From: a virus
Strand: one strand, 5' to 3'
DNA: 64,000 nucleotides
Virus record (IMG/VR): IMGVR_UViG_3300030838_000001
Location: 210,026 to 274,025 of that record
A program made the translations under genes and the position numbers. Shown here piece by piece: positions 1 to 64,000 of the stretch. Each line of letters starts with the position of its first letter. Within the stretch, counting starts at the first letter, position 1. The notes beneath the pieces are model-generated. The model was not told the DNA's origin. It was given only the letters and a program-made list of their open reading frames with translations, and searched no databases.

Positions 1-1
1 T

Positions 2-598
2 CTTGCCAAGTTATGTCATGAATCTGACACACAACTAATCCACATTTCAACAGACTACGTATTTGATGGTGAATCTCCGATTCCTTATAAAGAAGACGAT
101 ATTCCAAATCCAAAAAATGCTTATGGTCTTACGAAACTAGCGGGTGAAATGGTTTGTCAAGAGAATTGTCCTAATAGTGTCGTAATCAGAACATCTTGGT
201 TGTATTCCATCTTTGGAAACAATTTCGTGAAGACAATGCTTAGACTAATGAGTGAAAGAGATACCTTCGGTGTTGTAAATGACCAAATTGGTTCTCCAAC
301 ATATGCTGGCGACTTGGCTCAAGCTATCATGGATATCATAGAGTTTAAGACTTGGATTGGTGGAATATATCACTATTCAAATGAAGGTAATATTTCATGG
401 TTTGAATTTGCACTAGCAATCAAAGAAATAGCTGAAGAGACTTGTAATATCAAGCCAATTGATTCATCAAGTTATCCAACACCAGCAAAGCGACCCAATT
501 ATTCGTTACTAGATAATACCAAGATACAAGAAGTCTATGGAATACAAACCATTGATTATCTGATAAGTCTGAGAAGGATGATGGAAAAACTAGGTTAA
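2..598 (+). CDS. rfbD: dTDP-4-dehydrorhamnose reductase, C-terminal part (left-truncated by window)
   Basis: Short-chain dehydrogenase-type reductase for the last step of dTDP-L-rhamnose synthesis. The frame is open from the window edge, so the N-terminal NAD(P)-binding Rossmann part lies outside. The visible part starts just before the family motif STDYVFDG and contains the catalytic Tyr-x3-Lys as YGLTK, followed by VIRTSWLYS and the substrate-side segment DQIGSPTYAGDLA, all typical of RmlD. A phage copy could modify surface sugars or decorate virion glycans; this is inference. Stop is TAA, followed by a small acetyltransferase gene. Confidence 0.85.
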   Translation, partial: LAKLCHESDTQLIHISTDYVFDGESPIPYKEDDIPNPKNAYGLTKLAGEMVCQENCPNSVVIRTSWLYSIFGNNFVKTMLRLMSERDTFGVVNDQIGSPTYAGDLAQAIMDIIEFKTWIGGIYHYSNEGNISWFEFALAIKEIAEETCNIKPIDSSSYPTPAKRPNYSLLDNTKIQEVYGIQTIDYLISLRRMMEKLG

Positions 599-636
599 GT
601 AGCTTCATTTTTATATGTTATTGGATATTTATTAGT

Positions 637-981
637 ATGGAAACAAAATCACTAATAAAAAAACTACTACATGAAAATCTTTTAAAAGAGGAATTCAATT
701 ATGAAATAGAACACCTAGATAGCTACAATGGACAAGATAATTACGAATTGGGGTTATATCAAGACGGTGAAATCATTGGACTTGTTCAATATACAATTTA
801 TAACGATATCTTAAAGGTTAGCGATATTCTTGTTAGACCTGAATATCGTAGGCAAGGAATGGGTTCAAGAATGATGCAATACATTAAAACCAAGCATCCA
901 ACAGCTAAATATGAACCATCAATGATGACTGATTTAGGAGCCCAATTTAAACATAAGGAAATACAAGATTTAAATAAATAA
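637..981 (+). CDS. GNAT-family N-acetyltransferase
   Basis: 114 aa. The acetyl-CoA binding motif A is clear: VRPEYRRQGMGSRM (Arg/Gln-x-x-Gly-x-Gly/Ala) after the strand ILV. Substrate unknown. The first 18 residues (IKKLLHENLLKEE) are amphipathic and resemble the N-terminus of the 2H phosphoesterase at 37673 (IKQRLREVLLEAE), a possible shared targeting or packaging tag. A TATTTATTAG sequence, not the usual TANNTTTG, sits 8-17 nt before the start. A hairpin terminator follows directly. Confidence 0.75.
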   Translation: METKSLIKKLLHENLLKEEFNYEIEHLDSYNGQDNYELGLYQDGEIIGLVQYTIYNDILKVSDILVRPEYRRQGMGSRMMQYIKTKHPTAKYEPSMMTDLGAQFKHKEIQDLNK

Positions 982-987
982 AAAAAA

Positions 988-1019
988 TAAGCTAATGATT
1001 AGGTTCGTTAGCTTTTTTT
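988..1019 (+). terminator. Rho-independent terminator overlapping a promoter
   Basis: Stem AGCTAA / TTAGCT with a 12-nt loop, then seven T. The loop holds TTAG at 999-1002, exactly 20 nt before TACCTTTG, so the -33 element of the next promoter is built into this terminator. Confidence 0.75.
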
Positions 1020-1030
1020 ATTTACCTTTG
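999..1030 (+). promoter_or_regulatory. Bacteroidetes-type promoter for 1047
   Basis: -33 TTAG (999-1002), 20-nt spacer, -7 TACCTTTG (1023-1030); start codon 17 nt downstream. Confidence 0.75.
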
Positions 1031-1046
1031 TTAAAAATTAAACGAT

Positions 1047-1604
1047 ATGGAAACAACATTTAAGATTTCAAAAGCAGGTAAGTATATCGATATCAAGTAT
1101 ATCGTAGGAATTCAATTACCAATGTCAGTATATGACAATGTACTTGTTAGCTCAGCTAAAGAAGGACGAAAGTTGATTCAACTAATTCGTGATTTTGAGA
1201 AAGGTGTTAAGGAAGAGCTTGTTAAACAAGGTATTGACTTGGATTACCGAATGATTATGATTAGACATTTACAAGTAATTGATTCTATTGCCAGTGGCCT
1301 AGATATCAGAAGCAAAATGTCGGTTGCAGAATTATCAGATAGATTTGTATTCGGATATAAAAGAATGTACGATACAATGATTGATGAAGTTGAAGAAACT
1401 CTCAAATATTTCAATGAAGTTAAAGCTGAGAGTTCTTATGTGAAGGATTGGAGACGCTTTGATAAGTACAATGAATATATTAGAGATTACTCATTGAATT
1501 ATCCAAAGATTAGTTCAGATGATTTTGGAAAGGACCCATTAAAAAATATGCAAGCACTAGCAAATGAAATGCTTGAAACATTAATTAAAGACAGAAAAAA
1601 ATGA
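1047..1604 (+). CDS. Hypothetical protein, 185 aa
   Basis: Mostly helical, charged, soluble; no signal peptide, membrane segment or motif I recognise. It has its own promoter and its stop overlaps the start of the next gene by 4 nt (ATGA), suggesting translational coupling with the nucleoside-hydrolase-like gene. Confidence 0.7.
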   Translation: METTFKISKAGKYIDIKYIVGIQLPMSVYDNVLVSSAKEGRKLIQLIRDFEKGVKEELVKQGIDLDYRMIMIRHLQVIDSIASGLDIRSKMSVAELSDRFVFGYKRMYDTMIDEVEETLKYFNEVKAESSYVKDWRRFDKYNEYIRDYSLNYPKISSDDFGKDPLKNMQALANEMLETLIKDRKK

Positions 1605-2284
1605 AAAATATAGTTTTTGTTGCTGATATTGCAGATGATATCGACGACTTAATAGCAATCGAATACTTAGCCGTAAATGGTTATTTAAAATGCTTGGTAT
1701 TAGACGGTAAAAGCAACGATGAATCAAGAGAAAAATATCTATCAGATTTAGGTGTTACCGTAACAAGTGAAATTCCAACAGATACAAAGATTATCTTCTG
1801 TGGTGGAGCACTAACTAAGATTGCTGATTTTGTTAAAACTAATGAAATCGACTTATTGGTTGCAAACGGTGGATTTGCTGGTAGTAATGTAGTAGCAGAA
1901 CCACTTGAGAAGTTTAGAGGAAAGAATAAAATCAGAACCTACAACTTCAATATGGATATTCTAGCAACACTTGAAGTAATCAACTCACCAAATATTAATG
2001 AAACGATACTAGTTTCAAAAAATGTGTGTCACAGCGCAGAAAATGTAATTGGTAAGATACACACTGATGAATTTTTAAAGAATCACGAATTGAGTGATAC
2101 CAAGCGTTTACACGATTTATTGATGGTTAAAGAAGGTGTTAATTACTTGAATAACAACGAAATGATTTGTGAATACTTAAATGTAAACCCAATCATTGAG
2201 CCGAGATATCCTGACAATATGTCTTTATGGGGTTCAGAGCCGAATCCAACATCAAAAATAAAAATAAGTATAAAATACAAATAA
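1601..2284 (+). CDS. Nucleoside-hydrolase-like protein
   Basis: 227 aa. The N-terminal strand followed by ADIADDIDDLIAIEYL matches the Asp-rich Ca-binding motif of inosine/uridine nucleoside hydrolases (DxDxxxDDxxA). A glycine-rich ANGGFAGSN segment follows, then YNFNMDILAT, which resembles the family's NF(x)xD substrate loop. Members cleave the N-glycosidic bond of ribonucleosides, possibly also nicotinamide riboside. It is shorter than the usual ~310 aa, so activity is uncertain. Overlaps the upstream gene by 4 nt. Confidence 0.55.
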   Translation: MKNIVFVADIADDIDDLIAIEYLAVNGYLKCLVLDGKSNDESREKYLSDLGVTVTSEIPTDTKIIFCGGALTKIADFVKTNEIDLLVANGGFAGSNVVAEPLEKFRGKNKIRTYNFNMDILATLEVINSPNINETILVSKNVCHSAENVIGKIHTDEFLKNHELSDTKRLHDLLMVKEGVNYLNNNEMICEYLNVNPIIEPRYPDNMSLWGSEPNPTSKIKISIKYK

Positions 2285-2285
2285 A

Positions 2286-2816
2286 ATGAAAACACTAGTA
2301 ATACATCCGAAAGACGCATCCACAGATTTCTTGAAAAAGATATATGATGGAAGAGGTTGGACTGAAGTTAACTCTAGAATACCTAAGCGTGACATGAAAA
2401 CTCTTATAAAAGAGCACGACAGGGTTATCATACTTGGACATGGTACTGAAAAGGGGTTATTTGACCCTGAAACGTACCTGCCACTTATAGATAGCAACTA
2501 CGTTTATTTACTTAGAGAGAAACAAGTCATAGCCATATGGTGTAACGCTGACGTTTTCTTCTTGAAATATGGTCTTAAAGGACTATACACTGGAATGATA
2601 ATATCTGAGTATGGTGAAGCACTGCTTGAATGTGTTACAACAACTTACCAAGAAATAGACGAATCTAACTTATTGTTTGGAAGAGCTATGCAAGAGGGAA
2701 TAACACAAGATGGTTTTGATTTAGAGAAGATACTTGAGGTTTATACTAGTGATGGTCTAAACAGACCAATGGATTTCAACAAAACCAAGATATACAAGAC
2801 AAGTATCGATGAATAA
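2286..2816 (+). CDS. Hypothetical protein with His-Gly / Cys pair, possible caspase-like fold
   Basis: 176 aa. A hydrophobic strand ends in ILGHGTEKG (His near residue 53), and a second strand about 30 residues later ends in AIWCNAD (Cys near residue 87). This H-G then C-x-D arrangement is seen in clan CD peptidases and CHAT domains, but no other family feature can be confirmed by eye. Begins 1 nt after the upstream stop and overlaps the DUF4326 gene by 8 nt. Confidence 0.5.
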   Translation: MKTLVIHPKDASTDFLKKIYDGRGWTEVNSRIPKRDMKTLIKEHDRVIILGHGTEKGLFDPETYLPLIDSNYVYLLREKQVIAIWCNADVFFLKYGLKGLYTGMIISEYGEALLECVTTTYQEIDESNLLFGRAMQEGITQDGFDLEKILEVYTSDGLNRPMDFNKTKIYKTSIDE

Positions 2817-3153
2817 GGTTGTTAACCTTAAAAAGGAGTCTTATGATGTGTTTATTGGTCGAGGTAGCAAGTGGGGTAATCCTTTTACACATATAAAGGA
2901 TAAAAAGACCCTTGCAGATTTTGTTGTTGAAACACGAGAAGAAGCAATCGAGAGTTATAGAGAGTATCTAGCAGGAAATCAAGAACTGTTAGATTCTTTA
3001 GATGAATTGGAAGGAAAAACTCTAGGATGTTATTGTAAGCCTGAATCATGTCATGGCGATATCATCTTAGAGTTCCTAACAAAGAGAAAAATGGTTAAAT
3101 TTTTAAAAAATAAAGATGAAAACAAGGGAAGGCAGAATAATAACGCTTTATAA
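2809..3153 (+). CDS. DUF4326 domain protein
   Basis: 114 aa. Shows the two hallmarks of DUF4326: GRGSKWGNPF near residue 17 and GCYCKPESCHGD near residue 71, where conserved Cys and His could bind metal. The family is common in phages and is of unknown function. C-terminus is Lys/Asn-rich. Its 3' end overlaps the next gene by 38 bp in another frame. Confidence 0.8.
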   Translation: MNKVVNLKKESYDVFIGRGSKWGNPFTHIKDKKTLADFVVETREEAIESYREYLAGNQELLDSLDELEGKTLGCYCKPESCHGDIILEFLTKRKMVKFLKNKDENKGRQNNNAL

Positions 3154-3751
3154 TGCGAATAATAACGATACTTCATGGACCCACAAGTTTATGATTGTTG
3201 ATGTTAGAACATATAAACACTTGGCAACACCATTTACTATACCTGATGATTTTGAAAAGAATTTCAATAGTCTTCATGTACTTGTTGAAGTTGATAATAA
3301 CGACTTACCTATTCTAGATGAAAATGGCAAGTGTAAGCTACATAAAAAGACAATGAATATCAGAGAGTACTTAAGCTTTTTTGGTCCTTCTAAAGAGATT
3401 AAACAGCGTATGAGTAACGGTCAGATAAAGATAAACAATAAGGTTGTTAAAAGCTTTGATGTTGAGTGTGCATTTGACTATGATGCTGAAGATGTTGCAA
3501 TAGTTGAATTGGCTGATTTCCTTATGGATTGTGGACTTGATTTAAAACAATTAAATCTTTTGAAGTCCTACGCAGGATTGAATATCATGGATTTCTTCGG
3601 AACGCCTACAATTCAAGAAGGTCCAACAAATATCCATAAGTTCAAGTTCTTAGAAAAATATATCCTGATTTCAGTATCAAAGAGAGAACACTATGTTGTT
3701 TTAAATGATGAATATCCAAGCAGGGTTCCTTATCAATTATTATGGGCCTGA
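3116..3751 (+). CDS. Protein with S4-like RNA-binding segment
   Basis: 211 aa. Residues about 82-115 (IREYLSFFGPSKEIKQRM followed by GQIKINNKVV) match the S4 pattern: helix, turn, helix, then a basic 'G-x-I/V-x-V/I-N-x-x-V' strand pair, as in pseudouridine synthases and tyrosyl-tRNA synthetase. The rest is not recognised. Given the tRNA-rich surroundings an RNA ligand is plausible. The start is the only Met that keeps the full N-terminus, despite a 38-bp overlap upstream. Confidence 0.5.
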   Translation: MKTREGRIITLYNANNNDTSWTHKFMIVDVRTYKHLATPFTIPDDFEKNFNSLHVLVEVDNNDLPILDENGKCKLHKKTMNIREYLSFFGPSKEIKQRMSNGQIKINNKVVKSFDVECAFDYDAEDVAIVELADFLMDCGLDLKQLNLLKSYAGLNIMDFFGTPTIQEGPTNIHKFKFLEKYILISVSKREHYVVLNDEYPSRVPYQLLWA

Positions 3752-3754
3752 TAC

Positions 3755-3785
3755 TTGTATCTAAATGAATAAAATAGTATCTTTG
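3755..3785 (+). promoter_or_regulatory. Promoter for 3801
   Basis: -33 TTG (3755-3757), 20-nt spacer, -7 TATCTTTG (3778-3785). Its position rules out the earlier in-frame ATG at 3765 and fixes the start at 3801. Confidence 0.75.
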
Positions 3786-3800
3786 TTAAAAGACAAAAAT

Positions 3801-4286
3801 ATGACAAAAAAGAAAACACTTTATTTAGACATGGATGGTGTAATAGCCAACTTTGATAAGATGATTCACGATTTACACCCTGAATTACTTGAAATTACGG
3901 ATTACGACGAAAGGTCAGATATGATTGACAAGGTAGCGATGGAAAACCCAAATTTATTTTGTGAATTGGAACCAATCGAAGGAGCAATCGAAGCTGTAAA
4001 CAAATTATTCGAAATATTCGATGTTTATTTCTTATCTACTCCAATGTACGAAATCCCTGAGAGTTATATGGGTAAAAGAATTTGGCTTGAAAAGCACTTC
4101 GGTGAAAAAGCTAAAAAGAGACTAACGCTAACACATAGAAAGGACCTTTCAATAGGTGAGTTCTTGGTTGATGATAGAATCAAAAATGGAGCTGGTGAGT
4201 TTACAGGTAAACATATTCACTTTGCAACACCTGAATTCCCAAATTGGGAAACAACACTTAAATACTTAGAAGACAATGTTTTATAA
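3801..4286 (+). CDS. 5'(3')-deoxyribonucleotidase-like HAD phosphatase
   Basis: 161 aa. HAD motif I is LYLDMDGVIANF (nucleophile Asp and acid/base Asp), motif II Thr/Ser in FLSTP, a Lys in THRKDL, and motif III as LVDDR. Order and length match small 5'(3')-deoxyribonucleotidases that dephosphorylate dNMPs, a nucleotide-pool function common in large phages. The start at 3801 was chosen because the promoter lies inside the longer reading frame. Confidence 0.8.
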   Translation: MTKKKTLYLDMDGVIANFDKMIHDLHPELLEITDYDERSDMIDKVAMENPNLFCELEPIEGAIEAVNKLFEIFDVYFLSTPMYEIPESYMGKRIWLEKHFGEKAKKRLTLTHRKDLSIGEFLVDDRIKNGAGEFTGKHIHFATPEFPNWETTLKYLEDNVL

Positions 4287-4314
4287 AATAATTTAAAAAT
4301 AATCATTAAAAAAC

Positions 4315-4345
4315 TTGACTTATGTACTAACTTTTAGTACCTTTG
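4315..4345 (+). promoter_or_regulatory. Promoter for 27-aa peptide gene
   Basis: -33 TTG (4315-4317), 20 nt, -7 TACCTTTG (4338-4345). Confidence 0.8.
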
Positions 4346-4381
4346 TATATATTTATTAAACAAACGAATAAACACAATATT

Positions 4382-4465
4382 ATGAGAACACTTACAAACA
4401 TATTTGATTTTGCATTTACAGCAGCCGAAGAGGATTACTCTTGGGAAGGTCAACTAGTGTCGTAA
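4382..4465 (+). CDS. 27-aa peptide with its own promoter and terminator
   Basis: Peptide MRTLTNIFDFAFTAAEEDYS plus seven residues. It sits 37 nt after a strong promoter and 30 nt before a perfect terminator, so it is a complete monocistronic unit. N-terminal half hydrophobic/aromatic, C-terminal half acidic. Function unknown; small acidic early phage peptides often bind host enzymes. Coding status is inferred from the transcription unit. Confidence 0.55.
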   Translation: MRTLTNIFDFAFTAAEEDYSWEGQLVS

Positions 4466-4493
4466 GTTAAGTAATATTAACAATACAATCAAG

Positions 4494-4525
4494 AGTCTGA
4501 CCATAAAACGTCAGACTTTTTTTTT
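4494..4525 (+). terminator. Rho-independent terminator
   Basis: Perfect 8-bp stem AGTCTGAC / GTCAGACT, 8-nt loop, then nine T. Confidence 0.85.
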
Positions 4526-4546
4526 GGAAAAAATGTTCTTTAAAAT

Positions 4547-4577
4547 TTTGAAATTAAGAAAATAAGTATTACCTTTG
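4547..4577 (+). promoter_or_regulatory. Promoter for 4601
   Basis: -33 TTTG (4547-4550), 19-nt spacer, -7 TACCTTTG (4570-4577). Confidence 0.8.
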
Positions 4578-4600
4578 TATCATCAAAAAATATAAGGATT

Positions 4601-5056
4601 ATGAAAAAGTTTTTACAATATTTAACGCTTAGGGATTTTAATGATGAATTTTTATTTCCATCACCAATTGGACATATTGTTTTTGTGATATTATTTGTAA
4701 TATTCGTAGGAACATGTAGTCATAAAAGACAAAATGAAGAACCAAAGGTAAACCATATCATAATGGAAGATGCTGTACAAGTTGGTGATTCAATCGAAGC
4801 TCCATGGGCTGAGAAAACAGATTCAACGGAAGTCGAGTTTAGTGTTCCAAAAGGAACATATTGGTCAAGCGAAGAAACAAAGTTACCAAGAGGTATTGTT
4901 AAAGTAACTGACCACGCTCATGGTAGTAATGGTAAAAGTGATAACAAAAGTGATAATTATGTTACTATAAAGGGAACCGATGGTCAGTTAACTATTGTTA
5001 GAGATGTTGAGATTGATTTATATTTGAATCTTCAAGTTGGAGATACAATTAAATAA
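4601..5056 (+). CDS. Single-pass membrane protein, 151 aa
   Basis: Residues about 20-41 form a hydrophobic segment (HIVFVILFVIFVGT) followed by Cys-Ser-His-Lys-Arg. The 20-residue N-terminus is too long for a classic lipoprotein signal, so a signal anchor is more likely, with the polar remainder outside the cytoplasm. No recognised domain. Confidence 0.6.
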   Translation: MKKFLQYLTLRDFNDEFLFPSPIGHIVFVILFVIFVGTCSHKRQNEEPKVNHIIMEDAVQVGDSIEAPWAEKTDSTEVEFSVPKGTYWSSEETKLPRGIVKVTDHAHGSNGKSDNKSDNYVTIKGTDGQLTIVRDVEIDLYLNLQVGDTIK

Positions 5057-5075
5057 AAAAAATATCAAAAAACAT

Positions 5076-5106
5076 TAGGTTATTAAATTTAAAAGTTATA
5101 CCTTTG
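5076..5106 (+). promoter_or_regulatory. Promoter for 5129 and probably the first tRNA cluster
   Basis: -7 TACCTTTG (5099-5106) with a weak TTAG-like -33. No terminator is seen between gene 5129 and the tRNAs, so read-through into the cluster is likely. Confidence 0.6.
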
Positions 5107-5128
5107 TACTATCAAAATAACGAAAGAT

Positions 5129-5413
5129 ATGATAAGAATACTAGTAGAATTTGAGTTTATTCCTGAGCATACAGAAGAAGCTAAAAAGCTTATAAAAGAG
5201 TTAGCAATCAAATCAGCTCAAGAAAAAGGATGTGTGATGTATCATGCACTTGAAAGTCTTAATGATGAAAATTCAGTGATACTTTATGAAAGTTTCGCAG
5301 ATAAAGAAGCACAAGACTTCCATAAAACGACAAGTCATTACAAGGAAATCTTGCAAGAGAAATTACCAAGCTTGATTAAAGAACGTAAGGTTCGTTTCTT
5401 GGAAATATTATAA
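5129..5413 (+). CDS. Antibiotic biosynthesis monooxygenase (ABM) domain protein
   Basis: 94 aa, the usual size of a single ABM domain. Pattern fits: strand VEFEFIPEHTEEAKKLI, then GCVMYHALES, then SVILYESFADKEAQDFH with the conserved HxxxxH/Y region. Such proteins are cofactor-free quinol monooxygenases or dimeric stress proteins. Lies directly before the tRNA array. Confidence 0.7.
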   Translation: MIRILVEFEFIPEHTEEAKKLIKELAIKSAQEKGCVMYHALESLNDENSVILYESFADKEAQDFHKTTSHYKEILQEKLPSLIKERKVRFLEIL

Positions 5414-5418
5414 TAATT

Positions 5419-5491
5419 GGTACCTTAGCTCAGTTGGTAGAGCACCGCACTGAAGATGCGGGTGTCGCTGGTTCGAATCCAGCAGGTACCA
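5419..5491 (+). tRNA. tRNA-Phe (GAA)
   Basis: Complete cloverleaf: acceptor GGTACCT/AGGTACC, D-arm GCTC/GAGC, anticodon loop CTGAAGA, T-loop TTCGAAT. CCA is not encoded. Confidence 0.95.
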
Positions 5492-5551
5492 CAAATGTGA
5501 CTGAGTTTTTCTATGGCTCACAAAGGGATGCATCCCTACATAGAAGCAATT

Positions 5552-5624
5552 GGTACTGTAGCTCAATTGGTAGAGCACTCGTCTGAAGAGCGGGGTGTTG
5601 TGGGTTCGAGTCCCACTGGTACCA
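5552..5624 (+). tRNA. tRNA-Phe (GAA), second copy
   Basis: Acceptor GGTACTG/TGGTACC with wobbles, D-arm GCTC/GAGC, anticodon loop CTGAAGA, T-loop TTCGAGT. Same anticodon as its upstream neighbour but a diverged body. Confidence 0.9.
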
Positions 5625-5687
5625 CAAACTCATTAATGCCGTTGATGGTGTGCTCAAGAGTATAAAAACCGCAGTAACCATCATTTT

Positions 5688-5760
5688 GGTCTATTCGTCT
5701 AGTCGGTCAGGACGTGCCCCTTTCACGGGTAAAACACGGGTTCGAATCCCGTATAGACTA
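5688..5760 (+). tRNA. tRNA-Glu (TTC)
   Basis: Acceptor GGTCTAT/ATAGACT (G1:U72), D-arm GTCTAGTCGGTCAGGAC, anticodon loop CTTTCAC, T-loop TTCGAAT. Confidence 0.9.
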
Positions 5761-5762
5761 CT

Positions 5763-5910
5763 GGGAATGTACGTTCAGCGGTCCGATTGGCTCTTAGGAG
5801 ATGGTTTAAAACAATTGGGAAGTGTGTCAAGAAATTGATTGGGTAAAAACACTATCAGAACGACTCCCGTGAAGGGGAGAAAGTCGCAGGTTCGAATCCT
5901 GTCGTTCCTA
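5763..5910 (+). tRNA. Interrupted tRNA-Phe-like gene (about 75-nt insertion in D-loop)
   Basis: Acceptor GGGAATG (5763-5769) pairs with CGTTCCT (5903-5909). D-stem CGTTC (5772-5776) pairs with GAACG (5858-5862), but the D-loop between is 81 nt instead of about 8-10. It begins AGCGGT and ends ATCA, as a normal D-loop would. Anticodon arm CTCCC/GGGAG has a 6-nt loop GTGAAG (U33, GAA). T-arm normal. Insert contains AGTGT/ACACT. Removal of the insert would leave an ordinary-length tRNA. Confidence 0.6.
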
Positions 5911-5980
5911 CTATGAAGTACCTACGGCAATAGGTATAACAGAGCCAACGAATTTGAATTGCCGTTTGAAGGTGTTGGTA

Positions 5981-6051
5981 GAAGCGTTCGTCTAGTGGAC
6001 CAGGACACAGCCAATGGGGCTGAAACACAGGTTCGAGTCCTGTACGCTTTG
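5981..6051 (+). tRNA. tRNA with 5-nt anticodon loop (identity unclear)
   Basis: Glu-like D-arm (GTCTAG..AGGAC) and AAAC variable region; acceptor GAAGCGT/ACGCTTT (G1:U72). Anticodon stem CAGCC/GGCTG leaves only AATGG as loop. Read as a 7-nt loop, CAATGGG puts A at position 33 and ATG as anticodon. 71 nt long, two short of its relatives. Confidence 0.65.
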
Positions 6052-6141
6052 CAATTAAGAGCACGTGGAAGTACGATAGCCCCCACAGTATAGAAAAAAA
6101 CTAAGGTATCGTTGACTTCATGGTGGAAAGAAACCATATTT

Positions 6142-6213
6142 GGTCCTATCGTCTAGGGGTCAGGACACTAGGTTTTCAGCCTATAAACGAGGGTTCGATT
6201 CCCTCTAGGACTA
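6142..6213 (+). tRNA. tRNA-Glu (TTC), second copy
   Basis: Acceptor GGTCCTA/TAGGACT (G1:U72), D-arm GTCTAGGGGTCAGGAC, anticodon loop TTTTCAG, T-loop TTCGATT. Confidence 0.9.
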
Positions 6214-6215
6214 CA

Positions 6216-6274
6216 AGAGACTGTTACTAATTTATAGGACTCCGAGTGAGGGGAAGCGTAGAATTAGAATTTTT
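6216..6274 (+). ncRNA. Conserved spacer RNA element F, copy 1
   Basis: Fills the gap between tRNA-Glu and tRNA-Asp. Shares GACTGTTnnTAATTyATAG at the 5' side and GCGTAGAATTA at the 3' side with copies at 27328 and 27669; the two sides pair (TAATT/AATTA). The middle is variable. Confidence 0.65.
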
Positions 6275-6347
6275 GGAGCAGAGGTGTTGATGGTAACATA
6301 CTCCCCTGTCACGGGATAGATTGAGGGTTCGACTCCCTTGTGCTCCG
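6275..6347 (+). tRNA. tRNA-Asp (GTC)
   Basis: Acceptor GGAGCA/TGCTCC, D-arm GTGT/ACAT, anticodon loop CTGTCAC, T-loop TTCGACT; position 7:66 is a G-G mismatch. Confidence 0.85.
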
Positions 6348-6503
6348 CAAGTCTATTAGGGTCGGCTGGAGACAAAGAGACTAAAATCATAAGGGTTCTA
6401 GTAGGGGTTGTGAACCGTATAATGACACATGACGTTGGGAAGTATAGCCAAAATGACACTCGGAAAGACGAAGGTTTGATGTTGAACCATATCAACATAA
6501 TTC

Positions 6504-6576
6504 GGATGTGAGGTCAAATGGTTAAGATATCACCCTGTCACGGTGTTTGGAGCGGGTTCGAATCCCGTCACATCCG
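6504..6576 (+). tRNA. tRNA-Asp (GTC), second copy
   Basis: Acceptor GGATGTG/CACATCC, anticodon loop CTGTCAC, T-arm GCGGG/CCCGT. Preceded by a perfect hairpin ATGTTGA/TCAACAT ending 5 nt before the tRNA. Confidence 0.9.
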
Positions 6577-6582
6577 CAAATT

Positions 6583-6713
6583 GGAAATGTTACCCCAAAG
6601 CATGAGATTAATCAGAATGCGAGTCTATCAATGATAACGAAACCTTGATAGATTTAGGAATAAGGGTACCTCTAATGGGATTTCGTTTGCAGGTTCGAGT
6701 CCTGCCATTTCCG
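6583..6713 (+). tRNA. tRNA-like gene with large D-loop insertion
   Basis: Acceptor GGAAATG/CATTTCC pairs perfectly, T-arm GCAGG/CCTGC is perfect, and a D-stem ACCC (6592) / GGGT (6664) can form around a 68-nt loop. That loop contains GCAT/ATGC and an 8-bp hairpin TCTATCAA/TTGATAGA. The segment where an anticodon arm should be (CCTCTAATGGGATTTCG) does not form a convincing arm, so this may be a decaying or non-decoding tRNA-like RNA. Confidence 0.5.
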
Positions 6714-6795
6714 CAATAATGTAACAAAAAAAATTGAGTTATGAAAACAATGCGTAAATTCAGTCTCTTCTAAGGTCAAATCCTTACAAGAGAAA

Positions 6796-7497
6796 ATGAG
6801 TAAAAACACAAAAAAAGAAAGTTATAAGCCTTTTATTAAGCTTATTAACGAAAGAGCTAAAATTTGGAAGCTTATCGATGATTTAGGTTACATCGAGTTA
6901 GAAGAACCTATTCATCACGGTTACGATTCGTTTTTCGTATTAAGAGACGATATTTCAAGAAGAAAAGATGCTCCTTTATTAGAAGATTTGTTAAAGAATT
7001 ATACTAGTGTTGCATGGTGTAGAAATAAAGACTTCATTGTCAAAAGAAGAGGTAAGAAAGAAAAAATTGAACCTAGTCTTGTTCACGTAAGTGTAGCGGC
7101 ATATTTGTTATTTTCACCAAAGAAACAAGAGTTCTTTACCAAGCACTTCATTAGAGGTTGGCATAGTGTTCGAGAAGTATATTGTCTTAATTTACCAAGA
7201 CACTATTACGTAATCAAAAAGAAAAAAAGTTACATTACACATAGAAAGGTAATGGATGCTCAATTGCAAAGTGACTTGGACTTGGTTTATGACCAAATCA
7301 ACGAAATCACAGAAGTTTCAAACCCTTATAACAATCCTTGTGGTTGGGATGTAAGATTTTGGAACAAGGCTTCAAGAAGAAAAGATAATGTTATAACTAG
7401 CAATATCAAAAACCACTTCGATGGAGAACTTGATAGTGATTTATTAGAATATGGTCTTTCTGAGAAAGCAAGACATGGAGCAAATTGGTATCGATAA
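6796..7497 (+). CDS. Hypothetical basic protein inside tRNA cluster, 233 aa
   Basis: Not recognised. Lys/Arg-rich with an aromatic, basic stretch (HFIRGWHSVREVYCLNLPRH) and a later KKKKSYITHR, which suggests nucleic-acid binding. It has no visible TANNTTTG promoter and is embedded between tRNA genes and a structured noncoding segment, so it is probably co-transcribed with the tRNAs. An RNA-related role is a guess from position and charge. Confidence 0.6.
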   Translation: MSKNTKKESYKPFIKLINERAKIWKLIDDLGYIELEEPIHHGYDSFFVLRDDISRRKDAPLLEDLLKNYTSVAWCRNKDFIVKRRGKKEKIEPSLVHVSVAAYLLFSPKKQEFFTKHFIRGWHSVREVYCLNLPRHYYVIKKKKSYITHRKVMDAQLQSDLDLVYDQINEITEVSNPYNNPCGWDVRFWNKASRRKDNVITSNIKNHFDGELDSDLLEYGLSEKARHGANWYR

Positions 7498-7558
7498 AAT
7501 ACAGAAATGGTTAACGATGTGACCTCTATTTATAAGTCATGTTGTTGCCATATGTAAC

Positions 7559-7709
7559 AAAATTTAGATAATAACTCGGAGACGAGCATGCGAAAGGTAC
7601 CCACAGAGGGTCTAAGTCCGATTGATACGATACATAAGAACAGTTTCATAGGTTCCCAGCTGAATAAGGTAAGAGGGTATAAAATCATATCGTTCAAAAT
7701 CTAAATTTT
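7559..7709 (+). ncRNA. Structured RNA segment closed by an 11-bp helix
   Basis: AAAATTTAGAT (7559-7569) pairs perfectly with ATCTAAATTTT (7699-7709). The 129 nt inside have no coding potential and include CTCG-GAGA-CGAG, a hairpin with a GNRA-type tetraloop. Ends 5 nt before tRNA-Glu. No match to RNase P, tmRNA or 6S by eye. Confidence 0.5.
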
Positions 7710-7714
7710 TTAAT

Positions 7715-7786
7715 GGCCCGTTCGTCTAGGGGTTAGGACGACTGGTTTTCGACCAGTAAACAGGGGTTCGATTCCCCTACGGGCTG
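7715..7786 (+). tRNA. tRNA-Glu (TTC), third copy
   Basis: Acceptor GGCCCGT/ACGGGCT (G1:U72), D-arm GTCTAGGGGTTAGGAC, anticodon arm ACTGG/CCAGT with loop TTTTCGA, T-loop TTCGATT. Confidence 0.9.
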
Positions 7787-7885
7787 CAATAATTGGTTGA
7801 CGAAAATACTCTTGCTGGAACAAGGGTAGAAGTAGTTGGATATTATATATTTGAAGCAAGGATTCCAGTCTGAGCGGAGAGTATC

Positions 7886-7956
7886 TTGGTACTAGTTTAA
7901 TTGGAAAAAACGGGTGCGCTGAGCATTTAATATGGGTTCGAGTCCCATGTATCGAA
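7886..7956 (+). tRNA. tRNA, possibly Gln (CTG), with abnormal anticodon loop
   Basis: Acceptor TTGGTAC/GTATCGA, D-arm GTTT/AAAC with loop AATTGG, T-loop TTCGAGT. Anticodon arm GGGTG/CATTT with loop CGCTGAG gives CTG at 34-36 but G at 33; pairing C32-G38 leaves a 5-nt loop. Confidence 0.6.
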
Positions 7957-8185
7957 CTAATTTCAACTGAAGATAAATGTAAGTATCGTGCTTAATAACC
8001 ACGGAAACCTTGGTGAGGGGTCCATAGTCATCACTTATATCATTGCTAAGAATGAGTATTTATTGTAAGATATTTAAAACATCATTTATTCGGCCAATGT
8101 GGTTGATTTATAAGTGATTAAATAGGGTGTAGAGACGTTTGATGCTCTACTAGGTATTCCACTTAGAAATGGATTGAAATTTTAA
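7957..8185 (+). ncRNA. 229-nt structured spacer between tRNAs
   Basis: No reading frame of note. A perfect 10-bp long-range helix ATCACTTATA/TATAAGTGAT and a local hairpin GTAGAG/CTCTAC (10-nt loop) are visible. Function unknown. Confidence 0.4.
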
Positions 8186-8259
8186 GGGGTCTTAGCTCAG
8201 CTGGCTAGAGCATCTGCCTTGCACGTAGAAGGTCGTGGGTTCGACTCCCACAGGCTCCA
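8186..8259 (+). tRNA. tRNA-Ala (TGC)
   Basis: Acceptor GGGGTCT/AGGCTCC, D-arm GCTC/GAGC, anticodon loop CTTGCAC, T-loop TTCGACT. Confidence 0.95.
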
Positions 8260-8264
8260 CAAAG

Positions 8265-8383
8265 TTAACAAATACAAAAGTTCCCGAACGGTAGTAGGGC
8301 TTAGGTGAAGCGGAGTTCGAAACTCCAAATGAATCTGTTCGACTCAGGCTCGTGCTTGGTGTGCAAGAAACTAAGTTTGTTAA
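8265..8383 (+). ncRNA. Spacer closed by TTAACAAA/TTTGTTAA, holding tRNA-arm-like pieces
   Basis: Perfect 8-bp closing helix. Inside are a class-II-like D-arm (CCC..GGG around GAACGGTAGTA), a hairpin GCTT/AAGC, and two T-arm-like loops (TTCGAAA, TTCGACT), but no matching acceptor stem. Could be a relic or a rearranged tRNA. Confidence 0.4.
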
Positions 8384-8384
8384 T

Positions 8385-8469
8385 GGGAGTGTAGCTCAGT
8401 TGGTAGAGCAGGATGTATAGGAATGCATACTTTAAATCTGTGTCAATGGTTCGATTCCATTCACTCTTA
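8385..8469 (+). tRNA. tRNA with 12-nt insertion in anticodon loop
   Basis: Acceptor GGGAGTG/CACTCTT (G1:U72, G2:U71), D-arm GCTC AGTTGGTA GAGC and T-loop TTCGATT are normal. Anticodon stem GGAT/ATCT encloses 21 nt instead of 9. A 4-bp helix GTAT/ATAC stacks above it with bulge TTTAA and loop AGGAATGC, a bulge-helix-loop like that around archaeal tRNA introns. 85 nt minus 12 equals 73. Mature anticodon cannot be fixed. Confidence 0.65.
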
Positions 8470-8478
8470 CAAAATATT

Positions 8479-8551
8479 GGGGAAGTAGCTCAACTGGCTG
8501 AGCGTTACCTTTGCAAGGTAAAGGATGCGGGTTCGAATCCCGTCTTCTCCA
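8479..8551 (+). tRNA. tRNA-Ala (TGC), second copy
   Basis: Acceptor GGGGAAG/CTTCTCC, anticodon arm TTACC/GGTAA with loop TTTGCAA, T-loop TTCGAAT. The following gene starts 16 nt after it. Confidence 0.9.
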
Positions 8552-8566
8552 CTAAAAGTTTTAAAG

Positions 8567-8758
8567 ATGGCAAAAACCGTTATAGATAAAGCGAAAGAGC
8601 TTATCGAAGAAGTAGGAAAAGAAAAAGCAATTGAGTATTTTCAGAAAAGAATCAGTGATATCGGAGAACCTAAATCATTTGAGGATATTTGTATGATAAC
8701 GGGTAACAAAACGGCCATAGCCTATATTAATGGCGAAATTAAATCAAAAAAGAAATAA
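8567..8758 (+). CDS. Small helical protein, 63 aa
   Basis: Starts at the ATG just after tRNA-Ala; an earlier in-frame start would lie inside the tRNA and is rejected. Sequence is charged and helical (KAKELIEEVGKEKAIEYF) with a basic tail. Function unknown. Confidence 0.65.
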   Translation: MAKTVIDKAKELIEEVGKEKAIEYFQKRISDIGEPKSFEDICMITGNKTAIAYINGEIKSKKK

Positions 8759-8759
8759 A

Positions 8760-8954
8760 ATGTTAGGAGTAGTAATTGAAGTTGTTGAAGGACCATTGAA
8801 ACATACTAATGGTTATTCTGTTAAGGTTAAGGCAATGAATCCTGATGGAAAGGTATTTGATTACCAATTCATTAAGAATCATAAAGCTGATGCAGAGATT
8901 ATAATTCCTGGTTGGAGTTGGGAAATGAAGTTTAAACGTAAAAATTGGATATAA
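8760..8954 (+). CDS. Hypothetical protein, 64 aa
   Basis: Starts 1 nt after the upstream stop; an earlier ATG at 8730 would overlap by 29 nt and is less likely. All-beta pattern (GVVIEVVEGPLKHTNGYSVKVKAM). Directly precedes the GluRS-like gene (1-nt gap), so probably in its operon. Confidence 0.6.
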   Translation: MLGVVIEVVEGPLKHTNGYSVKVKAMNPDGKVFDYQFIKNHKADAEIIIPGWSWEMKFKRKNWI

Positions 8955-8955
8955 G

Positions 8956-9753
8956 ATGAGAACAAGAGTAGCACCGTCACCAACTGGAATTTTCCATTTG
9001 GGAACACTTAGAACAGCATTATTAAACTATTTACTGGCTAAGGCAAACGGTGGTGATTTCATTCTCCGTATTGATGATACCGATGTAGTTAGAAATGATG
9101 ATAAATACATAGATTATATCTATGACCAAATGAAACACTTTGGCCTTAATCATGACCTAACGTTTAAACAGTCAGATAGACTAGCACGATATGCAGAAGT
9201 TGCCAATAAGATTGGTTTTGCTTCACCTGATGGAATAAAGTTGAATATGGGTGACTATGATATGGTTATTCTTAGAACAAATGGATATCCAACATATAAC
9301 TTTGCAAGTATTCTTGATGATTATGACTACGATATCACTGATTTTGTCAGAGGTGTAGACCACATCAACAATCTAGATAAACAAAAACATATTTGGGACT
9401 TGATTGCAAGTGTTTATGGTGATAAGCCTTTTCCAAATGTAATTCATGCTGGATTGTTATTTGATGGGAAGAGTAAGTTATCGAAAAGAAGCGGAAACGG
9501 AACGACAGCTGACTATGTTGACTTTGATAAGGATGCATTATTAAATTGGTTGTTTAAGATGGGTTGGTCTCATAAGGACCCGAATTTCGATAGAGATTTT
9601 CCTTTTTTACTGATGATTCAAATGATTGCTTTCTTTAATGATGGTAATATCACGAAATCTAACTGTAAGATTGATAGACCAAAGCTTGATTTTTTGAATA
9701 AAAAACATAAAAACTTTAAGAAATTCAAAGAAAGTTTTGGTGAATTCAAATAA
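8956..9753 (+). CDS. Glutamyl-tRNA synthetase-like catalytic domain
   Basis: 265 aa class I synthetase core. HIGH motif is FHLG within RVAPSPTGIFHLGTLRTAL; then ILRIDDTD, YPTYNFASILDDYDYDITD and RGVDHINNLDKQ; the KMSKS equivalent is KLSKR. Cellular GluRS is about 470-500 aa, so the C-terminal anticodon-binding domain is absent, as in GluQ-RS (YadB). It could charge phage tRNA-Glu independently of anticodon or act on another acceptor. Lies beside a cluster with three tRNA-Glu genes. Confidence 0.85.
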   Translation: MRTRVAPSPTGIFHLGTLRTALLNYLLAKANGGDFILRIDDTDVVRNDDKYIDYIYDQMKHFGLNHDLTFKQSDRLARYAEVANKIGFASPDGIKLNMGDYDMVILRTNGYPTYNFASILDDYDYDITDFVRGVDHINNLDKQKHIWDLIASVYGDKPFPNVIHAGLLFDGKSKLSKRSGNGTTADYVDFDKDALLNWLFKMGWSHKDPNFDRDFPFLLMIQMIAFFNDGNITKSNCKIDRPKLDFLNKKHKNFKKFKESFGEFK

Positions 9754-9767
9754 AAGTTATACCTTTG
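9736..9767 (+). promoter_or_regulatory. Promoter for 9793
   Basis: -33 TTTG (9736-9739), 20 nt, -7 TACCTTTG (9760-9767), overlapping the end of the GluRS-like gene. Confidence 0.75.
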
Positions 9768-9792
9768 TCCTCTAATCTTAAAACATAAGAAA

Positions 9793-10323
9793 ATGGCAAA
9801 AGTTGAAATAAATGCAGTTTTTTACGATTCTCCTGAAGGAGCATATGTATATTGTGTCTTAGACCCAAGTATTGATGGTGAAGAATATGTTAAAAATTTA
9901 AATGAAAGAGCCGCTGAATATAATAAAGATGTTGAAAAATATCAAGAATTGATTCAAGAGCTAAAAACCAAACATAAATGGTTTGCTTCATTTAAAGAAG
10001 TTACTGGTGCGGATATGTTAAATGCTCGTGAACCAAAATTTCCAGCCAATATGCCAAAAGGTGTAAAGAATGCTGAAGAAGCATATCCTGAAATTGCCCT
10101 TGAAAGACAAAGAAGACGTGAAATAAATGCTGTAAATATTGAAATTAACAATAAATACGGTAATGAAGTTAGGGAAAAAGTTGAACTAGAATCGAAAGAT
10201 TTAAAGGATGAAATTAAATCAAAATGGGGTGAATTTACTGGCTTTGATAGTCATTTTCATTCATTTGAAAAGATTTACTATAAATTCTTTTTATCACCAT
10301 GTGATTATATAACAAAAGACTAA
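9793..10323 (+). CDS. Hypothetical protein, 176 aa
   Basis: Soluble, helix-rich, with a charged central region (EIALERQRRREINAVNIEINN). Not recognised. Own promoter; its last base is shared with the next gene's ATG. Confidence 0.65.
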   Translation: MAKVEINAVFYDSPEGAYVYCVLDPSIDGEEYVKNLNERAAEYNKDVEKYQELIQELKTKHKWFASFKEVTGADMLNAREPKFPANMPKGVKNAEEAYPEIALERQRRREINAVNIEINNKYGNEVREKVELESKDLKDEIKSKWGEFTGFDSHFHSFEKIYYKFFLSPCDYITKD

Positions 10324-10697
10324 TGAGATGTAGTATTCGTAGGTTAATCGGACTTAATTTCATGTCAGAATCAATTGACATGAAAAATAAGAAGAAGTTA
10401 CAAAGACAATTTAAGATTCTTTTTGAGCATACAGGGTTATTAGACCCAAATACAAAGCTTACAAAAGAAGAAGATAAAGCAACTGGAGCAATCCTAAAGA
10501 TACTCATTCAAATGGGTCATACTAATTGGTATGCAAAGTTTGATGTGTTGGTATTGTATGAGACTCTTGTACAATTTCTAAAAGACATTTGGACAGACAA
10601 AAAAATAATAAATAAGGATGGTGTAGAAGAAGACTTGAACGATAAAGCTGTTTTAGCTTTTATTAGCATCCATTTTAAAGGAATAAAAAGACAATGA
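10323..10697 (+). CDS. Hypothetical protein, 124 aa
   Basis: Begins at an ATG overlapping the upstream stop (TAATG), or alternatively at 10362, which gives the more typical start MSESIDMKNKKK. Helical; not recognised. Its stop overlaps the next gene's ATG (ATGA). Confidence 0.6.
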   Translation: MRCSIRRLIGLNFMSESIDMKNKKKLQRQFKILFEHTGLLDPNTKLTKEEDKATGAILKILIQMGHTNWYAKFDVLVLYETLVQFLKDIWTDKKIINKDGVEEDLNDKAVLAFISIHFKGIKRQ

Positions 10698-11208
10698 AAA
10701 ATTTACAATTAGGGGGTGACGGCTTGGGAGCCATCTAACCAAACAACAACGTATTGATTTACGAAAACAAGAAATCGGAAGTAAGCATGACAGAAAGCTT
10801 ACCAAATACTCAGACAGTTTTAACGAAATGTTTACCTTTTTCCTACAATCATATAGGAAAGGACTCTTGACCTTTTGTGGGTCCATTGTCAAGGTAGAAT
10901 TCGATATCAACTCAACAGAAGCTAAGAACACCTTTAGGAAATTCGACAACGGAGACTATAAGATGAAAGATATTGTTTCAAAGCATCCTAATATGGTCAA
11001 GGCTGTAATCATAGGTAAAAAAGCTTGGGGACTTTGGGTAGGCCAATGGACTGATGGTATAGTTGAAGGAACCTTCACACCGATGGAAATACTTCAAGAA
11101 TTTGAGGATAAGGGTATTGTGATACCTAAGCCTTTATTGAATGAATTTAACAAGATGATTGTAAAAAAATTCAAAAAAAAGTACCCCGAAAGTTTTGTTA
11201 TTAAATAA
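10694..11208 (+). CDS. Gene with apparent -1 frameshift, unknown function
   Basis: The ATG at 10694, coupled by ATGA to the upstream gene, encodes MKNLQLGGDGLGAI then stops at 10736. From 10720 the -1 frame is open to 11208 and reads as normal protein (LGSHLTKQQRIDLRKQEIG..). A -1 shift near GGA-GCC (10727-10732) joins them as ..GGDGLG-SHLTKQQ... Programmed frameshifting, a real mutation or a sequencing error are all possible. The downstream part starts with an in-frame ATG only at 10828. No known domain. Confidence 0.55.
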
Positions 11209-11224
11209 ATTAGTTGTACCTTTG
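11194..11224 (+). promoter_or_regulatory. Promoter for 11246
   Basis: -33 TTTG (11194-11197), 19 nt, -7 TACCTTTG (11217-11224). Confidence 0.8.
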
Positions 11225-11245
11225 TAATGTAATAAAAATTAAACT

Positions 11246-11419
11246 ATGAGAAATTTAAAAAAGCGATTTTTTCAATATTTGGCCGATTATATAATCGAGA
11301 GGTTACGATTCGAGTTGAATAGTCAATTCTATAATGAGAAGGTTTTTTACTTCTATTTAGAAATGGGAATATGTTTAGATTTTTATTGTACGGAGTATTT
11401 TAACGTAGAATTAGACTAA
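11246..11419 (+). CDS. Small aromatic-rich protein, 57 aa
   Basis: Starts MRNLKKRFFQYLADYIIERL; very rich in Phe and Tyr, basic N-terminus and acidic C-terminus. Placed 21 nt after a strong promoter. Amphipathic helix likely; function unknown. Confidence 0.6.
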   Translation: MRNLKKRFFQYLADYIIERLRFELNSQFYNEKVFYFYLEMGICLDFYCTEYFNVELD

Positions 11420-11436
11420 AAAAAAAATAAGTTTTA

Positions 11437-11468
11437 GTTGCAAGTTAAAAAAACGTTTCGTACCTTTG
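11437..11468 (+). promoter_or_regulatory. Promoter for second tRNA cluster
   Basis: -33 TTG (11438-11440), 20 nt, -7 TACCTTTG (11461-11468). No gene follows for 840 nt, only tRNAs, so this drives noncoding RNA. Confidence 0.8.
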
Positions 11469-11698
11469 TTAAAGAAAAAGAAATTAGGTTAGGTTAGGTT
11501 AATAAATTTTGGTTTTTGGTTTTGAATTGCGTTTGTCACAAGTAAATGTTAATTGATTTCGGTAAGATTAGCATTCGTCATGCTTGTGACGTTTTTAGAT
11601 TGAATTAGGTTAAACTCGTTAGTTCTATTAGGGCCTGTCGTCATGGCAGATAATCATAGGGAATTACGTCAGAACGTCCTACAGACGTAACTAACACT
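11469..11698 (+). ncRNA. Structured 5' leader of tRNA transcript
   Basis: No reading frame. Contains three tandem TTAGG units (11484-11500), a perfect 8-bp pair GTCACAAG/CTTGTGAC enclosing a smaller 6-bp stem (GTTAAT/ATTAGC) and ending in GTTTTT, and TTACGTC/GACGTAA just before the first tRNA. Confidence 0.45.
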
Positions 11699-11770
11699 GG
11701 AGATGTAGCTCAGTTGGTAGAGCGGCCCCTCAAACGGGGTGTGTCGCAGGTTCGAACCCTGCCGTCTCCA
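11699..11770 (+). tRNA. tRNA with 6-nt anticodon loop, possibly CAA
   Basis: Acceptor GGAGATG/CGTCTCC, D-arm GCTC AGTTGGTA GAGC, T-loop TTCGAAC. Anticodon stem GCCCC/GGGGT leaves TCAAAC (6 nt). Taking T as U33 gives CAA (Leu), but a Leu tRNA should have a long variable arm and this one has 5 nt, so identity is doubtful. Confidence 0.7.
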
Positions 11771-11897
11771 CTTCTTCGATGAAAGGTGGTGCCTTCCTTT
11801 AAATCTCGGCATAGATTTTTGTTAGTTCAGCCTAGGTTCCAAGACCAAAAAATGAATTGGTGTTTATTACTTTAAACCAAGTTAAAGAAAAGTATTC

Positions 11898-11923
11898 GGG
11901 TAACAACTTGGAAATTGTTACTC
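11898..11923 (+). ncRNA. Hairpin element H, copy 1
   Basis: 9-bp stem GGGTAACAA/TTGTTACTC with loop CTTGGAAA, ending 5 nt before tRNA-Phe. Copy 2 at 12191 has a different stem but the same loop. Confidence 0.5.
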
Positions 11924-11928
11924 ATCAG

Positions 11929-12001
11929 GGTGGGATAGCTCAGTTGGTAGAGCACTAGCCTGAAGAGCTAGGTGTCGTTGGTTCGAATCCAACTCTCACC
12001 A
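11929..12001 (+). tRNA. tRNA-Phe (GAA), third copy
   Basis: Acceptor GGTGGGA/TCTCACC, D-arm GCTC/GAGC, anticodon arm CTAGC/GCTAG with loop CTGAAGA, T-loop TTCGAAT. Confidence 0.95.
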
Positions 12002-12190
12002 CATGGTTAAAATATATCAGGACCTAGGAAGCCTTATATGTGGATACCTTGAGTGGTTCACTACTCCCAATGTGAAGTTGGTGTCGTACTTTAACCGACA
12101 CGGGTTTATGTCTTTTTAACCCTGTCTTCCAAGAGAAAAACAAAAGATTGGTTACATGACATGACCAAGAAGCGTTCAAAAAATGTCATC
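12002..12190 (+). ncRNA. Structured spacer RNA
   Basis: No reading frame. Hairpins: GGTTAAA/TTTAACC (long range), GAGTGG-TTCA-CTACTC, GACACGGGTT/AACCCTGTC with one bulge, ATGACAT/ATGTCAT. Confidence 0.4.
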
Positions 12191-12215
12191 GAGTAGTAAC
12201 TTGGAATTACTACTC
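12191..12215 (+). ncRNA. Hairpin element H, copy 2 (anticodon-arm mimic)
   Basis: Perfect 9-bp stem GAGTAGTAA/TTACTACTC with 7-nt loop CTTGGAA, which is a textbook Pro(TGG) anticodon loop. Ends 6 nt before the next tRNA-like gene. Confidence 0.55.
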
Positions 12216-12221
12216 AATTTT

Positions 12222-12296
12222 CGGGAATGACGTTAGGGCTAACAGGTTGCAAGACTGAATACTAGTAGTTGAGGAGTTCGACTCTCCTCTTCCCGT
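12222..12296 (+). tRNA. tRNA-like gene, possible Cys (GCA)
   Basis: Acceptor CGGGAA/TTCCCG, T-arm AGGAG/CTCCT with loop TTCGACT. D-arm is compact (GTTA/TAAC). Anticodon region CAGGT-TGCAA-GACTG has a 5-nt loop containing GCA, and the variable region is 14 nt. Identity uncertain. Confidence 0.5.
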
Positions 12297-12314
12297 CAAA
12301 AATTAAAATTAAGT

Positions 12315-12488
12315 ATGGCAACGATTGCAAAAAAGTCTAGACAAGCTAGAGCGTTAAATGTTCTTGAACAACAACTGAAAAATGGTGTAAAAACCCAAAA
12401 GAAAACAACAAACACAAAGATTCCTTTGACTGACGCTGATGTTAAGCGTATCAACAAAGAAATCGAAGTTCTAAAAACACGAGTGTAA
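12315..12488 (+). CDS. Small basic protein, 57 aa
   Basis: Starts MATIAKKSRQARALNVLEQQ, rich in Lys and Gln, with a C-terminal helix. Encoded between two tRNA-like genes (19 nt after one, 6 nt before the next). Basic charge and position suggest RNA binding; this is inference. Confidence 0.6.
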   Translation: MATIAKKSRQARALNVLEQQLKNGVKTQKKTTNTKIPLTDADVKRINKEIEVLKTRV

Positions 12489-12494
12489 TAACAC

Positions 12495-12539
12495 GTTGCT
12501 TTGTCAGCCCACGTATAGGTTCAAGTCCTGTAAGCAACA
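12495..12539 (+). tRNA. tRNA minihelix (acceptor plus T-arm only)
   Basis: GTTGCTT (12495-12501) pairs perfectly with AAGCAAC (12532-12538), followed by A. A T-arm ATAGG/CCTGT with loop TTCAAGT stacks below. Only about 13 nt lie where the D and anticodon arms should be. Either a degenerate tRNA or a genuine minihelix RNA. Confidence 0.5.
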
Positions 12540-12661
12540 CTAGGAAGATGGATATTTCATCCTTCTAATACACTGGGTATTAGAGCATTAAAAAGTTCGT
12601 TAATTTATTGGGAATCAAGAAGTTACAAACAAAAATAAATGAAAATAATTCGTTTATTCAC

Positions 12662-12692
12662 TTGACTTTTGATGTTAATTATAGTATCTTTG
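12662..12692 (+). promoter_or_regulatory. Promoter for 12745
   Basis: -33 TTG (12662-12664), 20 nt, -7 TATCTTTG (12685-12692). Confidence 0.8.
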
Positions 12693-12744
12693 TATTATAA
12701 ATTAGTATAATATAATAACATAAATAAACACACAAAAAGAAAGA

Positions 12745-13380
12745 ATGGCAGTAACAAAACCAACAGCGAAAAAAGGAAGCGTAGCTACAGAGCAAATCGT
12801 AGGGCAAGCGGCTCAACAAATCACTAAAGCAGTAGCAGAATTAGCAGGAGCTACAAAAACTATCGAAACACTTGTTTCTCAATCTGAGGAATTAACACTT
12901 TTGGTAGCTAACAAAGAAGAACAAATTAAAGATTTAGATGTTCAATTCGCAGAAAAAGAGCGTCAATTAAACGTTAACTTGGATTTAAGTTTCAAAGCTA
13001 ACGCTGAGAAAATGGTAAGCGAAAATTTATCTGCAAATGGTAAAGTAGCTATCTCTTCTACAGAATTGAAAGAATTACGTTCTGAGTTAGAAACTGTAAA
13101 ATCAGGTACAGAAGCATTAGTGAAAAAAGAGACTGCAATCATTGCGTCTACGTTGAAATCTCAACACGAGAATGAAATCAAATTGATTCACTCTGAAAAC
13201 AAAGCTATTGCCGCTGAAAACGCTGCTAAGTTAGGTTCGTTAACAAAACAAAACGAGTTCTTAGAAGAGCAAGTAACTAAATTGTACTTACAATTAGACG
13301 CTGAAAGAGCGGCTGGTACAGAAAGAGCAAAAGCTGGTTCAATCGGGAACATCACTGTTGGAGAAACAGGTCGTAAGTAA
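12745..13380 (+). CDS. Coiled-coil protein, 211 aa
   Basis: Low-complexity Ala/Lys/Thr N-terminus, then nearly continuous heptad-like helix from about residue 15 to 190, ending in a Gly-rich tail. Codons differ from neighbours (many GCT/TCT), suggesting high expression. Together with 14262 and 15046 it precedes a transporter locus; likely structural or membrane-associated, not identified. Confidence 0.65.
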   Translation: MAVTKPTAKKGSVATEQIVGQAAQQITKAVAELAGATKTIETLVSQSEELTLLVANKEEQIKDLDVQFAEKERQLNVNLDLSFKANAEKMVSENLSANGKVAISSTELKELRSELETVKSGTEALVKKETAIIASTLKSQHENEIKLIHSENKAIAAENAAKLGSLTKQNEFLEEQVTKLYLQLDAERAAGTERAKAGSIGNITVGETGRK

Positions 13381-13432
13381 TCGTTGACAAAAAGAAAGGT
13401 CGTCTAAATCGTAATTGGTTTAGACACCACAA

Positions 13433-13446
13433 GGTATAAAAAAATT
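13433..13446 (+). repeat. 5' strand of helix flanking permuted tRNA
   Basis: GGTAT then AAA then AAAATT; pairs with AATTTT-G-ATACC at 13567-13578, bringing together the outer ends of the permuted tRNA halves. Immediately followed by CG and TTCAGCA. Confidence 0.7.
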
Positions 13447-13465
13447 CGTTCAGCATAAAAAGCAA

Positions 13466-13554
13466 TTCCAAACTTCGGGTCGTAGGTTCGAGTCCTACCC
13501 TCTCCACTAGGGTTATAATCGGAGAGGTAGCTCGGTCGGATTAGAGCAGAAGTC
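13466..13554 (+). tRNA. Circularly permuted tRNA-Gly (TCC)
   Basis: The 3' half comes first: TTCCAA, anticodon 3' strand ACTTC (13472-13476), variable GGGTC, T-arm GTAGG-TTCGAGT-CCTAC, acceptor CCTCTCC and A (to 13506). After a 14-nt linker comes the 5' half: acceptor GGAGAGG (13521-13527), TA, D-arm GCTC/GAGC, A, anticodon 5' strand GAAGT (13549-13553), C. Acceptor pairs 7/7 and anticodon stem 5/5. Joining C13554 to T13466 gives a 75-nt tRNA with the standard Gly loop CTTCCAA. Anticodon depends on that junction. No 5' acceptor half fits upstream in normal order. Confidence 0.8.
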
Positions 13555-13566
13555 AGCAAAAAAAGC

Positions 13567-13578
13567 AATTTTGATACC
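13567..13578 (+). repeat. 3' strand of helix flanking permuted tRNA
   Basis: AATTTT, G, ATACC; pairs with 13433-13446. The segment between the tRNA half and this strand (AGCAAAAAAAGC) nearly repeats AGCATAAAAAGC found before the 3' half. Confidence 0.7.
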
Positions 13579-13582
13579 CCAT

Positions 13583-13701
13583 ATAGTAGTCGTCTAGTGG
13601 ACAAAGACACCGCCCCTGTATTCGTGTATGAGGTTCGACTCCTCTTTAGCAGTGGTGGTATGACGTAGGTGGAAACATTGGTTCAAATCCAATCTGCTGT
13701 A
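13583..13701 (+). tRNA. Interrupted Glu-like tRNA (about 52-nt insertion in anticodon loop)
   Basis: 5' half: acceptor ATAGTAG, TC, Glu-type D-arm GTCTAGTGGACAAAGAC, anticodon strand CCGCC (13610-13614). 3' half: GGTGG (13668-13672), AAAC variable region as in the Glu tRNAs here, T-arm ATTGG/CCAAT, acceptor CTGCTGT. Stems pair with wobbles. The insert carries an extra T-arm-like hairpin GAGG-TTCGACT-CCTC. Mature anticodon unresolved. Confidence 0.55.
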
Positions 13702-13785
13702 CAAAAGGTTCCTCTTGCCTTACAAGAGAATAAAAAAGATTATTTCAGCAATCAAACAAAAAAAATCTATTTGAAAGAGAGCGGA

Positions 13786-13850
13786 GGGGTTCGACTCCCC
13801 ATTTGTCTATAAGAGGTATGACAATTTGTTGTAACGGTAGCACTAATAAA
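13786..13850 (+). tRNA. Second candidate permuted tRNA
   Basis: T-arm GGGG-TTCGACT-CCCC and acceptor ATTTGTC (13801-13807) precede, after 12 nt, a 5' half with acceptor GACAATT (13820-13826, 6 of 7 pairs), TG and a D-arm TTGT AACGGTA GCAC. Outer sequences 13726-13742 and 13857-13870 form GAGAAT/ATTCTC plus AAGATTA/TAATCTT with an AAAA/G internal loop, the same design as around the permuted Gly tRNA. The anticodon arm is weak, so this is less certain. Confidence 0.5.
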
Positions 13851-13874
13851 AAAAATTAATCTTGATTCTCACAT

Positions 13875-13945
13875 ACTTCTGTCGTCTAAGTGTTAGGATG
13901 CCCTCGTTGTAGAGGGTGATAGTGGTTCAAATCCATTCGGAAGTG
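13875..13945 (+). tRNA. tRNA-Thr (TGT) with 6-nt anticodon loop
   Basis: Acceptor ACTTCTG/CGGAAGT, D-arm GTCT/GGAT, anticodon stem CCCTC/GAGGG with loop GTTGTA (U33, TGT, A37, position 38 missing), T-loop TTCAAAT. 71 nt. Confidence 0.75.
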
Positions 13946-14094
13946 CAAATACTGACCTCCACTTCAGTAATTATTTCGTTTTTTAGAGGTGGCTCCCTTT
14001 CCACAATTGTGGATATAACCAAAAATTGCTGTGGCAGACCACGGGCATCTGATAGGTCAACTATCTATACAGGGGGCGAAACTAAATGTTTTAA
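13946..14094 (+). ncRNA. Noncoding tail of tRNA cluster
   Basis: Contains ACCTC/GAGGT, the palindrome CCACAATTGTGG and GATAG-GTCAA-CTATC, then runs into a terminator. No gene or tRNA recognised. Confidence 0.35.
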
Positions 14095-14131
14095 AATAAC
14101 TCATCATTTATTTGGTGGGTTATTTTTTTTT
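14095..14131 (+). terminator. Terminator with built-in promoter, copy 1
   Basis: 11-bp stem AATAACTCATC / GGTGGGTTATT, loop ATTTATTT, then eight or more T. The TTTG at the loop edge (14111-14114) is the -33 element of the next promoter. Confidence 0.85.
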
Positions 14132-14142
14132 ACGTACCTTTG
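14111..14142 (+). promoter_or_regulatory. Promoter embedded in terminator
   Basis: -33 TTTG (14111-14114), 20 nt, -7 TACCTTTG (14135-14142). Confidence 0.75.
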
Positions 14143-14193
14143 TTATATAGAAATAAGGACTTAAAAAAGTTTTAAAAATATTTTACAAAAAGC

Positions 14194-14224
14194 TTGTTTA
14201 TATGAAAATAAAGTAATACCTTTG
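14194..14224 (+). promoter_or_regulatory. Promoter for 14262
   Basis: -33 TTG (14194-14196), 20 nt, -7 TACCTTTG (14217-14224); second of two tandem promoters. Confidence 0.8.
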
Positions 14225-14261
14225 TTCTCGATATAAATGTTAATTTTAAAACAATCTAATT

Positions 14262-15038
14262 ATGGCGTTTAAAAATTTATTTATCAAAAGCGATGAGAGT
14301 CCTGATGATAAACCAGTAGAAAAACAAATAGTGAAAAAACAAACAGAACAACCAATCAAGTTCCCGACAGCATCAAGGAATGAAGAAGTAGAAACACCTT
14401 CATTTGCAAGACCTGCCGCAGGATTTGGATTCGGAGATGCACCTGCAACACCTAGTGCGCCAGTAACTCCAAGCTTTGCCCCATCATTTTCAACTCAACC
14501 AACAAGTTCAGGTGAAGTGACGCAAGAGCAAGTTGAAAATGCTTATAAGATATACGAAAAAGGTTTCGAATCACTTAACCAACCAGGTTATGACTTCTTC
14601 GAATACTTCAAAGCAGTAAGTGCTGGTGGTGTGAATAACCCGCCAATTTATGAGATGGCTCTTGCCATGGCTCATAGTACTGACCCAAGCGTTACCAAAG
14701 AGAAATTACTTTCTCAGTCAGAATTCTATATCACAGAAATCAACAAGGTTTTTGAAGATTTTTCTGCCAAGGGTAATGGTAAAAAACAAGAAATTATCAA
14801 TCAGAAGTCTTATGAAAACCAAGCATTGGTAAATGAGGTAAGTAACATTAGAGAACAAATTGATGCTCTTACAGTTACCCTTAAAGACAGAGAGTCTAAG
14901 CTTAATCGTATTGATGCAACATATGCTGATAAGATTAACGACATTGATGGTAAGATAAATGCCAACGTTCTTGCAAAAGACAAAATTATCGGAGCAATTC
15001 AAACCGTTAAAAACGGAATATCAATTAATATTAAATAA
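14262..15038 (+). CDS. Pro/Ala-rich linker and coiled-coil protein, 258 aa
   Basis: Residues 1-35 charged; 40-85 a low-complexity Pro/Ala/Thr/Ser/Phe linker; 90-160 globular; 165-250 a coiled coil (VSNIREQIDALTVTLKDRESKL). No signal peptide. The next gene, 8 nt away, encodes a membrane protein with a similar coiled coil, so the two may interact. Not identified. Confidence 0.65.
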   Translation: MAFKNLFIKSDESPDDKPVEKQIVKKQTEQPIKFPTASRNEEVETPSFARPAAGFGFGDAPATPSAPVTPSFAPSFSTQPTSSGEVTQEQVENAYKIYEKGFESLNQPGYDFFEYFKAVSAGGVNNPPIYEMALAMAHSTDPSVTKEKLLSQSEFYITEINKVFEDFSAKGNGKKQEIINQKSYENQALVNEVSNIREQIDALTVTLKDRESKLNRIDATYADKINDIDGKINANVLAKDKIIGAIQTVKNGISINIK

Positions 15039-15045
15039 CTAAAAA

Positions 15046-16161
15046 ATGAGTACAACACCGACATTTAATGCGAAGTTTATGGACTTGCCTATCGTAAAAT
15101 CTTTAGGACAAGAACAATTAGTTACCAAAGTGGATAACTTTAGAAAAGGAGAAAAAGGATTATATAATGTGTTAAGAATTGGTACATATGGTGCCATTGG
15201 TTATGGGATTTGGACATACGTTCTGCCAATAGCTTTCGTAGCATTAGGACAGCTTATAGCATTAGCTATTACAGCGGCTCTTGCATTATTCTTATTCTTT
15301 GCGGCCCCTGCAATCTTCTCTTGGATTAGAATTGCGGCTAGAGCACTACACAAAAGTGCTATCAAATACGACCCTTTCAAGCAATTGGAAATCGAAAAAC
15401 AGAAGTTGATTGCGAATCAAACAACATTTCGTGTTGCTAAGCAAAACATCAAATCACTTCAATCTGATATGGGTAGTTCTGCTGAAAGAATGAAAAAAGA
15501 AGCTGAAACAGCTAATGAAAACATTTTCAGACTTGAAGGTAAAGCTGAATCTCTTAGAACAAAAATGAAAGAGATGGTTGAAAGATTGGGTGTTGATGCA
15601 AAACAAGAAGATGAGTATGTAGGATATGCCTCTCAACTTAATAAGGTTCTTGGTGATGCACAACGTGTTATCAATAAAGAAAAACAATCTAAAGACTTTA
15701 TGGATAAATACCAAGCTCGTGAGCAAGTAATGAGAAAAATGTCACAAAAGTTGGTAATGGTTGAAAGTGTAATGGAAAACAAAATTGCCGATTTTGATGC
15801 AACAGTTGAGTTCTTGAAAAATGACTACGAATTCGCACAAAAATCAAATGCCGCTACATATGCCGCTAAGAGTGCAATTGGATTTAGTGGTGGTTGGGAA
15901 CGTGACTATGCATTAGAAGTAATTGCTGAGTCTATCTCTAACGATACTGCTATGACAGCGGGTAACTTAAGAGACATTGAAAGTCTTACATCTAACTACG
16001 ATTTAAATTCTGACGATTTGTTCCTTAAATTGGACCAAGCGGCTGATAGATTGAGAGTTGATGATGGACTAGGAGACTTCAACAAGTACAAAAATCCTGA
16101 TTACGTAATGACTGAGAAAGATAAAAGAAACTCAGGTGGATTTGACGATATGTTCAACTAA
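15046..16161 (+). CDS. Membrane-anchored coiled-coil protein, 371 aa
   Basis: Two hydrophobic segments at about residues 45-95 (GAIGYGIWTYVLPIAFVALG and LALFLFFAAPAIFSW) form a hairpin in the inner membrane; residues 115-270 are coiled coil and the C-terminus is acidic. Resembles PspA/TelA-like membrane-associated helical proteins only in layout. Probably cytoplasmic bulk. Co-transcribed with 14262. Confidence 0.65.
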   Translation: MSTTPTFNAKFMDLPIVKSLGQEQLVTKVDNFRKGEKGLYNVLRIGTYGAIGYGIWTYVLPIAFVALGQLIALAITAALALFLFFAAPAIFSWIRIAARALHKSAIKYDPFKQLEIEKQKLIANQTTFRVAKQNIKSLQSDMGSSAERMKKEAETANENIFRLEGKAESLRTKMKEMVERLGVDAKQEDEYVGYASQLNKVLGDAQRVINKEKQSKDFMDKYQAREQVMRKMSQKLVMVESVMENKIADFDATVEFLKNDYEFAQKSNAATYAAKSAIGFSGGWERDYALEVIAESISNDTAMTAGNLRDIESLTSNYDLNSDDLFLKLDQAADRLRVDDGLGDFNKYKNPDYVMTEKDKRNSGGFDDMFN

Positions 16162-16346
16162 GAACATCGAAAATATAAAAACTGTTCGATTAGCAGTTCG
16201 TGACTTATCATCCGAATGTGAAGTGGTGGACAATATAAAGTGGACGGCCGAGCCAAATTGAGTAAGTAGGAAGTTGCTGTGTTTTAGAGGGATAAGCTAA
16301 GTTTTTAACAGACAACGAAAAAAATTATTAAAAACTTTACAAAAAG

Positions 16347-16378
16347 TTTGGTAGTGTCAAAAATAATACATACCTTTG
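16347..16378 (+). promoter_or_regulatory. Promoter for 16427
   Basis: -33 TTTG (16347-16350), 20 nt, -7 TACCTTTG (16371-16378). Confidence 0.85.
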
Positions 16379-16426
16379 TAGAGTTAAAATTAATAAGTAA
16401 AACAATAACGTAAAAATTAAAACAAC

Positions 16427-18241
16427 ATGGAAAAAAAATCATTTTGGTCAAGTTTGACTAATTTAGCTAAGGGTGGAATTATCGTCGTAGCTACAGCATT
16501 AATCGTAGGAGTGGTTGCATTTGTATCACCTGGGTTGAGAGTTGCAGTGTCACAGACACTAGAGTTTAAAGCAATCAATAGCGACAACTTAAACAACGTA
16601 ACAGCAGGTGCAAAATTACCTTTACCTTCGGAATCAGTATCTTCAAAATTTGCTGACAAAGGTTTAATCAGAATTGCAGAATATGCATGGAATGGTAACT
16701 CAGCGATGATTGCCGCAAATGGTGGACCTCGTACCACAGAAGGAAGTCTTATGGAAGCTTCGGGTGTAAACCTTGAAATTGTAAGACAAGATATGGTTGG
16801 TGGACTTAGAGATATGCAGTTAAAGTTCATTGAAGAATTGGACAAAGGTGCTACATATCCACAATCAGATAAATCAGCAGTAGCTGTTAGTATCATGGGT
16901 GACGGTGTACCGTTCTATATCACGACAACACAAAAAGCGATTGACGACAAATTCGGTAAAGATAAGTATCACGTACAAGTAATTGGTGCATACGGTTTAT
17001 CTTACGGTGAAGATAAGTTAATCGGGCCTAAAAAATGGAGAGATAACCCACAAACTATGAAAGGTGCTCTTGTATCAAGTGTAATTGGTGATGGGGATTG
17101 GGTTGTAGCTTGTAACTTTGCTTTCGCAAACAAAATCAAGGTAAATCCTGACCCAACAACTTACGATGCTGAAGCGTTAAACTTCGTTCCTTCACAAGAT
17201 GATGATTATATCAACTCTGTTAAAGAATTAATCAAATCACAAAAAAGTGGGTTTAAGATTCCTTTAGACGTGGTTAAAGATGGTAAACGTACTGGTGAGA
17301 AAATCAACAAAGCTATTGATGGTGCTACTACTTGGACTCCTGGGGATAAGTTAGCATTTGACAACTTAGACGGTTTCACTGACGTTGCTTCAACAAAAGA
17401 TTTCGTTAACCAAATGGCTACGACTCTTGTAATTGTTAAAGAATGGGCTATCGCTCACGAAAAAGAAGTTGTAGGTTTGTTAAAATCAACTTATGTTGCC
17501 GCTAATCAAATCAAACAATACGACGAATGGGCTGTTAAAGCTTCTGAAGCTGTAGCTAAAACTTATGACTTAGAAACTCCAAAATATTGGTATGACTTAT
17601 TTAAAGGTCAAAAAGGTTCTAAAGGTGGTGTTGATTTCAATGTAGGTGGTACAAGAGTATTCAACTATGCTGATGCTGTTCAATACTACGGTATTACTGA
17701 CGGAAAAAACAGATACGAAGCAGTTTATAACCAAGTATCTAGCTATTTAACTGACTTGAACCCAATGGGATTCAATGAAAGTAATAAAGATGGTGTTGTA
17801 AAATACGAAGATGCAGTTAACTTGTACTTCTTGAAAAGCATTACAAATATCGATGCAGGTAAGATTGAGAAAATCTCTTATACAGCTGAGAAAACTAATG
17901 TATTGGCAAGTGGACAATGGAATATCAATTTCCAAACTGGTAGCTCAAATATCGCAGGTTCTGACAAGGATTTAGAGACAATCTATAACTTACTTGTTCA
18001 ATCTGAAGAGTCTAAATTGAAAATCGTAGGATTTACTGATAATGTTGGTAACTCTGAAAGCAACGTAGCCTTGTCTAAAGGTCGTGCTAACTCAGTAGTT
18101 CAATACTTAACAAATAGAGGTATCGATTCTGAAAGATTCCAATTGGTTGACGGTAAAGGTGATGCAAATCCAGTAGCTGACAACTCAACTGCACAAGGAA
18201 AAGCCAAAAATAGACGTGTGGAAATCACTCTATTAAACTAA
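16427..18241 (+). CDS. ABC-type binding protein fused to OmpA domain
   Basis: 604 aa. Residues about 12-38 are a signal anchor; about 75-460 look like a NitT/TauT-type periplasmic binding fold (early strand LIRIAEYAWNGNS, then EGSLMEASGVNLEIVRQDM); about 490-604 are an OmpA/MotB peptidoglycan-binding domain with NINFQTGSSNI, GFTDNVGNSESNVALSKGRA and KAKNRRVEITL. The permease (18834) and ATPase (19702) follow. The fusion would tether a binding protein to peptidoglycan. The binding-domain call is by pattern and less sure than OmpA. Confidence 0.75.
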   Translation: MEKKSFWSSLTNLAKGGIIVVATALIVGVVAFVSPGLRVAVSQTLEFKAINSDNLNNVTAGAKLPLPSESVSSKFADKGLIRIAEYAWNGNSAMIAANGGPRTTEGSLMEASGVNLEIVRQDMVGGLRDMQLKFIEELDKGATYPQSDKSAVAVSIMGDGVPFYITTTQKAIDDKFGKDKYHVQVIGAYGLSYGEDKLIGPKKWRDNPQTMKGALVSSVIGDGDWVVACNFAFANKIKVNPDPTTYDAEALNFVPSQDDDYINSVKELIKSQKSGFKIPLDVVKDGKRTGEKINKAIDGATTWTPGDKLAFDNLDGFTDVASTKDFVNQMATTLVIVKEWAIAHEKEVVGLLKSTYVAANQIKQYDEWAVKASEAVAKTYDLETPKYWYDLFKGQKGSKGGVDFNVGGTRVFNYADAVQYYGITDGKNRYEAVYNQVSSYLTDLNPMGFNESNKDGVVKYEDAVNLYFLKSITNIDAGKIEKISYTAEKTNVLASGQWNINFQTGSSNIAGSDKDLETIYNLLVQSEESKLKIVGFTDNVGNSESNVALSKGRANSVVQYLTNRGIDSERFQLVDGKGDANPVADNSTAQGKAKNRRVEITLLN

Positions 18242-18282
18242 TACGTTCTCTTCTTCAGAACGTCTCAATTTTTAAAGTTAAA

Positions 18283-18309
18283 AACCCTAGAGAAATCTAG
18301 GGTTTTTTT
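18283..18309 (+). terminator. Rho-independent terminator
   Basis: Perfect stem AACCCTAG / CTAGGGTT, loop AGAAAT, then T-run. Confidence 0.85.
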
Positions 18310-18320
18310 ATTAAAAATAC

Positions 18321-18351
18321 TTGCATATATGAAATAAGTTTCATACCTTTG
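18321..18351 (+). promoter_or_regulatory. Promoter for 18390
   Basis: -33 TTG (18321-18323), 20 nt, -7 TACCTTTG (18344-18351). Confidence 0.85.
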
Positions 18352-18389
18352 TAAGGTAATAAGAATAACACAAAATTAAATACAATAAA

Positions 18390-18752
18390 ATGGAAGTAGT
18401 CGGAAAGATTAAAGAAGTAAATGCAGAACAACAAGTTAGTGCCGCATTTAAAAAAAGAGAATTAGTTGTTACAACTGATGAGCAATATCCTCAACACATT
18501 TTGATTGAGTTCAATCAAGATAAATGCGATTTGTTAAGCTCATACAAAAAAGGTGAAGCTGTTAAGGTTTCTATCAACTTAAGAGGAAGAGAATGGGTTA
18601 ACCCACAAGGTGAAACTCGTTATTTCAACTCAATCCAAGGATGGAGAATTGAAAGAGTAGGTTCTGAAACACCTGCAACGCCTCAAGCAACTCCTGCTCA
18701 AGCATTTGAACCAGCTGTTAGCGGTGATGAGCCTGATGATTTGCCTTTCTAA
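18390..18752 (+). CDS. DUF3127 single-strand-binding-like protein
   Basis: 120 aa. Starts MEVVGKIKEV, with KKRELVVTT and REWVNPQGETRYFNSIQGWRIE strands of the DUF3127 OB-like fold typical of Bacteroidetes, and ends in DDLPF, an SSB-type acidic tip that in SSB recruits partner proteins. Likely binds single-stranded nucleic acid. A paralog without the tip lies at 55710. Sits between two transporter genes, probably by chance of operon layout. Confidence 0.8.
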   Translation: MEVVGKIKEVNAEQQVSAAFKKRELVVTTDEQYPQHILIEFNQDKCDLLSSYKKGEAVKVSINLRGREWVNPQGETRYFNSIQGWRIERVGSETPATPQATPAQAFEPAVSGDEPDDLPF

Positions 18753-18833
18753 TCATCGAAACAATGGATAATCATCGGTAACTCGATTGGTTATCCACAA
18801 GAATACAAAGTAAAAACCATTAAAAATTAAAAA

Positions 18834-19607
18834 ATGAAAAAATTCTTTAAACCTTTCGAAGGTATTAGCGATACAAACCGAAGCTCAATAATTGGTGGTT
18901 GGTTAGTATGTTTACTCTTATTTTGGGTTGCTTGCGCAAGCATTGGTACAACTCACTTATTTCCAACACCTTCACAAGTAGGTAATGGATTTGTTAGCCT
19001 TTGGAAAGATGGACTTATTGTTCATATTGGAAGCTCTATTTGGTTATGTGCCAAGGCAGTTTTCTTTTCAGTAGCAATTGCATTAGCTTTTGCATATTCT
19101 TCAACAATTTCAGCTTTTAAGCCAATTGCTTTATTCGTATCTAAGCTTAGATTCTTACCTTTAACAGGTATCGCTTTCTACTTATCATTACTATTTAATG
19201 ATGCTAGAAACTTACAAGTTGCTGTATTGGTTGTTTTCATGACAACATTCTTAACAACAAGTCTTATGCAGATGATTAAGGATATCGCACCTGAAGAGTT
19301 TGACCACGCAAGAACGCTTGGTTGTTCAAGATGGGAAATGCTTTGGGAAGTTGTAATAAAGGGTCGTATTGACTATGTTTTTGAGTTGGTTAGACAAAAC
19401 TTAGCTATCGTATGGATGATGCTTGTAACAGTTGAATCTATCCTTGTAGCGGCTGGTGGTCTTGGTTTCCTTATCAAGAATAACGATAAATTGGGTGATG
19501 CAGGTAAGGTTATTGCATTACAAATCATAATCGTTCTTGTAGGATTACTTTTAGACTTCGTTATCACTAAGATACGTAAAACAGTCTTCCGTTACTCAAA
19601 CTACTAA
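18834..19607 (+). CDS. ABC transporter permease, NitT/TauT type
   Basis: 257 aa, about six membrane spans. Family landmarks: TTHLFPTPSQV near the N-terminus and the EAA cytoplasmic loop with DHARTLGCSRWEMLWEVV (E-x-A/G-x-x-L-G), ending VMLVTVESILVAAGGLGFLI. Would partner the ATPase at 19702 and the OmpA-tethered binding protein at 16427. Substrate unknown. Stop overlaps the start of a 32-aa membrane peptide. Confidence 0.85.
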   Translation: MKKFFKPFEGISDTNRSSIIGGWLVCLLLFWVACASIGTTHLFPTPSQVGNGFVSLWKDGLIVHIGSSIWLCAKAVFFSVAIALAFAYSSTISAFKPIALFVSKLRFLPLTGIAFYLSLLFNDARNLQVAVLVVFMTTFLTTSLMQMIKDIAPEEFDHARTLGCSRWEMLWEVVIKGRIDYVFELVRQNLAIVWMMLVTVESILVAAGGLGFLIKNNDKLGDAGKVIALQIIIVLVGLLLDFVITKIRKTVFRYSNY

Positions 19608-19705
19608 TGAGTTATTTTATCTCATTCATTTCAGGTATGTTCGGGTATATTATCGGAGCTTATTTGATGGATATTTTTTTAAAACGTAAAAACAAAAACA
19701 AATGA
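19607..19705 (+). CDS. 32-aa membrane peptide between permease and ATPase
   Basis: Starts MSYFISFISGMFGYIIGAYL, one hydrophobic helix with a Lys-rich tail. Overlaps the permease stop by 1 nt and the ATPase start by 4 nt, so it is translationally coupled on both sides, as expected for a small transporter subunit. Confidence 0.65.
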   Translation: MSYFISFISGMFGYIIGAYLMDIFLKRKNKNK

Positions 19706-20526
19706 AACAATATAGTCAAGAAGAAGTAATTCTTAACCTTTCAGACGTAAGTCTTGGATATGGTGGAAAACCAATCCTTAAACACGTTAATCTTACTGAG
19801 TTTAACGTCACTAGAGAAGGTCATGATTCAACAGGACAAATCATTGCATTTATCGGTCGTTCAGGTAGAGGTAAATCAACACTTTTTAAAGGTCTTACTG
19901 GTCTATTACAACCAATTGAAGGACAAATCCTTATTACAAACGCAAACACAGAAGACAAAGATGATGCAAAGATTCTTTCTGAAGGTGATGTTGGATTTGT
20001 AGACCAAAAATACACGCTTTTTAGACACAAAACCATCACGGAAATCTGTCAATATGCATTAAGAAAATCTAACGCTCCAAAGGCAGAAAAAGATGCTCTA
20101 ATCACCGATTACTTAACTCAATGGGGTCTATTAGAACACAAGAACAAATACTCTTGTGAGTTATCAGGTGGACAGAGACAAAGAACTGCTATCATTGAGC
20201 AAATGCTTACATCTAAGCACTTTATGATTCTTGATGAACCATTCTCAGGACTTGACGTTGGAAACATCGAAAAGGTAAAAGAGAATTTCCAAAGAATTAG
20301 TGATGCAGATGAATTGAATACAATTATTTTCTCTACTCACGATATCCGTTTAGCAGTTGAATTAGCTGACAGTATCTACATCATTGGTTTCCCTGAAGGT
20401 GAAACCGAGTTTAGTACAGTTGTTGGTCACTATGACTTGAAAAAAATGGGTCTTGCTTGGGAAGAATACGGAAGCGGTCATGTCGCTCTTGAAAGAGATA
20501 TCAAAGAACTATTATTGAAATCATAA
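19702..20526 (+). CDS. ABC transporter ATP-binding protein
   Basis: 274 aa. Walker A GRSGRGKST, Q-loop VDQKY, signature LSGGQRQRTA, Walker B MILDEPFSGLD, H-loop STHD. All catalytic motifs intact, so an active ATPase is expected. Completes a phage-encoded transporter with 18834, 19607 and 16427. Confidence 0.9.
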   Translation: MKQYSQEEVILNLSDVSLGYGGKPILKHVNLTEFNVTREGHDSTGQIIAFIGRSGRGKSTLFKGLTGLLQPIEGQILITNANTEDKDDAKILSEGDVGFVDQKYTLFRHKTITEICQYALRKSNAPKAEKDALITDYLTQWGLLEHKNKYSCELSGGQRQRTAIIEQMLTSKHFMILDEPFSGLDVGNIEKVKENFQRISDADELNTIIFSTHDIRLAVELADSIYIIGFPEGETEFSTVVGHYDLKKMGLAWEEYGSGHVALERDIKELLLKS

Positions 20527-20906
20527 TGGCTGAACAAGTAAATTTTTGGAAATCAGAGGATGGAAGTCTTCATAAGACTGAAGCCGAAGCAGTAGAAGCA
20601 GATATCGCACATTTAGGTGGTGATGGTGAATTCTATAATTTGATAGTTGAAAAGCTTGAGAAGTGTAATGAATCAATTAGTTTCAGACATGATGCGATTC
20701 CACCAAGAATTGCGTATCGTTTGATGTATTCAGGCTATATTGGTCAATTATATACATGGCACAGCAACGCTGATTCAGCTGACCAATATCAAATCATATT
20801 CTATAAGAAAGGTGTAAAACCAACAACTCAATTGAATATGGTGATTCAACATGAAAAAACTGAAAAGTATAAACACTTTAAAGAGTTATATGCTAATAGT
20901 CAGTGA
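20526..20906 (+). CDS. Hypothetical protein, 126 aa
   Basis: Starts at the A of the ATPase stop codon (TAATG overlap). Soluble alpha/beta; not recognised. The fragment LHKTEAEAVEADIAHLG is a typical phage-protein N-terminus pattern (residue shown in a table-like 'W..DG..H.TE.EA'). Confidence 0.65.
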   Translation: MAEQVNFWKSEDGSLHKTEAEAVEADIAHLGGDGEFYNLIVEKLEKCNESISFRHDAIPPRIAYRLMYSGYIGQLYTWHSNADSADQYQIIFYKKGVKPTTQLNMVIQHEKTEKYKHFKELYANSQ

Positions 20907-21255
20907 TAGAGCCATTTGGTTCTTTGAGTTGATACTTGGTAAAGGAATAAGGGGCCTAGCATTTTGGCCCTTTATCTTTGTACCATCGACAACAGTCGTT
21001 GATGAGGTTCTGCTAAATCACGAACGTATTCATTTAAAGCAACAACTCGAAATGCTGATTATACCGTTTTATATATGGTATTTGATTGCATTAAGGCGAA
21101 AGGGTTATATGGGTATTAGCTTTGAAAAAGAAGCATACGCCAATGAGAGAGACTTAGGTTATTTAACCAAAAGAAAGAATTATTCATTTTTAAAATATCA
21201 AAATGAAAATAGAAATAAACAAAATAAAAACAGTACCAAAGGGTTTAGGTTTTAA
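20890..21255 (+). CDS. HExxH metallopeptidase-like membrane protein
   Basis: 121 aa. Zinc motif HERIH with a following Gln pair, then a hydrophobic segment (MLIIPFYIWYLIAL) and FEKEAYANE, where Glu may be the third ligand. Similar arrangement to small M56-like membrane metallopeptidases. Start chosen at 20890; an upstream ATG at 20851 would overlap the previous gene by 56 nt. Its 3' end overlaps the ArgRS-like gene by 53 nt. Confidence 0.6.
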   Translation: MLIVSDRAIWFFELILGKGIRGLAFWPFIFVPSTTVVDEVLLNHERIHLKQQLEMLIIPFYIWYLIALRRKGYMGISFEKEAYANERDLGYLTKRKNYSFLKYQNENRNKQNKNSTKGFRF

Positions 21256-22378
21256 TTTCTGCGTTTACGGTGAACCATCTGAAGAAATTCAAAAATGGTG
21301 TAAGTATTGGGATTTTAAAACAGAACCATCAGGTCCATATACCAATATTATCCTTACAGATGATGTTGACATTAAAAATATCTTTGTTGGTCCTAAGAAA
21401 TACCATTATATTGATGGTTTTAGCCCAAATCTTAACAAGAACCTACATGTAGGTCACTTATCAAATCTTGTATTAGCAAATGCGTTCCAACACTTGGGTC
21501 TTGGAGATGAATTTATCTCGATATTTGGTGATACGCTAAATGGTGAGGTTACCAAAGATGAGGCTTATTACAATTTCCTTAAAATGACCAAGTTTTTTGG
21601 TTATAAGGTTGATAAAGAGTATTTTGCTTCTGAAATGAAGCTTGATGAAAAGCTTTTAAAAGACGGCCAAGGTGACTATGAAGGTTCAAAGGTATTTGAC
21701 TTAGAAGATGAACAAATCGTAGGTATTAAATCCAGCGGAGCAACAACATACTTCTATCAAGACGTAGCACTAGCTAATGAATTGAGTGCTTCTACCTTGT
21801 ATCTAACTGGCTTGGAGCAAGAAAATCATTTTAATTCGCTTAAGAAGTTATTTCCAAATAACAATCATATCGGTCTTGGACTTGTTTATCTTGATGGTAA
21901 AAAGATGTCTAGCAGTGAAGGAAATATCATTTATATGAATGAGTTCATTCATGGACTTATGGAAAAGTTTAATCATGATGCTGGTGTTGTAGCTAATATT
22001 ATTATTGGACAAATCCTTAAATCTGAGCCAAAGTCAAAGAAAACAATTGATTCTAGTCTTATAGATAATCCAAGATTATCATTAGGATTATACTTGAGCT
22101 ACACGTTAGCACATGTTAAGAGTTGTGGTGTCACAACCAAGCAGATTTATAAGTATCAATCTAAAAAGTTACAATTTGCTGAATTAAGAGCTAAAACAAA
22201 CTTATCACCAAATGTCTTATTTGATGAATTGGTGAGCCATTGTAAACATATCAACGCTTTATATGAGACTCATTATATCAAGGGGAATGAAGAGAACATT
22301 GAGTTGTTTTCTAATTTGATTTCTGACTTGGAGTTGGGTATGTTGAGAGTGGGTATGTATTCAGTAGAAAAAGTTTAA
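21203..22378 (+). CDS. Arginyl-tRNA synthetase-like protein
   Basis: 391 aa class I synthetase. HIGH region SPNLNKNLHVGHLSN is the ArgRS form (S-P-N-x-x-K-x-x-H-V-G-H); KMSKS equivalent is GKKMSSSEGN; C-terminal part is a helical DALR-like region with SLGLYLSYTLAHVKS. Cellular ArgRS is about 560-590 aa, so the N-terminal Add-1 domain and some insertions are missing. No Arg tRNA is recognised in this window, so its substrate may be a host tRNA or one of the atypical tRNAs. Confidence 0.75.
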   Translation: MKIEINKIKTVPKGLGFNFCVYGEPSEEIQKWCKYWDFKTEPSGPYTNIILTDDVDIKNIFVGPKKYHYIDGFSPNLNKNLHVGHLSNLVLANAFQHLGLGDEFISIFGDTLNGEVTKDEAYYNFLKMTKFFGYKVDKEYFASEMKLDEKLLKDGQGDYEGSKVFDLEDEQIVGIKSSGATTYFYQDVALANELSASTLYLTGLEQENHFNSLKKLFPNNNHIGLGLVYLDGKKMSSSEGNIIYMNEFIHGLMEKFNHDAGVVANIIIGQILKSEPKSKKTIDSSLIDNPRLSLGLYLSYTLAHVKSCGVTTKQIYKYQSKKLQFAELRAKTNLSPNVLFDELVSHCKHINALYETHYIKGNEENIELFSNLISDLELGMLRVGMYSVEKV

Positions 22379-22396
22379 AAATATTTCAAAAAAGGC

Positions 22397-22427
22397 TTGT
22401 TTTTTAATTAAAAATGATGTACCTTTG
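22397..22427 (+). promoter_or_regulatory. Promoter for 22561
   Basis: -33 TTG (22397-22399), 20 nt, -7 TACCTTTG (22420-22427). The 5' leader is over 110 nt. Confidence 0.8.
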
Positions 22428-22560
22428 CTCTAACGAAACACATTTATTCTTTTAGTTGATATTTATAGTAAAATAAAATTACAGTTTTAAAGAAAATACA
22501 AGATTGTAGTTATACTTAAATACCAAAACATGGATAGTGAAGAAAAGAGTGACACGAAAA

Positions 22561-22992
22561 ATGATGGCGACTATCAGTCTAATGATAGCGACCTTCCTAA
22601 ACCCTTTTGGGTTCGACATATTGGTTTACAAACTGACAGAGTTGACAAACGATTATTGGACTACAATGTATGTTCTATATTCATTGGCCTTTCTATCATT
22701 TTGCTTAGCTTATCCATTTTTTAGATATGGAAAAAGGCTAATTGGAAATTTACTTATTACACTAGCGTTATTCCTTAACCCGCTGGGCTACGATATTATC
22801 GTTTATGGAATTACACTGTTAACTAAGAGCTATTGGATAACAATGAGTATTATGTATGCTTTGGCTGTCATTTTCTTTGGATTATTTGTTCACTTGAGTG
22901 ATATGGATTTGAAAAAGAAACTAAGAGTCAACACAAAGATAATAATTCGAAACATTAAAAACAAACTTAAAAGCTATGAACAAGTTCAATAA
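22561..22992 (+). CDS. Membrane protein with internal duplication
   Basis: 143 aa, four membrane spans in two matching halves: FLNPFGFDILVYKLTELT..YW and FLNPLGYDIIVYGITLLT..YW. The duplicated NP(F/L)G(F/Y)D motif sits at a helix end. C-terminus basic. A GTG at 22537 could add eight basic residues. Function unknown; dual repeats suggest a small channel or holin-like protein. Confidence 0.65.
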   Translation: MMATISLMIATFLNPFGFDILVYKLTELTNDYWTTMYVLYSLAFLSFCLAYPFFRYGKRLIGNLLITLALFLNPLGYDIIVYGITLLTKSYWITMSIMYALAVIFFGLFVHLSDMDLKKKLRVNTKIIIRNIKNKLKSYEQVQ

Positions 22993-23395
22993 TTTTTTTA
23001 ACAAGTTTTTCGGAAAAAAAACCGAACAACCTAAAAAACCGATTAATCAACTACCACAACCTGATGATGCATTTATCGAAAGCATTATGGGTTCATTAAA
23101 GCTAATGAAGGAGCTGAGTGAAAACAACGGAGACCCAAGTGTTTCTTTAGGACCACCTGACAGAATTGACTATTCTGAAAGAGATGGATTGTATTTCAGA
23201 GACCTTGTATGGATTCAAAATGGTGGTAAAGGAGAAATCCACAGCCAAGAAATGTCAGATGTTCCATTTGACAGAGAAGAATTAAAGGTAAAAGAAAATA
23301 AGCCTGAAACTCTTGAAGACCGTTTAGCTGACGCATTGAAAAATGAAGATTACGAGGCGGCCGCTAGTCTAAGAGACGAAATGAATAAAAAGTAA
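22976..23395 (+). CDS. UVR-motif protein, 139 aa
   Basis: C-terminal 30 residues LEDRLADALKNEDYEAAASL match the UvrB/UvrC (UVR) interaction motif also found in ClpC and McsA. N-terminus basic and aromatic, middle acidic. Possibly a protein-protein adaptor. Overlaps the upstream gene by 17 nt. Confidence 0.7.
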   Translation: MNKFNNFFNKFFGKKTEQPKKPINQLPQPDDAFIESIMGSLKLMKELSENNGDPSVSLGPPDRIDYSERDGLYFRDLVWIQNGGKGEIHSQEMSDVPFDREELKVKENKPETLEDRLADALKNEDYEAAASLRDEMNKK

Positions 23396-23414
23396 AAAAA
23401 AAAGTTAAAATAAA

Positions 23415-23446
23415 TTTGGTAGTTTAAAATAATATTTGTACCTTTG
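23415..23446 (+). promoter_or_regulatory. Promoter for 23479
   Basis: -33 TTTG (23415-23418), 20 nt, -7 TACCTTTG (23439-23446). Confidence 0.85.
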
Positions 23447-23478
23447 TAATGTAAAAATATTAACAAATAAATTAAACT

Positions 23479-23886
23479 ATGAAAAAATTTTTATTAATTG
23501 GATTATTCTTAATCTTTAGTTTACCTTCGTTTTCACAGGCATTAGCAAATGGCTATTACTACAAATCGGATATCAAAGTATATTCAAGTGGTACATCAAA
23601 CACTTATACATATCACTTCTATGTGAATGCAAGTGGTGAGATTAGACAAATTGATTTTGCTAAAAACCAATACATGTCATTCAAGACATATGGTACTGTA
23701 TCTAACGCTCAATCAAGTGCTTATACTTGGGCCAATGATGGTGGTATTTGGTCAGAAACACAAACATTTGTGTTTACCAAAGACAAATCAACTGGTGACC
23801 TTAGTGTCTTCTTGATGAGAGTAGTACAAAATGAGGGTCAAGACCCTTGGCAAAGCTACGGTGTTGGAGTTGTTGAAAAACTCTGA
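23479..23886 (+). CDS. Secreted protein, 135 aa
   Basis: Signal peptide MKKFLLIGLFLIFSLPSFSQ with cleavage after FSQ, typical of flavobacterial secreted proteins. Mature part is beta-rich and aromatic (YYYKSDIKVYSSGTSNTYTY). No known domain. Probably periplasmic or outer-membrane associated. Confidence 0.7.
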   Translation: MKKFLLIGLFLIFSLPSFSQALANGYYYKSDIKVYSSGTSNTYTYHFYVNASGEIRQIDFAKNQYMSFKTYGTVSNAQSSAYTWANDGGIWSETQTFVFTKDKSTGDLSVFLMRVVQNEGQDPWQSYGVGVVEKL

Positions 23887-23949
23887 GGGAGCTTAGTATT
23901 AAGAAAAATATAGTTGGTTATCAATTCTTACTTAGTAGAATTGAAACAA

Positions 23950-24166
23950 GGGGAATCGTTGTAAGGTAAGCATGTACTGTGGAGAACGGTATGCAATCAA
24001 GACGAGTATCAATAATAGGTGAGGATGGTGTACAACAGAGCCATTAACGATTGATACTGGTGGAGATAGTTCAGAAGATACCTAAGAAATCACTGGTTAG
24101 CGCAATCAGAATGAACTAAGGGATGATATGGGTGAAAGCTTGGGGGTTCGAGTCCTTCATTCCCTA
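23950..24166 (+). tRNA. Interrupted tRNA (about 130-nt insertion before T-arm)
   Basis: Acceptor GGGGAAT (23950-23956) pairs 7/7 with ATTCCCT (24159-24165), G1:U72. D-arm TTGTAAGGTAAGCA; a 5-bp arm TACTG/CGGTA with 7-nt loop TGGAGAA sits where the anticodon arm should be but has G at 33. A long insertion follows, with perfect helices GTATCAAT/ATTGATAC and TAGTTCA/TGAACTA, before the T-arm GGGGG-TTCGAGT-CCTTC. Confidence 0.55.
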
Positions 24167-24200
24167 CTAGAAAAAAAATAAAAAATAATTGGTAAAACAC

Positions 24201-24231
24201 TTGACTTGTAAAGAAAATTGTCGTACCTTTG
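24201..24231 (+). promoter_or_regulatory. Promoter for long noncoding RNA
   Basis: -33 TTG (24201-24203), 20 nt, -7 TACCTTTG (24224-24231). No gene follows on this strand for over 1 kb. Confidence 0.85.
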
Positions 24232-24237
24232 TAGTAT

Positions 24238-25100
24238 ATTAATAAGATGTTGGTTCGCCCATGCTTTTTAACATAAGGCCGCTTATGGTCTTCAGGATAA
24301 ACATAGTGATATGTAGAAAGCGATTTAGCGGAAGCAAGATTGCGTTGGGAATTTATTACCAATCCGAGTAAGCGATGATAAACGCAGTGTTTATGTAAAG
24401 GCAACAAGAGACAAAATCTGTTGGAGTTGGAAGTAAACATTATAGCCCAAATTTTGATTCATGGGTTATTGAGTACGAAAGTATAATAGAGGTTTATCAG
24501 GATTTGGTGAATAACTGTAAAAGGGGAATAAGCTGGGTCCAGTATTTAGATTATGGTGTAGCTGAAAGGTGATATTAATCGAAGGTACCATGTTCGAGAG
24601 AGCATATCGGGGTGTCGTTAGCTGGGCTACTCAAAAGGTAGTACGTTAGCAAATCTGAGGACACATCCTGAACTGAAATGAATCGATGCAATTTATTTAG
24701 GTTTTTAACCTGAAATATCTTTTAAGAAAAGGAAATTTTATAAAAAGCAAAAGTTCCTCAGAACATGATTTGAAAAATGAGTTATACTGTTGTAAAATAC
24801 AGTTGTTGCTAGGCCGCAAGCCAAAGTGACAAAATAAAGTAAGTAGTTCTAAGCTAATAGCCCGCAAGCTATGCAGACTCGCAAGGTCAGTCGGATGAAA
24901 ATGGAGTTTATATAGAATCATGTAGTGATTGCAGAATCGTATATCTGTCTCATTGTTGACTATTCCTGTAGCAATATAGGTGTGTGTAACAAACCGAAAG
25001 GTTTCAAAACGTCAACAGTATAGCTGAACACTCAGGCGACTACAAAATTTTGGGGATAACCTTTAATCGGTTCATAAGGCGTAAAACCTTATATCCCCAC
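24238..25100 (+). ncRNA. Large structured noncoding RNA, GOLLD-like candidate
   Basis: About 860 nt with a dedicated promoter, no plausible reading frame, dense hairpins and GNRA tetraloops: ACATA-GTGA-TATGT, GTAC-GAAA-GTAT, AACC-GAAA-GGTT, AAGGCC/GGTCTT, ATAAAC/GTTTAT, AGGA-CACA-TCCT. It ends in a multibranch junction closed by GGGGAT/ATCCCC with an inner ATAAGG/CCTTAT stem, just before a tRNA. Size, position beside phage tRNAs and ornate folding recall GOLLD RNA; sequence homology was not tested. Confidence 0.65.
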
Positions 25101-25104
25101 ACAT

Positions 25105-25177
25105 TCCGTGTTAGAGCAGTCAGGTAGCTCGCTCCCGTGTGAGGGAGAGGTCAGGGGTTCGAATCCTTTACACGGTA
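25105..25177 (+). tRNA. tRNA-His-like (GTG) with 6-nt anticodon loop
   Basis: Acceptor CCGTGT/ACACGG with a T1-T72 mismatch, D-arm GAGC/GCTC, anticodon stem CTCCC/GGGAG with loop GTGTGA (U33, GTG, A37), T-loop TTCGAAT. Discriminator is A, and no G-1:C73 pair is encoded, unlike bacterial tRNA-His. Confidence 0.65.
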
Positions 25178-25208
25178 CTAATTTTTACTAGACATATTAA
25201 TTAAATTC

Positions 25209-25256
25209 GGGAGCAATACATATAGTATTGAATAGGTGGAAACCCTTATGCTCCCA
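25209..25256 (+). ncRNA. tRNA-acceptor-like minihelix
   Basis: GGGAGCA (25209-25215) pairs perfectly with TGCTCCC (25249-25255) followed by A. Inside, ATAC-ATATA-GTAT and a small GG..CC hairpin replace the normal arms; there is no T-loop. Confidence 0.4.
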
Positions 25257-25301
25257 CTAGGCTTCGTAATTAGGAAATATGGATGCGGTTAAAAGAAACG
25301 A

Positions 25302-25366
25302 CCAAAGATAAGGTTTCACGGCAAAAGGCTCTATTCGTTAACCAGCGAGCTTTTACTTATCTTTGG
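25302..25366 (+). ncRNA. Long perfect hairpin
   Basis: 11-bp stem CCAAAGATAAG / CTTATCTTTGG enclosing AAAAG-CTC/GAG-CTTTT. Lies just upstream of the promoter at 25394; possibly terminator-like for the preceding RNA though no T-run follows. Confidence 0.4.
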
Positions 25367-25393
25367 AAATTTCAAAAAAAAATGACAAAAGGC

Positions 25394-25424
25394 TTGCTTT
25401 TTACAAAAATAGTTAGTACCTTTG
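25394..25424 (+). promoter_or_regulatory. Promoter for 35-aa peptide gene
   Basis: -33 TTG (25394-25396), 20 nt, -7 TACCTTTG (25417-25424). Confidence 0.8.
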
Positions 25425-25516
25425 TATAAGAAATAAAAAAATAAACAGAAAAACAAAACTTTTGCTAAAAGCAATATATTTATAATAAACGTAGAAATAC
25501 ACAACAAACAGAAATT

Positions 25517-25624
25517 ATGACAACAAGTACCACATATCAAACGCAAAAACAACAACCTAAAGGCGGGAAGCCTTATGGCTTGGCTGGGTGTGTCAACAAC
25601 TTGTTTGACTTAGTTACAATATAA
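25517..25624 (+). CDS. 35-aa peptide with own promoter and terminator
   Basis: Starts MTTSTTYQTQKQQPKGGKPY; Gln/Thr-rich N-terminus, Gly-Lys-rich centre, hydrophobic end. A terminator follows 25 nt later, so this is a dedicated unit like the one at 4382. Function unknown. Confidence 0.5.
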   Translation: MTTSTTYQTQKQQPKGGKPYGLAGCVNNLFDLVTI

Positions 25625-25648
25625 TTAGTAGTAATACTGATTTTGTAG

Positions 25649-25683
25649 ACCCAGCTTAATGTAAAAATTAGGCTGGGTTTTTT
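25649..25683 (+). terminator. Rho-independent terminator
   Basis: Stem ACCCAGC / GCTGGGT, 16-nt loop, then six T. Confidence 0.8.
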
Positions 25684-25688
25684 CATTT

Positions 25689-25761
25689 CGGGGGATAGCT
25701 TATATGGTAAAGCACTGACCGTTGGGGTCAGGAGAATGAGGTTCGAGTACTCATCTACCGA
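25689..25761 (+). tRNA. tRNA, possibly Gln (TTG), with G at position 33
   Basis: Acceptor CGGGGGA/TCTACCG (one mismatch), D-arm GCTT ATATGGTA AAGC, anticodon arm CTGAC/GTCAG with loop CGTTGGG, T-loop TTCGAGT. Same unusual loop as the tRNA at 27968. Confidence 0.7.
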
Positions 25762-25772
25762 CAAACACAAAA

Positions 25773-25861
25773 CGGGTTAACCTCTGCGAACAGAAAGTAC
25801 GAGGATGGAACAATTGGAAAGATATCGCTAGTTGCAAAGGGTTCGATTCCCTATAACCTGA
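25773..25861 (+). tRNA. Enlarged tRNA-like gene, 89 nt
   Basis: Acceptor CGGGTTA/TAACCTG pairs 7/7 (one wobble); T-arm AGGG-TTCGATT-CCCT. Central part is about 16 nt longer than normal: CTC/GAG D-stem, then CAATTGG/CTAGTTG enclosing AAAGATATCG. Anticodon not assignable. Confidence 0.45.
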
Positions 25862-25875
25862 CAAAAGAATTAATC

Positions 25876-26166
25876 ATGAGTAAAGGAAATTGTGAATTAT
25901 GTGAACGAGAGAAGGAATTGACCTTTCATCACCTAATACCTCAAATCAACCACTCGAAGAATGCCTTTCAAAGGTTATTCAGTAAAGAGGATATGAAAAC
26001 AAGAGGTCTTATGTTATGTAGAGAGTGTCATTCAATGATTCATCGAACGCTAGACAACAAAACACTCGGATTAGAGTACAATACAAAAGAATTATTACTC
26101 GGACATGAAGGAATCTTCAAGTTTGTAGAATGGGTTAAAAAACAAAACAAAAAAGTAAAAAAATAG
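25876..26166 (+). CDS. HNH endonuclease-like protein
   Basis: 96 aa, one HNH domain: zinc pair CELCE (residues 6-10), HHLIP catalytic His pair, second zinc pair CRECHSMIH. Short free-standing HNH of the homing type, located between tRNA genes, a common insertion point for such elements. Confidence 0.8.
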   Translation: MSKGNCELCEREKELTFHHLIPQINHSKNAFQRLFSKEDMKTRGLMLCRECHSMIHRTLDNKTLGLEYNTKELLLGHEGIFKFVEWVKKQNKKVKK

Positions 26167-26238
26167 AACAAATGAAAAATATTAAACGTATAAAGAATAA
26201 ACAGTAACCACCTTCAAATCATGAGGGTGATATGATAT

Positions 26239-26309
26239 GCCCTCTAAGCTTTAAGGTGAAGCACGATACTTTTAATATCGGGAAAATGGTCCAATACCAT
26301 TAGGGGGTA
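26239..26309 (+). tRNA. tRNA-Lys (TTT)
   Basis: Acceptor GCCCTCT/AGGGGGT (G1:U72), D-arm GCTT/AAGC, anticodon arm CGATA/TATCG with loop CTTTTAA. T-loop is the unusual TCCAATA. Confidence 0.85.
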
Positions 26310-26328
26310 CAAGTTTTAATAAACGAAT

Positions 26329-26401
26329 GCCCTCGAAACATTGCTGGCGATGTACTCCGCTTTTAACGGAGGAATAATTGGTTCGATTCCAATCGGGGGT
26401 A
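26329..26401 (+). tRNA. tRNA-Lys (TTT), second copy
   Basis: Acceptor GCCCTCG/CGGGGGT (G1:U72), D-arm ACAT/ATGT, anticodon arm CTCCG/CGGAG with loop CTTTTAA, T-loop TTCGATT. Confidence 0.9.
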
Positions 26402-26420
26402 CAAGACGAAAGTCGAATAC

Positions 26421-26495
26421 TCTCCTATGGCTGACTGGGTAAAGCACCATACTTTTAATATGGCATCAATGTCGGTTCGAACCCGACTGGGAGAA
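26421..26495 (+). tRNA. tRNA-Lys (TTT), third copy
   Basis: Acceptor TCTCCTA/TGGGAGA, anticodon arm CCATA/TATGG with loop CTTTTAA, T-arm GTCGG/CCGAC. Confidence 0.9.
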
Positions 26496-26515
26496 CAAAT
26501 TAAGTTTTTAACCTT

Positions 26516-26523
26516 TACTTTTG
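26516..26523 (+). promoter_or_regulatory. Possible promoter for 26558
   Basis: -7 TACTTTTG without a clear -33 element. Confidence 0.4.
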
Positions 26524-26557
26524 TTTAAAAGCGCATATTATTGTAATAAAATTTATT

Positions 26558-26998
26558 ATGAAAATATGTGGAACATGTAAAGTACCGAAATCCGAAGAAG
26601 ATTTCAACAAGAATAAAAGCAAACCAGATGGTTTAAATAGCATTTGTAGAGAATGTAGTAACAAACGGTCTAAACGATATTATACTGAGAATAAAGAACA
26701 TCATATTGGTGTTATTAAAGATAGGAAGGTTAAAACATTAATCGATACTAGAACAAAAATTTTTGAGTATTTTAAAGAAAACCCGTGTATTGATTGTGGT
26801 GAAACAGACCCAATAGTACTAGAATTTGACCATCGAGACGATGTTATCAAAGAGAGAAATATTGCTGATTTAGTCGGAAATAGTTGTTCTTGGACGATGA
26901 TTAAGAAAGAGATTGACAAGTGTGATGTAAGGTGTGCAAATTGCCACAGAAGAAGAACAGCAATCCAACAAGGTTGGTATAAAGGAGTTATATTATGA
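26558..26998 (+). CDS. HNH endonuclease, homing type
   Basis: 146 aa. N-terminal zinc knuckle CGTCKVPKSEEDF with a second pair CRECSNKR, then an HNH core CIDCGETDP, LEFDHRDD, CANCHRRR. More AT-rich than its neighbours, as expected for a mobile gene. Follows three tRNA-Lys genes. Confidence 0.85.
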   Translation: MKICGTCKVPKSEEDFNKNKSKPDGLNSICRECSNKRSKRYYTENKEHHIGVIKDRKVKTLIDTRTKIFEYFKENPCIDCGETDPIVLEFDHRDDVIKERNIADLVGNSCSWTMIKKEIDKCDVRCANCHRRRTAIQQGWYKGVIL

Positions 26999-27246
26999 CA
27001 GAACAAGAAAAGCACATAGCAGATAGTATGACATTATTTGCCGCTAACATAGCAGATTTTGAAGTAGGTGATTTAGTAAAAGAGGCGAATGGTATCGTGT
27101 CCAAGATAACGAACAAAACCATCAACTCTATTGAAGTGGAAATTGACAAGCTACCACTTAAAAAAAATGCGTCAAAAGAAAATATCGGGATTAAAGCAAG
27201 ACAATGGTTTACCATGGAAAATTTTAATCGTAGATTTAAAAAGTAA
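26995..27246 (+). CDS. Hypothetical protein, 83 aa
   Basis: Overlaps the HNH stop by 4 nt (ATGA). Beta-rich centre (FEVGDLVKEANGIVSKIT) resembling small KOW/SH3-like barrels, basic C-terminus. Not identified. Confidence 0.55.
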   Translation: MTEQEKHIADSMTLFAANIADFEVGDLVKEANGIVSKITNKTINSIEVEIDKLPLKKNASKENIGIKARQWFTMENFNRRFKK

Positions 27247-27251
27247 TTATT

Positions 27252-27327
27252 CGGGTGGTATAGGAGCCAGGTTTATCTAGTCGCACTTGGACTGCGAATC
27301 ACGTGGGTTCGAATCCCACTCACCCGA
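27252..27327 (+). tRNA. tRNA-Pro (TGG)
   Basis: Acceptor CGGGTGG/TCACCCG, anticodon arm TCGCA/TGCGA with loop CTTGGAC, T-loop TTCGAAT. Confidence 0.85.
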
Positions 27328-27398
27328 CGAGAAGAGACTGTTATTAATTCATAGAACACCATACTTAGTAAGTACTGGAAGCGTAGAATTAAAAATTA
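27328..27398 (+). ncRNA. Conserved spacer RNA element F, copy 2
   Basis: Between two tRNA-Pro genes. GACTGTTATTAATTCATAGA at the 5' side and GCGTAGAATTA at the 3' side; closing helix TTAATTC/GAATTAA (copy 3 has CTAATTC/GAATTAG, a compensated change). Confidence 0.65.
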
Positions 27399-27474
27399 CG
27401 AGATGTGGACTAATTGGCTAAGTCGCTTGCTTTGGGAGCAAGACATCGTGCAGGTTCGAGTCCTGTCATCTCGA
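27399..27474 (+). tRNA. tRNA-Pro (TGG), second copy
   Basis: Acceptor CGAGATG/CATCTCG, D-arm GACT/AGTC, anticodon arm CTTGC/GCAAG with loop TTTGGGA, T-loop TTCGAGT. Confidence 0.95.
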
Positions 27475-27596
27475 CATACTGGGTTTTGATACCGATTTAC
27501 CGTTAGGAAACGGAGCGTGAAGGGGTTCGTCAAACAAACTCTGCTCCCGAAACAGAATTGAAGTGGGGTATGACGGATGCAGAGAGAGGCATATAT

Positions 27597-27668
27597 GCGG
27601 GAGTAGCTCAATGGTAGAGTTCCTGATTTCCAATCAGGTTGTTGCGAGTTCGAGCCTCGTCTTCCGCT
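27597..27668 (+). tRNA. tRNA-Gly (TCC)
   Basis: Acceptor GCGGGAG/CTTCCGC, D-arm GCTC/GAGT, anticodon arm CCTGA/TCAGG with loop TTTCCAA, T-loop TTCGAGC. Normal layout, in contrast to the permuted Gly(TCC) at 13466. Confidence 0.95.
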
Positions 27669-27732
27669 CGAAGATAAGACTGTTGCTAATTCATAGGGTA
27701 CCAAGGTAAAAACTGCGTAGAATTAGAAAATT
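27669..27732 (+). ncRNA. Conserved spacer RNA element F, copy 3
   Basis: Between two tRNA-Gly genes. GACTGTTGCTAATTCATAGG and GCGTAGAATTAG; closing helix CTAATTC/GAATTAG; inner hairpin TACC/GGTA. Confidence 0.65.
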
Positions 27733-27806
27733 GCGACCATCGCCTAGTTGGTATGGCATCTGACTTCCAATCAGAAATAGGGCGGGTTCGAGACCCGCTG
27801 GTCGCT
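27733..27806 (+). tRNA. tRNA-Gly (TCC), second normal copy
   Basis: Acceptor GCGACCA/TGGTCGC, anticodon arm TCTGA/TCAGA with loop CTTCCAA, T-loop TTCGAGA. Confidence 0.9.
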
Positions 27807-27814
27807 CAAAATAT

Positions 27815-27886
27815 TGGCCTATGGTGTAATTGGCAACACTACTGTTTTTGGTGCAGTCATTCAAGGTTCGAGTCCTTGTGGGCCAA
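27815..27886 (+). tRNA. tRNA-Gln (TTG)
   Basis: Acceptor TGGCCTA/TGGGCCA, D-arm GTGT/ACAC, anticodon arm ACTGT/GCAGT with loop TTTTGGT, T-loop TTCGAGT. CCA follows at 27887-27889, the only encoded CCA noticed. Confidence 0.9.
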
Positions 27887-27893
27887 CCAATAT

Positions 27894-27964
27894 TGGGGAT
27901 TGATGTAATGGTAGCATACTTGGTTTTGAGCCAAACTGTATAAGTTCGACCCTTATATCCCTAA
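27894..27964 (+). tRNA. tRNA-Gln (TTG), second copy
   Basis: Acceptor TGGGGAT/ATCCCTA, D-arm ATGT/GCAT, anticodon loop TTTTGAG, T-arm ATAAG/CTTAT. Confidence 0.9.
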
Positions 27965-27967
27965 CTA

Positions 27968-28039
27968 TGTCAAGTAGTTTAATTGAGAAAACTCCCTGCG
28001 TTGGGCGGGGCGATTTGGGTTTGAATCCCGATTTGACAG
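27968..28039 (+). tRNA. tRNA, possibly Gln (TTG), with G at position 33
   Basis: Acceptor TGTCAAG/TTTGACA, D-arm GTTT/AAAC, anticodon arm CCCTG/CGGGG with loop CGTTGGG, T-loop TTTGAAT. Third in a row whose positions 34-36 read TTG. Confidence 0.75.
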
Positions 28040-28040
28040 C

Positions 28041-28114
28041 AAAGATAAAAAATGATTTCAGCAAATATTATCATCAAACTTTTAATTTGAAACAGATATA
28101 TCATTTTGTTCTTT
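28041..28114 (+). ncRNA. Spacer RNA element E3 with Lys anticodon-arm mimic
   Basis: Outer helix AAAGA/TCTTT, internal loop TAA/GT, inner helix AAAATGAT/ATCATTTT, then TTCAGCA, the same plan as around the permuted tRNAs. Inside is TCAAA-CTTTTAA-TTTGA, a 5-bp stem with the exact tRNA-Lys(TTT) loop. Ends 2 nt before tRNA-Tyr. Confidence 0.6.
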
Positions 28115-28116
28115 TT

Positions 28117-28195
28117 GGGTCTATGGCAGAGCGGTCGATTGCGACAGACTGTAAATCTGTTATTCCACACCGTGGTTCGAATCCACGTGGGCCCA
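28117..28195 (+). tRNA. tRNA-Tyr (GTA)
   Basis: Acceptor GGGTCTA/TGGGCCC, anticodon arm ACAGA/TCTGT with loop CTGTAAA, extended variable arm, T-loop TTCGAAT. Confidence 0.9.
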
Positions 28196-28255
28196 CTGGC
28201 GAGTATGTTGTTTTATGATTTTCAGGAAAAGGCGTTAGAGAAAAAAATCAAATTT

Positions 28256-28337
28256 GGGGTATCGCCAAAGTAGGAGAGTTGGGACGGTCTGTAACACCGT
28301 TGCGAAAGCTGAGTAGGTTCGATTCCTACATGCCTCA
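28256..28337 (+). tRNA. tRNA-Tyr (GTA), second copy
   Basis: Acceptor GGGGTAT/ATGCCTC, D-stem CCA/TGG, anticodon arm ACGGT/ACCGT with loop CTGTAAC, variable arm TGCGAAAGC, T-loop TTCGATT. Confidence 0.9.
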
Positions 28338-28400
28338 CTGAGCAGTTGTGGTCTGCTTGCAATTAAATTCCACCGTTTGATTCACGTAACGAATCACTAT

Positions 28401-28473
28401 GCTTCCGTAGCTCAATTGGTGGAGCATCTCATTTGTAACGAGAAGGTCGCAGGTTCGAAGCCTGTCGGGAGCT
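28401..28473 (+). tRNA. tRNA-Thr (TGT)
   Basis: Acceptor GCTTCCG/CGGGAGC, D-arm GCTC/GAGC, anticodon loop TTTGTAA, T-loop TTCGAAG. Confidence 0.95.
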
Positions 28474-28624
28474 CAATAAGCAGGATATCGTAAGAAACGT
28501 CCACATAGGTTAATTACCTGTTGAAGAAAGGATAAAGACAGGGGCTCCTTTTAAGTCCTGCTGACGTTATTAAAAATCGTTGCACGTAGCGAACCAACCT
28601 AGTTATACGATTCTAGGTAAAATT

Positions 28625-28697
28625 GCCGATGTAGCTCAGTAGGTAGAGTACCTGTTTTGTAAACAGATTGTCGCAGGTTCGATTCCTGTCATCGGCT
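28625..28697 (+). tRNA. tRNA-Thr (TGT), further copy
   Basis: Acceptor GCCGATG/CATCGGC, D-arm GCTC/GAGT, anticodon loop TTTGTAA, T-loop TTCGATT. Confidence 0.95.
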
Positions 28698-28718
28698 CAA
28701 ACATAAAAAAAAATTGAT

Positions 28719-28880
28719 ATGAAAGGACTTAAATTTATTCCACTAGTAGAAGTAAGTGAGGAAACCAAGGCTAAATTGGACCTTATGATGAAGAAAAGAG
28801 ATGAGCGAATTCAATCAATGATTGATGATTATCGAAATGGTAGATTTGCAGAAGAAATGAAAAACCTGCCAAAAAATTAG
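28719..28880 (+). CDS. Small charged protein, 53 aa
   Basis: Starts MKGLKFIPLVEVSEETKAKL; a Leu/Met/Lys-rich helix (DLMMKKRDERIQSMIDDYRN) dominates. Lies 22 nt after tRNA-Thr. Its stop codon TAG is part of the next promoter's -33 element. Function unknown. Confidence 0.6.
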   Translation: MKGLKFIPLVEVSEETKAKLDLMMKKRDERIQSMIDDYRNGRFAEEMKNLPKN

Positions 28881-28908
28881 GTTATTAAAAAGTTTATTTG
28901 TACCTTTG
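28877..28908 (+). promoter_or_regulatory. Promoter for 28934
   Basis: -33 TTAG (28877-28880), 20 nt, -7 TACCTTTG (28901-28908). Excludes the in-frame TTG at 28898 as start. Confidence 0.75.
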
Positions 28909-28933
28909 TAAGGTAATAATTAAACCGAACAAA

Positions 28934-29230
28934 ATGACAAGAGAAGATTTTAGAATTGTACAAAAGTATTATGCAACTAGTAGCCTAGTTATGATTTTTT
29001 ATGGTAGTGTTATCATTGAAAGTGTTGAAATCTATAAGAATTATTCAACGTTTGAAGATGAAGCAGACAAAGCGGCTAGACTAGCTGAGATGGGTAAAGA
29101 AGGTGGTAAAAAAGCTAAGCCAAAACCAATCAAGATGAAGTCTAAAAAAGACGACCGTACCAAAGATGAAATTAGTGCTGAATGTGAGAGCAAAATCAAA
29201 AAATACATTGCGGCTAATAGCCAAAAATAA
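28934..29230 (+). CDS. Hypothetical protein with Lys/Pro-rich linker, 98 aa
   Basis: N-terminal half helical with a hydrophobic stretch (SLVMIFYGSVIIESV), then a highly basic linker (KKAKPKPIKMKSKKDDR) and a charged helix. Could bind nucleic acid. Followed by a tRNA-Gly gene. Confidence 0.6.
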   Translation: MTREDFRIVQKYYATSSLVMIFYGSVIIESVEIYKNYSTFEDEADKAARLAEMGKEGGKKAKPKPIKMKSKKDDRTKDEISAECESKIKKYIAANSQK

Positions 29231-29302
29231 AAAACCGCTGGCGAAAGCCGAAGTGGCGTAATGATATCAGTCACGAGATGGTAAGCGGTGCCATCTCAAA
29301 AT

Positions 29303-29375
29303 GCGAGTGTAGCTCAGTTGGCAGAGCACCTGATTACCAATTAGGTTGTCGTGGGTTCGAATCCCATCACTCGCT
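29303..29375 (+). tRNA. tRNA-Gly (ACC)
   Basis: Acceptor GCGAGTG/CACTCGC, D-arm GCTC/GAGC, anticodon arm CCTGA/TTAGG with loop TTACCAA, T-loop TTCGAAT. A34 is unusual for a bacterial-type Gly tRNA. Confidence 0.85.
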
Positions 29376-29413
29376 CTCTTGACTTTTTGGTACCATCTAG
29401 TATATTTATATAC

Positions 29414-30070
29414 ATGGGAAGAAAAGTAAAAAATATACATTACATTTATAAAATAACGTGTAATGTGACAGGAAGGTATTATGTAGGAATGCGTAGTACT
29501 TGTAAAGAAGATGATAATTACATGGGTTCAGGAAAAGTTCTCAGATATTCAATACGAAAGTATGGTGTTGAAAACCATACAAAAGAAATTCTGAGTTATC
29601 ATGAAACACGTGAGTTATTAGTTGAAGCTGAGATATTAGCTATTACTGCTGATATGATTACAGATAAGAACTGTATGAATATTAGATTAGGTGGTTCAGG
29701 TGGTTTCACAAGTGAAGAAGCGAAAAAAGGTAGACTAGCGACAGATAAGATTTTATTTGAAAAATTTGGTGATGATTTTAGAATAATAATAAACCAAAAT
29801 TATCATAATAATATGTCTGAAACTGAAAAAATTGCTTTTAGTAATAAAGTAAAAGTTGGTCAACAAAGTAATGGCTATAATAATATAACTTTCAAGAATA
29901 AAAGGCATTCAGATAAAACAAAACAATTAATGTCTAAACCAAAAAATATTGGTGAAACAAATTCACAATTCGGAACTTGTTGGATAACTAAGGAAGGCAT
30001 TAATAAGAAGATTAAGAAAGAAGACCTTGATACATTTATCACTGATGGATGGGTTCAAGGAAGAAAATAA
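29414..30070 (+). CDS. GIY-YIG homing endonuclease
   Basis: 218 aa. N-terminal catalytic domain with HYIYKITCNVTGRYYVGMRS (the 'GIY-YIG' strands as YIY and YVG) and later conserved Arg/Glu/Asn residues (NIRLGGSGG). C-terminal part Lys/Asn-rich with a likely DNA-binding NUMOD-like region (FKNKRHSDKTKQLMS). Start placed at 29414; an earlier in-frame start lies inside tRNA-Gly. Inserted between a tRNA-Gly and an interrupted tRNA. More AT-rich than neighbours. Confidence 0.85.
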   Translation: MGRKVKNIHYIYKITCNVTGRYYVGMRSTCKEDDNYMGSGKVLRYSIRKYGVENHTKEILSYHETRELLVEAEILAITADMITDKNCMNIRLGGSGGFTSEEAKKGRLATDKILFEKFGDDFRIIINQNYHNNMSETEKIAFSNKVKVGQQSNGYNNITFKNKRHSDKTKQLMSKPKNIGETNSQFGTCWITKEGINKKIKKEDLDTFITDGWVQGRK

Positions 30071-30075
30071 CATAA

Positions 30076-30196
30076 GGGGGTATTAAAATATTGGCAAACG
30101 GCATTCTGCAATTTAAAAAAGAATGATTACTGCAAAATTCAAAAAAACAATCTGTAACATTGAAATTAATACGTGGTTCGATTCCCGTTGCCCCCA
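30076..30196 (+). tRNA. Interrupted tRNA-Tyr-like gene (about 45-nt insertion)
   Basis: Acceptor GGGGGTA (30076-30082) pairs with TGCCCCC (30189-30195). Near the 3' end CAAT-CTGTAAC-ATTG is a Tyr(GTA) anticodon arm with the same loop as the tRNA at 28256. The T-arm loop is TTCGATT with a one-base bulge in the stem. Extra sequence lies between acceptor and anticodon arm and has near-repeats CTGCAATTT and CTGCAAAATT. Lies just after the GIY-YIG gene. Confidence 0.5.
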
Positions 30197-30211
30197 CAAA
30201 ACTTTTTTAAA

Positions 30212-30248
30212 AATAACTCATCATTTATTTGGTGGGTTATTTTTTTTT
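30212..30248 (+). terminator. Terminator with built-in promoter, copy 2
   Basis: Near-identical to 14095: stem AATAACTCATC / GGTGGGTTATT, loop ATTTATTT, eight T. Confidence 0.85.
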
Positions 30249-30259
30249 GCATACCTTTG
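30228..30259 (+). promoter_or_regulatory. Promoter embedded in terminator, copy 2
   Basis: -33 TTTG (30228-30231), 20 nt, -7 TACCTTTG (30252-30259). Confidence 0.75.
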
Positions 30260-30277
30260 TAATCTAAATATAAGACA

Positions 30278-30712
30278 ATTATCCCTAGTTTAAAATATAC
30301 AGCATTTCAAATTCTATCATATGTTAAAAGTAATACATTTGATACCAAAGAACGTTTATCTCAACACATTGAGTATTCACTAGAATCTATCAATGAACAT
30401 ACTAAGAGACCACAAAAAAAAGATTTTCTCTTAAACCAAGCGAGAGAAAGTGGTAGGACCCATTTTAAATTAATAGGTAAGGTCAACGATGGTGGTCTTC
30501 AATTGATGGAGTGGTGTGACGAAGCTTTCAACTTTGACGGTATGTGTTCGGATATTGAAATTATCAAAACACATAAAGATGGTGAATATATGAAGAGAAC
30601 ATATACTATTGATGAATTACCTGAAGTAATAGATAGAGCCTTGAGTTGGTTCAATTCAATGAGAGCAAGAGAAGATTTTTGGGATGAATATTTACACATT
30701 TTAGCTATATGA
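30278..30712 (+). CDS. Hypothetical protein with non-ATG start, about 144 aa
   Basis: The frame is open from 30263, just after a promoter, and reads as normal protein (LKYTAFQILSYVKSNTF) long before the first candidate TTG/ATG pair at 30503. No ATG, GTG or TTG lies near the promoter in frame. ATT at 30278 is the likeliest start, or the ATA codon nearby. Ends IlePheAlaIle-like with stop overlapping the next ATG. Function unknown. Confidence 0.5.
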   Translation: MIPSLKYTAFQILSYVKSNTFDTKERLSQHIEYSLESINEHTKRPQKKDFLLNQARESGRTHFKLIGKVNDGGLQLMEWCDEAFNFDGMCSDIEIIKTHKDGEYMKRTYTIDELPEVIDRALSWFNSMRAREDFWDEYLHILAI

Positions 30713-31023
30713 TAGAACCTACAAAATTAAATAAAGGAATATTTACGTTTTTCGTAAAGAATGGCTTAGACCATTCAGAAATGCATAGAATCTTAAAGTT
30801 TTATGCCAAGGAACATCTTGATAGAACCCTACCTACTAGAAGACACCTTAAATGGTATGCTAGTGTTAGCGAAAAAGCTGGTGCGGACTTCGAGAATTTC
30901 AAAAAATGTTTTAATAAACACAAGCGAAGAAACAGAAGAAGAGCACAAACTTACGATGAGTGGTTTGTTGAATCTAGCCTTGATGGAACTTTCGCTTATA
31001 ACGGCTCAGCAGATGATTTGTAG
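30709..31023 (+). CDS. Basic hypothetical protein, 104 aa
   Basis: Overlaps the upstream stop by 4 nt (ATGA). Arg/Lys-rich helices (KKCFNKHKRRNRRRAQTYDEW) then an acidic tail. Probably nucleic-acid binding; not identified. Confidence 0.65.
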   Translation: MIEPTKLNKGIFTFFVKNGLDHSEMHRILKFYAKEHLDRTLPTRRHLKWYASVSEKAGADFENFKKCFNKHKRRNRRRAQTYDEWFVESSLDGTFAYNGSADDL

Positions 31024-31615
31024 TGTAGAAGAAGAATTATTCAACGAAATAAAGGATAAGCGTAACGGCAAGGAATCCAATTACTTAGAGAATCTATTAC
31101 AAGAGATTTACGAAGCCGATTGCTACGACTTAAAGAAAGTTGAGAAGAAGTATCATTGTAGTATCGATAGAAGCATTGATAAAGTACATCAACTTCAATC
31201 AAACTTTTATTACACGATTACTTCACCATGGATTAATGCTGAATTGAACCTAGAAGTTGAAAGTGGAATTAATAACGGAACTCAAATGAATTCTTATTCA
31301 TTTGAAGGTGATGTAAGACCTGAAACCAAAACTGTTGAAGTCTTGAAGGATGTTATTTTGAATGTTGAGAAATATAAAACATTCGAAGCTGAACGACAAG
31401 GTTTTACACTAGAAAAAGGTCAGCGGTTATTGAATGAACATAAAGCTAATATTTTGAAGCTTCATAGTAACCAAAGCTACGACAATTATGTTACTGGCGG
31501 TGGAACAAATGTTACTGATAAACACTACGCTAACGAAGTTGAAAAACTAAGGAACTTAGGTCTTTATTGGGAATATGTCTATGAAGAAATCGAAATTCCA
31601 ATTTATTACAAATAA
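31013..31615 (+). CDS. Hypothetical protein, 200 aa
   Basis: Start chosen at the ATG overlapping the upstream stop by 11 nt; a longer frame from 30803 would run through the previous gene. Charged, mixed alpha/beta. Not recognised. Confidence 0.65.
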   Translation: MICSVEEELFNEIKDKRNGKESNYLENLLQEIYEADCYDLKKVEKKYHCSIDRSIDKVHQLQSNFYYTITSPWINAELNLEVESGINNGTQMNSYSFEGDVRPETKTVEVLKDVILNVEKYKTFEAERQGFTLEKGQRLLNEHKANILKLHSNQSYDNYVTGGGTNVTDKHYANEVEKLRNLGLYWEYVYEEIEIPIYYK

Positions 31616-31616
31616 G

Positions 31617-31985
31617 ATGAAAGAAGAACATAAAGTTAAATTGGTAGATATGCTTGGTGAGGAAAAAGCCAATCTAATCTTCAAGCAAGTAGAAGACCAA
31701 GCAAAGTTAAATGAAATTCACGAAAAGGCTAAAAAAGATGAAGAAGCAAGAATGGTTAATGCCATGATTGATAAGGGTTATCTTATAAGTGGTGAATACT
31801 ATTCGGGCCACAGGTTCCGTGGGAAGCACGTAGCAATGTGGGATGGTCAAGATAATTGTTTTAGAACAATCAATTTCAAAATGGGAAGTTTTTTTGTTGA
31901 AAAGTTACCTTATTTTGGAGACGTTGCAGATACAAATCAAGATGGTTTTATACCATTTGATAGGATTGAAAAAAGAAAAATCTAG
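31617..31985 (+). CDS. Hypothetical protein, 122 aa
   Basis: Start at 31617, 1 nt after the upstream stop, preferred over 31575. Helical N-terminus (VDMLGEEKANLIFKQVEDQ), then an all-beta C-terminal half. Not identified. Confidence 0.6.
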   Translation: MKEEHKVKLVDMLGEEKANLIFKQVEDQAKLNEIHEKAKKDEEARMVNAMIDKGYLISGEYYSGHRFRGKHVAMWDGQDNCFRTINFKMGSFFVEKLPYFGDVADTNQDGFIPFDRIEKRKI

Positions 31986-31990
31986 AAATT

Positions 31991-32365
31991 ATGAAATATA
32001 CGTGGTTAGTTAAAAGAGTTAAAGCTGTTCAAGCCGTTAGAGATTATCTAGGTGTTGGTTATATTGAAGCAGTTTCAAAATACAATGAAATAATTGAGTT
32101 TTTAGATGGAACCAAAAATTTGGAGAACGAGCATAATCTACATAATTCATCATTGGGTAGTATTGCTTTTGGTTTACGATATCGAGGAATCATTTCGTTT
32201 GAAACACAAGATGATGTCGAGGATAAAAAAGAACAAGAAAGACAGACGATTATTTCTCATGAAAACAAAAAAGCTAAAGAATGGTTTGATAAACAAACTG
32301 AGTTTGACCAAGAAATGATTAATCGTTTAATTAGAATGAATCAAGTAGGCCCAGCAATGGGGTAA
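31991..32365 (+). CDS. L7/L12-like paralog 1
   Basis: 124 aa, first of three tandem related genes. Residues 8-33 (KRVKAVQAVRDYLGVGYIEAV) follow the ribosomal protein L7/L12 C-terminal pattern (V-x-x-V-R-x-x-x-G-x-G-L-x-E-A). C-terminal third is an acidic/charged helix ending WFDKQTEFDQEMINRLIRMN, a segment shared with the other two copies. Confidence 0.6.
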   Translation: MKYTWLVKRVKAVQAVRDYLGVGYIEAVSKYNEIIEFLDGTKNLENEHNLHNSSLGSIAFGLRYRGIISFETQDDVEDKKEQERQTIISHENKKAKEWFDKQTEFDQEMINRLIRMNQVGPAMG

Positions 32366-32382
32366 AAAGAAAAATAATTAGT

Positions 32383-32766
32383 ATGGGACCAAAAGTAGAT
32401 TTAAGAGATTTTAAATGGGTTTTAGAAAGAACAAAAGCAATTGTTGCTATTGGTAAAGAAGAAGGCATGGGTCTTACGGTTGCCAAAAACACCTATGAGA
32501 AGATAAATGCGATTGTTGCTGATGGAATTTATTCAGTAGATTCTAACACACCTTTTGAGGACAGAAATTATATTTGTTTTTTGGAAAGACTAAAATATAG
32601 GGGTGTTTTGTCATATACTGAATGGGACTATCATAGGGAAGAACAAGCAGAACGTTATCGACTTGAAGAAGAAACACATGCCAAGGCTGTTAAGTGGATG
32701 AAATCACTAAGCAAAGAGGAACAAGAAATGGTACAAACACTAATGAATGGAATGATTCTTAGATAA
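32383..32766 (+). CDS. L7/L12-like paralog 2
   Basis: 127 aa. KAIVAIGKEEGMGLTVAKNTYE aligns with the L7/L12-like helix pair of its neighbours, followed by FLERLKYRGVLSYTEW (compare GLRYRGIISFE in copy 1) and the shared C-terminal WMKSLSKEEQEMVQTLMN. Most diverged in the motif itself. Confidence 0.6.
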   Translation: MGPKVDLRDFKWVLERTKAIVAIGKEEGMGLTVAKNTYEKINAIVADGIYSVDSNTPFEDRNYICFLERLKYRGVLSYTEWDYHREEQAERYRLEEETHAKAVKWMKSLSKEEQEMVQTLMNGMILR

Positions 32767-32777
32767 AAACAAAAATT

Positions 32778-33161
32778 ATGGTAGCAATATTAATAACATA
32801 CAATAAATGGCTTACAGAGTCTAAGTTATTTGTAGTAAAAGAAGTGAAGATGTTCGCAGGAATTGGACTTAAAGAGGCCAAGGATTTTGTGGACGAAATT
32901 GATAATAACATCCGTTTGGGTAAAACTATTTCTATTGGAAAAGGGAGTGAAACACACGAAATACTAAAATTCTTAAAAGAGAAAGACTTACTTTCATTTG
33001 TGGAAGCTCATAAGACTGGGCTAAAGAAAGAAAATCATCGTGTGGTTGCTAAGCGTAGCAAGGAATATGATATAGCTAGGTCTTGGTTCGATTCTTTGCA
33101 CCCAAAGAAACAAGCTATGATTCAAACGCTAATAAACGAAGAAAATGGCATTTCAGGATAA
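32778..33161 (+). CDS. L7/L12-like paralog 3
   Basis: 127 aa and the closest to L7/L12: VVKEVKMFAGIGLKEAKDFV compares with the ribosomal IKVVRxxTGLGLKEAKxLV. The C-terminus WFDSLHPKKQAMIQTLIN matches the other two. In ribosomes this surface recruits translation GTPases, so mimicry is conceivable but untested. Overlaps the RNA ligase gene by 17 nt. Confidence 0.7.
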   Translation: MVAILITYNKWLTESKLFVVKEVKMFAGIGLKEAKDFVDEIDNNIRLGKTISIGKGSETHEILKFLKEKDLLSFVEAHKTGLKKENHRVVAKRSKEYDIARSWFDSLHPKKQAMIQTLINEENGISG

Positions 33162-33843
33162 ATACGGAAGAACCCTACATTTTGATTTTAGTCCTGGAAC
33201 TACATCGGATGATAGAATAAATACAGAATGGAGAGAGCAGGTACAGAAGTTTCCTAAGCTGATTCATACTGAGAAACTAGACGGAGAAAACTCTTGTCTA
33301 TCTCAATATGGTGTCTTTGCTAGGTCACATGCGGCACCTACACTACATCCATGGGCTAACCACTTGAAAGAGAAGCAATCAGTAATTCAACATGACCTAA
33401 AAAGCATGGATTTTGAAATATTTGGTGAAAACCTATATGCTTTACACTCAATCATTTACCCTGAACTTACAGCACATTTCTATGTGTTTGGAATTAGGGT
33501 CCTTGATAAGTGGCTTTCATGGGAAGAAACCAAGCAATGGGCTGGATTCTTTGATTTTCAAGTGGTTCCCGAATTGGGAATTCAAGATACAACTGAACCT
33601 GAACTAATAAAATCAAGGGTACTAGAATTAGGTAGTCAGCCAAGCGTATTTGGTTCACAACAAAATAATACTGACCCGCTTATTGATTGTACACGTGAAG
33701 GTATTGTAAGTAGGAATATAGACGAATACACAGTTGAAGGTTTCAAAGAGAATATCTTCAAATATGTGAGAAAAGACCACGTTCAAACGGACGTTCATTG
33801 GAGTAAAACAATAACAAGAGCAAGACTAATACACGAATACTAA
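33145..33843 (+). CDS. RNA ligase
   Basis: 232 aa, a compact nucleotidyltransferase. Motif I is EKLDGEN (Lys-45 region) with the adenylated lysine, motif Ia FARSHA, motif III FEIFGENLYA, motif IV REGIVSR, motif V FKYVRKDH. Belongs to the RNA_ligase superfamily that joins 3'-OH and 5'-phosphate RNA ends, as T4 Rnl2 and tRNA repair ligases do. With HD-Pnk (35830) and the 2H enzyme (37673) it makes a complete end-healing and sealing set. Length suggests no separate C-terminal domain. Confidence 0.85.
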   Translation: MAFQDKYGRTLHFDFSPGTTSDDRINTEWREQVQKFPKLIHTEKLDGENSCLSQYGVFARSHAAPTLHPWANHLKEKQSVIQHDLKSMDFEIFGENLYALHSIIYPELTAHFYVFGIRVLDKWLSWEETKQWAGFFDFQVVPELGIQDTTEPELIKSRVLELGSQPSVFGSQQNNTDPLIDCTREGIVSRNIDEYTVEGFKENIFKYVRKDHVQTDVHWSKTITRARLIHEY

Positions 33844-34028
33844 TGTTAGAAATATTTTTAACCATTTATATGGTATTGATTTGTGGAATACTTTTAAATA
33901 TCTTAGCTGGAACAGCATTTGATAGTTATTATGATAGAAGCAAAAAAGGTTTTTTATTAGGATGTTCATTGCTAATAATAAGTTGGTTTATACATGGATT
34001 ATTAATTCTATGGGGACATGGGAATTAG
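33843..34028 (+). CDS. Small two-span membrane protein, 61 aa
   Basis: Two hydrophobic helices (IFLTIYMVLICGILLNILA and FLLGCSLLIISWFIHGLLIL) joined by a charged turn. Starts on the last base of the RNA ligase stop. Function unknown. Confidence 0.6.
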   Translation: MLEIFLTIYMVLICGILLNILAGTAFDSYYDRSKKGFLLGCSLLIISWFIHGLLILWGHGN

Positions 34029-34251
34029 AAATCTAATTGGAGCGATTGCCTCAGCCCATCAACGAAATAAGACCAAACCAAGAGGTAAAGAGGAAAAAGA
34101 GGTTTTAGAGCCTGACCATACTGGTTTTGTCCCTTATACAAAAGGATGGAAAGAGAAGCACTTAGAATGGGCCAATGCTGGCTTATGTGGTGAGTGTGGT
34201 GAACCATCGGGTGATGAATTAGGTATTTGTAATGAATGCCGTTGGAGTTAA
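34018..34251 (+). CDS. Small zinc-ribbon protein, 77 aa
   Basis: C-terminal CGECGEPSGDELGICNEC carries two CxxC pairs spaced for one zinc ion. N-terminus basic. Overlaps the upstream gene by 11 nt. Confidence 0.65.
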   Translation: MGIRNLIGAIASAHQRNKTKPRGKEEKEVLEPDHTGFVPYTKGWKEKHLEWANAGLCGECGEPSGDELGICNECRWS

Positions 34252-34254
34252 ATC

Positions 34255-34581
34255 ATGGGAAAGAAAGAAATTCGTAGAGACTTCAGAAATGACGTTTTTA
34301 CAAGAGATAAAAATACCTGTAAAGTATGTGGTGAAGTCCGAGAGTTAAGTCTTTTGGATGCTCACCACATTACTGATAGAGGGGAGATGCCTAATGGTGG
34401 TTACGTCAAAGAAAATGGTATTACCGTTTGTAAGGAAGACTGCCATTTGAAGGTTGAATGGTTCCATATCACTGAAGGTAAAGAATGGGAAGAAGGACTT
34501 CACCCTGACGACTTGTATAAGATGATTGGTTCATCTAAGGAGTTGGCTATTCAAAAAAGTGAGAGATTGCTTGCGAGATAA
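34255..34581 (+). CDS. HNH endonuclease-like protein
   Basis: 108 aa. RRDFRNDVFTRDKNTCKVCG, then LDAHHITDRG with the catalytic His pair and TVCKEDCHLKVE as second zinc side. Free-standing HNH. Confidence 0.8.
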   Translation: MGKKEIRRDFRNDVFTRDKNTCKVCGEVRELSLLDAHHITDRGEMPNGGYVKENGITVCKEDCHLKVEWFHITEGKEWEEGLHPDDLYKMIGSSKELAIQKSERLLAR

Positions 34582-34601
34582 CTTAATAATTTGTACCTTT
34601 G
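34571..34601 (+). promoter_or_regulatory. Promoter for 34606, probably leaderless
   Basis: -33 TTG (34571-34573), 20 nt, -7 TACCTTTG (34594-34601); the ATG begins 5 nt later, about where transcription should start. Confidence 0.75.
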
Positions 34602-34605
34602 TAAT

Positions 34606-35322
34606 ATGGAATTTAAAAAGAAAGAAATAATCGGAATGATTCACTTGGCTGGCCCTGATGTGGTTGAAAAAGCTATGGAAGAAATCAAAATATATGAGGA
34701 AGAAGGTCTTTCAGGTATCATCATTGAAAATTATCACGGTAATACCAGTGAAGTTTTGAAGGTATTATCTCGATTAGAGCATCAACCAACTAGTCTTAGT
34801 GTAGGTATTAATATTCTACCTAATGAGTTCGAATTTGCTTTTAAGCTTTGTGATGATTATGAGTTTATTGATTTCATTCAATTAGACTATATCGCTGGTG
34901 CTTATGCTATTGGAGACAAGGTAATTAAGCTTGATGCAGATAAATTTATTGAGTTATCGATGAACCACAGCAAGGTTGAGGTTTACGGTGGCGTTTGGCC
35001 TAAATATTATAAACCATTGAAAGATAGTGTTCTTAGCGTTGATTTATTTGATGCTGTTTTCCTTGGAAGTGCCGTTGTTGTAACTGGTGAAGGTACTGGT
35101 TATGAAACACCTCTTGATAAGGTGAAAGAATTTGCTACCCTAATTGATGGTAAGGCTCCGCTAATTGTTGGAGCAGGACTTACAGCTGAAAATGTTAAAG
35201 AGCAACTTGAATTTGCTCAAGGTGGTATTGTTGGTAGTGCTTTTAAACCTAACGGTCGAACTCAGCAAATGGTTGATAGAGACTTGGTTAAAGCTTTTAT
35301 GGACGAAGTAAAAAAACTATGA
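34606..35322 (+). CDS. BtpA-like TIM-barrel protein
   Basis: 238 aa. Pattern GMIHLAGPD, EEEGLSGIIIENYHG, SVGINILPNE and DGKAPLIVGAGLTAENVKEQL with a phosphate-site-like GGIVGSAFK resembles the BtpA/SgcQ family of TIM barrels. No assigned reaction for the family; nucleoside or sugar-phosphate chemistry is plausible. Start set at 34606 because the promoter overlaps the upstream extension. Confidence 0.6.
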   Translation: MEFKKKEIIGMIHLAGPDVVEKAMEEIKIYEEEGLSGIIIENYHGNTSEVLKVLSRLEHQPTSLSVGINILPNEFEFAFKLCDDYEFIDFIQLDYIAGAYAIGDKVIKLDADKFIELSMNHSKVEVYGGVWPKYYKPLKDSVLSVDLFDAVFLGSAVVVTGEGTGYETPLDKVKEFATLIDGKAPLIVGAGLTAENVKEQLEFAQGGIVGSAFKPNGRTQQMVDRDLVKAFMDEVKKL

Positions 35323-35323
35323 T

Positions 35324-35824
35324 ATGGAATGTAAAACTATTAAGTTCGTTAAAAAAAATGGTGAAGCAGTAATAGTAAATAAAGTAAAATATCCTAATTT
35401 TTTTGAAGCTGAAGCTCAAGCAAATGGAATAAATACACAATCTAAGGTATTCACTAAAAGAATGGCTTATCATTGTAGTATTTGTGGTCATTATCACGTT
35501 GGAACTTCGATTGAAGCACTAAAGAAACCGAAACCCAAAGATAAAAAAATAAAGCTTATTGGTGGTATCAAGATGCCGAAGGTAGTTGGTAGTATTGATT
35601 TACGATTGTTTAATAATCCACAACCAAGAGTCAAAAAAGTGATGAATAGCGTTTATGTTAATCGAAAAATTTATCATTATATGATAAAGATTAAGATTGT
35701 TGAAGTAATCTGCCCTGATGGAAAGAAAAAAAGACCTAAAATTGATAAAATTCTTGGACAACAAAAAAAGCTTAACCAAAAAAAGATAATTGAATACATC
35801 TCTAAAGAGATAGCAAAAAAATAG
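35324..35824 (+). CDS. Zinc-ribbon protein, 166 aa
   Basis: Central AYHCSICGHYHVGTS is a CxxC...H knuckle shared with gene 36950 (AYKCPVCFKFHVGR), and both start MEC-T. C-terminal half very basic. The two related genes flank the HD-Pnk gene, so an RNA-handling role is possible. Confidence 0.6.
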   Translation: MECKTIKFVKKNGEAVIVNKVKYPNFFEAEAQANGINTQSKVFTKRMAYHCSICGHYHVGTSIEALKKPKPKDKKIKLIGGIKMPKVVGSIDLRLFNNPQPRVKKVMNSVYVNRKIYHYMIKIKIVEVICPDGKKKRPKIDKILGQQKKLNQKKIIEYISKEIAKK

Positions 35825-35829
35825 AAATC

Positions 35830-36942
35830 ATGTGGAAGTTTAAGTATTACGATATAGAGAAGGGTCCTGATTGGACAGCAATTGAAAGGAATTGCGAGTG
35901 GTTTCGTGATATGAAAGACGTTCCACAAGACAAGATATGGCATGCCGAAGGTGATGTTCAAATCCATACAAAAATGGTTTGTGAAGCACTTATCCAATTG
36001 TCTGAATTTCAAGAACTTAGTGAAGAAAAGAAACACATTATGTTTACAGGTGCGCTTATGCACGACATAGAGAAACGTTCTACAACTACAACTGAGTTCA
36101 AGAATGACAGAGAGTGTATTATTGCTCCTAAGCATGCTGAAAGAGGTGAGAAAACAGCAAGAGAAATTCTTTATATGGATTTTGATTGTCCTTATCATTC
36201 TAGAGAACAAATCTGTAAGATTGTTAAGTGGCACGGGAAGCCTCTACACGATGCATCTAATAAGACACTTGCTAGACTAGCAACACAAGTTCAATTACCA
36301 TTTCTAGCAATGATTGCAAAGGCCGATATTCTTGGCCGTATTTGTACTGATGCTGAAGAACACTTGGAAAGAATTGAATTTTTCCAAATGCAAGCAGAAG
36401 ACATTGGTTGTTGGGGTCGTACAATGTACTTTCAAAATCAATTGATTGAATATGAAGCTTTAAAAACGGGTAATTTATATTCACATCGTTTTGATGATAC
36501 GAAGTTTGAGGTAATGATGATGTCCGCAATCCCAGGTTCAGGCAAAGACCACTACGTTAAGAATAACCTTCAAGGGTGGCCTGTAATCAGTCTTGACGAT
36601 ATTAGAGCTGAGCTTAAGGTTAAGCCTTTAGATAAAAAGGGTAACGGACAAGTGATTCAACTAGCTAAAAAGAGAGCTAAGGAACTAATGGCTAAGCATA
36701 CAAATTTTGTATGGAATGCCACAAATATAACTCAACAAATGAGAGGTCAGTTGATTGAGTTATTTGAAGAATATGGTGGAAAGGTAACAATTGTTTATAT
36801 TGAGGTCCCTTATAAGACTCTTATCAAGCAAAATAACGATAGAGAAGCGATAGTTCCTCAAAGTGTTATTGAAAAGATGATTAGAAAATGGGAACCACCT
36901 ATTCGTGAAGAAGCATATAGAATATTAACTTTTACAAATTAA
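35830..36942 (+). CDS. HD-Pnk: bifunctional RNA/DNA end-healing enzyme
   Basis: 370 aa. N-terminal HD domain (residues 30-190) with IHTKM, ALMHDIEK, PKHAERG and KWHGKP metal ligands; C-terminal P-loop kinase (from about 228) with SAIPGSGKDHYVK, VISLDDIRAEL and a later basic lid. Same order as Runella HD-Pnk, where the HD domain removes 2',3'-cyclic or 3'-phosphates and the kinase phosphorylates 5'-OH ends. The residue after the P-loop Lys is Asp instead of Ser/Thr. Prepares broken RNA for the ligase at 33145. Confidence 0.85.
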   Translation: MWKFKYYDIEKGPDWTAIERNCEWFRDMKDVPQDKIWHAEGDVQIHTKMVCEALIQLSEFQELSEEKKHIMFTGALMHDIEKRSTTTTEFKNDRECIIAPKHAERGEKTAREILYMDFDCPYHSREQICKIVKWHGKPLHDASNKTLARLATQVQLPFLAMIAKADILGRICTDAEEHLERIEFFQMQAEDIGCWGRTMYFQNQLIEYEALKTGNLYSHRFDDTKFEVMMMSAIPGSGKDHYVKNNLQGWPVISLDDIRAELKVKPLDKKGNGQVIQLAKKRAKELMAKHTNFVWNATNITQQMRGQLIELFEEYGGKVTIVYIEVPYKTLIKQNNDREAIVPQSVIEKMIRKWEPPIREEAYRILTFTN

Positions 36943-36949
36943 ATATGAT

Positions 36950-37225
36950 ATGGAATGCACAACCAAACACATCAACCCTGTTAGTGGGTTAGAAGAAGAT
37001 AAACCTAAGAAACCGTTCAACACAAATGAACAAGCAATTTCACATGCTAAGTATGTAAATGGACTACCTGACAGAACCTACAAGGTTGTTGCCTATAAGT
37101 GCCCTGTTTGCTTCAAGTTTCATGTTGGACGTAATGGTAAACCACTCACCAAGAAGTATGTGGATAAAATAACAAAACCAAAGACATTCCAAGGGTTTAA
37201 AATTATTGGAAAAATTGAATTATGA
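36950..37225 (+). CDS. Zinc-knuckle protein, 91 aa
   Basis: Paralog of the central part of 35324: YKVVAYKCPVCFKFHVGRNG. Basic, likely one zinc site. Overlaps the next gene by 4 nt. Confidence 0.6.
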   Translation: MECTTKHINPVSGLEEDKPKKPFNTNEQAISHAKYVNGLPDRTYKVVAYKCPVCFKFHVGRNGKPLTKKYVDKITKPKTFQGFKIIGKIEL

Positions 37226-37647
37226 TTGAAAAATTTAGAATTATATTTGTAACAGTTCTGTTAGTAGGACTATTTGCATATTCTATAAATGCTATACATT
37301 TCTTTATAAAGAATGACACATTTATTCATTATCAAGATTGTGGTAAGGTAGTAGGAAGTTCAAGTGAAGACAGACCAGTAAAACATGGAAGTGAAACTGA
37401 GTTTTATTTATTGATGCAATACGAAAAACAAGGCTTCAAAACTCAAGATGTTGGCGTTACAACCTATTACCAATACAAGGATGCTATCGGTAAGAAGCTA
37501 TGTTTTGAACAATCAGAACCAAATCCAGCGATATCAACGATATCCGACCACATTAAACATTTCCTAGGAGTTTTCTTTATAGTTGTTTACGTTATAGTTT
37601 TTTTGGTTATATTTATAGGATGGTGCGCAGGCGACCTGAAAATATAA
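37222..37647 (+). CDS. Membrane protein, 141 aa
   Basis: Two spans: residues 7-30 (IFVTVLLVGLFAYSINAIHFF) and 112-135 (HFLGVFFIVVYVIVFLVIFI), with a polar extracytoplasmic domain of about 80 residues between. Not recognised. Confidence 0.6.
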   Translation: MIEKFRIIFVTVLLVGLFAYSINAIHFFIKNDTFIHYQDCGKVVGSSSEDRPVKHGSETEFYLLMQYEKQGFKTQDVGVTTYYQYKDAIGKKLCFEQSEPNPAISTISDHIKHFLGVFFIVVYVIVFLVIFIGWCAGDLKI

Positions 37648-37672
37648 TAACGAAAAGATTTATAACATATGA

Positions 37673-38245
37673 ATGAATATTAAACAAAGACTTAGAGAGG
37701 TTTTATTAGAAGCCGAAAAAAAGGACCACAAACGAGAGTATGGTTGCCTTATGGTTTTCTTAGATGTTGACAAGAAAGCTTGGAAAGAATTACAAGATAT
37801 GATTGACAAGGACGACTTGTATACAGAAAAAGACGATGATGGTTATGGTCTAGAAGATAAACCACACGTTACAGTACTTTACGGACTTCATGGAGAGATT
37901 GAAGATAAGGAATTAGAGGTTGAAATCAATAAGATTACAGAACCTAAGATTTCTTTTAAGAATATTTCAACATTTGAGGCCGATAAGTATGATGTATTGA
38001 AATTTGATGTATCGAGTAGCGACTTGGTTAAACTTAACAAGAAATTCAAGGAATTTCCACATACTAGTACGTTCCCTAATTATCATCCTCATTGTACAAT
38101 TGCTTATCTGAAAAAGGGTGTTGCTGAAAAGTACATCAAAAAGGCTAAGGATTTGGTTAAGATGGATATGGAACCTGAAAAGGTTGTTTATTCTAAGGTT
38201 GATGGAACTGAGAAGAATTATAAAATAAATAAAAAAGAGGCTTAA
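37673..38245 (+). CDS. 2H phosphoesterase (LigT/CPDase-like)
   Basis: 190 aa. Two catalytic HxT/S motifs, HVTVLYG near residue 66 and HCTIAYL near residue 143, in the bilobal 2H layout. Family members open 2',3'-cyclic phosphates or act on 2'-5' linkages, including in tRNA splicing. The N-terminal IKQRLREVLLEAE tag recalls that of gene 637. A GATTTATAA sequence, not TANNTTTG, precedes the start. Confidence 0.8.
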   Translation: MNIKQRLREVLLEAEKKDHKREYGCLMVFLDVDKKAWKELQDMIDKDDLYTEKDDDGYGLEDKPHVTVLYGLHGEIEDKELEVEINKITEPKISFKNISTFEADKYDVLKFDVSSSDLVKLNKKFKEFPHTSTFPNYHPHCTIAYLKKGVAEKYIKKAKDLVKMDMEPEKVVYSKVDGTEKNYKINKKEA

Positions 38246-38257
38246 CACCTCTTTTTT

Positions 38258-38404
38258 TTATTTACCTTGACCTTTGTTTTTCTTAAGATAGTTCTTAGAA
38301 CCTTTAAGTTTTGAGGCTTTTGATTTTGAGTGAACGCCTGGACGTTTCTTTCTTGTTTTGTGTACTTTTACACTTGTTGTAGTCCCTTTTGCTTTTGTTG
38401 CCAT
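38258..38404 (-). CDS. Small basic protein on the minus strand, 48 aa
   Basis: Only minus-strand gene supported. MATKAKGTTTSVKVHKTRKK continuing into Lys/Ser-rich sequence with SKLKGSKNYLKKN. This basic, Lys-Gly-Ser-rich type occurs in other phages of this kind, as far as I recall. Upstream on the same strand is TATTTATAA. Highly charged; likely DNA- or RNA-associated. Confidence 0.6.
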   Translation of the reverse strand: MATKAKGTTTSVKVHKTRKKRPGVHSKSKASKLKGSKNYLKKNKGQGK

Positions 38405-38428
38405 AGTATGTGTTTTTCTTATAAATAC

Positions 38429-38459
38429 TTGCATACTTGGAAAAAAAATAGTACTTTTG
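38429..38459 (+). promoter_or_regulatory. Promoter for 38477
   Basis: -33 TTG (38429-38431), 20 nt, -7 TACTTTTG (38452-38459). Confidence 0.75.
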
Positions 38460-38476
38460 TAAAAATAATTTAAAAT

Positions 38477-38797
38477 ATGAAAAATACAATTTACATTGAC
38501 ATTGACACAGACAGAGAACAAGTAATCCTTTTAGGAAAAGGAGCTGATTCTCCACCACCAACATCACCTGAAGAAGCCAAAGAAATGGTATTAAATGATG
38601 TTGAATGTATGACAGAAGCGTTGATATCACTGATGCATTTAGCACATGAAAATAAGTTTGGAGACAAAGAAGTTTTATTTGATGGTGTGATGAAAAAATT
38701 CTTCGATTATCGTAAAACATTCAATGTTGAAGTAGACATTGACCAACCAACAGAGCCTTCTGAAACAGAAGATAATACGAACGAAACTAATGAATAA
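38477..38797 (+). CDS. Acidic hypothetical protein, 106 aa
   Basis: N-terminal strand MKNTIYIDIDTDREQVILLG, Pro-rich turn, one helix, then a disordered Glu/Thr/Pro tail. Unknown. Confidence 0.6.
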   Translation: MKNTIYIDIDTDREQVILLGKGADSPPPTSPEEAKEMVLNDVECMTEALISLMHLAHENKFGDKEVLFDGVMKKFFDYRKTFNVEVDIDQPTEPSETEDNTNETNE

Positions 38798-38988
38798 TGG
38801 ACGAATCAAGAAAGAAAGTGATTGCAACCATAAATTCATGCACGCAATTACAACACTTAGGAGCAACTAGAAAATTGGTATTCTTATACCTGAACAAATT
38901 TAATGGTCCTGCTTACGACAACAACTACAATGCGCTTATGCACATTTACGAAATTAAAAAACGAGAAATAATCAAAACAAATGGATAG
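38797..38988 (+). CDS. Hypothetical protein, 63 aa
   Basis: Starts on the last base of the upstream stop. Helical (RKLVFLYLNKFNGPAYDNNYN). Overlaps the bestrophin gene by 8 nt. Confidence 0.55.
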   Translation: MDESRKKVIATINSCTQLQHLGATRKLVFLYLNKFNGPAYDNNYNALMHIYEIKKREIIKTNG

Positions 38989-39799
38989 AACTATAAAAAA
39001 GATACAGAAGAATATATTTTACATGCTATTAGCAAACCCTGCTATATATTTGAAAGTATTGATTTATAGAACCGTTGGGATTGGTATTTTTACACTTTTC
39101 ATGGGGCTGACTATAAATTGGCTTGATTGGAACATATATACAATCCCAGCGTCTATGCATAGTCTTATCGGACTAGTAATTGGTTTACTCTTGGTTTTTA
39201 GAACCAACACAGCCTATGACCGTTGGTGGGAAGGTAGAAAGATGATTAGTGGGTTATGTCACGAAATTGACATGGTTTCAGCAAGACTATATGCTATGTC
39301 AGGCACTGAAAACGCTTATTCAATAGAAGGTTTCAGGTCTTCAACAGAGATGTTCTTAAAGAAGCTTCGAGATTTCCTTACAATCAACGAAGATGGTGAA
39401 AGTTCAAGTCAGTTTCATGCTTCGCAGAAGACAACGATAAAGAACGCTATGCTTGCCCTTAATGGAATGAATCAAGATAACATTCATGTTGCTGGCCTTA
39501 TGGCTTCGCTTAACAAGATGGTTGAATATTCAAATGCCTTGGAGAGAATCAAAAATACTCCAATTCCTTTATCTTATGTGTTTCACATCAAGATTAGTAT
39601 TTTCATATACTTGTTGTCATTACCGTTCGGTATTTTCCACGATTTAGAGCTATTTGCGGTACCATTGGTTATGTTGATATATTATATCATTGCGGGTGTA
39701 GAAATCATCAGTAACGAGATTGAAAATCCGTTTGCTGACGACCCGAATGACTTACCAACAAAAAAATTATTTGGCGTAATGCTTAAAACACTAGGATAA
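38981..39799 (+). CDS. Bestrophin-family anion channel
   Basis: 272 aa, UPF0187/bestrophin. Diagnostic LLVFRTNTAYDRWWEGRKM follows the second hydrophobic segment; further spans at about 25-60 and 200-240. Bacterial bestrophins form pentameric anion channels in the inner membrane. Slightly shorter than the usual ~290-300 aa. A phage copy could alter membrane potential or ion balance during infection, which is inference. Confidence 0.85.
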   Translation: MDRTIKKIQKNIFYMLLANPAIYLKVLIYRTVGIGIFTLFMGLTINWLDWNIYTIPASMHSLIGLVIGLLLVFRTNTAYDRWWEGRKMISGLCHEIDMVSARLYAMSGTENAYSIEGFRSSTEMFLKKLRDFLTINEDGESSSQFHASQKTTIKNAMLALNGMNQDNIHVAGLMASLNKMVEYSNALERIKNTPIPLSYVFHIKISIFIYLLSLPFGIFHDLELFAVPLVMLIYYIIAGVEIISNEIENPFADDPNDLPTKKLFGVMLKTLG

Positions 39800-39984
39800 T
39801 GGGAACACTAAGAAAAGAAATACACGGAAATGAATTATATCTTTATAACGCCAAGGGCGAGTTAATCTTTAAGAGATGGCTTGACTTGGGATATTCAAAG
39901 GTATTTGATGTACAAGCGTATGGTAAAGATACACTAGTGAGTATCACTGATGAAGGAACAATTAAAAATAAACAAAATGGCTAA
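39799..39984 (+). CDS. Hypothetical protein, 61 aa
   Basis: Beta-rich (NELYLYNAKGELIFKRWLDLG). Starts on the last base of the bestrophin stop; co-translated cluster of small genes. Confidence 0.55.
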   Translation: MGTLRKEIHGNELYLYNAKGELIFKRWLDLGYSKVFDVQAYGKDTLVSITDEGTIKNKQNG

Positions 39985-40156
39985 AGAAAAAGTAACAATC
40001 AATCTTCGAGAAAAGTACAAAAAAGGCAGTGTTATCAATAAAAAGGAAATACTTCGTATGGTTACTGAGAACATTGATAAAATAACTATCGAATTGCGTG
40101 AAAGAACCGCATATTCAGATAACACAGAAGAAGTAGTAATTTCAATTAGATACTAA
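39977..40156 (+). CDS. Hypothetical protein, 59 aa
   Basis: Start at 39977 (MAKEKVTINLREKYKKGS), overlapping the upstream gene by 8 nt. Basic N-terminus, beta C-terminus. Its final A is the first base of the DHFR start. Confidence 0.55.
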   Translation: MAKEKVTINLREKYKKGSVINKKEILRMVTENIDKITIELRERTAYSDNTEEVVISIRY

Positions 40157-40671
40157 TGATAAAAATTATCGTGGCGGCATCGTCAAACCTAGTAATCGGT
40201 AAAGAGAATGATTTACCGTGGAATCTTCCAACAGATATGAAACACTTTAAAACGGTTACATCGGGCCATACGGTCCTAATGGGTCGTAAGTGTTGGGAAA
40301 GCATTCCAGCAAAATATCGTCCATTACCTAACAGAAAAAACATCGTTCTTACACGAAATACAGAGTATGTTGCTGAGGGAGCGCAAGTTGCGCATAACTT
40401 ACAAGATGTTCTTAAAAAGTATAAGAATTCAGATGAAACCCTTTTTGTTATTGGTGGAGCAGAAATCTATGATGAGTCATTTGAAATGGCTGATTATATG
40501 TTCTTCACACACATCTTCAATGAAGTGGATGGAGATATCAAATTAAATAAGTTAGATTTCCAAGATTGGGAAATGACAGATATAGACGATTTAGTAGAGG
40601 AAAACGGACTAAAATTTAGAATTGAATTTTATCAGAAAAAAAATCTGAAATCCGCTTGCAACCAAAGATAA
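40156..40671 (+). CDS. folA: Dihydrofolate reductase
   Basis: 171 aa. Reduces dihydrofolate with NADPH to support thymidylate synthesis. Contains IIVAASSNLVIGKENDLPWNLPTDMKHF with the active-site Asp and Trp, VLMGRKCWESIP, NIVLTRN and LFVIGGAEIYDE. All hallmarks of bacterial DHFR are present and length is normal. Confidence 0.95.
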   Translation: MIKIIVAASSNLVIGKENDLPWNLPTDMKHFKTVTSGHTVLMGRKCWESIPAKYRPLPNRKNIVLTRNTEYVAEGAQVAHNLQDVLKKYKNSDETLFVIGGAEIYDESFEMADYMFFTHIFNEVDGDIKLNKLDFQDWEMTDIDDLVEENGLKFRIEFYQKKNLKSACNQR

Positions 40672-40686
40672 TAAATCGTACTTTTG
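40656..40686 (+). promoter_or_regulatory. Promoter for 40703
   Basis: -33 TTG (40656-40658), 20 nt, -7 TACTTTTG (40679-40686). Confidence 0.75.
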
Positions 40687-40702
40687 TGTAATAGAAATTT
40701 AA

Positions 40703-41275
40703 ATGGCTAAAGAACGTAAAAGAGTCGAACCAAAGGTTGTTGAACAGCCTAAATCTAGAGCTAAGGAAAGAATCGTCCCAATTGAGACACCAAAAGCTGA
40801 ACCTAGAAAAAGGACCAAGATAGAACCGATTGAAGAAGTGATTCCAATCATTGAGGAAGAACCTATCAAACCTGAACCAAAGAAGAGGGTTAGAAAAGCA
40901 CCTGAACCAAAGCCTGAGCCTGTTAAAGAGGTTAAGCCTATTGTAAAGAAAGCTCCTAAGCCAGTGGTTAAGAAGGTTGAAGTTGTTGCTCCTGTGAAGA
41001 AGTTGACAAAGAAACAAATTGAAAAACAAATCGAGCAAGAAAAGGTTGACGTAAGCGTTCCTCAAGTAGCTCCTAAACGAAGTGATAATTTCATTATGGA
41101 TTCAACACCAAGTACCAAACGTTCGGAAGACAAATATCTAAGGATAGCAACAAATGCTCCTATGGATGAAAGAAAATTAATGTCAGATAAGGTAGCCAAA
41201 AATGAGGTAAGCCTTTCACATTATGCAATAGATGGTGAACTAGGATTTCACTATTATTTAGTAATTAAAAAATAA
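40703..41275 (+). CDS. Pro/Lys/Glu-rich disordered protein, 190 aa
   Basis: Residues 1-120 are a low-complexity series of Lys-Pro, Glu-Pro and Val-Lys repeats (EEPIKPEPKKRVRKAPEPK), predicted disordered; the last 45 residues look folded (LSHYAIDGELGFHYYLVI). Could be a flexible tether or nucleic-acid binder. Confidence 0.6.
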   Translation: MAKERKRVEPKVVEQPKSRAKERIVPIETPKAEPRKRTKIEPIEEVIPIIEEEPIKPEPKKRVRKAPEPKPEPVKEVKPIVKKAPKPVVKKVEVVAPVKKLTKKQIEKQIEQEKVDVSVPQVAPKRSDNFIMDSTPSTKRSEDKYLRIATNAPMDERKLMSDKVAKNEVSLSHYAIDGELGFHYYLVIKK

Positions 41276-41282
41276 AAACAAA

Positions 41283-41690
41283 ATGGGCTTAAAAGAGCAA
41301 CTTAATGCTGATTTTATTACAGCATTTAAACAAGGAGAAGCGGGAAGAGCAAAAAAGAACTTTTTAGGACTTCTTAAAGGAGAAATTCAAAACGAAGAAA
41401 CAAGAAACGGTGCAATAGTCGATTCTGATGAATTGGTTATGAGCGTTCTTAAAAGAATGGAAAAGTCTCTTAAGTTAGCTGATACTGCTCAAAATACAGA
41501 AGAATTAGGTTTCTTAGGCGCATACTTGCCAACAATGAAAACTGAAGCTGAATTGACTGAGATTATCTTGGAATACAAAGCTAGTGGTATAACAAACGTT
41601 GGTCAACTTATGGGTAAAATCAACAAAGATTACGAATGGGTGATTGATAACACAATTGTTATTAGAATTGCCCCACAACTTTTAAAATAA
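41283..41690 (+). CDS. YqeY-like (GatB/YqeY domain) protein
   Basis: 135 aa, slightly shorter than cellular YqeY (~147). Starts GLKEQLNADFITAFKQGEAGRAKKNFLGLLKGEI, the family's N-terminal pattern, and has FLGAYLPTMKTEAELTEII. Related to the tRNA-binding tail of GatB, so a tRNA link fits the rest of this genome. Exact role unknown. Confidence 0.8.
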   Translation: MGLKEQLNADFITAFKQGEAGRAKKNFLGLLKGEIQNEETRNGAIVDSDELVMSVLKRMEKSLKLADTAQNTEELGFLGAYLPTMKTEAELTEIILEYKASGITNVGQLMGKINKDYEWVIDNTIVIRIAPQLLK

Positions 41691-41691
41691 A

Positions 41692-42282
41692 ATGAGAATA
41701 AAATTAGACCATCAAAACATTTGGTTCGCTTCAGACTTTCACTTTTGTCACGCTAATGTGATTAAATACGATGGGAGACCTTTCGAGAATGTTGAAGAAA
41801 TGAACCAAACCTTGATTGACAATTGGAACTCTAAGGTTAAAGATAATGATATAGTCTTCTATTTGGGAGACTTATCATTTGACCGAGATGGAGTTCGCAC
41901 ACAAGAGATTATCAAACAATTAAAAGGTAAGATTCACTTTATACTTGGGAACCATGATGATGAAAGAGTTATCCGTAAGATGGGTAGATTCGAGTCAGTT
42001 AGTGACTACATCAACTTAAGTGTTAAAGACGATGAAAACCCTAGAAAAAGACAAGACATAATGATGATGCACTACGCAATCCTTTCTTGGGATAAAGCAC
42101 ATCACGGAGCATGGCACTTACACGGCCACTCACACCAAAGTCTTGTAAAACAAACGCCTGAATACTACAAACGTAAGGTTTTGGATATGGGTTGTAACGG
42201 ATGGGATTATTCACCAGTTAGTTACGCTGAAATCAAAAAAATAATGGCTACGAAAGAAATTGAAAGCGTAGACCATCACTAA
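41692..42282 (+). CDS. Calcineurin-like metallophosphoesterase
   Basis: 196 aa with all motifs in order: DFHFCH, YLGDLSF, LGNHDD, MMHYAI, LHGHSH. Two-metal phosphoesterase; members act on nucleotides, RNA 2',3'-cyclic phosphates or Ap4A. Start 1 nt after the YqeY stop. Confidence 0.85.
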   Translation: MRIKLDHQNIWFASDFHFCHANVIKYDGRPFENVEEMNQTLIDNWNSKVKDNDIVFYLGDLSFDRDGVRTQEIIKQLKGKIHFILGNHDDERVIRKMGRFESVSDYINLSVKDDENPRKRQDIMMMHYAILSWDKAHHGAWHLHGHSHQSLVKQTPEYYKRKVLDMGCNGWDYSPVSYAEIKKIMATKEIESVDHH

Positions 42283-42302
42283 AAAACACAATAATTAAAT
42301 AT

Positions 42303-43718
42303 ATGAGTAAAGGCGAAAAAAAGAGTATTTCTATTGGAACGGAAACTGAAGGAGAAAAACTTAGACGATTACTAGGAATTACAGCTCCTAGCGAAAAGGT
42401 ATCAGCAACAAAAGGTATGAAAAATAAAATTCTACAAGAATTAATTCATGTTGATAAATTTTCAGTTGATGGTTTACCTGCACATATCCAATTGGATATT
42501 GATGAGGCGATAGTTTATGATGCAGAAGATGATGAAGAACCATATTTGGTTAACTCTTATTCAGAAGAAATCAGTTTTATCGAGTTTGCAATCATCAACG
42601 GATTCTTCCACGATGCTTACAAAAGAAAAACAAAAGAAATCAGAGTAACTGGTTACGGAACTACTGATAACATTGGTAGAATCGATTTCGGTGGTGGGTT
42701 TGATGTAACAAATTCATATTGGTTTAATGCGGTAATCGAAGGAGACGATAATGAATACTTCTTTCAAACAAAGATGTATATCGACGGCCGTGGAGACTTA
42801 AATAACCAATTCCACATCACTGCGAAAAAAGGTGTAAATCATCCTGATATGGTTGATTTGATGAAAAAAATGAAGATTGTTGCATTCAACAATTCTGAGT
42901 ACAAAGGACAATGTATCAAAGTTAAATTGAGAGAGGGTCGTTTTAAAGCAATCGAAATCATTGATATCGGAGAAGCTGGAAATGAGTTAATCTTGAATGC
43001 TACTCAAAGAAAATACGTTGATAGTTTTATCAATCGTGTTGGTAGAGGTAACTCAGCGAGATACTTGTTTAATGGTGAGCCTGGGACGGGGAAGACAGAA
43101 AGCATCCGTGAGATTGCAAGAAGTCTTATTCCTAATGTAACATTCATTATTCCTGACTTTGCTACATCACAAGACTTAACAAGCATCATGGAAGCTTGCG
43201 AAATTTTCGAAAATTCTGTAATCATCATGGATGATATTGACTTGTACTTAGGTTCAAGAGATAACGGAAGCTACACACGCTTACTTGGTGAGTTCTTATC
43301 ATTCTTCGATGGTGTTAAGAAACGTAAAATCAGCCTTTTAGCATCTACAAATGATAAAGGACTTGTTGATAAAGCGGCCGAGAGACCAGGACGTTTCAAC
43401 TTCACCCTTGATTTCACATTCCTTGATGAAGCGCAAATCGAGAAGGTTTGTAACATTCACTTGGATGAAAAATGGAGAGTTCAAGAAGTATACGATGCCC
43501 TTAGCGGAACCATCAACGGTAAAAAAGCTAAGATTACTGGTGCATTCATTGCTAACCTTGCTGATAACATCCGTGAAATGTCAGAAGATGATGAGAATTG
43601 GGATATCGAAGATACTGTGTCATTGATTACAGAATCTTATAAAGGTTTCTATTCAAGTCAGCTTGAAAAAGAGAAGAGTAACTTAGGGTTTTCACCCCAA
43701 AACTCAGGCTTAAGATAA
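42303..43718 (+). CDS. AAA+ ATPase
   Basis: 471 aa. N-terminal 210 residues unassigned. AAA module: Walker A FNGEPGTGKTES, Walker B VIIMDDIDLYL, sensor 1 LLASTND, arginine finger region ERPGRFNFTLDF. Closest in style to FtsH/BCS1-type AAA proteins that remodel other proteins. Followed by a terminator. Confidence 0.85.
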   Translation: MSKGEKKSISIGTETEGEKLRRLLGITAPSEKVSATKGMKNKILQELIHVDKFSVDGLPAHIQLDIDEAIVYDAEDDEEPYLVNSYSEEISFIEFAIINGFFHDAYKRKTKEIRVTGYGTTDNIGRIDFGGGFDVTNSYWFNAVIEGDDNEYFFQTKMYIDGRGDLNNQFHITAKKGVNHPDMVDLMKKMKIVAFNNSEYKGQCIKVKLREGRFKAIEIIDIGEAGNELILNATQRKYVDSFINRVGRGNSARYLFNGEPGTGKTESIREIARSLIPNVTFIIPDFATSQDLTSIMEACEIFENSVIIMDDIDLYLGSRDNGSYTRLLGEFLSFFDGVKKRKISLLASTNDKGLVDKAAERPGRFNFTLDFTFLDEAQIEKVCNIHLDEKWRVQEVYDALSGTINGKKAKITGAFIANLADNIREMSEDDENWDIEDTVSLITESYKGFYSSQLEKEKSNLGFSPQNSGLR

Positions 43719-43732
43719 AATGTTAAAAAAAG

Positions 43733-43766
43733 AATCCCGATAATTTGTTTTATCGGGATTTTTTTT
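43733..43766 (+). terminator. Terminator with built-in promoter
   Basis: Perfect 11-bp stem AATCCCGATAA / TTATCGGGATT, loop TTTGTT, then T-run. Unrelated in sequence to the 14095 type but built the same way. Confidence 0.85.
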
Positions 43767-43775
43767 ATACCTTTG
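43744..43775 (+). promoter_or_regulatory. Promoter embedded in terminator, for 43806
   Basis: -33 TTTG in the terminator loop (43744-43747), 20 nt, -7 TACCTTTG (43768-43775). Confidence 0.8.
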
Positions 43776-43805
43776 CTCTATAATATTAACAAAACATATA
43801 AAAAA

Positions 43806-44822
43806 ATGGAAATTAAAACAGAACATAATCCTAAAGATTTTCAAGTTGGAGCGTTGGTTGGACGCTTTCACGTAGATGAATTACACATTGGTCACAGAGA
43901 ACTTATTGACCATGTTATCCAAAACCATAAAAAAGTAATTCTATTCTTAGGAGTTGCTAAAACAGTAGGTAGAAAAAATCCATTGGATTATGCCACTCGT
44001 AAAGCTATGATTCAGTTGGAATATCCTGATATCGTTATTCTTCCACTTGAAGATAAACGTTACAATACTGCTTGGGCCAGCAACTTAGACCATGCATTAA
44101 GCATTCCTTTCGGTGAGAAAAAAGCTCTTATTTATGGTAGCCGTGACTCATTCATTCCATCTTACAAAGAAGGAAAAGGTAGAAATAAAACCGTTGAATT
44201 AGAGCCAAGTGTTGACTATTCAGGAACTGCTGTAAGAGAAAAAATTGCTAGTGAAATAATTAATCATCCATTTTTTAGAGCTGGAATTATTTATTCAGTT
44301 TATGGTGAAAGAGCCAAAACGTTTCCAACAGTAGATATTTGTGCTTACAATGAGCAAGGACAAATCCTTTTGGCTAAGAAGCCTGATGAGAAGCTTTGGA
44401 GATTTGTTGGTGGATTCGTTGATAGAAATGATGGTTCTTATGAAATTGCCGCTAAACGTGAATTCTACGAGGAAACTGGTGGTGATGCCCGTTTAGGGGA
44501 AAAATTAAAATATATTTGCAGTCAAAGCGTTGATGATTGGAGATACCGTGATACAGAAAATGGAATCATGACAACTCTTTTCTTAGGTAGATATGCATTT
44601 GGACAAGCAGTTGCTTCAGATGATTTAGCAAATGGTGGTGACCTTCAATGGGTTGATATCAAAGATTTTAGTAATTTCGATGGAATTAGAACTAAAGTGA
44701 TGCCTGAACACAGAGACCTTATGACCAAATTGATTGATGCTGTTTACGAAGAAGGACTTATTCCAAACATTGGAACTAGACTTCCTGAAAGAGAAGGAAA
44801 TATCACGTATACTCAAGAGTAA
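43806..44822 (+). CDS. nadM: Bifunctional NMN adenylyltransferase / Nudix hydrolase
   Basis: 338 aa. N-terminal nucleotidyltransferase with VGRFHVDELHIGH and DYSGTAVREKI, which makes NAD+ from NMN and ATP; C-terminal Nudix box GGFVDRNDGSYEIAAKREFYEE plus TGG, usually an ADP-ribose pyrophosphatase. Same fusion as cyanobacterial and phage NadM-Nudix. With NAMPT (46155) it can turn nicotinamide into NAD+. Start at 43806; the upstream extension is promoter. Confidence 0.9.
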   Translation: MEIKTEHNPKDFQVGALVGRFHVDELHIGHRELIDHVIQNHKKVILFLGVAKTVGRKNPLDYATRKAMIQLEYPDIVILPLEDKRYNTAWASNLDHALSIPFGEKKALIYGSRDSFIPSYKEGKGRNKTVELEPSVDYSGTAVREKIASEIINHPFFRAGIIYSVYGERAKTFPTVDICAYNEQGQILLAKKPDEKLWRFVGGFVDRNDGSYEIAAKREFYEETGGDARLGEKLKYICSQSVDDWRYRDTENGIMTTLFLGRYAFGQAVASDDLANGGDLQWVDIKDFSNFDGIRTKVMPEHRDLMTKLIDAVYEEGLIPNIGTRLPEREGNITYTQE

Positions 44823-44846
44823 ATATAAACCAACTAAAAGAATCAT

Positions 44847-45464
44847 ATGAAAGTATTAGAATTACTTGGGATTAACCCAACAAAAGGAGAATTGGTTACA
44901 CTTACTGGTAAAACAGGACATGGAAGAACAAGTATGTTAGTTAAGATTGCTTGCGACTTGGCTAACGAAGGTAAGAGTGTATTGTTTATCAGCGATGAAT
45001 TAGCAATTCATCAAATAGCTGAAAAATGTACTCCATTATTAAAAATCGAGAACCCTAGATTTAAAGCTGTTAGAAGTGATTATCCAGTTGAAATTATTAC
45101 TGATTACTTCGCAGAAGAACAAGACATTGATGTTGTAGTTCTTGATGGTTACTTCGGTAACAAGACCAATTTCAGAGTTCTAGCGCAAAAACACGATACA
45201 TTAATCATAAATACAATTCAAATGAATAAAAGCGGATTTGTTACTGGAGATACAAGACCAATGATGACTTCTGATTGTGTAATTTCGGTTACAAGAATCA
45301 ATGGTAGCTTGACTTTATTGGATAAATTGAAAAATTTCTTCTTGTTTTGGAAACCTAAAAAAGTGGCTCCAAATACACAGTTGGCTTTGATTAAAAACCG
45401 TCATGGTAAACAAACGAAAACCGATATCAACTTCGATTTTCAAAGTTTACAAATAAAAAAGTAA
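44847..45464 (+). CDS. RecA/DnaB-like P-loop ATPase
   Basis: 205 aa. Walker A variant GKTGHGRTS (Lys replaced by Arg at the key position), then VLFISDE, Walker-B-like DVVVLDGY, and a C-terminal LALIKNRHGKQTKT, the DnaB/KaiC-type 'K-x-R' finger. The altered Walker A may reduce ATP hydrolysis. Role unknown. Confidence 0.6.
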   Translation: MKVLELLGINPTKGELVTLTGKTGHGRTSMLVKIACDLANEGKSVLFISDELAIHQIAEKCTPLLKIENPRFKAVRSDYPVEIITDYFAEEQDIDVVVLDGYFGNKTNFRVLAQKHDTLIINTIQMNKSGFVTGDTRPMMTSDCVISVTRINGSLTLLDKLKNFFLFWKPKKVAPNTQLALIKNRHGKQTKTDINFDFQSLQIKK

Positions 45465-45471
45465 AAAAAGC

Positions 45472-45502
45472 TTGTACGGTAAGATATTTTGTTGTACCTT
45501 TG
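45472..45502 (+). promoter_or_regulatory. Promoter for 45521 and NAMPT
   Basis: -33 TTG (45472-45474), 20 nt, -7 TACCTTTG (45495-45502). Confidence 0.8.
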
Positions 45503-45520
45503 TCATCTAAATAAAAAGAA

Positions 45521-46153
45521 ATGGACGAACATATTACTAGATTAGTTGACGTGATGGACACCATCAAACATGATGAAGTCACAATCCTAACTGGCCGAAA
45601 TGCTGGTGGGAAATCACTTATCAGAAAACAACTTGTTTTCCGTATTGCCAAAGCCCTAGATAAAGAACCTAAAAATGTCTTTATCCCAAGTGCTTCACAA
45701 GAGCTAAGAACCAAGTCACAGCCAAGTATGGGAGCATTGTCTTCTATTGGTCATGACTTAGAGTGGTTAGCTACTTCTGATAGTACTGTTCACAGCTTGG
45801 AGCAAGTATTCAAGTACCATACTGAAAAGGCAGACTATGTTATCATAGATGAACCTGAAATTGGTATTGGTGAAGAATTGCAATTAGGTATTGCTGATTA
45901 CCTTAATGAGGAAATCGCTAAGTTAAAAGCAATGGGTAAGGGTTGTTTGATTATCTGCCATAGCAGACTTATTGCTAAGAATGTAGTCCATGATACTTTC
46001 ATTAACTTGGAAGGTATGACTGAAGAGGAATGGTTAAATCGTGTTCCTCAAAAGATTTCAGTTGAAGATTTTAAAGCGTTTGCTACGGGATTATTCTCAG
46101 CAATCGGAGACAGAGAAAGAGAAAATAAAGAAAAACAAAAAGAACAAAACTAA
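45521..46153 (+). CDS. P-loop ATPase, ABC/SMC-like
   Basis: 210 aa. Walker A TGRNAGGKSL, Walker B YVIIDEPEIGIG, H-loop-like LIICHSR. Compact ATPase in the ABC/AAA_21 group. Immediately upstream of, and probably coupled with, the NAMPT gene (1-nt gap). Confidence 0.75.
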   Translation: MDEHITRLVDVMDTIKHDEVTILTGRNAGGKSLIRKQLVFRIAKALDKEPKNVFIPSASQELRTKSQPSMGALSSIGHDLEWLATSDSTVHSLEQVFKYHTEKADYVIIDEPEIGIGEELQLGIADYLNEEIAKLKAMGKGCLIICHSRLIAKNVVHDTFINLEGMTEEEWLNRVPQKISVEDFKAFATGLFSAIGDRERENKEKQKEQN

Positions 46154-46154
46154 T

Positions 46155-47738
46155 ATGAGCGGACAAAGAAACCTTGCTAGAAGATTAGAAAGAGCTATCA
46201 ACACTGGGAATATGGATGCTATTAAAGCAATGCAAACTCACTTGTTGAAGGTCCTTGTAAAACCACAAAACCTTATCCTAGCCTCAGATGGTTATAAATA
46301 CTCACACCACAGATTCTATGGTGCTGAAATGACCAAAATGATTTCGTATTGCGAATCAAGAGGTGGGAAATTCTCAGAGACCGTATTCTACGGCCTACAA
46401 ATATTCCTTAAACAATACTTAGAAGGAATCGCTATCACAACAGAAGAAATTGACCAAGCACAAGAAATCCTTGGTAGTCAATTAGGTATCTTCGGCCGTG
46501 ATGATGTATTCGACAGAAGCAAATTTGACTATATCGTTGAAAAACACGGTGGTAAGCTTCCAATCGCTATAAAAGCTGTTCCTGAAGGAACGGTTGTAAA
46601 TACCAAAAATGTATTATTCGTTATTGAGAGTCTTGACGATAATTGTGCATGGTTAACCAATTTCTTAGAAAGCCTTTTGCTTCAAGTTTGGTACCCAATT
46701 ACGGTTGCTACACTTTCAAGAGAAGTGAAAAAAATCGTATTGAAAGCGTTCAATAAATGCACATCTTATGATGAAGCAACTATTGATTTCCTTGTTCAAT
46801 TCGTATTAAACGACTTCGGATTCCGTGGAACGTCAAGCGTTCAGTCTGCCAGTGTTGGTGGTTCTGCTCACTTGGTTAACTTTAGAGGTTCTGATACCGT
46901 TGTTGCTAGTGACTTGATTAGAGAAATGTACAATACCAATACCGTTTACGGCTTAAGTATTCCTGCTACAGAACACTCTATTATGACACTTAAAGGTGAA
47001 GAAGGAGAGCTTGATATGATGAGAAGAGTACTTACAACATTCCCTACAGGACTTGTTGCTTGCGTATCTGATTCATACAATATCTTTAGAGCATGTTCTC
47101 AGTATTGGGGTCAAGACTTGATTGATTTAATCTTGAGCAGACCTGCGACACCTGGAAACCAACTAGTTATCCGTCCTGATTCAGGTCACGTAATCAGAAC
47201 ACTTAAGGAAATCTTTAGTATCTTGTTTGACAAGTTCGGTTATACAGTAAATGAAAAAGGTTACAAGGTATTGCCACCACAAGTACGTGTAATTCAAGGT
47301 GATGGTGTTAACTTAAACTCAATCATTGAAATTTACCAAATGCTTGAAGACGAAAAGATTTCTCCTGAGAACTTAGCGTTAGGTATGGGTGGTAAATTGC
47401 TTCAAGCTGATATCGATAGAGATACACAAAACTTTGCTACAAAGGCTTGTTCTGCTATCGTTGACGGTAAAAAGGTTGATATTATCAAGTCACCAACAGA
47501 AATGGATGCTGATGGTAACATCAGTCAATCATTCAAAAAATCTAAAAAAGGTGAACTTAAATTGGTCTTAAATGACGATGGAAGAACATACAGAACAGTA
47601 ACGTCATTAGACGCTGAGTATGACCACGTTAAAGATGAATTGGTTCCAGTTTTCAGAATGGGTGAAATCCTTGTTGACTATGGATTTGAAGAAATCCGTG
47701 AGAGAGCAAGGGTAAAAGACTACGAATTGGTAGCATAA
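46155..47738 (+). CDS. nadV: Nicotinamide phosphoribosyltransferase
   Basis: 527 aa. Joins nicotinamide and PRPP to give NMN. Family blocks: DGYKYSHHRFYG, SYCESRGG, GFRGTSSVQSASVGGSAHLVNFRGSDTV (in part), IPATEHS, RPDSG and QGDGVN. Complete, normal length. The PRPP it needs can come from the synthetase at 57504, and NadM (43806) uses its product. Start at 46155; a longer frame overlaps the upstream gene by over 100 nt. Confidence 0.95.
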   Translation: MSGQRNLARRLERAINTGNMDAIKAMQTHLLKVLVKPQNLILASDGYKYSHHRFYGAEMTKMISYCESRGGKFSETVFYGLQIFLKQYLEGIAITTEEIDQAQEILGSQLGIFGRDDVFDRSKFDYIVEKHGGKLPIAIKAVPEGTVVNTKNVLFVIESLDDNCAWLTNFLESLLLQVWYPITVATLSREVKKIVLKAFNKCTSYDEATIDFLVQFVLNDFGFRGTSSVQSASVGGSAHLVNFRGSDTVVASDLIREMYNTNTVYGLSIPATEHSIMTLKGEEGELDMMRRVLTTFPTGLVACVSDSYNIFRACSQYWGQDLIDLILSRPATPGNQLVIRPDSGHVIRTLKEIFSILFDKFGYTVNEKGYKVLPPQVRVIQGDGVNLNSIIEIYQMLEDEKISPENLALGMGGKLLQADIDRDTQNFATKACSAIVDGKKVDIIKSPTEMDADGNISQSFKKSKKGELKLVLNDDGRTYRTVTSLDAEYDHVKDELVPVFRMGEILVDYGFEEIRERARVKDYELVA

Positions 47739-47941
47739 TGAAAGTCGGTGAATCAACCAAGGTTTTGATTAGACTAGCATTGTTCAATACTAGGGTATTA
47801 AGGAATTATAACGACCTTAAGGTTTATTTCATACAATGCCCTAGACTAGAACAACTCTATCTAAATGAATTAACTGAGGTCATGAATGTTGTAACAGGAG
47901 TTGATTTTTCAATTGATGAAATTTTATATGAAACTAGGTAA
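47738..47941 (+). CDS. Hypothetical protein, 67 aa
   Basis: Starts on the last base of the NAMPT stop. Helical, basic N-terminus, acidic C-terminus. Unknown. Confidence 0.55.
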   Translation: MKVGESTKVLIRLALFNTRVLRNYNDLKVYFIQCPRLEQLYLNELTEVMNVVTGVDFSIDEILYETR

Positions 47942-48137
47942 ACAAATTAGTTGGAACAACCTTCTTAGTCATGGTAGTGTTTTCAGTTTTAAATACTCAA
48001 CGAGAGATGCTGAAGGTTATATCGCTGACTATTGGCGGTCCTGTGCTAAAAACAAGATTTATCTTGTTGAATTACCTGAAACTGATGTAGTTACAATATC
48101 TATTGAAACTTTTTTTGAAAAAAATTTGGTAGATTAA
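47928..48137 (+). CDS. Hypothetical protein, 69 aa
   Basis: Start at 47928 (MKLGKQISWNNLLSHGSVFS), overlapping upstream by 14 nt. Shares the opening MKLGK-x-I-x-W with gene 49786. Unknown. Confidence 0.55.
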   Translation: MKLGKQISWNNLLSHGSVFSFKYSTRDAEGYIADYWRSCAKNKIYLVELPETDVVTISIETFFEKNLVD

Positions 48138-48156
48138 AAAATTATTTGTACCTTTG
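48125..48156 (+). promoter_or_regulatory. Promoter for 48215
   Basis: -33 TTTG (48125-48128), 20 nt, -7 TACCTTTG (48149-48156). Confidence 0.85.
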
Positions 48157-48214
48157 TACCTGTAATTAAAAATATAAACTCTTGGGCGAGACATAAAACC
48201 CAAATCTTAAAATT

Positions 48215-49117
48215 ATGAAGAAAATACTCTTTTTACTAGCAGTATTCACTGCGTTATTCACGTCATGTTCGACGGATGATGAAAACACATCAAGTGTTAA
48301 AACGGCAAGTGTAGCTTTGACAACTGAAACAGCTTCAGTAACAGGAAAACAAGTTAAAAAACCTGCAAGCATTCCTGCTTGGGTTGATGGGTTTTCTGTA
48401 AAAGCTAAATCAAATGTATACGCAAACTATGAAGTTTCGGATAACTATACATTTGACCAACAAAATGGTGCGACAAATATCATCTTGGACAACGTAGCAT
48501 TAGGAAGCAATACATTCACAGCTTCAACTACAACAAATTCAGCGCAATTTTATCAATTGACAAATTACACTGCAAGTGGAAATTCATTAGATGCTAAATT
48601 CTTAGCAGGATTAAACAACATTAAAGCAGACAATCCTTATGTAATCTACACAGGTCTTGTTCCAAATGCAAATGTTACTGATTCTAATGTTAATTTGGTT
48701 ACAATTCCAATGACTACAGTTTACGGTCGTATCTTATCAGTGTTTCAATTGAATCAAGCTCTTAAAAATGCAGGTTACCAAGCTAAGGTTACTGTAACTA
48801 TCACAAGTCCAGTTGCTGGTTCTAACTCAGCGTTAGATGCTACAACTAAAAATGACGAATTAGTTACATTCAAATGGAGCAATTTAAAATCTGTTGCAGG
48901 TGCCAAGGTAACTTACAAGGTTGAAGTATCTAAGATTAATTCTCAAAGTACAATTGTAAAAACTTACACATTGACTCAAGATATCTTAGCTTCTAAATCA
49001 ATCTCTTGTTACTACACTATTACAGACGATGGTATTGTGTTGAAAAATCCAAACCAAGGTTTAAGCTTAAGCTTCCAAGATTGGGAAGAAGTTAATTGTA
49101 ATGATTGCAATAACTAA
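48215..49117 (+). CDS. Surface lipoprotein, 300 aa
   Basis: Lipoprotein signal MKKILFLLAVFTALFTSC with Cys-18; the mature end CSTDDENTS is acidic right after Cys, matching the Bacteroidetes lipoprotein export signal for display on the cell surface. Remainder Thr/Ser/Asn-rich, beta; C-terminus has a CNDC pair. May alter the infected cell surface (for example superinfection exclusion), which is inference. Confidence 0.75.
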   Translation: MKKILFLLAVFTALFTSCSTDDENTSSVKTASVALTTETASVTGKQVKKPASIPAWVDGFSVKAKSNVYANYEVSDNYTFDQQNGATNIILDNVALGSNTFTASTTTNSAQFYQLTNYTASGNSLDAKFLAGLNNIKADNPYVIYTGLVPNANVTDSNVNLVTIPMTTVYGRILSVFQLNQALKNAGYQAKVTVTITSPVAGSNSALDATTKNDELVTFKWSNLKSVAGAKVTYKVEVSKINSQSTIVKTYTLTQDILASKSISCYYTITDDGIVLKNPNQGLSLSFQDWEEVNCNDCNN

Positions 49118-49140
49118 GTAAAAAAGAAGAAATAATCAAA

Positions 49141-49172
49141 AACCCTTATCTTTAATAGGTAAGGGTTTTTTT
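49141..49172 (+). terminator. Rho-independent terminator
   Basis: Stem AACCCTTA / TAAGGGTT, then seven T. No promoter follows before the next gene. Confidence 0.8.
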
Positions 49173-49183
49173 AAAACTACCAA

Positions 49184-49783
49184 ATGAAAAAATTACTATT
49201 ATTTTTCGCAGTGTTGTTTTCAGTTGCGTCATTCGCACAGGGTCCTGAGTTCGAAATTTATACAGGAATCGTAAACCCTAGAGCTGATAATACAACCCTT
49301 GGATATATGATTGGTCTTAATACAACACCACACTTATATCAAGTAGACAAAAACAATCCAAAAAAACAACGTGAGTACTTGAACAAGTACCTTATTGGAT
49401 TTGAATTCTCAGGTTACCAAACTAAGCCTGTAACAACTACCGTAGTAGGTCAAACACCTACGGCTCCTGTAACTGATTGTCAGTGTACCACAACACCAAT
49501 CGGTGGATTAGAGACTGACGGTACATACGTTTCAAAACAAGATATAACAGCCTTATCGCTGAATTTTGGAGTTGAAATATATAAAGGATGGTTTCTATTA
49601 GGTGGTGTTTCAAGCTATAAGCACAGAGACATTCTAAACAATGAAACACTAGACACTTACCGTAACACTTACATTGATGCAGGAGTAAAGAAATTCTTCC
49701 ATGTAGGACGAGTATTCTTATCACCAACATTTAAATTCAATCCTGAAGTAACAAGTTTCGGAATTGGATTCTCATACTTTTAA
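49184..49783 (+). CDS. Outer-membrane beta-barrel-like secreted protein
   Basis: 199 aa. Signal peptide MKKLLLFFAVLFSVASFAQ cleaved after Gln; alternating beta strands and a terminal aromatic SFGIGFSYF, the usual outer-membrane barrel end. A Cys pair in a Thr/Pro loop (DCQCTTTP). Probably inserted in the host outer membrane. Confidence 0.7.
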   Translation: MKKLLLFFAVLFSVASFAQGPEFEIYTGIVNPRADNTTLGYMIGLNTTPHLYQVDKNNPKKQREYLNKYLIGFEFSGYQTKPVTTTVVGQTPTAPVTDCQCTTTPIGGLETDGTYVSKQDITALSLNFGVEIYKGWFLLGGVSSYKHRDILNNETLDTYRNTYIDAGVKKFFHVGRVFLSPTFKFNPEVTSFGIGFSYF

Positions 49784-49785
49784 AT

Positions 49786-49983
49786 ATGAAGCTAGGAAAA
49801 CATATTGATTGGTTTTATTTCGAAGATTCTCTATTTAAAAGTCACTTCACACCTAGGCGTGAGGTATTAGATAGAGTAATGGAATATGTTAATAATAAAG
49901 ACCGTATGTCTACTCAAAGAAGACTAATGCTTGATATGGATTCTTGGCTTGATAATGAGTTTGAGTTAACCTTTAAAATATAA
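49786..49983 (+). CDS. Hypothetical protein, 65 aa
   Basis: Opening MKLGKHIDWFYFEDSLF resembles 47928. Charged, helical. Unknown. Confidence 0.55.
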   Translation: MKLGKHIDWFYFEDSLFKSHFTPRREVLDRVMEYVNNKDRMSTQRRLMLDMDSWLDNEFELTFKI

Positions 49984-49993
49984 ATAAAAAACT

Positions 49994-50620
49994 ATGATAA
50001 CATTTTTAACATCAGCAACATTCATTTTGTTGTTCAGTATCATTTCAGCGATAATCATAATCGTCGCTTTAGAAATGGAAAGAGAGGGAGTAGCGAGTAC
50101 TTTCTTCTCATTAGCAATTGCCTTGGTATTATACGCACACAGTGCAGAAATACTAGCATTCCTCAGCGCAAACGTCTTAAATACCGTTTACTTTGCCGTA
50201 GGATATGTTATATTAGGCTTAGGTTGGTCGTTCTTAAGATGGAACGAAAAGGTAAAATCAGTCTTTAGAAAACTGAGAGAAAAGAGAGACAAATTCACGA
50301 GCGAATTTGGAAGACTTGACTTCGAAGAAAACCAAAAGAAGTTCAATGAAAAGATTAATTACGATTTCAAAGATGGTAATAACAAGGTCATTACAATTGA
50401 AAACAAAGATTCATTTGAGAAGGTTGTAACAAAGATTACTCCAAAGGGTATTGAGCATAAAGCTCTTATTGTATCTTGGATTTCTTATTGGCCTTTATCA
50501 ATCATCGGAACACTATTGAATAACCCATTCAGAAGATTCTTCAACATGGTTTATGAGTCAGTTTCAGGTTTCTATGATGAAATTGCTAAAAGACAAAAAA
50601 ATAACATCTTAAAGGACTAA
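49994..50620 (+). CDS. Membrane protein, 208 aa
   Basis: Three hydrophobic stretches in the first 85 residues (FILLFSIISAIIIIVALE and others), then a long charged cytoplasmic part with one more hydrophobic segment near 155-175 (WISYWPLSIIGTLLN). Not recognised. Confidence 0.6.
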   Translation: MITFLTSATFILLFSIISAIIIIVALEMEREGVASTFFSLAIALVLYAHSAEILAFLSANVLNTVYFAVGYVILGLGWSFLRWNEKVKSVFRKLREKRDKFTSEFGRLDFEENQKKFNEKINYDFKDGNNKVITIENKDSFEKVVTKITPKGIEHKALIVSWISYWPLSIIGTLLNNPFRRFFNMVYESVSGFYDEIAKRQKNNILKD

Positions 50621-50622
50621 CA

Positions 50623-50826
50623 ATGAGAACAGTAAAGAACGAATATGGCGAAGAAATCCACATCAAATATGAAAATGATGAGCTTTATATTCACCATACT
50701 GACTGTACTGAAGACTTTGTGACTTTAGGACACTTTCTTTTCAATTGCTTTATCAACAACGAAGAATTAGTTTTACTATTCAAAACGATGGCTGAAATGC
50801 AAGCGGAAAGACTTAAAAACAAATAA
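50623..50826 (+). CDS. Hypothetical protein, 67 aa
   Basis: Acidic, with IHHTDCTEDFV. Unknown. 1 nt from the next gene. Confidence 0.55.
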   Translation: MRTVKNEYGEEIHIKYENDELYIHHTDCTEDFVTLGHFLFNCFINNEELVLLFKTMAEMQAERLKNK

Positions 50827-50827
50827 T

Positions 50828-51328
50828 ATGAAAGTATATCGTTACGAAGAATCAGTTGATGAAGTTTCAAACATACAAGGACCTTCTATATTTCTAGCGG
50901 GACCAACTGTTAGAGGAAATCAACCGCACTTAACGTCATGGCGTTTTGAAGCTATTGAAGAATTTAAACGACAAGGTTTCGAAGGAAGTCTTATCATCCC
51001 TGAATTTACTTCTAAGACTGAATCTGACAAAGGTAAAGAATGGATTCCGTTATGGGAGTCCAATGGTCTTAAAAAAGCTGATGTTATCTTGTTTTGGATT
51101 CCTAGAACAAGAGAATTAATTGCTTTAACAACCAATATGGAATTTGGTTTTTGGCAAGGCAAAGAGCCTCAAAAAATGGTTTATGGTAGACCTGACGATG
51201 CATATCGTATTGGTTATTTGGATGTGATGTGGAAAGCAGTCGCAAAAGAAGAAGGTACTTATGAACCGTTGATTTATAACACAATGGCCGATACTATTTC
51301 TGCCAGTATTAAAAAAGCCATGGTGTAA
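50828..51328 (+). CDS. Nucleoside 2-deoxyribosyltransferase-like protein
   Basis: 166 aa. SIFLAGPTVRG, a Trp-Glu-rich middle and ADVILFWIPRTRELIALTTNMEFGF fit the nucleoside deoxyribosyltransferase-like fold (substrate-binding GPT loop and catalytic Glu in NMEFG). Enzymes of this fold move or cleave N-glycosidic bonds, including in NAD-like substrates. Exact substrate unknown. Confidence 0.75.
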   Translation: MKVYRYEESVDEVSNIQGPSIFLAGPTVRGNQPHLTSWRFEAIEEFKRQGFEGSLIIPEFTSKTESDKGKEWIPLWESNGLKKADVILFWIPRTRELIALTTNMEFGFWQGKEPQKMVYGRPDDAYRIGYLDVMWKAVAKEEGTYEPLIYNTMADTISASIKKAMV

Positions 51329-51373
51329 ATTATTGATTTTATTAGAATCCATGATATTTATATTAAAAGATAT

Positions 51374-51910
51374 ATGGAAACTAAAAAATGTACTAAATGT
51401 GGTTTTGATAAACCAAAAGATGAATTTTTTAAACGTAAAAATTCTAAAGATGGTTGTAGGTCGCATTGTAAATTATGCGAAAAGAAATCTAATTCAGTTA
51501 GAGAGTCAAAATACTCAGAAATTCGTAAAGAATATCGTCAAGGTGAGACTTATAAGAATATAAAACGTGTTTATTATCTAAATAATAAAGATAAAATACT
51601 GAATGAAAACGCTCTATGGAGACAAACCTTCAAAGGGCGTTTATTATCATATAAACGAGCCGCAAAAAAAAGAAATATTATTTGGGGATTAACTGACGAA
51701 GAGTTTTTATCTTTTTGGCAATTATCATGTGATTATTGTGGTGATGAAATTGAAACTATTGGTATTGATAGGGTTGATAATTCTATTGGGTATAATATAG
51801 ATAATTGTAAACCTTGTTGTTCTGTTTGTAATAAAATGAAAATGGATTTAACAGAAACGGAGTTTATAAATAAAATAACAAAAATATTAAATAAATTAAA
51901 AAATGGTTAA
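51374..51910 (+). CDS. HNH endonuclease, homing type
   Basis: 178 aa. N-terminal zinc knuckle CTKCGFDKPKDEFF, basic linker, C-terminal HNH with CDYCGDEIETIGIDRVDNS and CCSVCNKMK. Strongly AT-rich compared with neighbours and preceded by ATATTTATA, so likely a recent mobile insert. Overlaps the macrodomain gene by 8 nt. Confidence 0.85.
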   Translation: METKKCTKCGFDKPKDEFFKRKNSKDGCRSHCKLCEKKSNSVRESKYSEIRKEYRQGETYKNIKRVYYLNNKDKILNENALWRQTFKGRLLSYKRAAKKRNIIWGLTDEEFLSFWQLSCDYCGDEIETIGIDRVDNSIGYNIDNCKPCCSVCNKMKMDLTETEFINKITKILNKLKNG

Positions 51911-52361
51911 ATTTATTGATGGTGACTTGGTAAAACAATCATCAGAATTTGATGTAATAGCACATGGCGCAAATTGTTTTTGTACAATGGGTAGTGGTAT
52001 TGCACCACAAATTAAGCATAAGTTCCCTGAAGCCTACGCAGTTGACTGTGCTACAGTTAAAGGTGATGAAGCTAAGCTTGGAACAATTACTCATACAGTT
52101 GAGCAAAACGAACCGATTGTTGTTAACATCTACAGCCAATATGGGTTTAGTCGTCAACACGGTAAGATGGACTTAGACTACGATGCTTTGCGTTCAGGTT
52201 TAAGGCTTATGAAACAGAAGTTTTCAGGTAAAACCTTTGGACTACCTAAGATTGGGGCTGGACTTGCTGGTGGAGATTGGGACGTGATTATTAAAATCAT
52301 CGAAGAGGAAATGCGTGGCGAGTATGTAACGATTGTAAATTGGGTACCTGATGTTAACTAG
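51903..52361 (+). CDS. Macrodomain protein (ADP-ribose-1''-phosphatase-like)
   Basis: 152 aa single macrodomain: IAHGANCFCTMGSGIAPQIK (ADP-ribose loop 1), GFSRQHGKMDLDYDALRSGL, and FGLPKIGAGLAGGDWDVI (loop 2). Resembles the Poa1/OARD group that removes phosphate or ADP-ribose. Cyclic or 1''-phosphate ADP-ribose arises from tRNA ligation by the yeast-type route, so a tRNA-splicing link is possible. Confidence 0.85.
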   Translation: MVKFIDGDLVKQSSEFDVIAHGANCFCTMGSGIAPQIKHKFPEAYAVDCATVKGDEAKLGTITHTVEQNEPIVVNIYSQYGFSRQHGKMDLDYDALRSGLRLMKQKFSGKTFGLPKIGAGLAGGDWDVIIKIIEEEMRGEYVTIVNWVPDVN

Positions 52362-53109
52362 TAAAGAATTTATCTCACTAAGTCGTAAAGACTTGGTTGA
52401 TAGACTTAATAGTATTGTTAGTAATATCAAACCTAACGATAGTCCTGAAGGGATTAGACATAAGATGTTTGAATTGCTACAGAAAAATGTTGACTTCAAG
52501 ATTCGACAAGATACTTACAGCGGAAGCGAAATTAGCGGTGTTCTTGATGAACGCTTAAGATTTAGCTTGAAGGTCTCAACTAAGAAAGTTGGTGATAAGT
52601 TTGTTGTAGGTGGTTTTAAGATTTCAGAAATTACATACAGAATACCTCATTATAAGTTTAGTTTTGTTGATATCAATCAATGGACAATTAGGTTAGGCGA
52701 TAGCTTCTATACAACTGGAAAGCCAAATACAATCTATTTGACTCATTTAAGAAAACCTCTTAAAGAGTTATTAAATGTTGAGAAACTTATTGAACTTTCT
52801 GATGAACAAGAGCGAGTATTTGATAAGGATTATAAGGGTTTTTATTACTCATTATCTAAACAAATGGCCGATGGTGTAATTGAAAGACAATTCAGCAAGA
52901 TAACGGAATATGCATTTAAACGAATTAATGCTAAGAAAGAAGACTTAACGTTCTTCCCACAACCTTATCGTGATGAATTACCTGATGAAATGAATGCACT
53001 TGAAATATTTGACCAAATCTGTAAGGTTGTTGCATCAATAAATGCTAGTCTTATGGTTAAAGTCATAAAGGAAGAAATATTTAAGACACTCGATGGTGCA
53101 AGTAATTAA
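52351..53109 (+). CDS. Hypothetical protein, 252 aa
   Basis: Between two macrodomain genes, overlapping both (11 and 17 nt), so presumably functionally linked. Mixed alpha/beta; not recognised. Confidence 0.65.
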   Translation: MLTSKEFISLSRKDLVDRLNSIVSNIKPNDSPEGIRHKMFELLQKNVDFKIRQDTYSGSEISGVLDERLRFSLKVSTKKVGDKFVVGGFKISEITYRIPHYKFSFVDINQWTIRLGDSFYTTGKPNTIYLTHLRKPLKELLNVEKLIELSDEQERVFDKDYKGFYYSLSKQMADGVIERQFSKITEYAFKRINAKKEDLTFFPQPYRDELPDEMNALEIFDQICKVVASINASLMVKVIKEEIFKTLDGASN

Positions 53110-53533
53110 AGGCGATATCTTTGACTCTGATACTCAGACACTGGTTAACACTGTTAACTGCGTAGGAGTGATGGGAAAGGGTATCGCTTTGATATTTAAA
53201 CAAAAATATCCTAAGATGTTTGCCCGTTACAAAGAGCTTTGTGATAAGAAGCTGATAAAGGTTGGTAGCCTTTGGTTGTATAAAGCTGAAGCTCAGTGGG
53301 TTTTAAACTTCCCAACCAAGGACCATTGGAGAAATCCAAGTGAAATTGAATACTTGAAATTGGGCCTAAAGAGGTTTGTTGAGACTTATGAGGAAAAGGG
53401 AATAACAAGCATCTCATTTCCGTTGTTGGGAGCCAGCAATGGTGGACTTGACCCTGATGTTTCATTGAGACTTATGAAAGAATATTTAAAAGATGTAAAA
53501 ATTCCTGTTTTTATCTATGATAATCGAAAATAA
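53093..53533 (+). CDS. DarG-like macrodomain protein
   Basis: 146 aa. TLVNTVNCVGVMGKGIALIF, then GSLWLYK, WVLNFPTKDHWRNPSEIEYL and FPLLGASNGGLD. The NFPTKxHWR block is characteristic of DarG, the antitoxin that removes ADP-ribose from DNA modified by DarT. A phage copy could reverse DarT-type immunity. Confidence 0.85.
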   Translation: MVQVIKGDIFDSDTQTLVNTVNCVGVMGKGIALIFKQKYPKMFARYKELCDKKLIKVGSLWLYKAEAQWVLNFPTKDHWRNPSEIEYLKLGLKRFVETYEEKGITSISFPLLGASNGGLDPDVSLRLMKEYLKDVKIPVFIYDNRK

Positions 53534-53538
53534 TTTAG

Positions 53539-53546
53539 TACCTTTG
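53539..53546 (+). promoter_or_regulatory. Promoter for 53571
   Basis: -7 TACCTTTG; no clear -33. Sets the start at 53571 rather than 53517. Confidence 0.55.
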
Positions 53547-53570
53547 CATAATAACTCTAAAAAGAAAGAT

Positions 53571-53849
53571 ATGCAAATAGATTGTAGACAAGACTTCATT
53601 GATTTAGGTTTCAAAGAACGTGGCAAATCTGCTAACGTTTGGAGTATTGAAATAAATGACTATACAACTATGGTTTGTCATTTTAGAAATGATAGTTGGT
53701 CGGTTGAGAATTGGTTGACTATTGAATTTGAACAAGGAAGCAAAAAACTTAAAAATAAATTCATCAAGTTTAACAACTTCGTAACAACAAAAGAAGAATT
53801 ATTGTTAATTGTTAATTTAATAATGAAAACCAATAAAAAACAAATATGA
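53571..53849 (+). CDS. Hypothetical protein, 92 aa
   Basis: Beta-rich N-terminal half with tryptophans (ANVWSIEIND, SWSVENWLTIEFE), basic tail. Unknown. Overlaps the next gene by 4 nt. Confidence 0.6.
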   Translation: MQIDCRQDFIDLGFKERGKSANVWSIEINDYTTMVCHFRNDSWSVENWLTIEFEQGSKKLKNKFIKFNNFVTTKEELLLIVNLIMKTNKKQI

Positions 53850-54289
53850 GTATAATAAAATCGATTTTAACAAATCATTTCGACTATAAGATAAAAAGAA
53901 ATTGGGACCGAACATATTGGGCCTTTGATATTCATGGTACAATCCTAAGACCTAACTATACATACGGCAACACGCCTGATGATTTTTACCCTTGGGCCAA
54001 AGAAACACTTCAACTTATTACGAAGTTACCTGATGTTGTTACATTTCTTTATACTTGTTCTCATCCGCACGAAATAGAAGAGTATATTAAGCTCTTCGCT
54101 TCATTTGATATTAAGTTCAATTATATCAATGAAAACCCTGAAGTTGAAACTGACCTTAAAGGTTACGGAAACTACGATAAGAAACCATATATGAACGTTT
54201 TGTTTGAAGACAAAGCTGGATTTGACCCTGAGAGTGATTGGGAGTTGGTTTATGATTTATTAACTGAAAAATATGGCTCAGCTACCTAG
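53846..54289 (+). CDS. HAD-like hydrolase
   Basis: 147 aa. Motif I FDIHGTI (nucleophile Asp, second Asp replaced by His), motif II FLYTCSHP, C-terminal VLFEDKAGFDPESDW as motif III/IV. The D-x-H form is unusual. Substrate unknown, possibly a nucleotide. Confidence 0.65.
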   Translation: MSIIKSILTNHFDYKIKRNWDRTYWAFDIHGTILRPNYTYGNTPDDFYPWAKETLQLITKLPDVVTFLYTCSHPHEIEEYIKLFASFDIKFNYINENPEVETDLKGYGNYDKKPYMNVLFEDKAGFDPESDWELVYDLLTEKYGSAT

Positions 54290-54653
54290 AATAGGCGAAT
54301 ATAATAGATTCAGACAACACCGACACGAGTTGGCAGATATGGTCAAGATTGATATGGAATCAGATGAAGTTGTTTATGTTCACAAAACTGAAATAAAAAC
54401 ATTACTTTTAGAATATATCGAAAATGACTTGGATTATTTTTCTAAGAATGCATCTGACAATATCAAAAATGAATTCAGAGAAAGACTTGATACAAAACTC
54501 AAAGACATAGAATCAAGCCTAAATAGTGAAATCAACAAACAATTTGATAGACTTGCTGAACGAATAGTAACAGCAACTACAAATAGAATAATAGAAGCAG
54601 AAGTCAATCGAAGGGTTGATGAGAAGCTTCAAAAATTAAAAGAATTATTATAA
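54273..54653 (+). CDS. Coiled-coil protein, 126 aa
   Basis: From residue 35 on nearly continuous charged helix (LDTKLKDIESSLNSEINKQF). Overlaps both neighbours. Unknown. Confidence 0.6.
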   Translation: MAQLPRIGEYNRFRQHRHELADMVKIDMESDEVVYVHKTEIKTLLLEYIENDLDYFSKNASDNIKNEFRERLDTKLKDIESSLNSEINKQFDRLAERIVTATTNRIIEAEVNRRVDEKLQKLKELL

Positions 54654-54946
54654 TGAAAAGAATTTTAACACTAGTTGCATTTGGTATAATGTTTGCCTTG
54701 ATGCTAACAGGTTGCGCCGATGCGGCTCAAGTAACATGTACAAGCTCCACAGAACACATCTATGGATTTTGGGGTGGAACATGGCACGGAATGATAACTC
54801 TACCATCATTTATTGGTAGTCTTATTTGGGATGATGTTGCAATTTATGCAGTAAACAATAACGGTGCTTGGTACGATTTTGGATTCGTTGGTGGATTCTT
54901 CATCATGTTCAGGTTTGCAGTAGCAATATTAAAACTATTAAGATAA
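54653..54946 (+). CDS. Small lipoprotein / membrane protein, 97 aa
   Basis: Lipobox MLTGC at residue 21 after a hydrophobic signal; then TEHIYGFWGGTWHG and YAVNNNGAWYDFGFVGG, a pattern I recognise from small conserved bacterial membrane proteins. C-terminal hydrophobic helix. Confidence 0.65.
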   Translation: MKRILTLVAFGIMFALMLTGCADAAQVTCTSSTEHIYGFWGGTWHGMITLPSFIGSLIWDDVAIYAVNNNGAWYDFGFVGGFFIMFRFAVAILKLLR

Positions 54947-55692
54947 TGACAAAGAAAAAAATAGCAGTATTTACTGGTGCTGGTGTTAGCAAGGAATCAG
55001 GGGTTGATACATTTAGAGATGCAAAAGACGGATTATGGGAAAACCATAAGATAGCTGATGTAGCAAGTATCACTGGTTGGTTTGCGGACCCAAGCAAGGT
55101 CTTAGGTTTCTACAATGAGAGAAGAAGACAATTACCTACAGTTCATCCAAACAAGGCCCACAGGCTTATTGCTGAACTAGAGAACTACTTTGATGTAACT
55201 GTTATCACACAAAATGTTGATGATTTACACGAAAGAGGTGGTTCAAACAATATTCTTCACTTGCATGGTGAATTAACCAAGGCGAAGAGTTCACACAGAA
55301 CTGGTAAGGCAGGTTACGATATAACTGATTCAGTTGACATTGGATATGAAGATATCAAATTAGGTGACCTTTGTGAAGAGAACAAAGCACAAATGAGACC
55401 TGACATTGTTTGGTTTGGTGAATATCCTTATATGGTAGATAGAGCTTATCAAGCAGTTAGAAATGCTGATATCTTGCTTATCATTGGAACAAGCCTTGAG
55501 ATAACATATACAATCGATATGCTACAGAATGCAAAAACTGATTGTGAAATTATCTATATCGACCCAAGTCCATCAACGATACTTGATAGATATAGCATGA
55601 ACGTTACGTATTTAAAAAAACCTGCGGTAGAAGGAGTTGGAGAAGTAGCAAATCGTTTGATGAACGAGGCTATGCTGAAAGAAGAGGAATAA
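54946..55692 (+). CDS. Sirtuin-family NAD-dependent enzyme without zinc site
   Basis: 248 aa. TGAGVSKESGVDTFRDAKDGLW, TQNVDDLHERGG, catalytic His in LHLHGEL, MRPDIVWFGE and GTSLEIT are all present. The four zinc cysteines of deacylase sirtuins are absent (only two Cys in the protein). It may be a deacylase variant or an NAD hydrolase/ADP-ribosyltransferase. Start overlaps the upstream stop (TAATG). Confidence 0.85.
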   Translation: MTKKKIAVFTGAGVSKESGVDTFRDAKDGLWENHKIADVASITGWFADPSKVLGFYNERRRQLPTVHPNKAHRLIAELENYFDVTVITQNVDDLHERGGSNNILHLHGELTKAKSSHRTGKAGYDITDSVDIGYEDIKLGDLCEENKAQMRPDIVWFGEYPYMVDRAYQAVRNADILLIIGTSLEITYTIDMLQNAKTDCEIIYIDPSPSTILDRYSMNVTYLKKPAVEGVGEVANRLMNEAMLKEEE

Positions 55693-55709
55693 TAACCAAA
55701 TAAATTAAT

Positions 55710-56063
55710 ATGGTTTATTTTAGAGACGGAGTATTACTATCAATTGGTAAGATACAAGACTTCGGAACATTCAAAAAAAGAGAATTTGTTCTGAAGACCC
55801 TTGATTACTACCCTGAAGAAATAAAGATGGAATTCATCAACGAAAATGTTGGAGTTCTTGATAAGTATTCAGTTGGTGAAAAGGTTACCTTAGCGTTCAC
55901 ATTAAAGGGAAACAAACATAACGGCAAACACTTCGTAAACATCAGAGCAGTCGCTATTGGCGAGTACGAAGGTGGACGAACAGAAGCCGAACTTAAGACG
56001 CTAGTCACTATGCACATTGATGTACAAGAGTTGATTAACGCAGGTAAAATAAGCGACAGATAA
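55710..56063 (+). CDS. DUF3127-like protein, paralog of 18390
   Basis: 117 aa. GKIQDFGTFKKREFVLKTLD, then EEIKMEFINENV and NIRAVAIGEYEGG align with DUF3127, but the DDLPF tip is missing. Probably a second OB-fold ssDNA/RNA-binding protein. Confidence 0.65.
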   Translation: MVYFRDGVLLSIGKIQDFGTFKKREFVLKTLDYYPEEIKMEFINENVGVLDKYSVGEKVTLAFTLKGNKHNGKHFVNIRAVAIGEYEGGRTEAELKTLVTMHIDVQELINAGKISDR

Positions 56064-56350
56064 TGGAAGTAACAGAAGAAGAAAGATTACAAGCTAAAGA
56101 ATTTTGGAACTCTTCGGATATAATGGCTAGAGAATACATTATTAATGAATATGCTACCTATTTGAATATCATTGGTGTTTATGAGGAAGATATAGAGATT
56201 TCTGAACATGATGCATTAGAGATAATGCAAATGGATTGGGAAACACTCATAAAATATGAAGGAGATTATCTACCTGATAGAATGCAAGCAAGTGATTTAG
56301 AAGAAAGTCTATATTATCATTTAGGACTAGCTGATTATAAAAAAGAATAA
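56063..56350 (+). CDS. Acidic hypothetical protein, 95 aa
   Basis: Starts on the last base of the upstream stop. Very acidic, helical (EEDIEISEHDALEIMQMDWE). Unknown. Confidence 0.6.
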   Translation: MEVTEEERLQAKEFWNSSDIMAREYIINEYATYLNIIGVYEEDIEISEHDALEIMQMDWETLIKYEGDYLPDRMQASDLEESLYYHLGLADYKKE

Positions 56351-56352
56351 AG

Positions 56353-56481
56353 ATGAAAATAACAAAATTATTACACGACAAAAAAAATAGAATAGCGAGA
56401 TTCGGTTTTGGTTTACATGACGGAGAATGGTTTATTCGAGTTGATTTATGGTGGTGTGGTTACAGATTAAAAAGCAAATAA
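56353..56481 (+). CDS. Small protein, 42 aa
   Basis: MKITKLLHDKKNRIARFGFG then HDGEWFIRVDLWWCG; basic with a Trp-rich end. 2 nt from upstream stop and 1 nt from the next ATG, so it fits the operon. Unknown. Confidence 0.55.
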   Translation: MKITKLLHDKKNRIARFGFGLHDGEWFIRVDLWWCGYRLKSK

Positions 56482-56482
56482 A

Positions 56483-56836
56483 ATGTCATTAGTAAGACTA
56501 GAATTAAAAGAAGAACACATCAAGTTACTTAAGCATCTAAGATGGAGCGTAAAAGATAACTTGATTCAAGGTATTTCAAACGATGAAGATGCTGTACCGT
56601 TCGGAGAAAATAACATATACGAGGCAATTGACTTGATTCTTAATGGAATGCCACCAGCATTTGACCCATTTGAAACTGAAGAACTGCCTGAGTATTCTGA
56701 GGAACAGAAAGCAGAATGGGATAAGTTATATGCTGAATTACCTACGGCCTTGGATATTATCTTATTCAACGGAAGCTTCGAATTGGGGAAATACAAGACC
56801 AAGTATCACGACAGACATTGGAAAAAAGAAAAATAA
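56483..56836 (+). CDS. Hypothetical protein, 117 aa
   Basis: Helical N-terminus (EEHIKLLKHLRWSVKDNLIQ), acidic centre, basic end. Unknown. Followed by a terminator-promoter module. Confidence 0.65.
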   Translation: MSLVRLELKEEHIKLLKHLRWSVKDNLIQGISNDEDAVPFGENNIYEAIDLILNGMPPAFDPFETEELPEYSEEQKAEWDKLYAELPTALDIILFNGSFELGKYKTKYHDRHWKKEK

Positions 56837-56839
56837 TTA

Positions 56840-56877
56840 AAATAACCTATCATTTATTTGGTAGGTTATTTTTTTTT
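56840..56877 (+). terminator. Terminator with built-in promoter, copy 3
   Basis: Stem AATAACCTATC / GGTAGGTTATT, loop ATTTATTT, nine T. Two stem pairs differ from the 14095 copy with pairing kept. Confidence 0.85.
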
Positions 56878-56888
56878 ATGTACCTTTG
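56857..56888 (+). promoter_or_regulatory. Promoter embedded in terminator, copy 3
   Basis: -33 TTTG (56857-56860), 20 nt, -7 TACCTTTG (56881-56888). Confidence 0.75.
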
Positions 56889-56913
56889 TAGGGTAATAAT
56901 AAAATAAGACATT

Positions 56914-57249
56914 ATGGCTTACTTAGGTGAAACACCAATAGAAATTTCAGAAACTGAATTCAAAGACTTCACACCACAAGATTGGGCGTTGTATTACATT
57001 CAAATGTATGGTGGGTTTGATGGAGCACATCACAAAGATTGGGTACTTGACCAAGTAGCTAGAATTCTTCATGGCACACCACTAACTATGGTTGAAGCCA
57101 AATGGGACGACCATGAACCTGAATTACGATTCACTACTGTTGAACCACCATCTCAAGCTTATCTTGATTGGGTTTTAGCTATGAAAGGTGAGTACGATGA
57201 GGAAAATGACGAGTATGAGTATGGATATGATGAAGGAATTGCACCATGA
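56914..57249 (+). CDS. Hypothetical acidic protein, 111 aa
   Basis: Phage-type small protein with DFTPQDWALYYIQMYGGFDG and a Tyr/Glu-rich acidic tail. Overlaps the next gene by 4 nt. Function unknown. Confidence 0.6.
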   Translation: MAYLGETPIEISETEFKDFTPQDWALYYIQMYGGFDGAHHKDWVLDQVARILHGTPLTMVEAKWDDHEPELRFTTVEPPSQAYLDWVLAMKGEYDEENDEYEYGYDEGIAP

Positions 57250-57494
57250 CATACCTAACAGCCCTAGAAATAGCGAGTAACCATCCAAATGGTGATATCA
57301 AGATAATGGAAGGTCAAGATAAAGAAACTCTTAAATGGGCGGGTTTTATCTTCCTGATGAGAAATGGTGAGATTCATAAGCTTATGATATCTATGGAGCC
57401 AAGTGATATATGGGCGGGATTCGATACTCAAGAAGAAGCTACAACAAAAATGCAAGAGCTTATAGACTTTGCAATTAATTACGTTAACCCTTAA
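57246..57494 (+). CDS. Hypothetical protein, 82 aa
   Basis: Alpha/beta, acidic; not recognised. Directly precedes the PRPP synthetase gene. Confidence 0.6.
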   Translation: MTYLTALEIASNHPNGDIKIMEGQDKETLKWAGFIFLMRNGEIHKLMISMEPSDIWAGFDTQEEATTKMQELIDFAINYVNP

Positions 57495-57503
57495 AACTAA
57501 ACA

Positions 57504-58478
57504 ATGTCACAATCAGTATTAGTATCACTTGACGGCCGTACAGAATTGGCCTTAAATATTATCAAAAGCGTTGCAAAACACTTTGGAGACCCAAACAATT
57601 ATGTCTTTTTAGACTTCGTTAATTCACAAAAATTCTCTGATGGAGAACTATGTGTGGATTATAAAAATTCTATTCGTGGAAAGCGAGTTTATATCCTTAC
57701 AAGTCCGAATACTTCAGACGAGATTATGAAAATGACTCTAGCGATAGATGCCGCTAAGAGAGCGGCCGCAAAGGAAATCATCGTAATTCTACCTTATTTC
57801 CCATATGCCCGTCAAGATAAAAAAGACCAAGCTCGTGGACCAATTGGAGCAACAATTATTTCAAAAATGATTCAAGTTCTTGGTGCTACAGGTATCATTA
57901 CATATGACTTACATGCTGACCAAATTCAAGGTTACTTTGATATTCCAGTAACTCACTTAGAAGGAAAGAATGTCTTTGATTCTTACATTGCTAAGATTGC
58001 TGATGAAGATACTGTTCTTTGTGGACCTGATGCAGGTTCTGCCAAGAGAGTTAAGAGAATGAAAGACCAATTACAAACATATCATAATACTTCACTTAAC
58101 ATTGTCATGTTAGACAAGAGCCGTAAAGAGGCAAATGTTATTGACGAAATGATTATCATTGGTGATGTAACTGGTAAGAACGTTATTATTGTTGATGATA
58201 TGGTTGATACCGCAGGGACACTATGTAAGGCGGCTGAGGTCCTAATGAATGCAGGTGCTAAGAGTGTAAGAGCCGTGATTAGTCATGGTGTTTTATCAGG
58301 TCCAGCTTATGATAGAATCGAAGCTAGTGTTTTAACTGAATTGGTTGTTAGTGATTCATTAGATGTTAAACCAAGTCCTAAGATTAAGGTAATTAGCGTT
58401 GAACAACAAATAGCATTTGCTATCTGTGCAATCAATAGTGATTCAAGTTATGAAGGACTAAGAAAAGAAAGATTCTAA
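57504..58478 (+). CDS. prs: Ribose-phosphate pyrophosphokinase (PRPP synthetase)
   Basis: 324 aa. Makes PRPP from ribose-5-phosphate and ATP. Contains LPYFPYARQDKKDQARGPIG, DLHADQIQGYFDIP and the PRPP loop VIIVDDMVDTAGTL. Supplies NAMPT (46155). A related phage enzyme makes ADP-ribose pyrophosphate for NAD repair, and sequence alone by eye does not exclude that specificity. Confidence 0.9.
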   Translation: MSQSVLVSLDGRTELALNIIKSVAKHFGDPNNYVFLDFVNSQKFSDGELCVDYKNSIRGKRVYILTSPNTSDEIMKMTLAIDAAKRAAAKEIIVILPYFPYARQDKKDQARGPIGATIISKMIQVLGATGIITYDLHADQIQGYFDIPVTHLEGKNVFDSYIAKIADEDTVLCGPDAGSAKRVKRMKDQLQTYHNTSLNIVMLDKSRKEANVIDEMIIIGDVTGKNVIIVDDMVDTAGTLCKAAEVLMNAGAKSVRAVISHGVLSGPAYDRIEASVLTELVVSDSLDVKPSPKIKVISVEQQIAFAICAINSDSSYEGLRKERF

Positions 58479-58816
58479 TGGACTATATTAATATAATCGC
58501 AAGACTTATCTTATACATTGAAAATAATGATTTTAAGGTAATATTCCCATCAACTACACTTTCGGATGATATTAGCGGTCAAATCAATTATATGAGGAAG
58601 GACATTCATGTAAATGAAGATTCACCCGAAGAGGTTATGTATACACTTATACATGAAGCGGGTCATATGCTTTCTTATATTAGATTATTTGAACAACAAA
58701 AACAAAGACAACCTAGTAAGGAAAGGAGAGAATTATTCGCTTTACATTATGGTTGGAAGGTTATAAAGGACCTAGAATTACCCATTACGAAAGAAATGTG
58801 GAGACAAAACTGTTAA
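58478..58816 (+). CDS. ImmA/IrrE-like metallopeptidase
   Basis: 112 aa. Zinc motif LIHEAGHML and downstream ELFALHYGWK, as in the IrrE/ImmA group that cleaves regulators. Lacks the DNA-binding domain of ImmA partners. Starts on the last base of the prs stop. Confidence 0.75.
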   Translation: MDYINIIARLILYIENNDFKVIFPSTTLSDDISGQINYMRKDIHVNEDSPEEVMYTLIHEAGHMLSYIRLFEQQKQRQPSKERRELFALHYGWKVIKDLELPITKEMWRQNC

Positions 58817-58825
58817 TAAACAACA

Positions 58826-59218
58826 ATGGAAGATAAAGAAAAAGAAAAAGTAGAAAAGATTATTTGTGTTTTAAACACACATATAGATGAGTTAACCATA
58901 TCGGGTGATATGATTACTTATAAGAATTACGAGAAAGATGTGATTGATGATATCATCATGTTTTATCCAACAACAAAAATGTTTGGTAGAATCTACAAAC
59001 CTCGTACTGTATTTGGTATTCAAGTAGGTTCGAAAATTGAAACTGAGGCTAGGGTTGAAAAATATGCTCATTTATATGCTAGAATTGATGGTTATTCATT
59101 CGATGCTGATGTTGAATGGTCAATGCTTTCTGAACTTCACGAGAAGATGAGCAAGATTAAGGAAGATAAGTTTATTGAAGATTTAAACAAATTATGTGAT
59201 GGAGAACAAAAAGTTTAA
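58826..59218 (+). CDS. Hypothetical protein, 130 aa
   Basis: Soluble alpha/beta, charged; not recognised. Overlaps a small membrane peptide gene by 20 nt. Confidence 0.6.
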   Translation: MEDKEKEKVEKIICVLNTHIDELTISGDMITYKNYEKDVIDDIIMFYPTTKMFGRIYKPRTVFGIQVGSKIETEARVEKYAHLYARIDGYSFDADVEWSMLSELHEKMSKIKEDKFIEDLNKLCDGEQKV

Positions 59219-59339
59219 CTTAGAACCATCAGAGAACCAAGTTGACTTGTTCATTGTGTTATGTATCTTTTTACTAGCACTTAATGGATGTGACGGTTGG
59301 GGTTGGTTAATATTCATTTTATTCGTAAGAAACTCATGA
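59199..59339 (+). CDS. Small membrane peptide, 46 aa
   Basis: MENKKFNLEPSENQ then a hydrophobic helix (VDLFIVLCIFLLALNG) and WGWLIFILF. Overlaps both neighbours; its stop shares ATGA with the next start. Confidence 0.55.
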   Translation: MENKKFNLEPSENQVDLFIVLCIFLLALNGCDGWGWLIFILFVRNS

Positions 59340-59635
59340 AAAAAGTAGCTATTGTAGTATTCATTCTAGGACTAATCATTCTATTATGGAGTTGTGATAA
59401 CAGAAAGCGACCAATAAAAGGTCCAACTGAAATCAATTGGCAAATAGAAGTAGACTATCTTGACAACGTGAAAGATACAATCTATCTTACAACACCTTAT
59501 AGTGAGTGTGATTGTTCGGGTGATGAACCTGAAATTGCAACCTATAATGGAATATCAACACTAAGGCTGAATTATAAAGATATAGCGAGCTATGTCAAAA
59601 CATTCAGAGTATTGTCTAAAAATAAAGTAAAATAA
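59336..59635 (+). CDS. Putative lipoprotein, 99 aa
   Basis: MKKVAIVVFILGLIILLWSC with Cys-20 as lipid site. Mature part polar with CDCSGDEPE. Start at 59336 (ATGA coupling) preferred over 59297. Confidence 0.65.
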   Translation: MKKVAIVVFILGLIILLWSCDNRKRPIKGPTEINWQIEVDYLDNVKDTIYLTTPYSECDCSGDEPEIATYNGISTLRLNYKDIASYVKTFRVLSKNKVK

Positions 59636-59636
59636 A

Positions 59637-60101
59637 ATGACAGAAAACGAGGAAATTCAAATATTAGAGCAAAGAATATCATTCAAAACGGCAGTCTTAT
59701 CAAAAGAACTAGGCTTCAATCAACTATGCGATACCCATTATTCTTATGGTGCTGGTGATAAAGAAGAACCTAAGACTGGAAACGTTTATCATGGTGGTTT
59801 CTACAACGCAATTACTGGATTTCCACGTCACTACAGAAATTCTGAGTTGGCTAATTGGGGGTTGCCTTATGGTGAATTTTCAAGTCCAACACAAGCATTT
59901 CTTAAAAGATGGCTTCGTGAAGTTCATAAGATAGAAATTAGTATCATTTGCTTTGATGGACAGTATCTTAAGTGTATCAAAGAAAATAGACAAAAAGCCA
60001 ATACCTATCGCCTAGACTATAAGGGAACATATGAAGAAGTTCTTGAAATGGCCTTATTTGAAGGTTTAGAATTATTGAAAAAACTATGCGAAGCAATTTA
60101 A
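59637..60101 (+). CDS. Hypothetical phage protein, 154 aa
   Basis: Contains NELANWG-like tract RHYRNSELANWGLPYGEFSS and TQAFLKRWLREVH, a pattern common in small phage proteins of unknown function. Overlaps the next gene by 16 nt. Confidence 0.65.
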   Translation: MTENEEIQILEQRISFKTAVLSKELGFNQLCDTHYSYGAGDKEEPKTGNVYHGGFYNAITGFPRHYRNSELANWGLPYGEFSSPTQAFLKRWLREVHKIEISIICFDGQYLKCIKENRQKANTYRLDYKGTYEEVLEMALFEGLELLKKLCEAI

Positions 60102-60283
60102 ACGTTGGAGATGAGGTAGTTAAGAATGAGGAGACCTGGATTCCGAATGATTTTGACTCTTGGGGTCGAGGTATCGGAATAGGAATCGTAGTTGAACCAC
60201 CGTTTCCTTTAGATGATGCTGTAGATGTTCGTTGGCCTGATGGTAGATGTTTTGAAGAAATAAACCAATTAATAAAAATATAA
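60086..60283 (+). CDS. Hypothetical protein, 65 aa
   Basis: Beta-rich, SH3-like pattern (VGDEVVKNEETW, GIGIGIVVEP, DVRWPDGR). Its final A starts the Thg1 ATG. Unknown. Confidence 0.6.
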   Translation: MRSNLNVGDEVVKNEETWIPNDFDSWGRGIGIGIVVEPPFPLDDAVDVRWPDGRCFEEINQLIKI

Positions 60284-61074
60284 TGGGAAAAGTGAAATCA
60301 TTCAGCGACAGAATGAAAGAATATGAAAGCTGTTACAGTATCAAGGTACCGAACAGGTCATATATGATTGTCCGCTTGGATGGTGTAGGATTTAGCAAAT
60401 ACACCAAACAATTCGAGAAACCATTTGATGATATCTTGTCAAATGTAATGGATGCAACAGCAATTGAGCTGAGCAAAGCATTCAACCCTAAATTTGCTTA
60501 CACTCAATCTGATGAAATCAGTCTTGTTTTTACAACACTTGATAATATCGATGCCGAAATGATTTATGACGGTAAGATTCAGAAGATTGCTAGTATCTTC
60601 GCAGGTAAAGCCACTGCGGTATTCAATAAAAAGATGCTACAAATGCTTACTACTCTTAAGTATCGTGAAGACGAAATAATCGAAAAGATTAAAACAGTAG
60701 ACTTCAACGAGTTAGACGCATTTTTCGATGCAAGAGTATTCGTAATCCCTGACTTAACAGAGGTTTACAATTATTTTACTTGGAGACAGCAAGACTGTAC
60801 TCGTAATAGTATCAGTATGGCCGCTCATGCCCTTTTAAAAGGCAATATGACTGGTGTAAACGGTAAAGAGAAACAAGAAAGGCTATTTCAAGAAGCTGGT
60901 GTTAATTGGAACGATTACAAGACCAAGTATAAAAGAGGTACCGTTATTAAAAAATACGATTATACAATTGACGTTGAGGGTAGTGAATTACCTGCCAACA
61001 GAAGTAAATGGATTCCCGACTATGAGACTCCTATTTTTACTCAAGATAAGGAATATTTGCAAGCATTAATATAA
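60283..61074 (+). CDS. tRNA(His) guanylyltransferase / Thg1-like 3'-5' polymerase
   Basis: 263 aa, full Thg1 length. MIVRLDGVGFSKYTKQFEKP and AYTQSDEISLVF carry the catalytic Asp residues and the family signature; WRQQDCTRNSISMAAHALL follows as in Thg1. Thg1 adds G-1 to tRNA-His, and Thg1-like proteins rebuild 5' ends of truncated or mispaired tRNAs in the 3'-5' direction. Relevant to the phage tRNAs with mismatched or G:U position 1, such as the His-like tRNA at 25105. Confidence 0.9.
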   Translation: MGKVKSFSDRMKEYESCYSIKVPNRSYMIVRLDGVGFSKYTKQFEKPFDDILSNVMDATAIELSKAFNPKFAYTQSDEISLVFTTLDNIDAEMIYDGKIQKIASIFAGKATAVFNKKMLQMLTTLKYREDEIIEKIKTVDFNELDAFFDARVFVIPDLTEVYNYFTWRQQDCTRNSISMAAHALLKGNMTGVNGKEKQERLFQEAGVNWNDYKTKYKRGTVIKKYDYTIDVEGSELPANRSKWIPDYETPIFTQDKEYLQALI

Positions 61075-61098
61075 GTCTTGCAAATATATTCCATTATT

Positions 61099-61130
61099 TT
61101 TGCATTGAAACGATTAATTTCGTTCCTTTG
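61099..61130 (+). promoter_or_regulatory. Promoter for 61162
   Basis: -33 TTTG (61099-61102), 20 nt, -7 TTCCTTTG (61123-61130), one base off consensus. Confidence 0.6.
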
Positions 61131-61161
61131 TACGAATAACAAAATACACACATAATACAAT

Positions 61162-62742
61162 ATGAAGTTTAAAGAAGTTACACAAGCAGACATTGATTAT
61201 GCTAGAGAGGTATACTTGAATAAAGATATGTCTTGGGATGATAGAATGAACCTGTTAATAACACACTTTGGAAAATCAGAAAGAACAGTCCGTAAATGGT
61301 GTTCTGAGAAGTTTAATTTCAAAGAAAAGTCAGAAGTTGAGCCTGAACAATACGTAAAAGCTAAAACTAAGACGCATGATGAAACAAAAAAACGTTTCAT
61401 TATAACATGGGCACAGAATAACACACCTGTCCATAAGAAGTTCCTTAAAAATATTAAGGAATACGCTAATTTTATTGATGCCGACATTCACGTTATTGCT
61501 GGTAGATATAAGAACCCAACAAGTGTTTGGACCAATAACCAAGAATCAGAAGAATTTTGGGCTGACGAAATACAAGACTATTTAGATGCCAACAGGCACG
61601 ATATTCACCAATTCGTTTCAATCCTATCTGATATCAAGGTTCAACCAACTGCTGTTAATCCAATGACTGGAATGCAAGCTCTTAGCGGTGTTAATTCATG
61701 TATCTTTGGTTCTCCGAAGGTACAGATGGAAATGATACCTGTATTGGATGGAAACAAGCCTAAGATGATGCTTACGACTGGTTCGATTACAAAAAAGAAT
61801 TATACTGATTCAAAATCAGGTAAGGTTGGAGATTTTCACCACACATTCGGATTTGCTATTGTTGAAATCAAAGATGATGAAACATTCTTTGTAAGACAAG
61901 TAACAGCCGATGATAGAAGTGGTTCATTTAGTGATTTATATAACAGAGTTGAAGACGGGAAGGTTACTAAGCTAGAGTCTATTTCTGCTATTGTTTTGGG
62001 TGATGTTCACTACGGCCACCACGACCAAAAGGTACTAGACGCTACAATGACATTTATGGATAAGCTTGTACCTGAGCATGTTATCTTGCACGATGTATTT
62101 GATGGAGATTCAATTAGTCACCACCAAATGAAAAATCCTTTTATCCAATATGGTAAAGAGATGGCAGGAACCAACGACTTGGCGAAAGAGGTTAACATAA
62201 TGATGGAAGGACTTGAAGCTTTTGAAAAGTTCAAGAACATTGTAATCGTTAGAAGTAATCACGATGATTTCTTAGACCGTTGGCTTATCAATGAAGATTG
62301 GAAAAAGCAACCAACCTATAAGAACTCTAGGTTATACATGAAGTATTCAGATATATTGTTAGAGCAATATGGTACGGATATGAATAATGTATTAGGTGTT
62401 ATTCCTAAGCTTATTAACGAGAAGTTCCCTGAGTATAAGACACTTGGAAGAAGTGCTTCTTATAAGGTTAAGGGTTGGGAATTAGGCCAACATGGAGACT
62501 TTGGAACAAACGGTAGCCGTGGTTCATTACTACAGTTCCGTAAATTGAATACAAAGATTATTGTTGGACATTATCATAGTCCTGGGAGAAAGGATGGTGC
62601 TATTGCTGTTGGAACGTCAACTCACTTACGAGTAGGTTACAACAACGGTCCAAGTTCATGGTTACAGTCACACGTAATCATACATAATGACGGTAGAGCG
62701 CAACATATCAATTTTATTGATGGAGAGTTCACCACTTTTTAA
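61162..62742 (+). CDS. Phage metallophosphoesterase, T5 A1-like
   Basis: 526 aa. N-terminal helix-turn-helix (THFGKSERTVRKWCSEKF), then a calcineurin-like core at about 275-500: VLGDVHYGHHD, HDVFDGDSISHH, VRSNHDDFLDRWL, GQHGDFGTNGS, IIVGHYHSPG. Overall design resembles the T5 A1 protein implicated in host DNA breakdown and shut-off. Function here inferred. Confidence 0.65.
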   Translation: MKFKEVTQADIDYAREVYLNKDMSWDDRMNLLITHFGKSERTVRKWCSEKFNFKEKSEVEPEQYVKAKTKTHDETKKRFIITWAQNNTPVHKKFLKNIKEYANFIDADIHVIAGRYKNPTSVWTNNQESEEFWADEIQDYLDANRHDIHQFVSILSDIKVQPTAVNPMTGMQALSGVNSCIFGSPKVQMEMIPVLDGNKPKMMLTTGSITKKNYTDSKSGKVGDFHHTFGFAIVEIKDDETFFVRQVTADDRSGSFSDLYNRVEDGKVTKLESISAIVLGDVHYGHHDQKVLDATMTFMDKLVPEHVILHDVFDGDSISHHQMKNPFIQYGKEMAGTNDLAKEVNIMMEGLEAFEKFKNIVIVRSNHDDFLDRWLINEDWKKQPTYKNSRLYMKYSDILLEQYGTDMNNVLGVIPKLINEKFPEYKTLGRSASYKVKGWELGQHGDFGTNGSRGSLLQFRKLNTKIIVGHYHSPGRKDGAIAVGTSTHLRVGYNNGPSSWLQSHVIIHNDGRAQHINFIDGEFTTF

Positions 62743-62750
62743 TTTTAACA

Positions 62751-62782
62751 AGGATAAGCAAGTTTAATCGCTTTGCTTATCC
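62751..62782 (+). terminator. Hairpin after 61162, weak terminator
   Basis: AGGATAAGCAA and TTTGCTTATCCT pair in a long stem; no T-run follows, so termination is uncertain. Confidence 0.45.
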
Positions 62783-62796
62783 TCTAATAACTCATT

Positions 62797-63153
62797 ATGA
62801 AAAATTTTTTTAAAAATATTATGAAAAGTACTATCAAGATTAACGGAGTGACATTTCATGGTGATAATGTTAGCATAGTCAATAGCAAAATTATTATTGA
62901 CGGAAAAGACGTAACACCCGATTCAAAAACCATATCAATTCAAGTAGAAGGGAATATCGGTAATTTAAAAGTGGATGTTTGCGACAAGGTGTCAGTAACT
63001 GGAAATGTTACAAACCTAACTACAGTAAGTGGTGACGTAAGTGTTACTGGTGATGTAGGTCAAAACGTTCAATCTGTCTCAGGTGACGTAAAATGTAGTA
63101 ATATAGCGGGTAAAGTATCAACAATATCGGGAGATATTAAAAATAAAAAATAA
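62797..63153 (+). CDS. Beta-solenoid repeat protein, 118 aa
   Basis: C-terminal half is a short-period repeat of SGDV/TGDV units (TVSGDVSVTGDVGQNVQSVS), predicted right-handed beta-solenoid. Similar proteins occur widely in bacteria and phages; function unknown. Confidence 0.7.
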   Translation: MKNFFKNIMKSTIKINGVTFHGDNVSIVNSKIIIDGKDVTPDSKTISIQVEGNIGNLKVDVCDKVSVTGNVTNLTTVSGDVSVTGDVGQNVQSVSGDVKCSNIAGKVSTISGDIKNKK

Positions 63154-63611
63154 TGGCACAAGAAATCGAACGTAAATTTTTACTTGCAGAAGGAGCTACA
63201 AGTCCAGTATTTGGTGACTATATCAAACAAAAGCTTAGACAAGGCTACATTTCAGGGGACAAGGATAAAAACGTAAGAATCAGACTTACAGCTGATAAGG
63301 CTATCTTAGGTATCAAGTTTACCAATGAAGCAATTACAGATGAATATGAGTACGAAATCCCATACGCTGACGGTGAAGCTATCTATGCTAAAACTGAATG
63401 GAAGCTTGAAAAGAAACGTCTATCATTTGACATCAACAAGGTTCACTATGACCTAGACATTTATCCAAATGGATTACACATTGTTGAAGCTGAGTTTAAA
63501 ACTGTTGACCAAATGAACAAATGGGTTAAGCCTGATTGGATTGGTGAAGAAGTTTCAGGTCAATCAGAGTATTCAAATGTTGTATTAGCAAAAGAAAATC
63601 TTGAATTTTAA
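63153..63611 (+). CDS. CYTH-domain protein
   Basis: 152 aa. Opens MAQEIERKFLL (EIERKFL hallmark), with alternating charged strands RIRLTADKAILGIK and DEYEYEIPYADGEAI lining a tunnel. CYTH enzymes hydrolyse triphosphates such as tripolyphosphate, thiamine triphosphate or RNA 5'-triphosphate. The last could prepare RNA 5' ends for ligation, but substrate is unproven. Confidence 0.85.
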   Translation: MAQEIERKFLLAEGATSPVFGDYIKQKLRQGYISGDKDKNVRIRLTADKAILGIKFTNEAITDEYEYEIPYADGEAIYAKTEWKLEKKRLSFDINKVHYDLDIYPNGLHIVEAEFKTVDQMNKWVKPDWIGEEVSGQSEYSNVVLAKENLEF

Positions 63612-64000
63612 TGGAAATAGTATCGCCTAATTACGGTGTCGTAAAGGTAGAAACCAATCCAACACCTGAAAAGACAAAAGAGTTTGCTACTCTAATTAGA
63701 AAACAAGTAAGCAAACAAACATTCAAAGAAAACAAAGGTAAGTTTGCCAATGAAATGTTTCATTTTGGTCTACGCTGGGGAAGAAGAACAGGTCTTATTC
63801 ATCCAATGCCGATTCAATCATTTAGTGGAAGGGGAGATTACTACGGTTATGATACTGTAGACCAAAATGGCAATGATTTACCATCACTTGAAGTCCTTGA
63901 ACCAATCATTAAAGAAATTGAAGCTCATTTAGGTATTGATATGACTGATTATGATAGTGTTATCGGTAACATTTACTTAGATAACCAATACATTTATCCT
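63611..64000 (+). CDS. AlkB-like 2OG-Fe(II) dioxygenase, N-terminal part (cut by window)
   Basis: 130 residues visible. MPIQSF near mid-protein and GNIYLDNQYIYP at the window edge fit the AlkB pattern N-x-Y-x-x-x-x-x-I-x-x-H, with the metal-binding His-x-Asp expected just beyond. Would repair alkylated DNA or RNA, or modify tRNA. Starts on the last base of the CYTH stop. Confidence 0.6.
   Translation, partial: MEIVSPNYGVVKVETNPTPEKTKEFATLIRKQVSKQTFKENKGKFANEMFHFGLRWGRRTGLIHPMPIQSFSGRGDYYGYDTVDQNGNDLPSLEVLEPIIKEIEAHLGIDMTDYDSVIGNIYLDNQYIYP

What the first reader, a model, noticed from the sequence alone, without database searches (positions are those of the whole stretch)
13433..13578. Circularly permuted tRNA-Gly gene in a phage
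The 3' half (13466-13506) precedes the 5' half (13521-13554). Acceptor GGAGAGG/CCTCTCC pairs 7/7 and anticodon stem GAAGT/ACTTC 5/5, with a normal D-arm and T-arm, and the join C13554-T13466 yields the standard Gly loop CTTCCAA and 75 nt. Outside the halves, GGTAT-AAA-AAAATT (13433-13446) pairs with AATTTT-G-ATACC (13567-13578), forming a helix that holds the two ends together. Permuted tRNAs are known from a few algae and archaea and need cutting and ligation; I know of no phage case, but could not search.
Basis: partly seen in the sequence, partly recalled or inferred. Interest (0 to 1): 0.95.

Follow-up and report, generated by a model that had tools for sequence, protein, structure and literature searches.

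The report
Phage Y-RNA-like permuted tRNA mimic
A large phage carries small RNA genes whose transcript would fold like a transfer RNA with its two halves in swapped order; look-alikes beside Ro60 genes show that it is kin to the bacterial Y RNAs, known tRNA mimics, in a variant for which no Ro60 partner gene was found, rather than a gene for a new tRNA.

Summary
In detail: at 13433-13578 a tRNA-like 3' half precedes a 5' half, with 7/7 acceptor and 5/5 anticodon-stem pairs and a two-part helix joining the ends. It is not chance (1 such hit in 150 shuffled windows). Relatives keep seven of eight helices through compensatory changes. A model built without the window finds this element (77.5 bits) and a second one at 13709-13887 (62.1 bits).

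Maturation into a tRNA is not supported. The same permuted module stands beside Ro60/TROVE genes in other viral contigs and at 12 of 12 Bacteroidota TROVE loci examined, so the element is kin to bacterial Y RNAs. 14 of 55 elements close the acceptor stem with a UUCG/GNRA-type cap, which leaves no tRNA 3' end (the window's own 15-nt linker is not capped). No RtcB or tRNA-splicing endonuclease was found in the phage record.

Unlike known Y RNAs it has no TROVE gene in its record, bears TTCAGCA in its basal stem and keeps an anticodon arm. By defining features it is not filed as YrlA. Best reading: an unspliced Y-RNA-like tRNA mimic, perhaps a decoy; expression and function are untested.

The parts
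13433..13446 (+). basal stem, 5' strand: outer helix GGTAT 13433-13437, AAA, inner helix AAAATT 13441-13446
   Evidence: covarying counterparts in relatives
13449..13455 (+). TTCAGCA motif close after the inner helix, marker of the variant without TROVE
13465..13505 (+). 3' piece: anticodon loop ATTCCAA 13465-13471, anticodon stem 3' strand 13472-13476, variable loop, T arm 13482-13498, acceptor 3' strand 13499-13505
13506..13520 (+). 15-nt linker closing the acceptor stem
13521..13554 (+). 5' piece: acceptor 5' strand 13521-13527, D arm 13530-13547, A26 13548, anticodon stem 5' strand 13549-13553, C13554
13567..13578 (+). basal stem, 3' strand: inner helix AATTTT 13567-13572, G, outer helix ATACC 13574-13578
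13416..13595 (+). whole element as matched full length by model R2, which was built without the window
   Evidence: 77.5 bits, E 2.2e-14
13709..13887 (+). second, more degenerate element; outer helix GAGAAT 13726-13731/ATTCTC 13865-13870, inner AAGATTA 13736-13742/TAATCTT 13857-13863, TTTCAGCAA 13743-13751
   Evidence: (62.1 bits, E 5.1e-11)
28049..28107 (+). possible short relative: helix AAAATGAT/ATCATTTT with TTCAGCAA, enclosing only an anticodon-arm-like hairpin TCAAA-CTTTTAA-TTTGA (UUU)
   Evidence: z -0.93; single case, not tested for conservation; similar chance helices occur at other motif sites

Best explanation
The element is a gene for a Y-RNA-like noncoding RNA. Its transcript pairs its own 5' and 3' ends into a two-part basal stem. 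The rest folds into a circularly permuted tRNA mimic: T arm, closed acceptor hairpin, D arm, and an anticodon arm formed across the point where the two stem strands leave. The RNA is used as it is, without cutting and ligation (inferred). The basal stem most likely holds a protein and the tRNA-like cargo engages tRNA-binding enzymes. For this phage variant without a Ro60 gene, which keeps anticodon arms of many kinds, the likeliest job is a decoy or adaptor for tRNA-targeting enzymes (anticodon nucleases, tRNA modification or decay enzymes). Shown: structure, covariation, homology to RNAs beside Ro60 genes, closed acceptor caps in some relatives, no hits for TROVE, RtcB or EndA. Inferred: transcription, protein partner, decoy role. 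Confidence: about 0.85 for a Y-RNA-like tRNA mimic, about 0.35 for the decoy role.
For: R2, built from 15 relatives without the window, finds both window elements full length, far above the next hit in the phage record (77.5 and 62.1 against 34.8 bits). In R2's alignment 24 of 33 pairs have changes on both sides, 87 such cells against 29.8 in shuffles, 0 of 500 shuffles as high. RF02553 YrlA matches relatives full length: 51.6 bits next to a TROVE ORF in L186, 41.4 and 41.2 bits in L026 and L023. Elements lie 115-116 nt upstream of TROVE ORFs in L186 and L187 and near TROVE in many of the 51 loci. R1, built from 26 TROVE-adjacent elements (187 both-side-changed cells against 58.6 in shuffles), finds a full-length match at 12 of 12 Bacteroidota TROVE loci not used for it (best per locus 45.5-112.8 bits; 12 of the 19 genomes with TROVE). 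31 of 55 elements form a 5/5 virtual anticodon stem with U33 and purine 37, against 0.85% of shuffled flanks; TROVE-adjacent ones do so too (18 of 28; others 13 of 27). 22 of the 23 other elements with the CAGCA-like motif have an inner helix of 6 bp or more next to it. Caps and linkers. PMC8394870 (passages) describes YrlA as an end-paired stem plus a tRNA-like domain modified by DusA and TruB, tethering Rsr and PNPase; PMC7790460 (passages) proposes that YrlA's tRNA-like domain could competitively inhibit an anticodon nuclease.
Against: RF02553 matches are all below the gathering score of 69; the window's is only 29.3 bits, not far above tandem tRNAs of the same record (24.3 and 23.2 bits), and weak YrlA matches at E up to 10 ring in 13 of 14 control genomes. 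No TROVE gene was found in the window's record or 12 further records, so the classical partner is missing. R1 matches only the tRNA-like module of the window element (40 bits, positions 39-115; next 31.8 bits), not the Ro-type basal stem, and R1 scores tandem ordinary tRNAs up to 49 bits elsewhere (L240). The TTCAGCA stem also occurs as an insert in tRNAs of normal order, which could be read as an intron. The window linker is 15 nt without a cap, and its break lies in the anticodon loop, unlike 28 of the 31 elements with a 5/5 arm. Nothing here shows expression or function.
Confidence: 0.7

Rival explanations
1. [quoted passage not shown]
For: Perfect virtual cloverleaf in the window and 5/5 virtual anticodon stems in 31 of 55 elements. 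ARAGORN calls a tRNA in 43 of 44 joined sequences against 6 of 55 as they stand (not independent, since a candidate anticodon arm was required; 11 of 55 had none). tRNAs of ordinary order carry the same kind of stem as an insert of about 50 nt, e.g. L024 325-442 and L026 4266-4389 (4 of the 8 hits). Known permuted tRNAs have linkers of 1-74 nt (PMC3978253 passages), so a short linker alone excludes nothing.
Against: TROVE-adjacent elements show the same virtual arm, so it does not imply splicing. UUCG/GNRA-type caps in 14 of 55, variable base after the acceptor, CCA after it in 2 of 55. No strict bulge-helix-bulge at the junction (read by eye, no program run). No RtcB or tRNA_int_endo in 8 records tested. 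Two ordinary tRNA-Gly(UCC) genes in the same window. Possible partial cargoes such as an anticodon arm alone could not give a tRNA.
Confidence: 0.12
2. A phage Y RNA that binds a host Ro60 (Rsr) protein and retargets it or PNPase.
For: Homology of the tRNA-like module to RNAs beside Ro60 genes. TROVE occurs in 19 of 247 genomes drawn from the phylum of a Bacteroidota MAG. L167 lies beside a TROVE gene yet lacks the TGnYGhA motif, so that motif is not needed everywhere.
Against: The basal-stem motif TGnYGhA of the TROVE-adjacent set (25 of 28) is in 0 of the 27 others, window included (motif chosen after seeing alignment A3). The host is unknown and TROVE is uncommon in that phylum sample.
Confidence: 0.18
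3. Decayed remains of tandem tRNA genes that happen to pair.
For: The region is a large tRNA array with odd and partial tRNAs. At the same place L027 has only a 5' remnant (by eye), and the second window element is degenerate, so some copies do decay.
Against: Position after the same ORF in L023-L026, and compensatory changes in 7 of 8 helices including both parts of the flanking stem; two elements found by a model built without the window.
Confidence: 0.02

Closest known systems
YrlA / bacterial Y RNAs (Rfam RF02553; partner Ro60/Rsr, TROVE PF05731)
   Same: Ends paired in a basal stem; T arm, closed acceptor hairpin and D arm in permuted order; relatives next to TROVE genes in other viral contigs.
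   Different: No TROVE gene found in the window's record; TTCAGCA stem instead of the TGnYGhA stem of most TROVE-adjacent elements; a complete anticodon arm (also present in many TROVE-adjacent relatives); score below the Rfam gathering threshold.
Circularly permuted tRNA genes of algae and Thermofilum
   Same: Order 3' half, linker, 5' half; complete cloverleaf when joined; ends brought together by a helix.
   Different: No strict bulge-helix-bulge seen, closed tetraloop caps in some relatives, no splicing enzymes found in the phage records, kinship to Y RNAs.
Permuted tmRNA (RF04321)
   Same: Permuted tRNA-like domain.
   Different: Only 17.4 bits at the window element (gathering 47); no mRNA-like part was looked for or seen.

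Membership tests
Bacterial Y RNA (YrlA) | End-paired basal stem plus permuted T arm, acceptor hairpin, D arm | tested here: met
Bacterial Y RNA (YrlA) | RF02553 at or above gathering score (69 bits) | tested here: not met
   29.3 bits, positions 23-85; best relative 51.6 bits
Bacterial Y RNA (YrlA) | Ro60/TROVE gene nearby or in the genome | tested here: not met
   0 of 1 own record, which may be incomplete; 0 of 12 further records, many of them fragments and two (of L065 and L002) without a known element; present in 2 of 15 others
Bacterial Y RNA (YrlA) | Basal-stem motif of TROVE-adjacent relatives | tested here: not met
   R1 does not align the window's stem. The motif is mine, not a published definition
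Bacterial Y RNA (YrlA) | Binding of Ro60/Rsr | not testable with these tools
   needs a binding assay
Circularly permuted tRNA gene | 3' half before 5' half, complete cloverleaf on joining | tested here: met
Circularly permuted tRNA gene | Bulge-helix-bulge at the junction | tested here: inconclusive
   flanking stem is helix, 3x1 internal loop, helix, then long single strands; read by eye, no BHB program run
Circularly permuted tRNA gene | Processing to a mature tRNA through a circular intermediate | not testable with these tools
   needs RNA from infected cells
Circularly permuted tRNA gene | Splicing endonuclease and ligase available | tested here: inconclusive
   no PF01974 or PF01139 in 8 records incl. 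own; a host enzyme or another ligase family is possible and was not searched

The most novel reading that the evidence does not exclude
The stem with TTCAGCA is an excisable insert of a new kind that these phages place in tRNA genes of ordinary order and, in permuted form, around swapped halves; the permuted genes then mature through circular RNA, which would be the first permuted tRNA genes of a virus or bacterium with such a route that I know of.
Probability: 0.12. Interest if true: 0.95.

Novelty: new variant of a known kind. Interest (0 to 1): 0.6.

Why it matters
It links circularly permuted tRNAs with bacterial Y RNAs: RNAs beside Ro60 genes often hold a complete permuted cloverleaf with a varied anticodon arm (18 of 28 here), and some large phages keep such RNAs with a different basal stem and no Ro60 gene found. 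If they are decoys, they would be RNA-based counter-defence against tRNA-targeting immunity; if they are spliced, phages would have permuted tRNA genes. Both can be tested with RNA from infected cells.

Tried and rejected
Chance pairing: rejected. Ordinary or intron-bearing tRNA at these coordinates: not called by ARAGORN or Rfam at gathering scores. tmRNA or permuted tmRNA: 17.4 bits only. Phage-encoded Ro60, RtcB or splicing endonuclease: none found; other RNA ligase families were not searched. BLAST of the region against phage records gave only the neighbouring 104-nt conserved stretch; BLAST of a relative gave Rhodobacter phage RcXuper. R1 as a stand-alone test: weak, since tandem tRNAs score up to 49 bits. 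Free energy: uninformative.

Selection and dropped rows. It contains the CAGCA motif, so nine elements in six loci (L033, L038, L060, L070, L096, L121) have it by selection; of the 18 others not found that way 14 have it, the exceptions being L161 (two), L167 and L181. The 55 elements were hand-picked from descriptor hits that demanded T arm, acceptor and D arm but no anticodon arm or stem. The group of 27 'others' includes L167, which does lie beside a TROVE gene. L228's element lies just after its TROVE gene and L237's about 1 kb before. The second window element failed the descriptor and is not among the 55. A3 uses 26 of the 29 elements (L197, L216, L236 left out). The motif regexes were written after looking at A3 and A4, and its ACTTC regex allows variants (28 of 28 and 4 of 27; strict ACTTC 25 of 28 and 2 of 27). 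The automatic stem search picks doubtful helices in several rows, so no outer-helix count is taken from it. I did not fold a protein or identify the host.

Full report
What is there. A 3' tRNA half (anticodon loop ATTCCAA, anticodon stem, variable loop, T arm, acceptor strand) is followed by a 15-nt linker and a 5' half (acceptor strand, D arm, anticodon strand). The acceptor pairs 7/7 and the anticodon stem 5/5. A two-part helix, GGTAT/ATACC and AAAATT/AATTTT with AAA against G between, joins the ends. In 150 dinucleotide shuffles of the window, both strands, such an arrangement came up once. The free energy alone is not unusual. ARAGORN and Rfam at gathering scores call no tRNA here; the joined halves are called tRNA-Gly(tcc).

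It is conserved. Relatives of the 211-aa ORF just upstream (12745-13380) led to a contig with the same sequence (L022) and five further loci. In L023, L024, L025 and L026 the same position holds one or two such elements with different acceptor sequences that still pair 7/7, with two or three GU pairs; L027 has only a remnant there (by eye). Pattern scans and BLAST brought in further ones, including the isolated Rhodobacter phage RcXuper. In an alignment of 15 of them without the window, 24 of 33 pairs show changes on both sides, and 87 cells do so against 29.8 in shuffles, with 0 of 500 shuffles as high; sliding the partners destroys it. Seven of eight helices have such pairs; the two C-G pairs across the break do not vary in that way. 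The linker columns are imperfect and the outer helix is paired in 65% of cells only. A covariance model from this alignment finds the window element full length at 77.5 bits and a second element at 13709-13887 at 62.1 bits; the next hit in the 274-kb record has 34.8 bits.

It is kin to Y RNAs. Rfam's YrlA (bacterial Y RNA-like) matched the window at 29.3 bits (E 0.0014), two relatives full length at 41.4 and 41.2 bits and others more weakly (24.1 and 21.3 bits), and L186 at 51.6 bits. All lie below the gathering score of 69, tandem tRNAs of the window's record reach 24.3 bits, and weak matches (E up to 10) occur in 13 of 14 control genomes, so the window's score alone proves little. TROVE (Ro60) was absent from the window's record and 12 other records but present in 2 of 15 further records. 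In both, the element lies 115-116 nt upstream of the TROVE ORF on the same strand. Loci around TROVE genes, 8 bacterial and 43 viral, often carry the same permuted module: 36 of 51 have some descriptor hit, among them some ordinary or chance ones. A model from 26 of these (187 both-side-changed cells against 58.6; T arm, acceptor and D arm were selected for, the inner helix and anticodon arm were not) gives a full-length match at 12 of 12 TROVE loci that were not in it, from the phylum of a Bacteroidota MAG (the 12 are the best of 19 genomes with TROVE among 247 drawn). The same model matches only the tRNA-like module of the window element, at 40 bits, and scores tandem tRNAs up to 49 bits in another genome. 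PMC8394870 (passages) describes YrlA as an end-paired stem with a domain like the D, T and acceptor arms, modified by DusA and TruB, tethering Rsr and PNPase. From memory, not read: Chen et al. 2014 reported Y RNAs near Ro60 in many bacteria and phages and named them tRNA mimics. PMC7765460 (passages) says that YrlA has been reported in several phages.

The anticodon arm. When the two pieces are read as joined, 31 of 55 elements give a 5/5 anticodon stem with a 7-nt loop that has U33 and a purine at 37; shuffled flanks do so in 0.85%. In 28 of the 31 the break lies after position 27 or 28; in the window it lies in the loop. The loops vary: UCC in the window, GUU, AUU, UGU, UUU, GUC, UGG, CUG, GGA, GAU and others. 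TROVE-adjacent elements have the arm as well (18 of 28) as the others do (13 of 27). The arm can form without ligation, since its outer one or two pairs close across the break in those 28.

Why not a tRNA gene. Linkers of 5 nt or less close 25 of 55 acceptor stems; 14 are UUCG- or GNRA-type caps (3 of 27 and 11 of 28). Such a cap leaves no discriminator and CCA. The base after the acceptor is not constant, and CCA follows it in 2 of 55. No RtcB or tRNA-splicing endonuclease was found in 8 records including the window's. The window has two ordinary tRNA-Gly(UCC) genes. Known permuted tRNAs have a bulge-helix-bulge at the junction and linkers of 1-74 nt (PMC3978253 passages); linker length alone therefore decides nothing, and the window's own linker is not capped.

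What is different from known Y RNAs. 25 of 28 TROVE-adjacent elements have a TGnYGhA motif in the 5' flank; 0 of the 27 others, window included, do. A CAGCA-like motif stands in 23 of the 27 others, against 2 of 28. Nine of the 27 were found with a pattern that contains this motif; of the 18 others 14 have it. 22 of the 23 have an inner helix of 6 bp or more next to it, and in 21 a G lies within two bases after the helix. L167 is an exception: it lies beside a TROVE gene and has neither motif. So the phage variant keeps the tRNA-like cargo on another stem, in records where TROVE was not found. Since defining features were tested and not met, I do not file it as YrlA; it works like one.

The same kind of stem also appears with other cargo: as an insert of about 50 nt in tRNAs of ordinary order (L024 325-442, L026 4266-4389, L033 2747-2871 and L121 10729-10849 minus strand; 4 of the 8 hits), around an anticodon arm plus T arm (L021 8305-8382), and around an anticodon arm alone (window 28049-28107). 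These last two are single and untested; one search examined 161 motif sites and also lists helices inside genes that are probably chance.

How it most likely works. Shown: the fold by covariation, its conservation, its kinship to RNAs beside Ro60. Inferred: the RNA is transcribed, stays uncut, is held by a protein at the stem, and offers a tRNA-like face with an anticodon arm. PMC7790460 (passages) suggests that YrlA's tRNA-like domain could compete with an anticodon nuclease. For a phage with a large set of tRNAs and no Ro60 gene found, a decoy against tRNA-targeting defence is the simplest role that explains varied anticodon arms without tRNA ends, but nothing here tests it.

Literature. Searches for permuted tRNA with phage or virus, for YrlA, Y RNA, TROVE and anticodon and for anticodon nuclease decoys showed no title or abstract start on Y-RNA-like RNAs in phages without Ro60; only the listings were seen, apart from the passages cited. 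The library is open-access only, and the key Y RNA papers are not in it.

Noticed in passing
window 13583-13701; L023 1155-1269; L024 4556-4672: A tRNA of ordinary order with an insert of about 50 nt in the anticodon loop that carries a T-arm-like hairpin; present at the like place in L023, L024 and L025 with acceptors that differ and still pair by eye.
   Followed up: partly
window 13984-14087: A 104-nt stretch 85% identical to the 462-kb phage record LR756500.1 and conserved in L023, L024, L025 and partly L027; no convincing Rfam match.
   Followed up: partly
L024 325-442; L026 4266-4389; L033 2747-2871; L121 10729-10849 (minus strand): tRNAs of ordinary order that carry a stem with a CAGCA-type motif as a closed insert in the anticodon arm.
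   Followed up: partly
L021 8305-8382 (phage record 208305-208382): Helix AAGATAGT/ACTATCTT with TTTCAGCAA around an anticodon-arm-like hairpin TTTGT-CTCATAA-ACAAA and a T arm, without acceptor or D arm.
   Followed up: partly
OP186293.1 3259-3561 and 3686-3749 (L188 1060-1362, 1487-1550): Rhodobacter phage RcXuper has a permuted tmRNA (RF04321, 108 bits) and a YrlA-like match (40.7 bits) in a stretch where the record shows no annotated feature.
   Followed up: partly
window 8956-9753: 265-aa ORF with a glutamyl/glutaminyl-tRNA synthetase catalytic domain (PF00749), short for a whole enzyme (recalled).
   Followed up: no
window 30060-30185: Possible tRNA of ordinary order with a CATTCT/AGAATG hairpin and TTACTGCAA insert, loop CTGTAAC (GUA); read by eye.
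   Followed up: no
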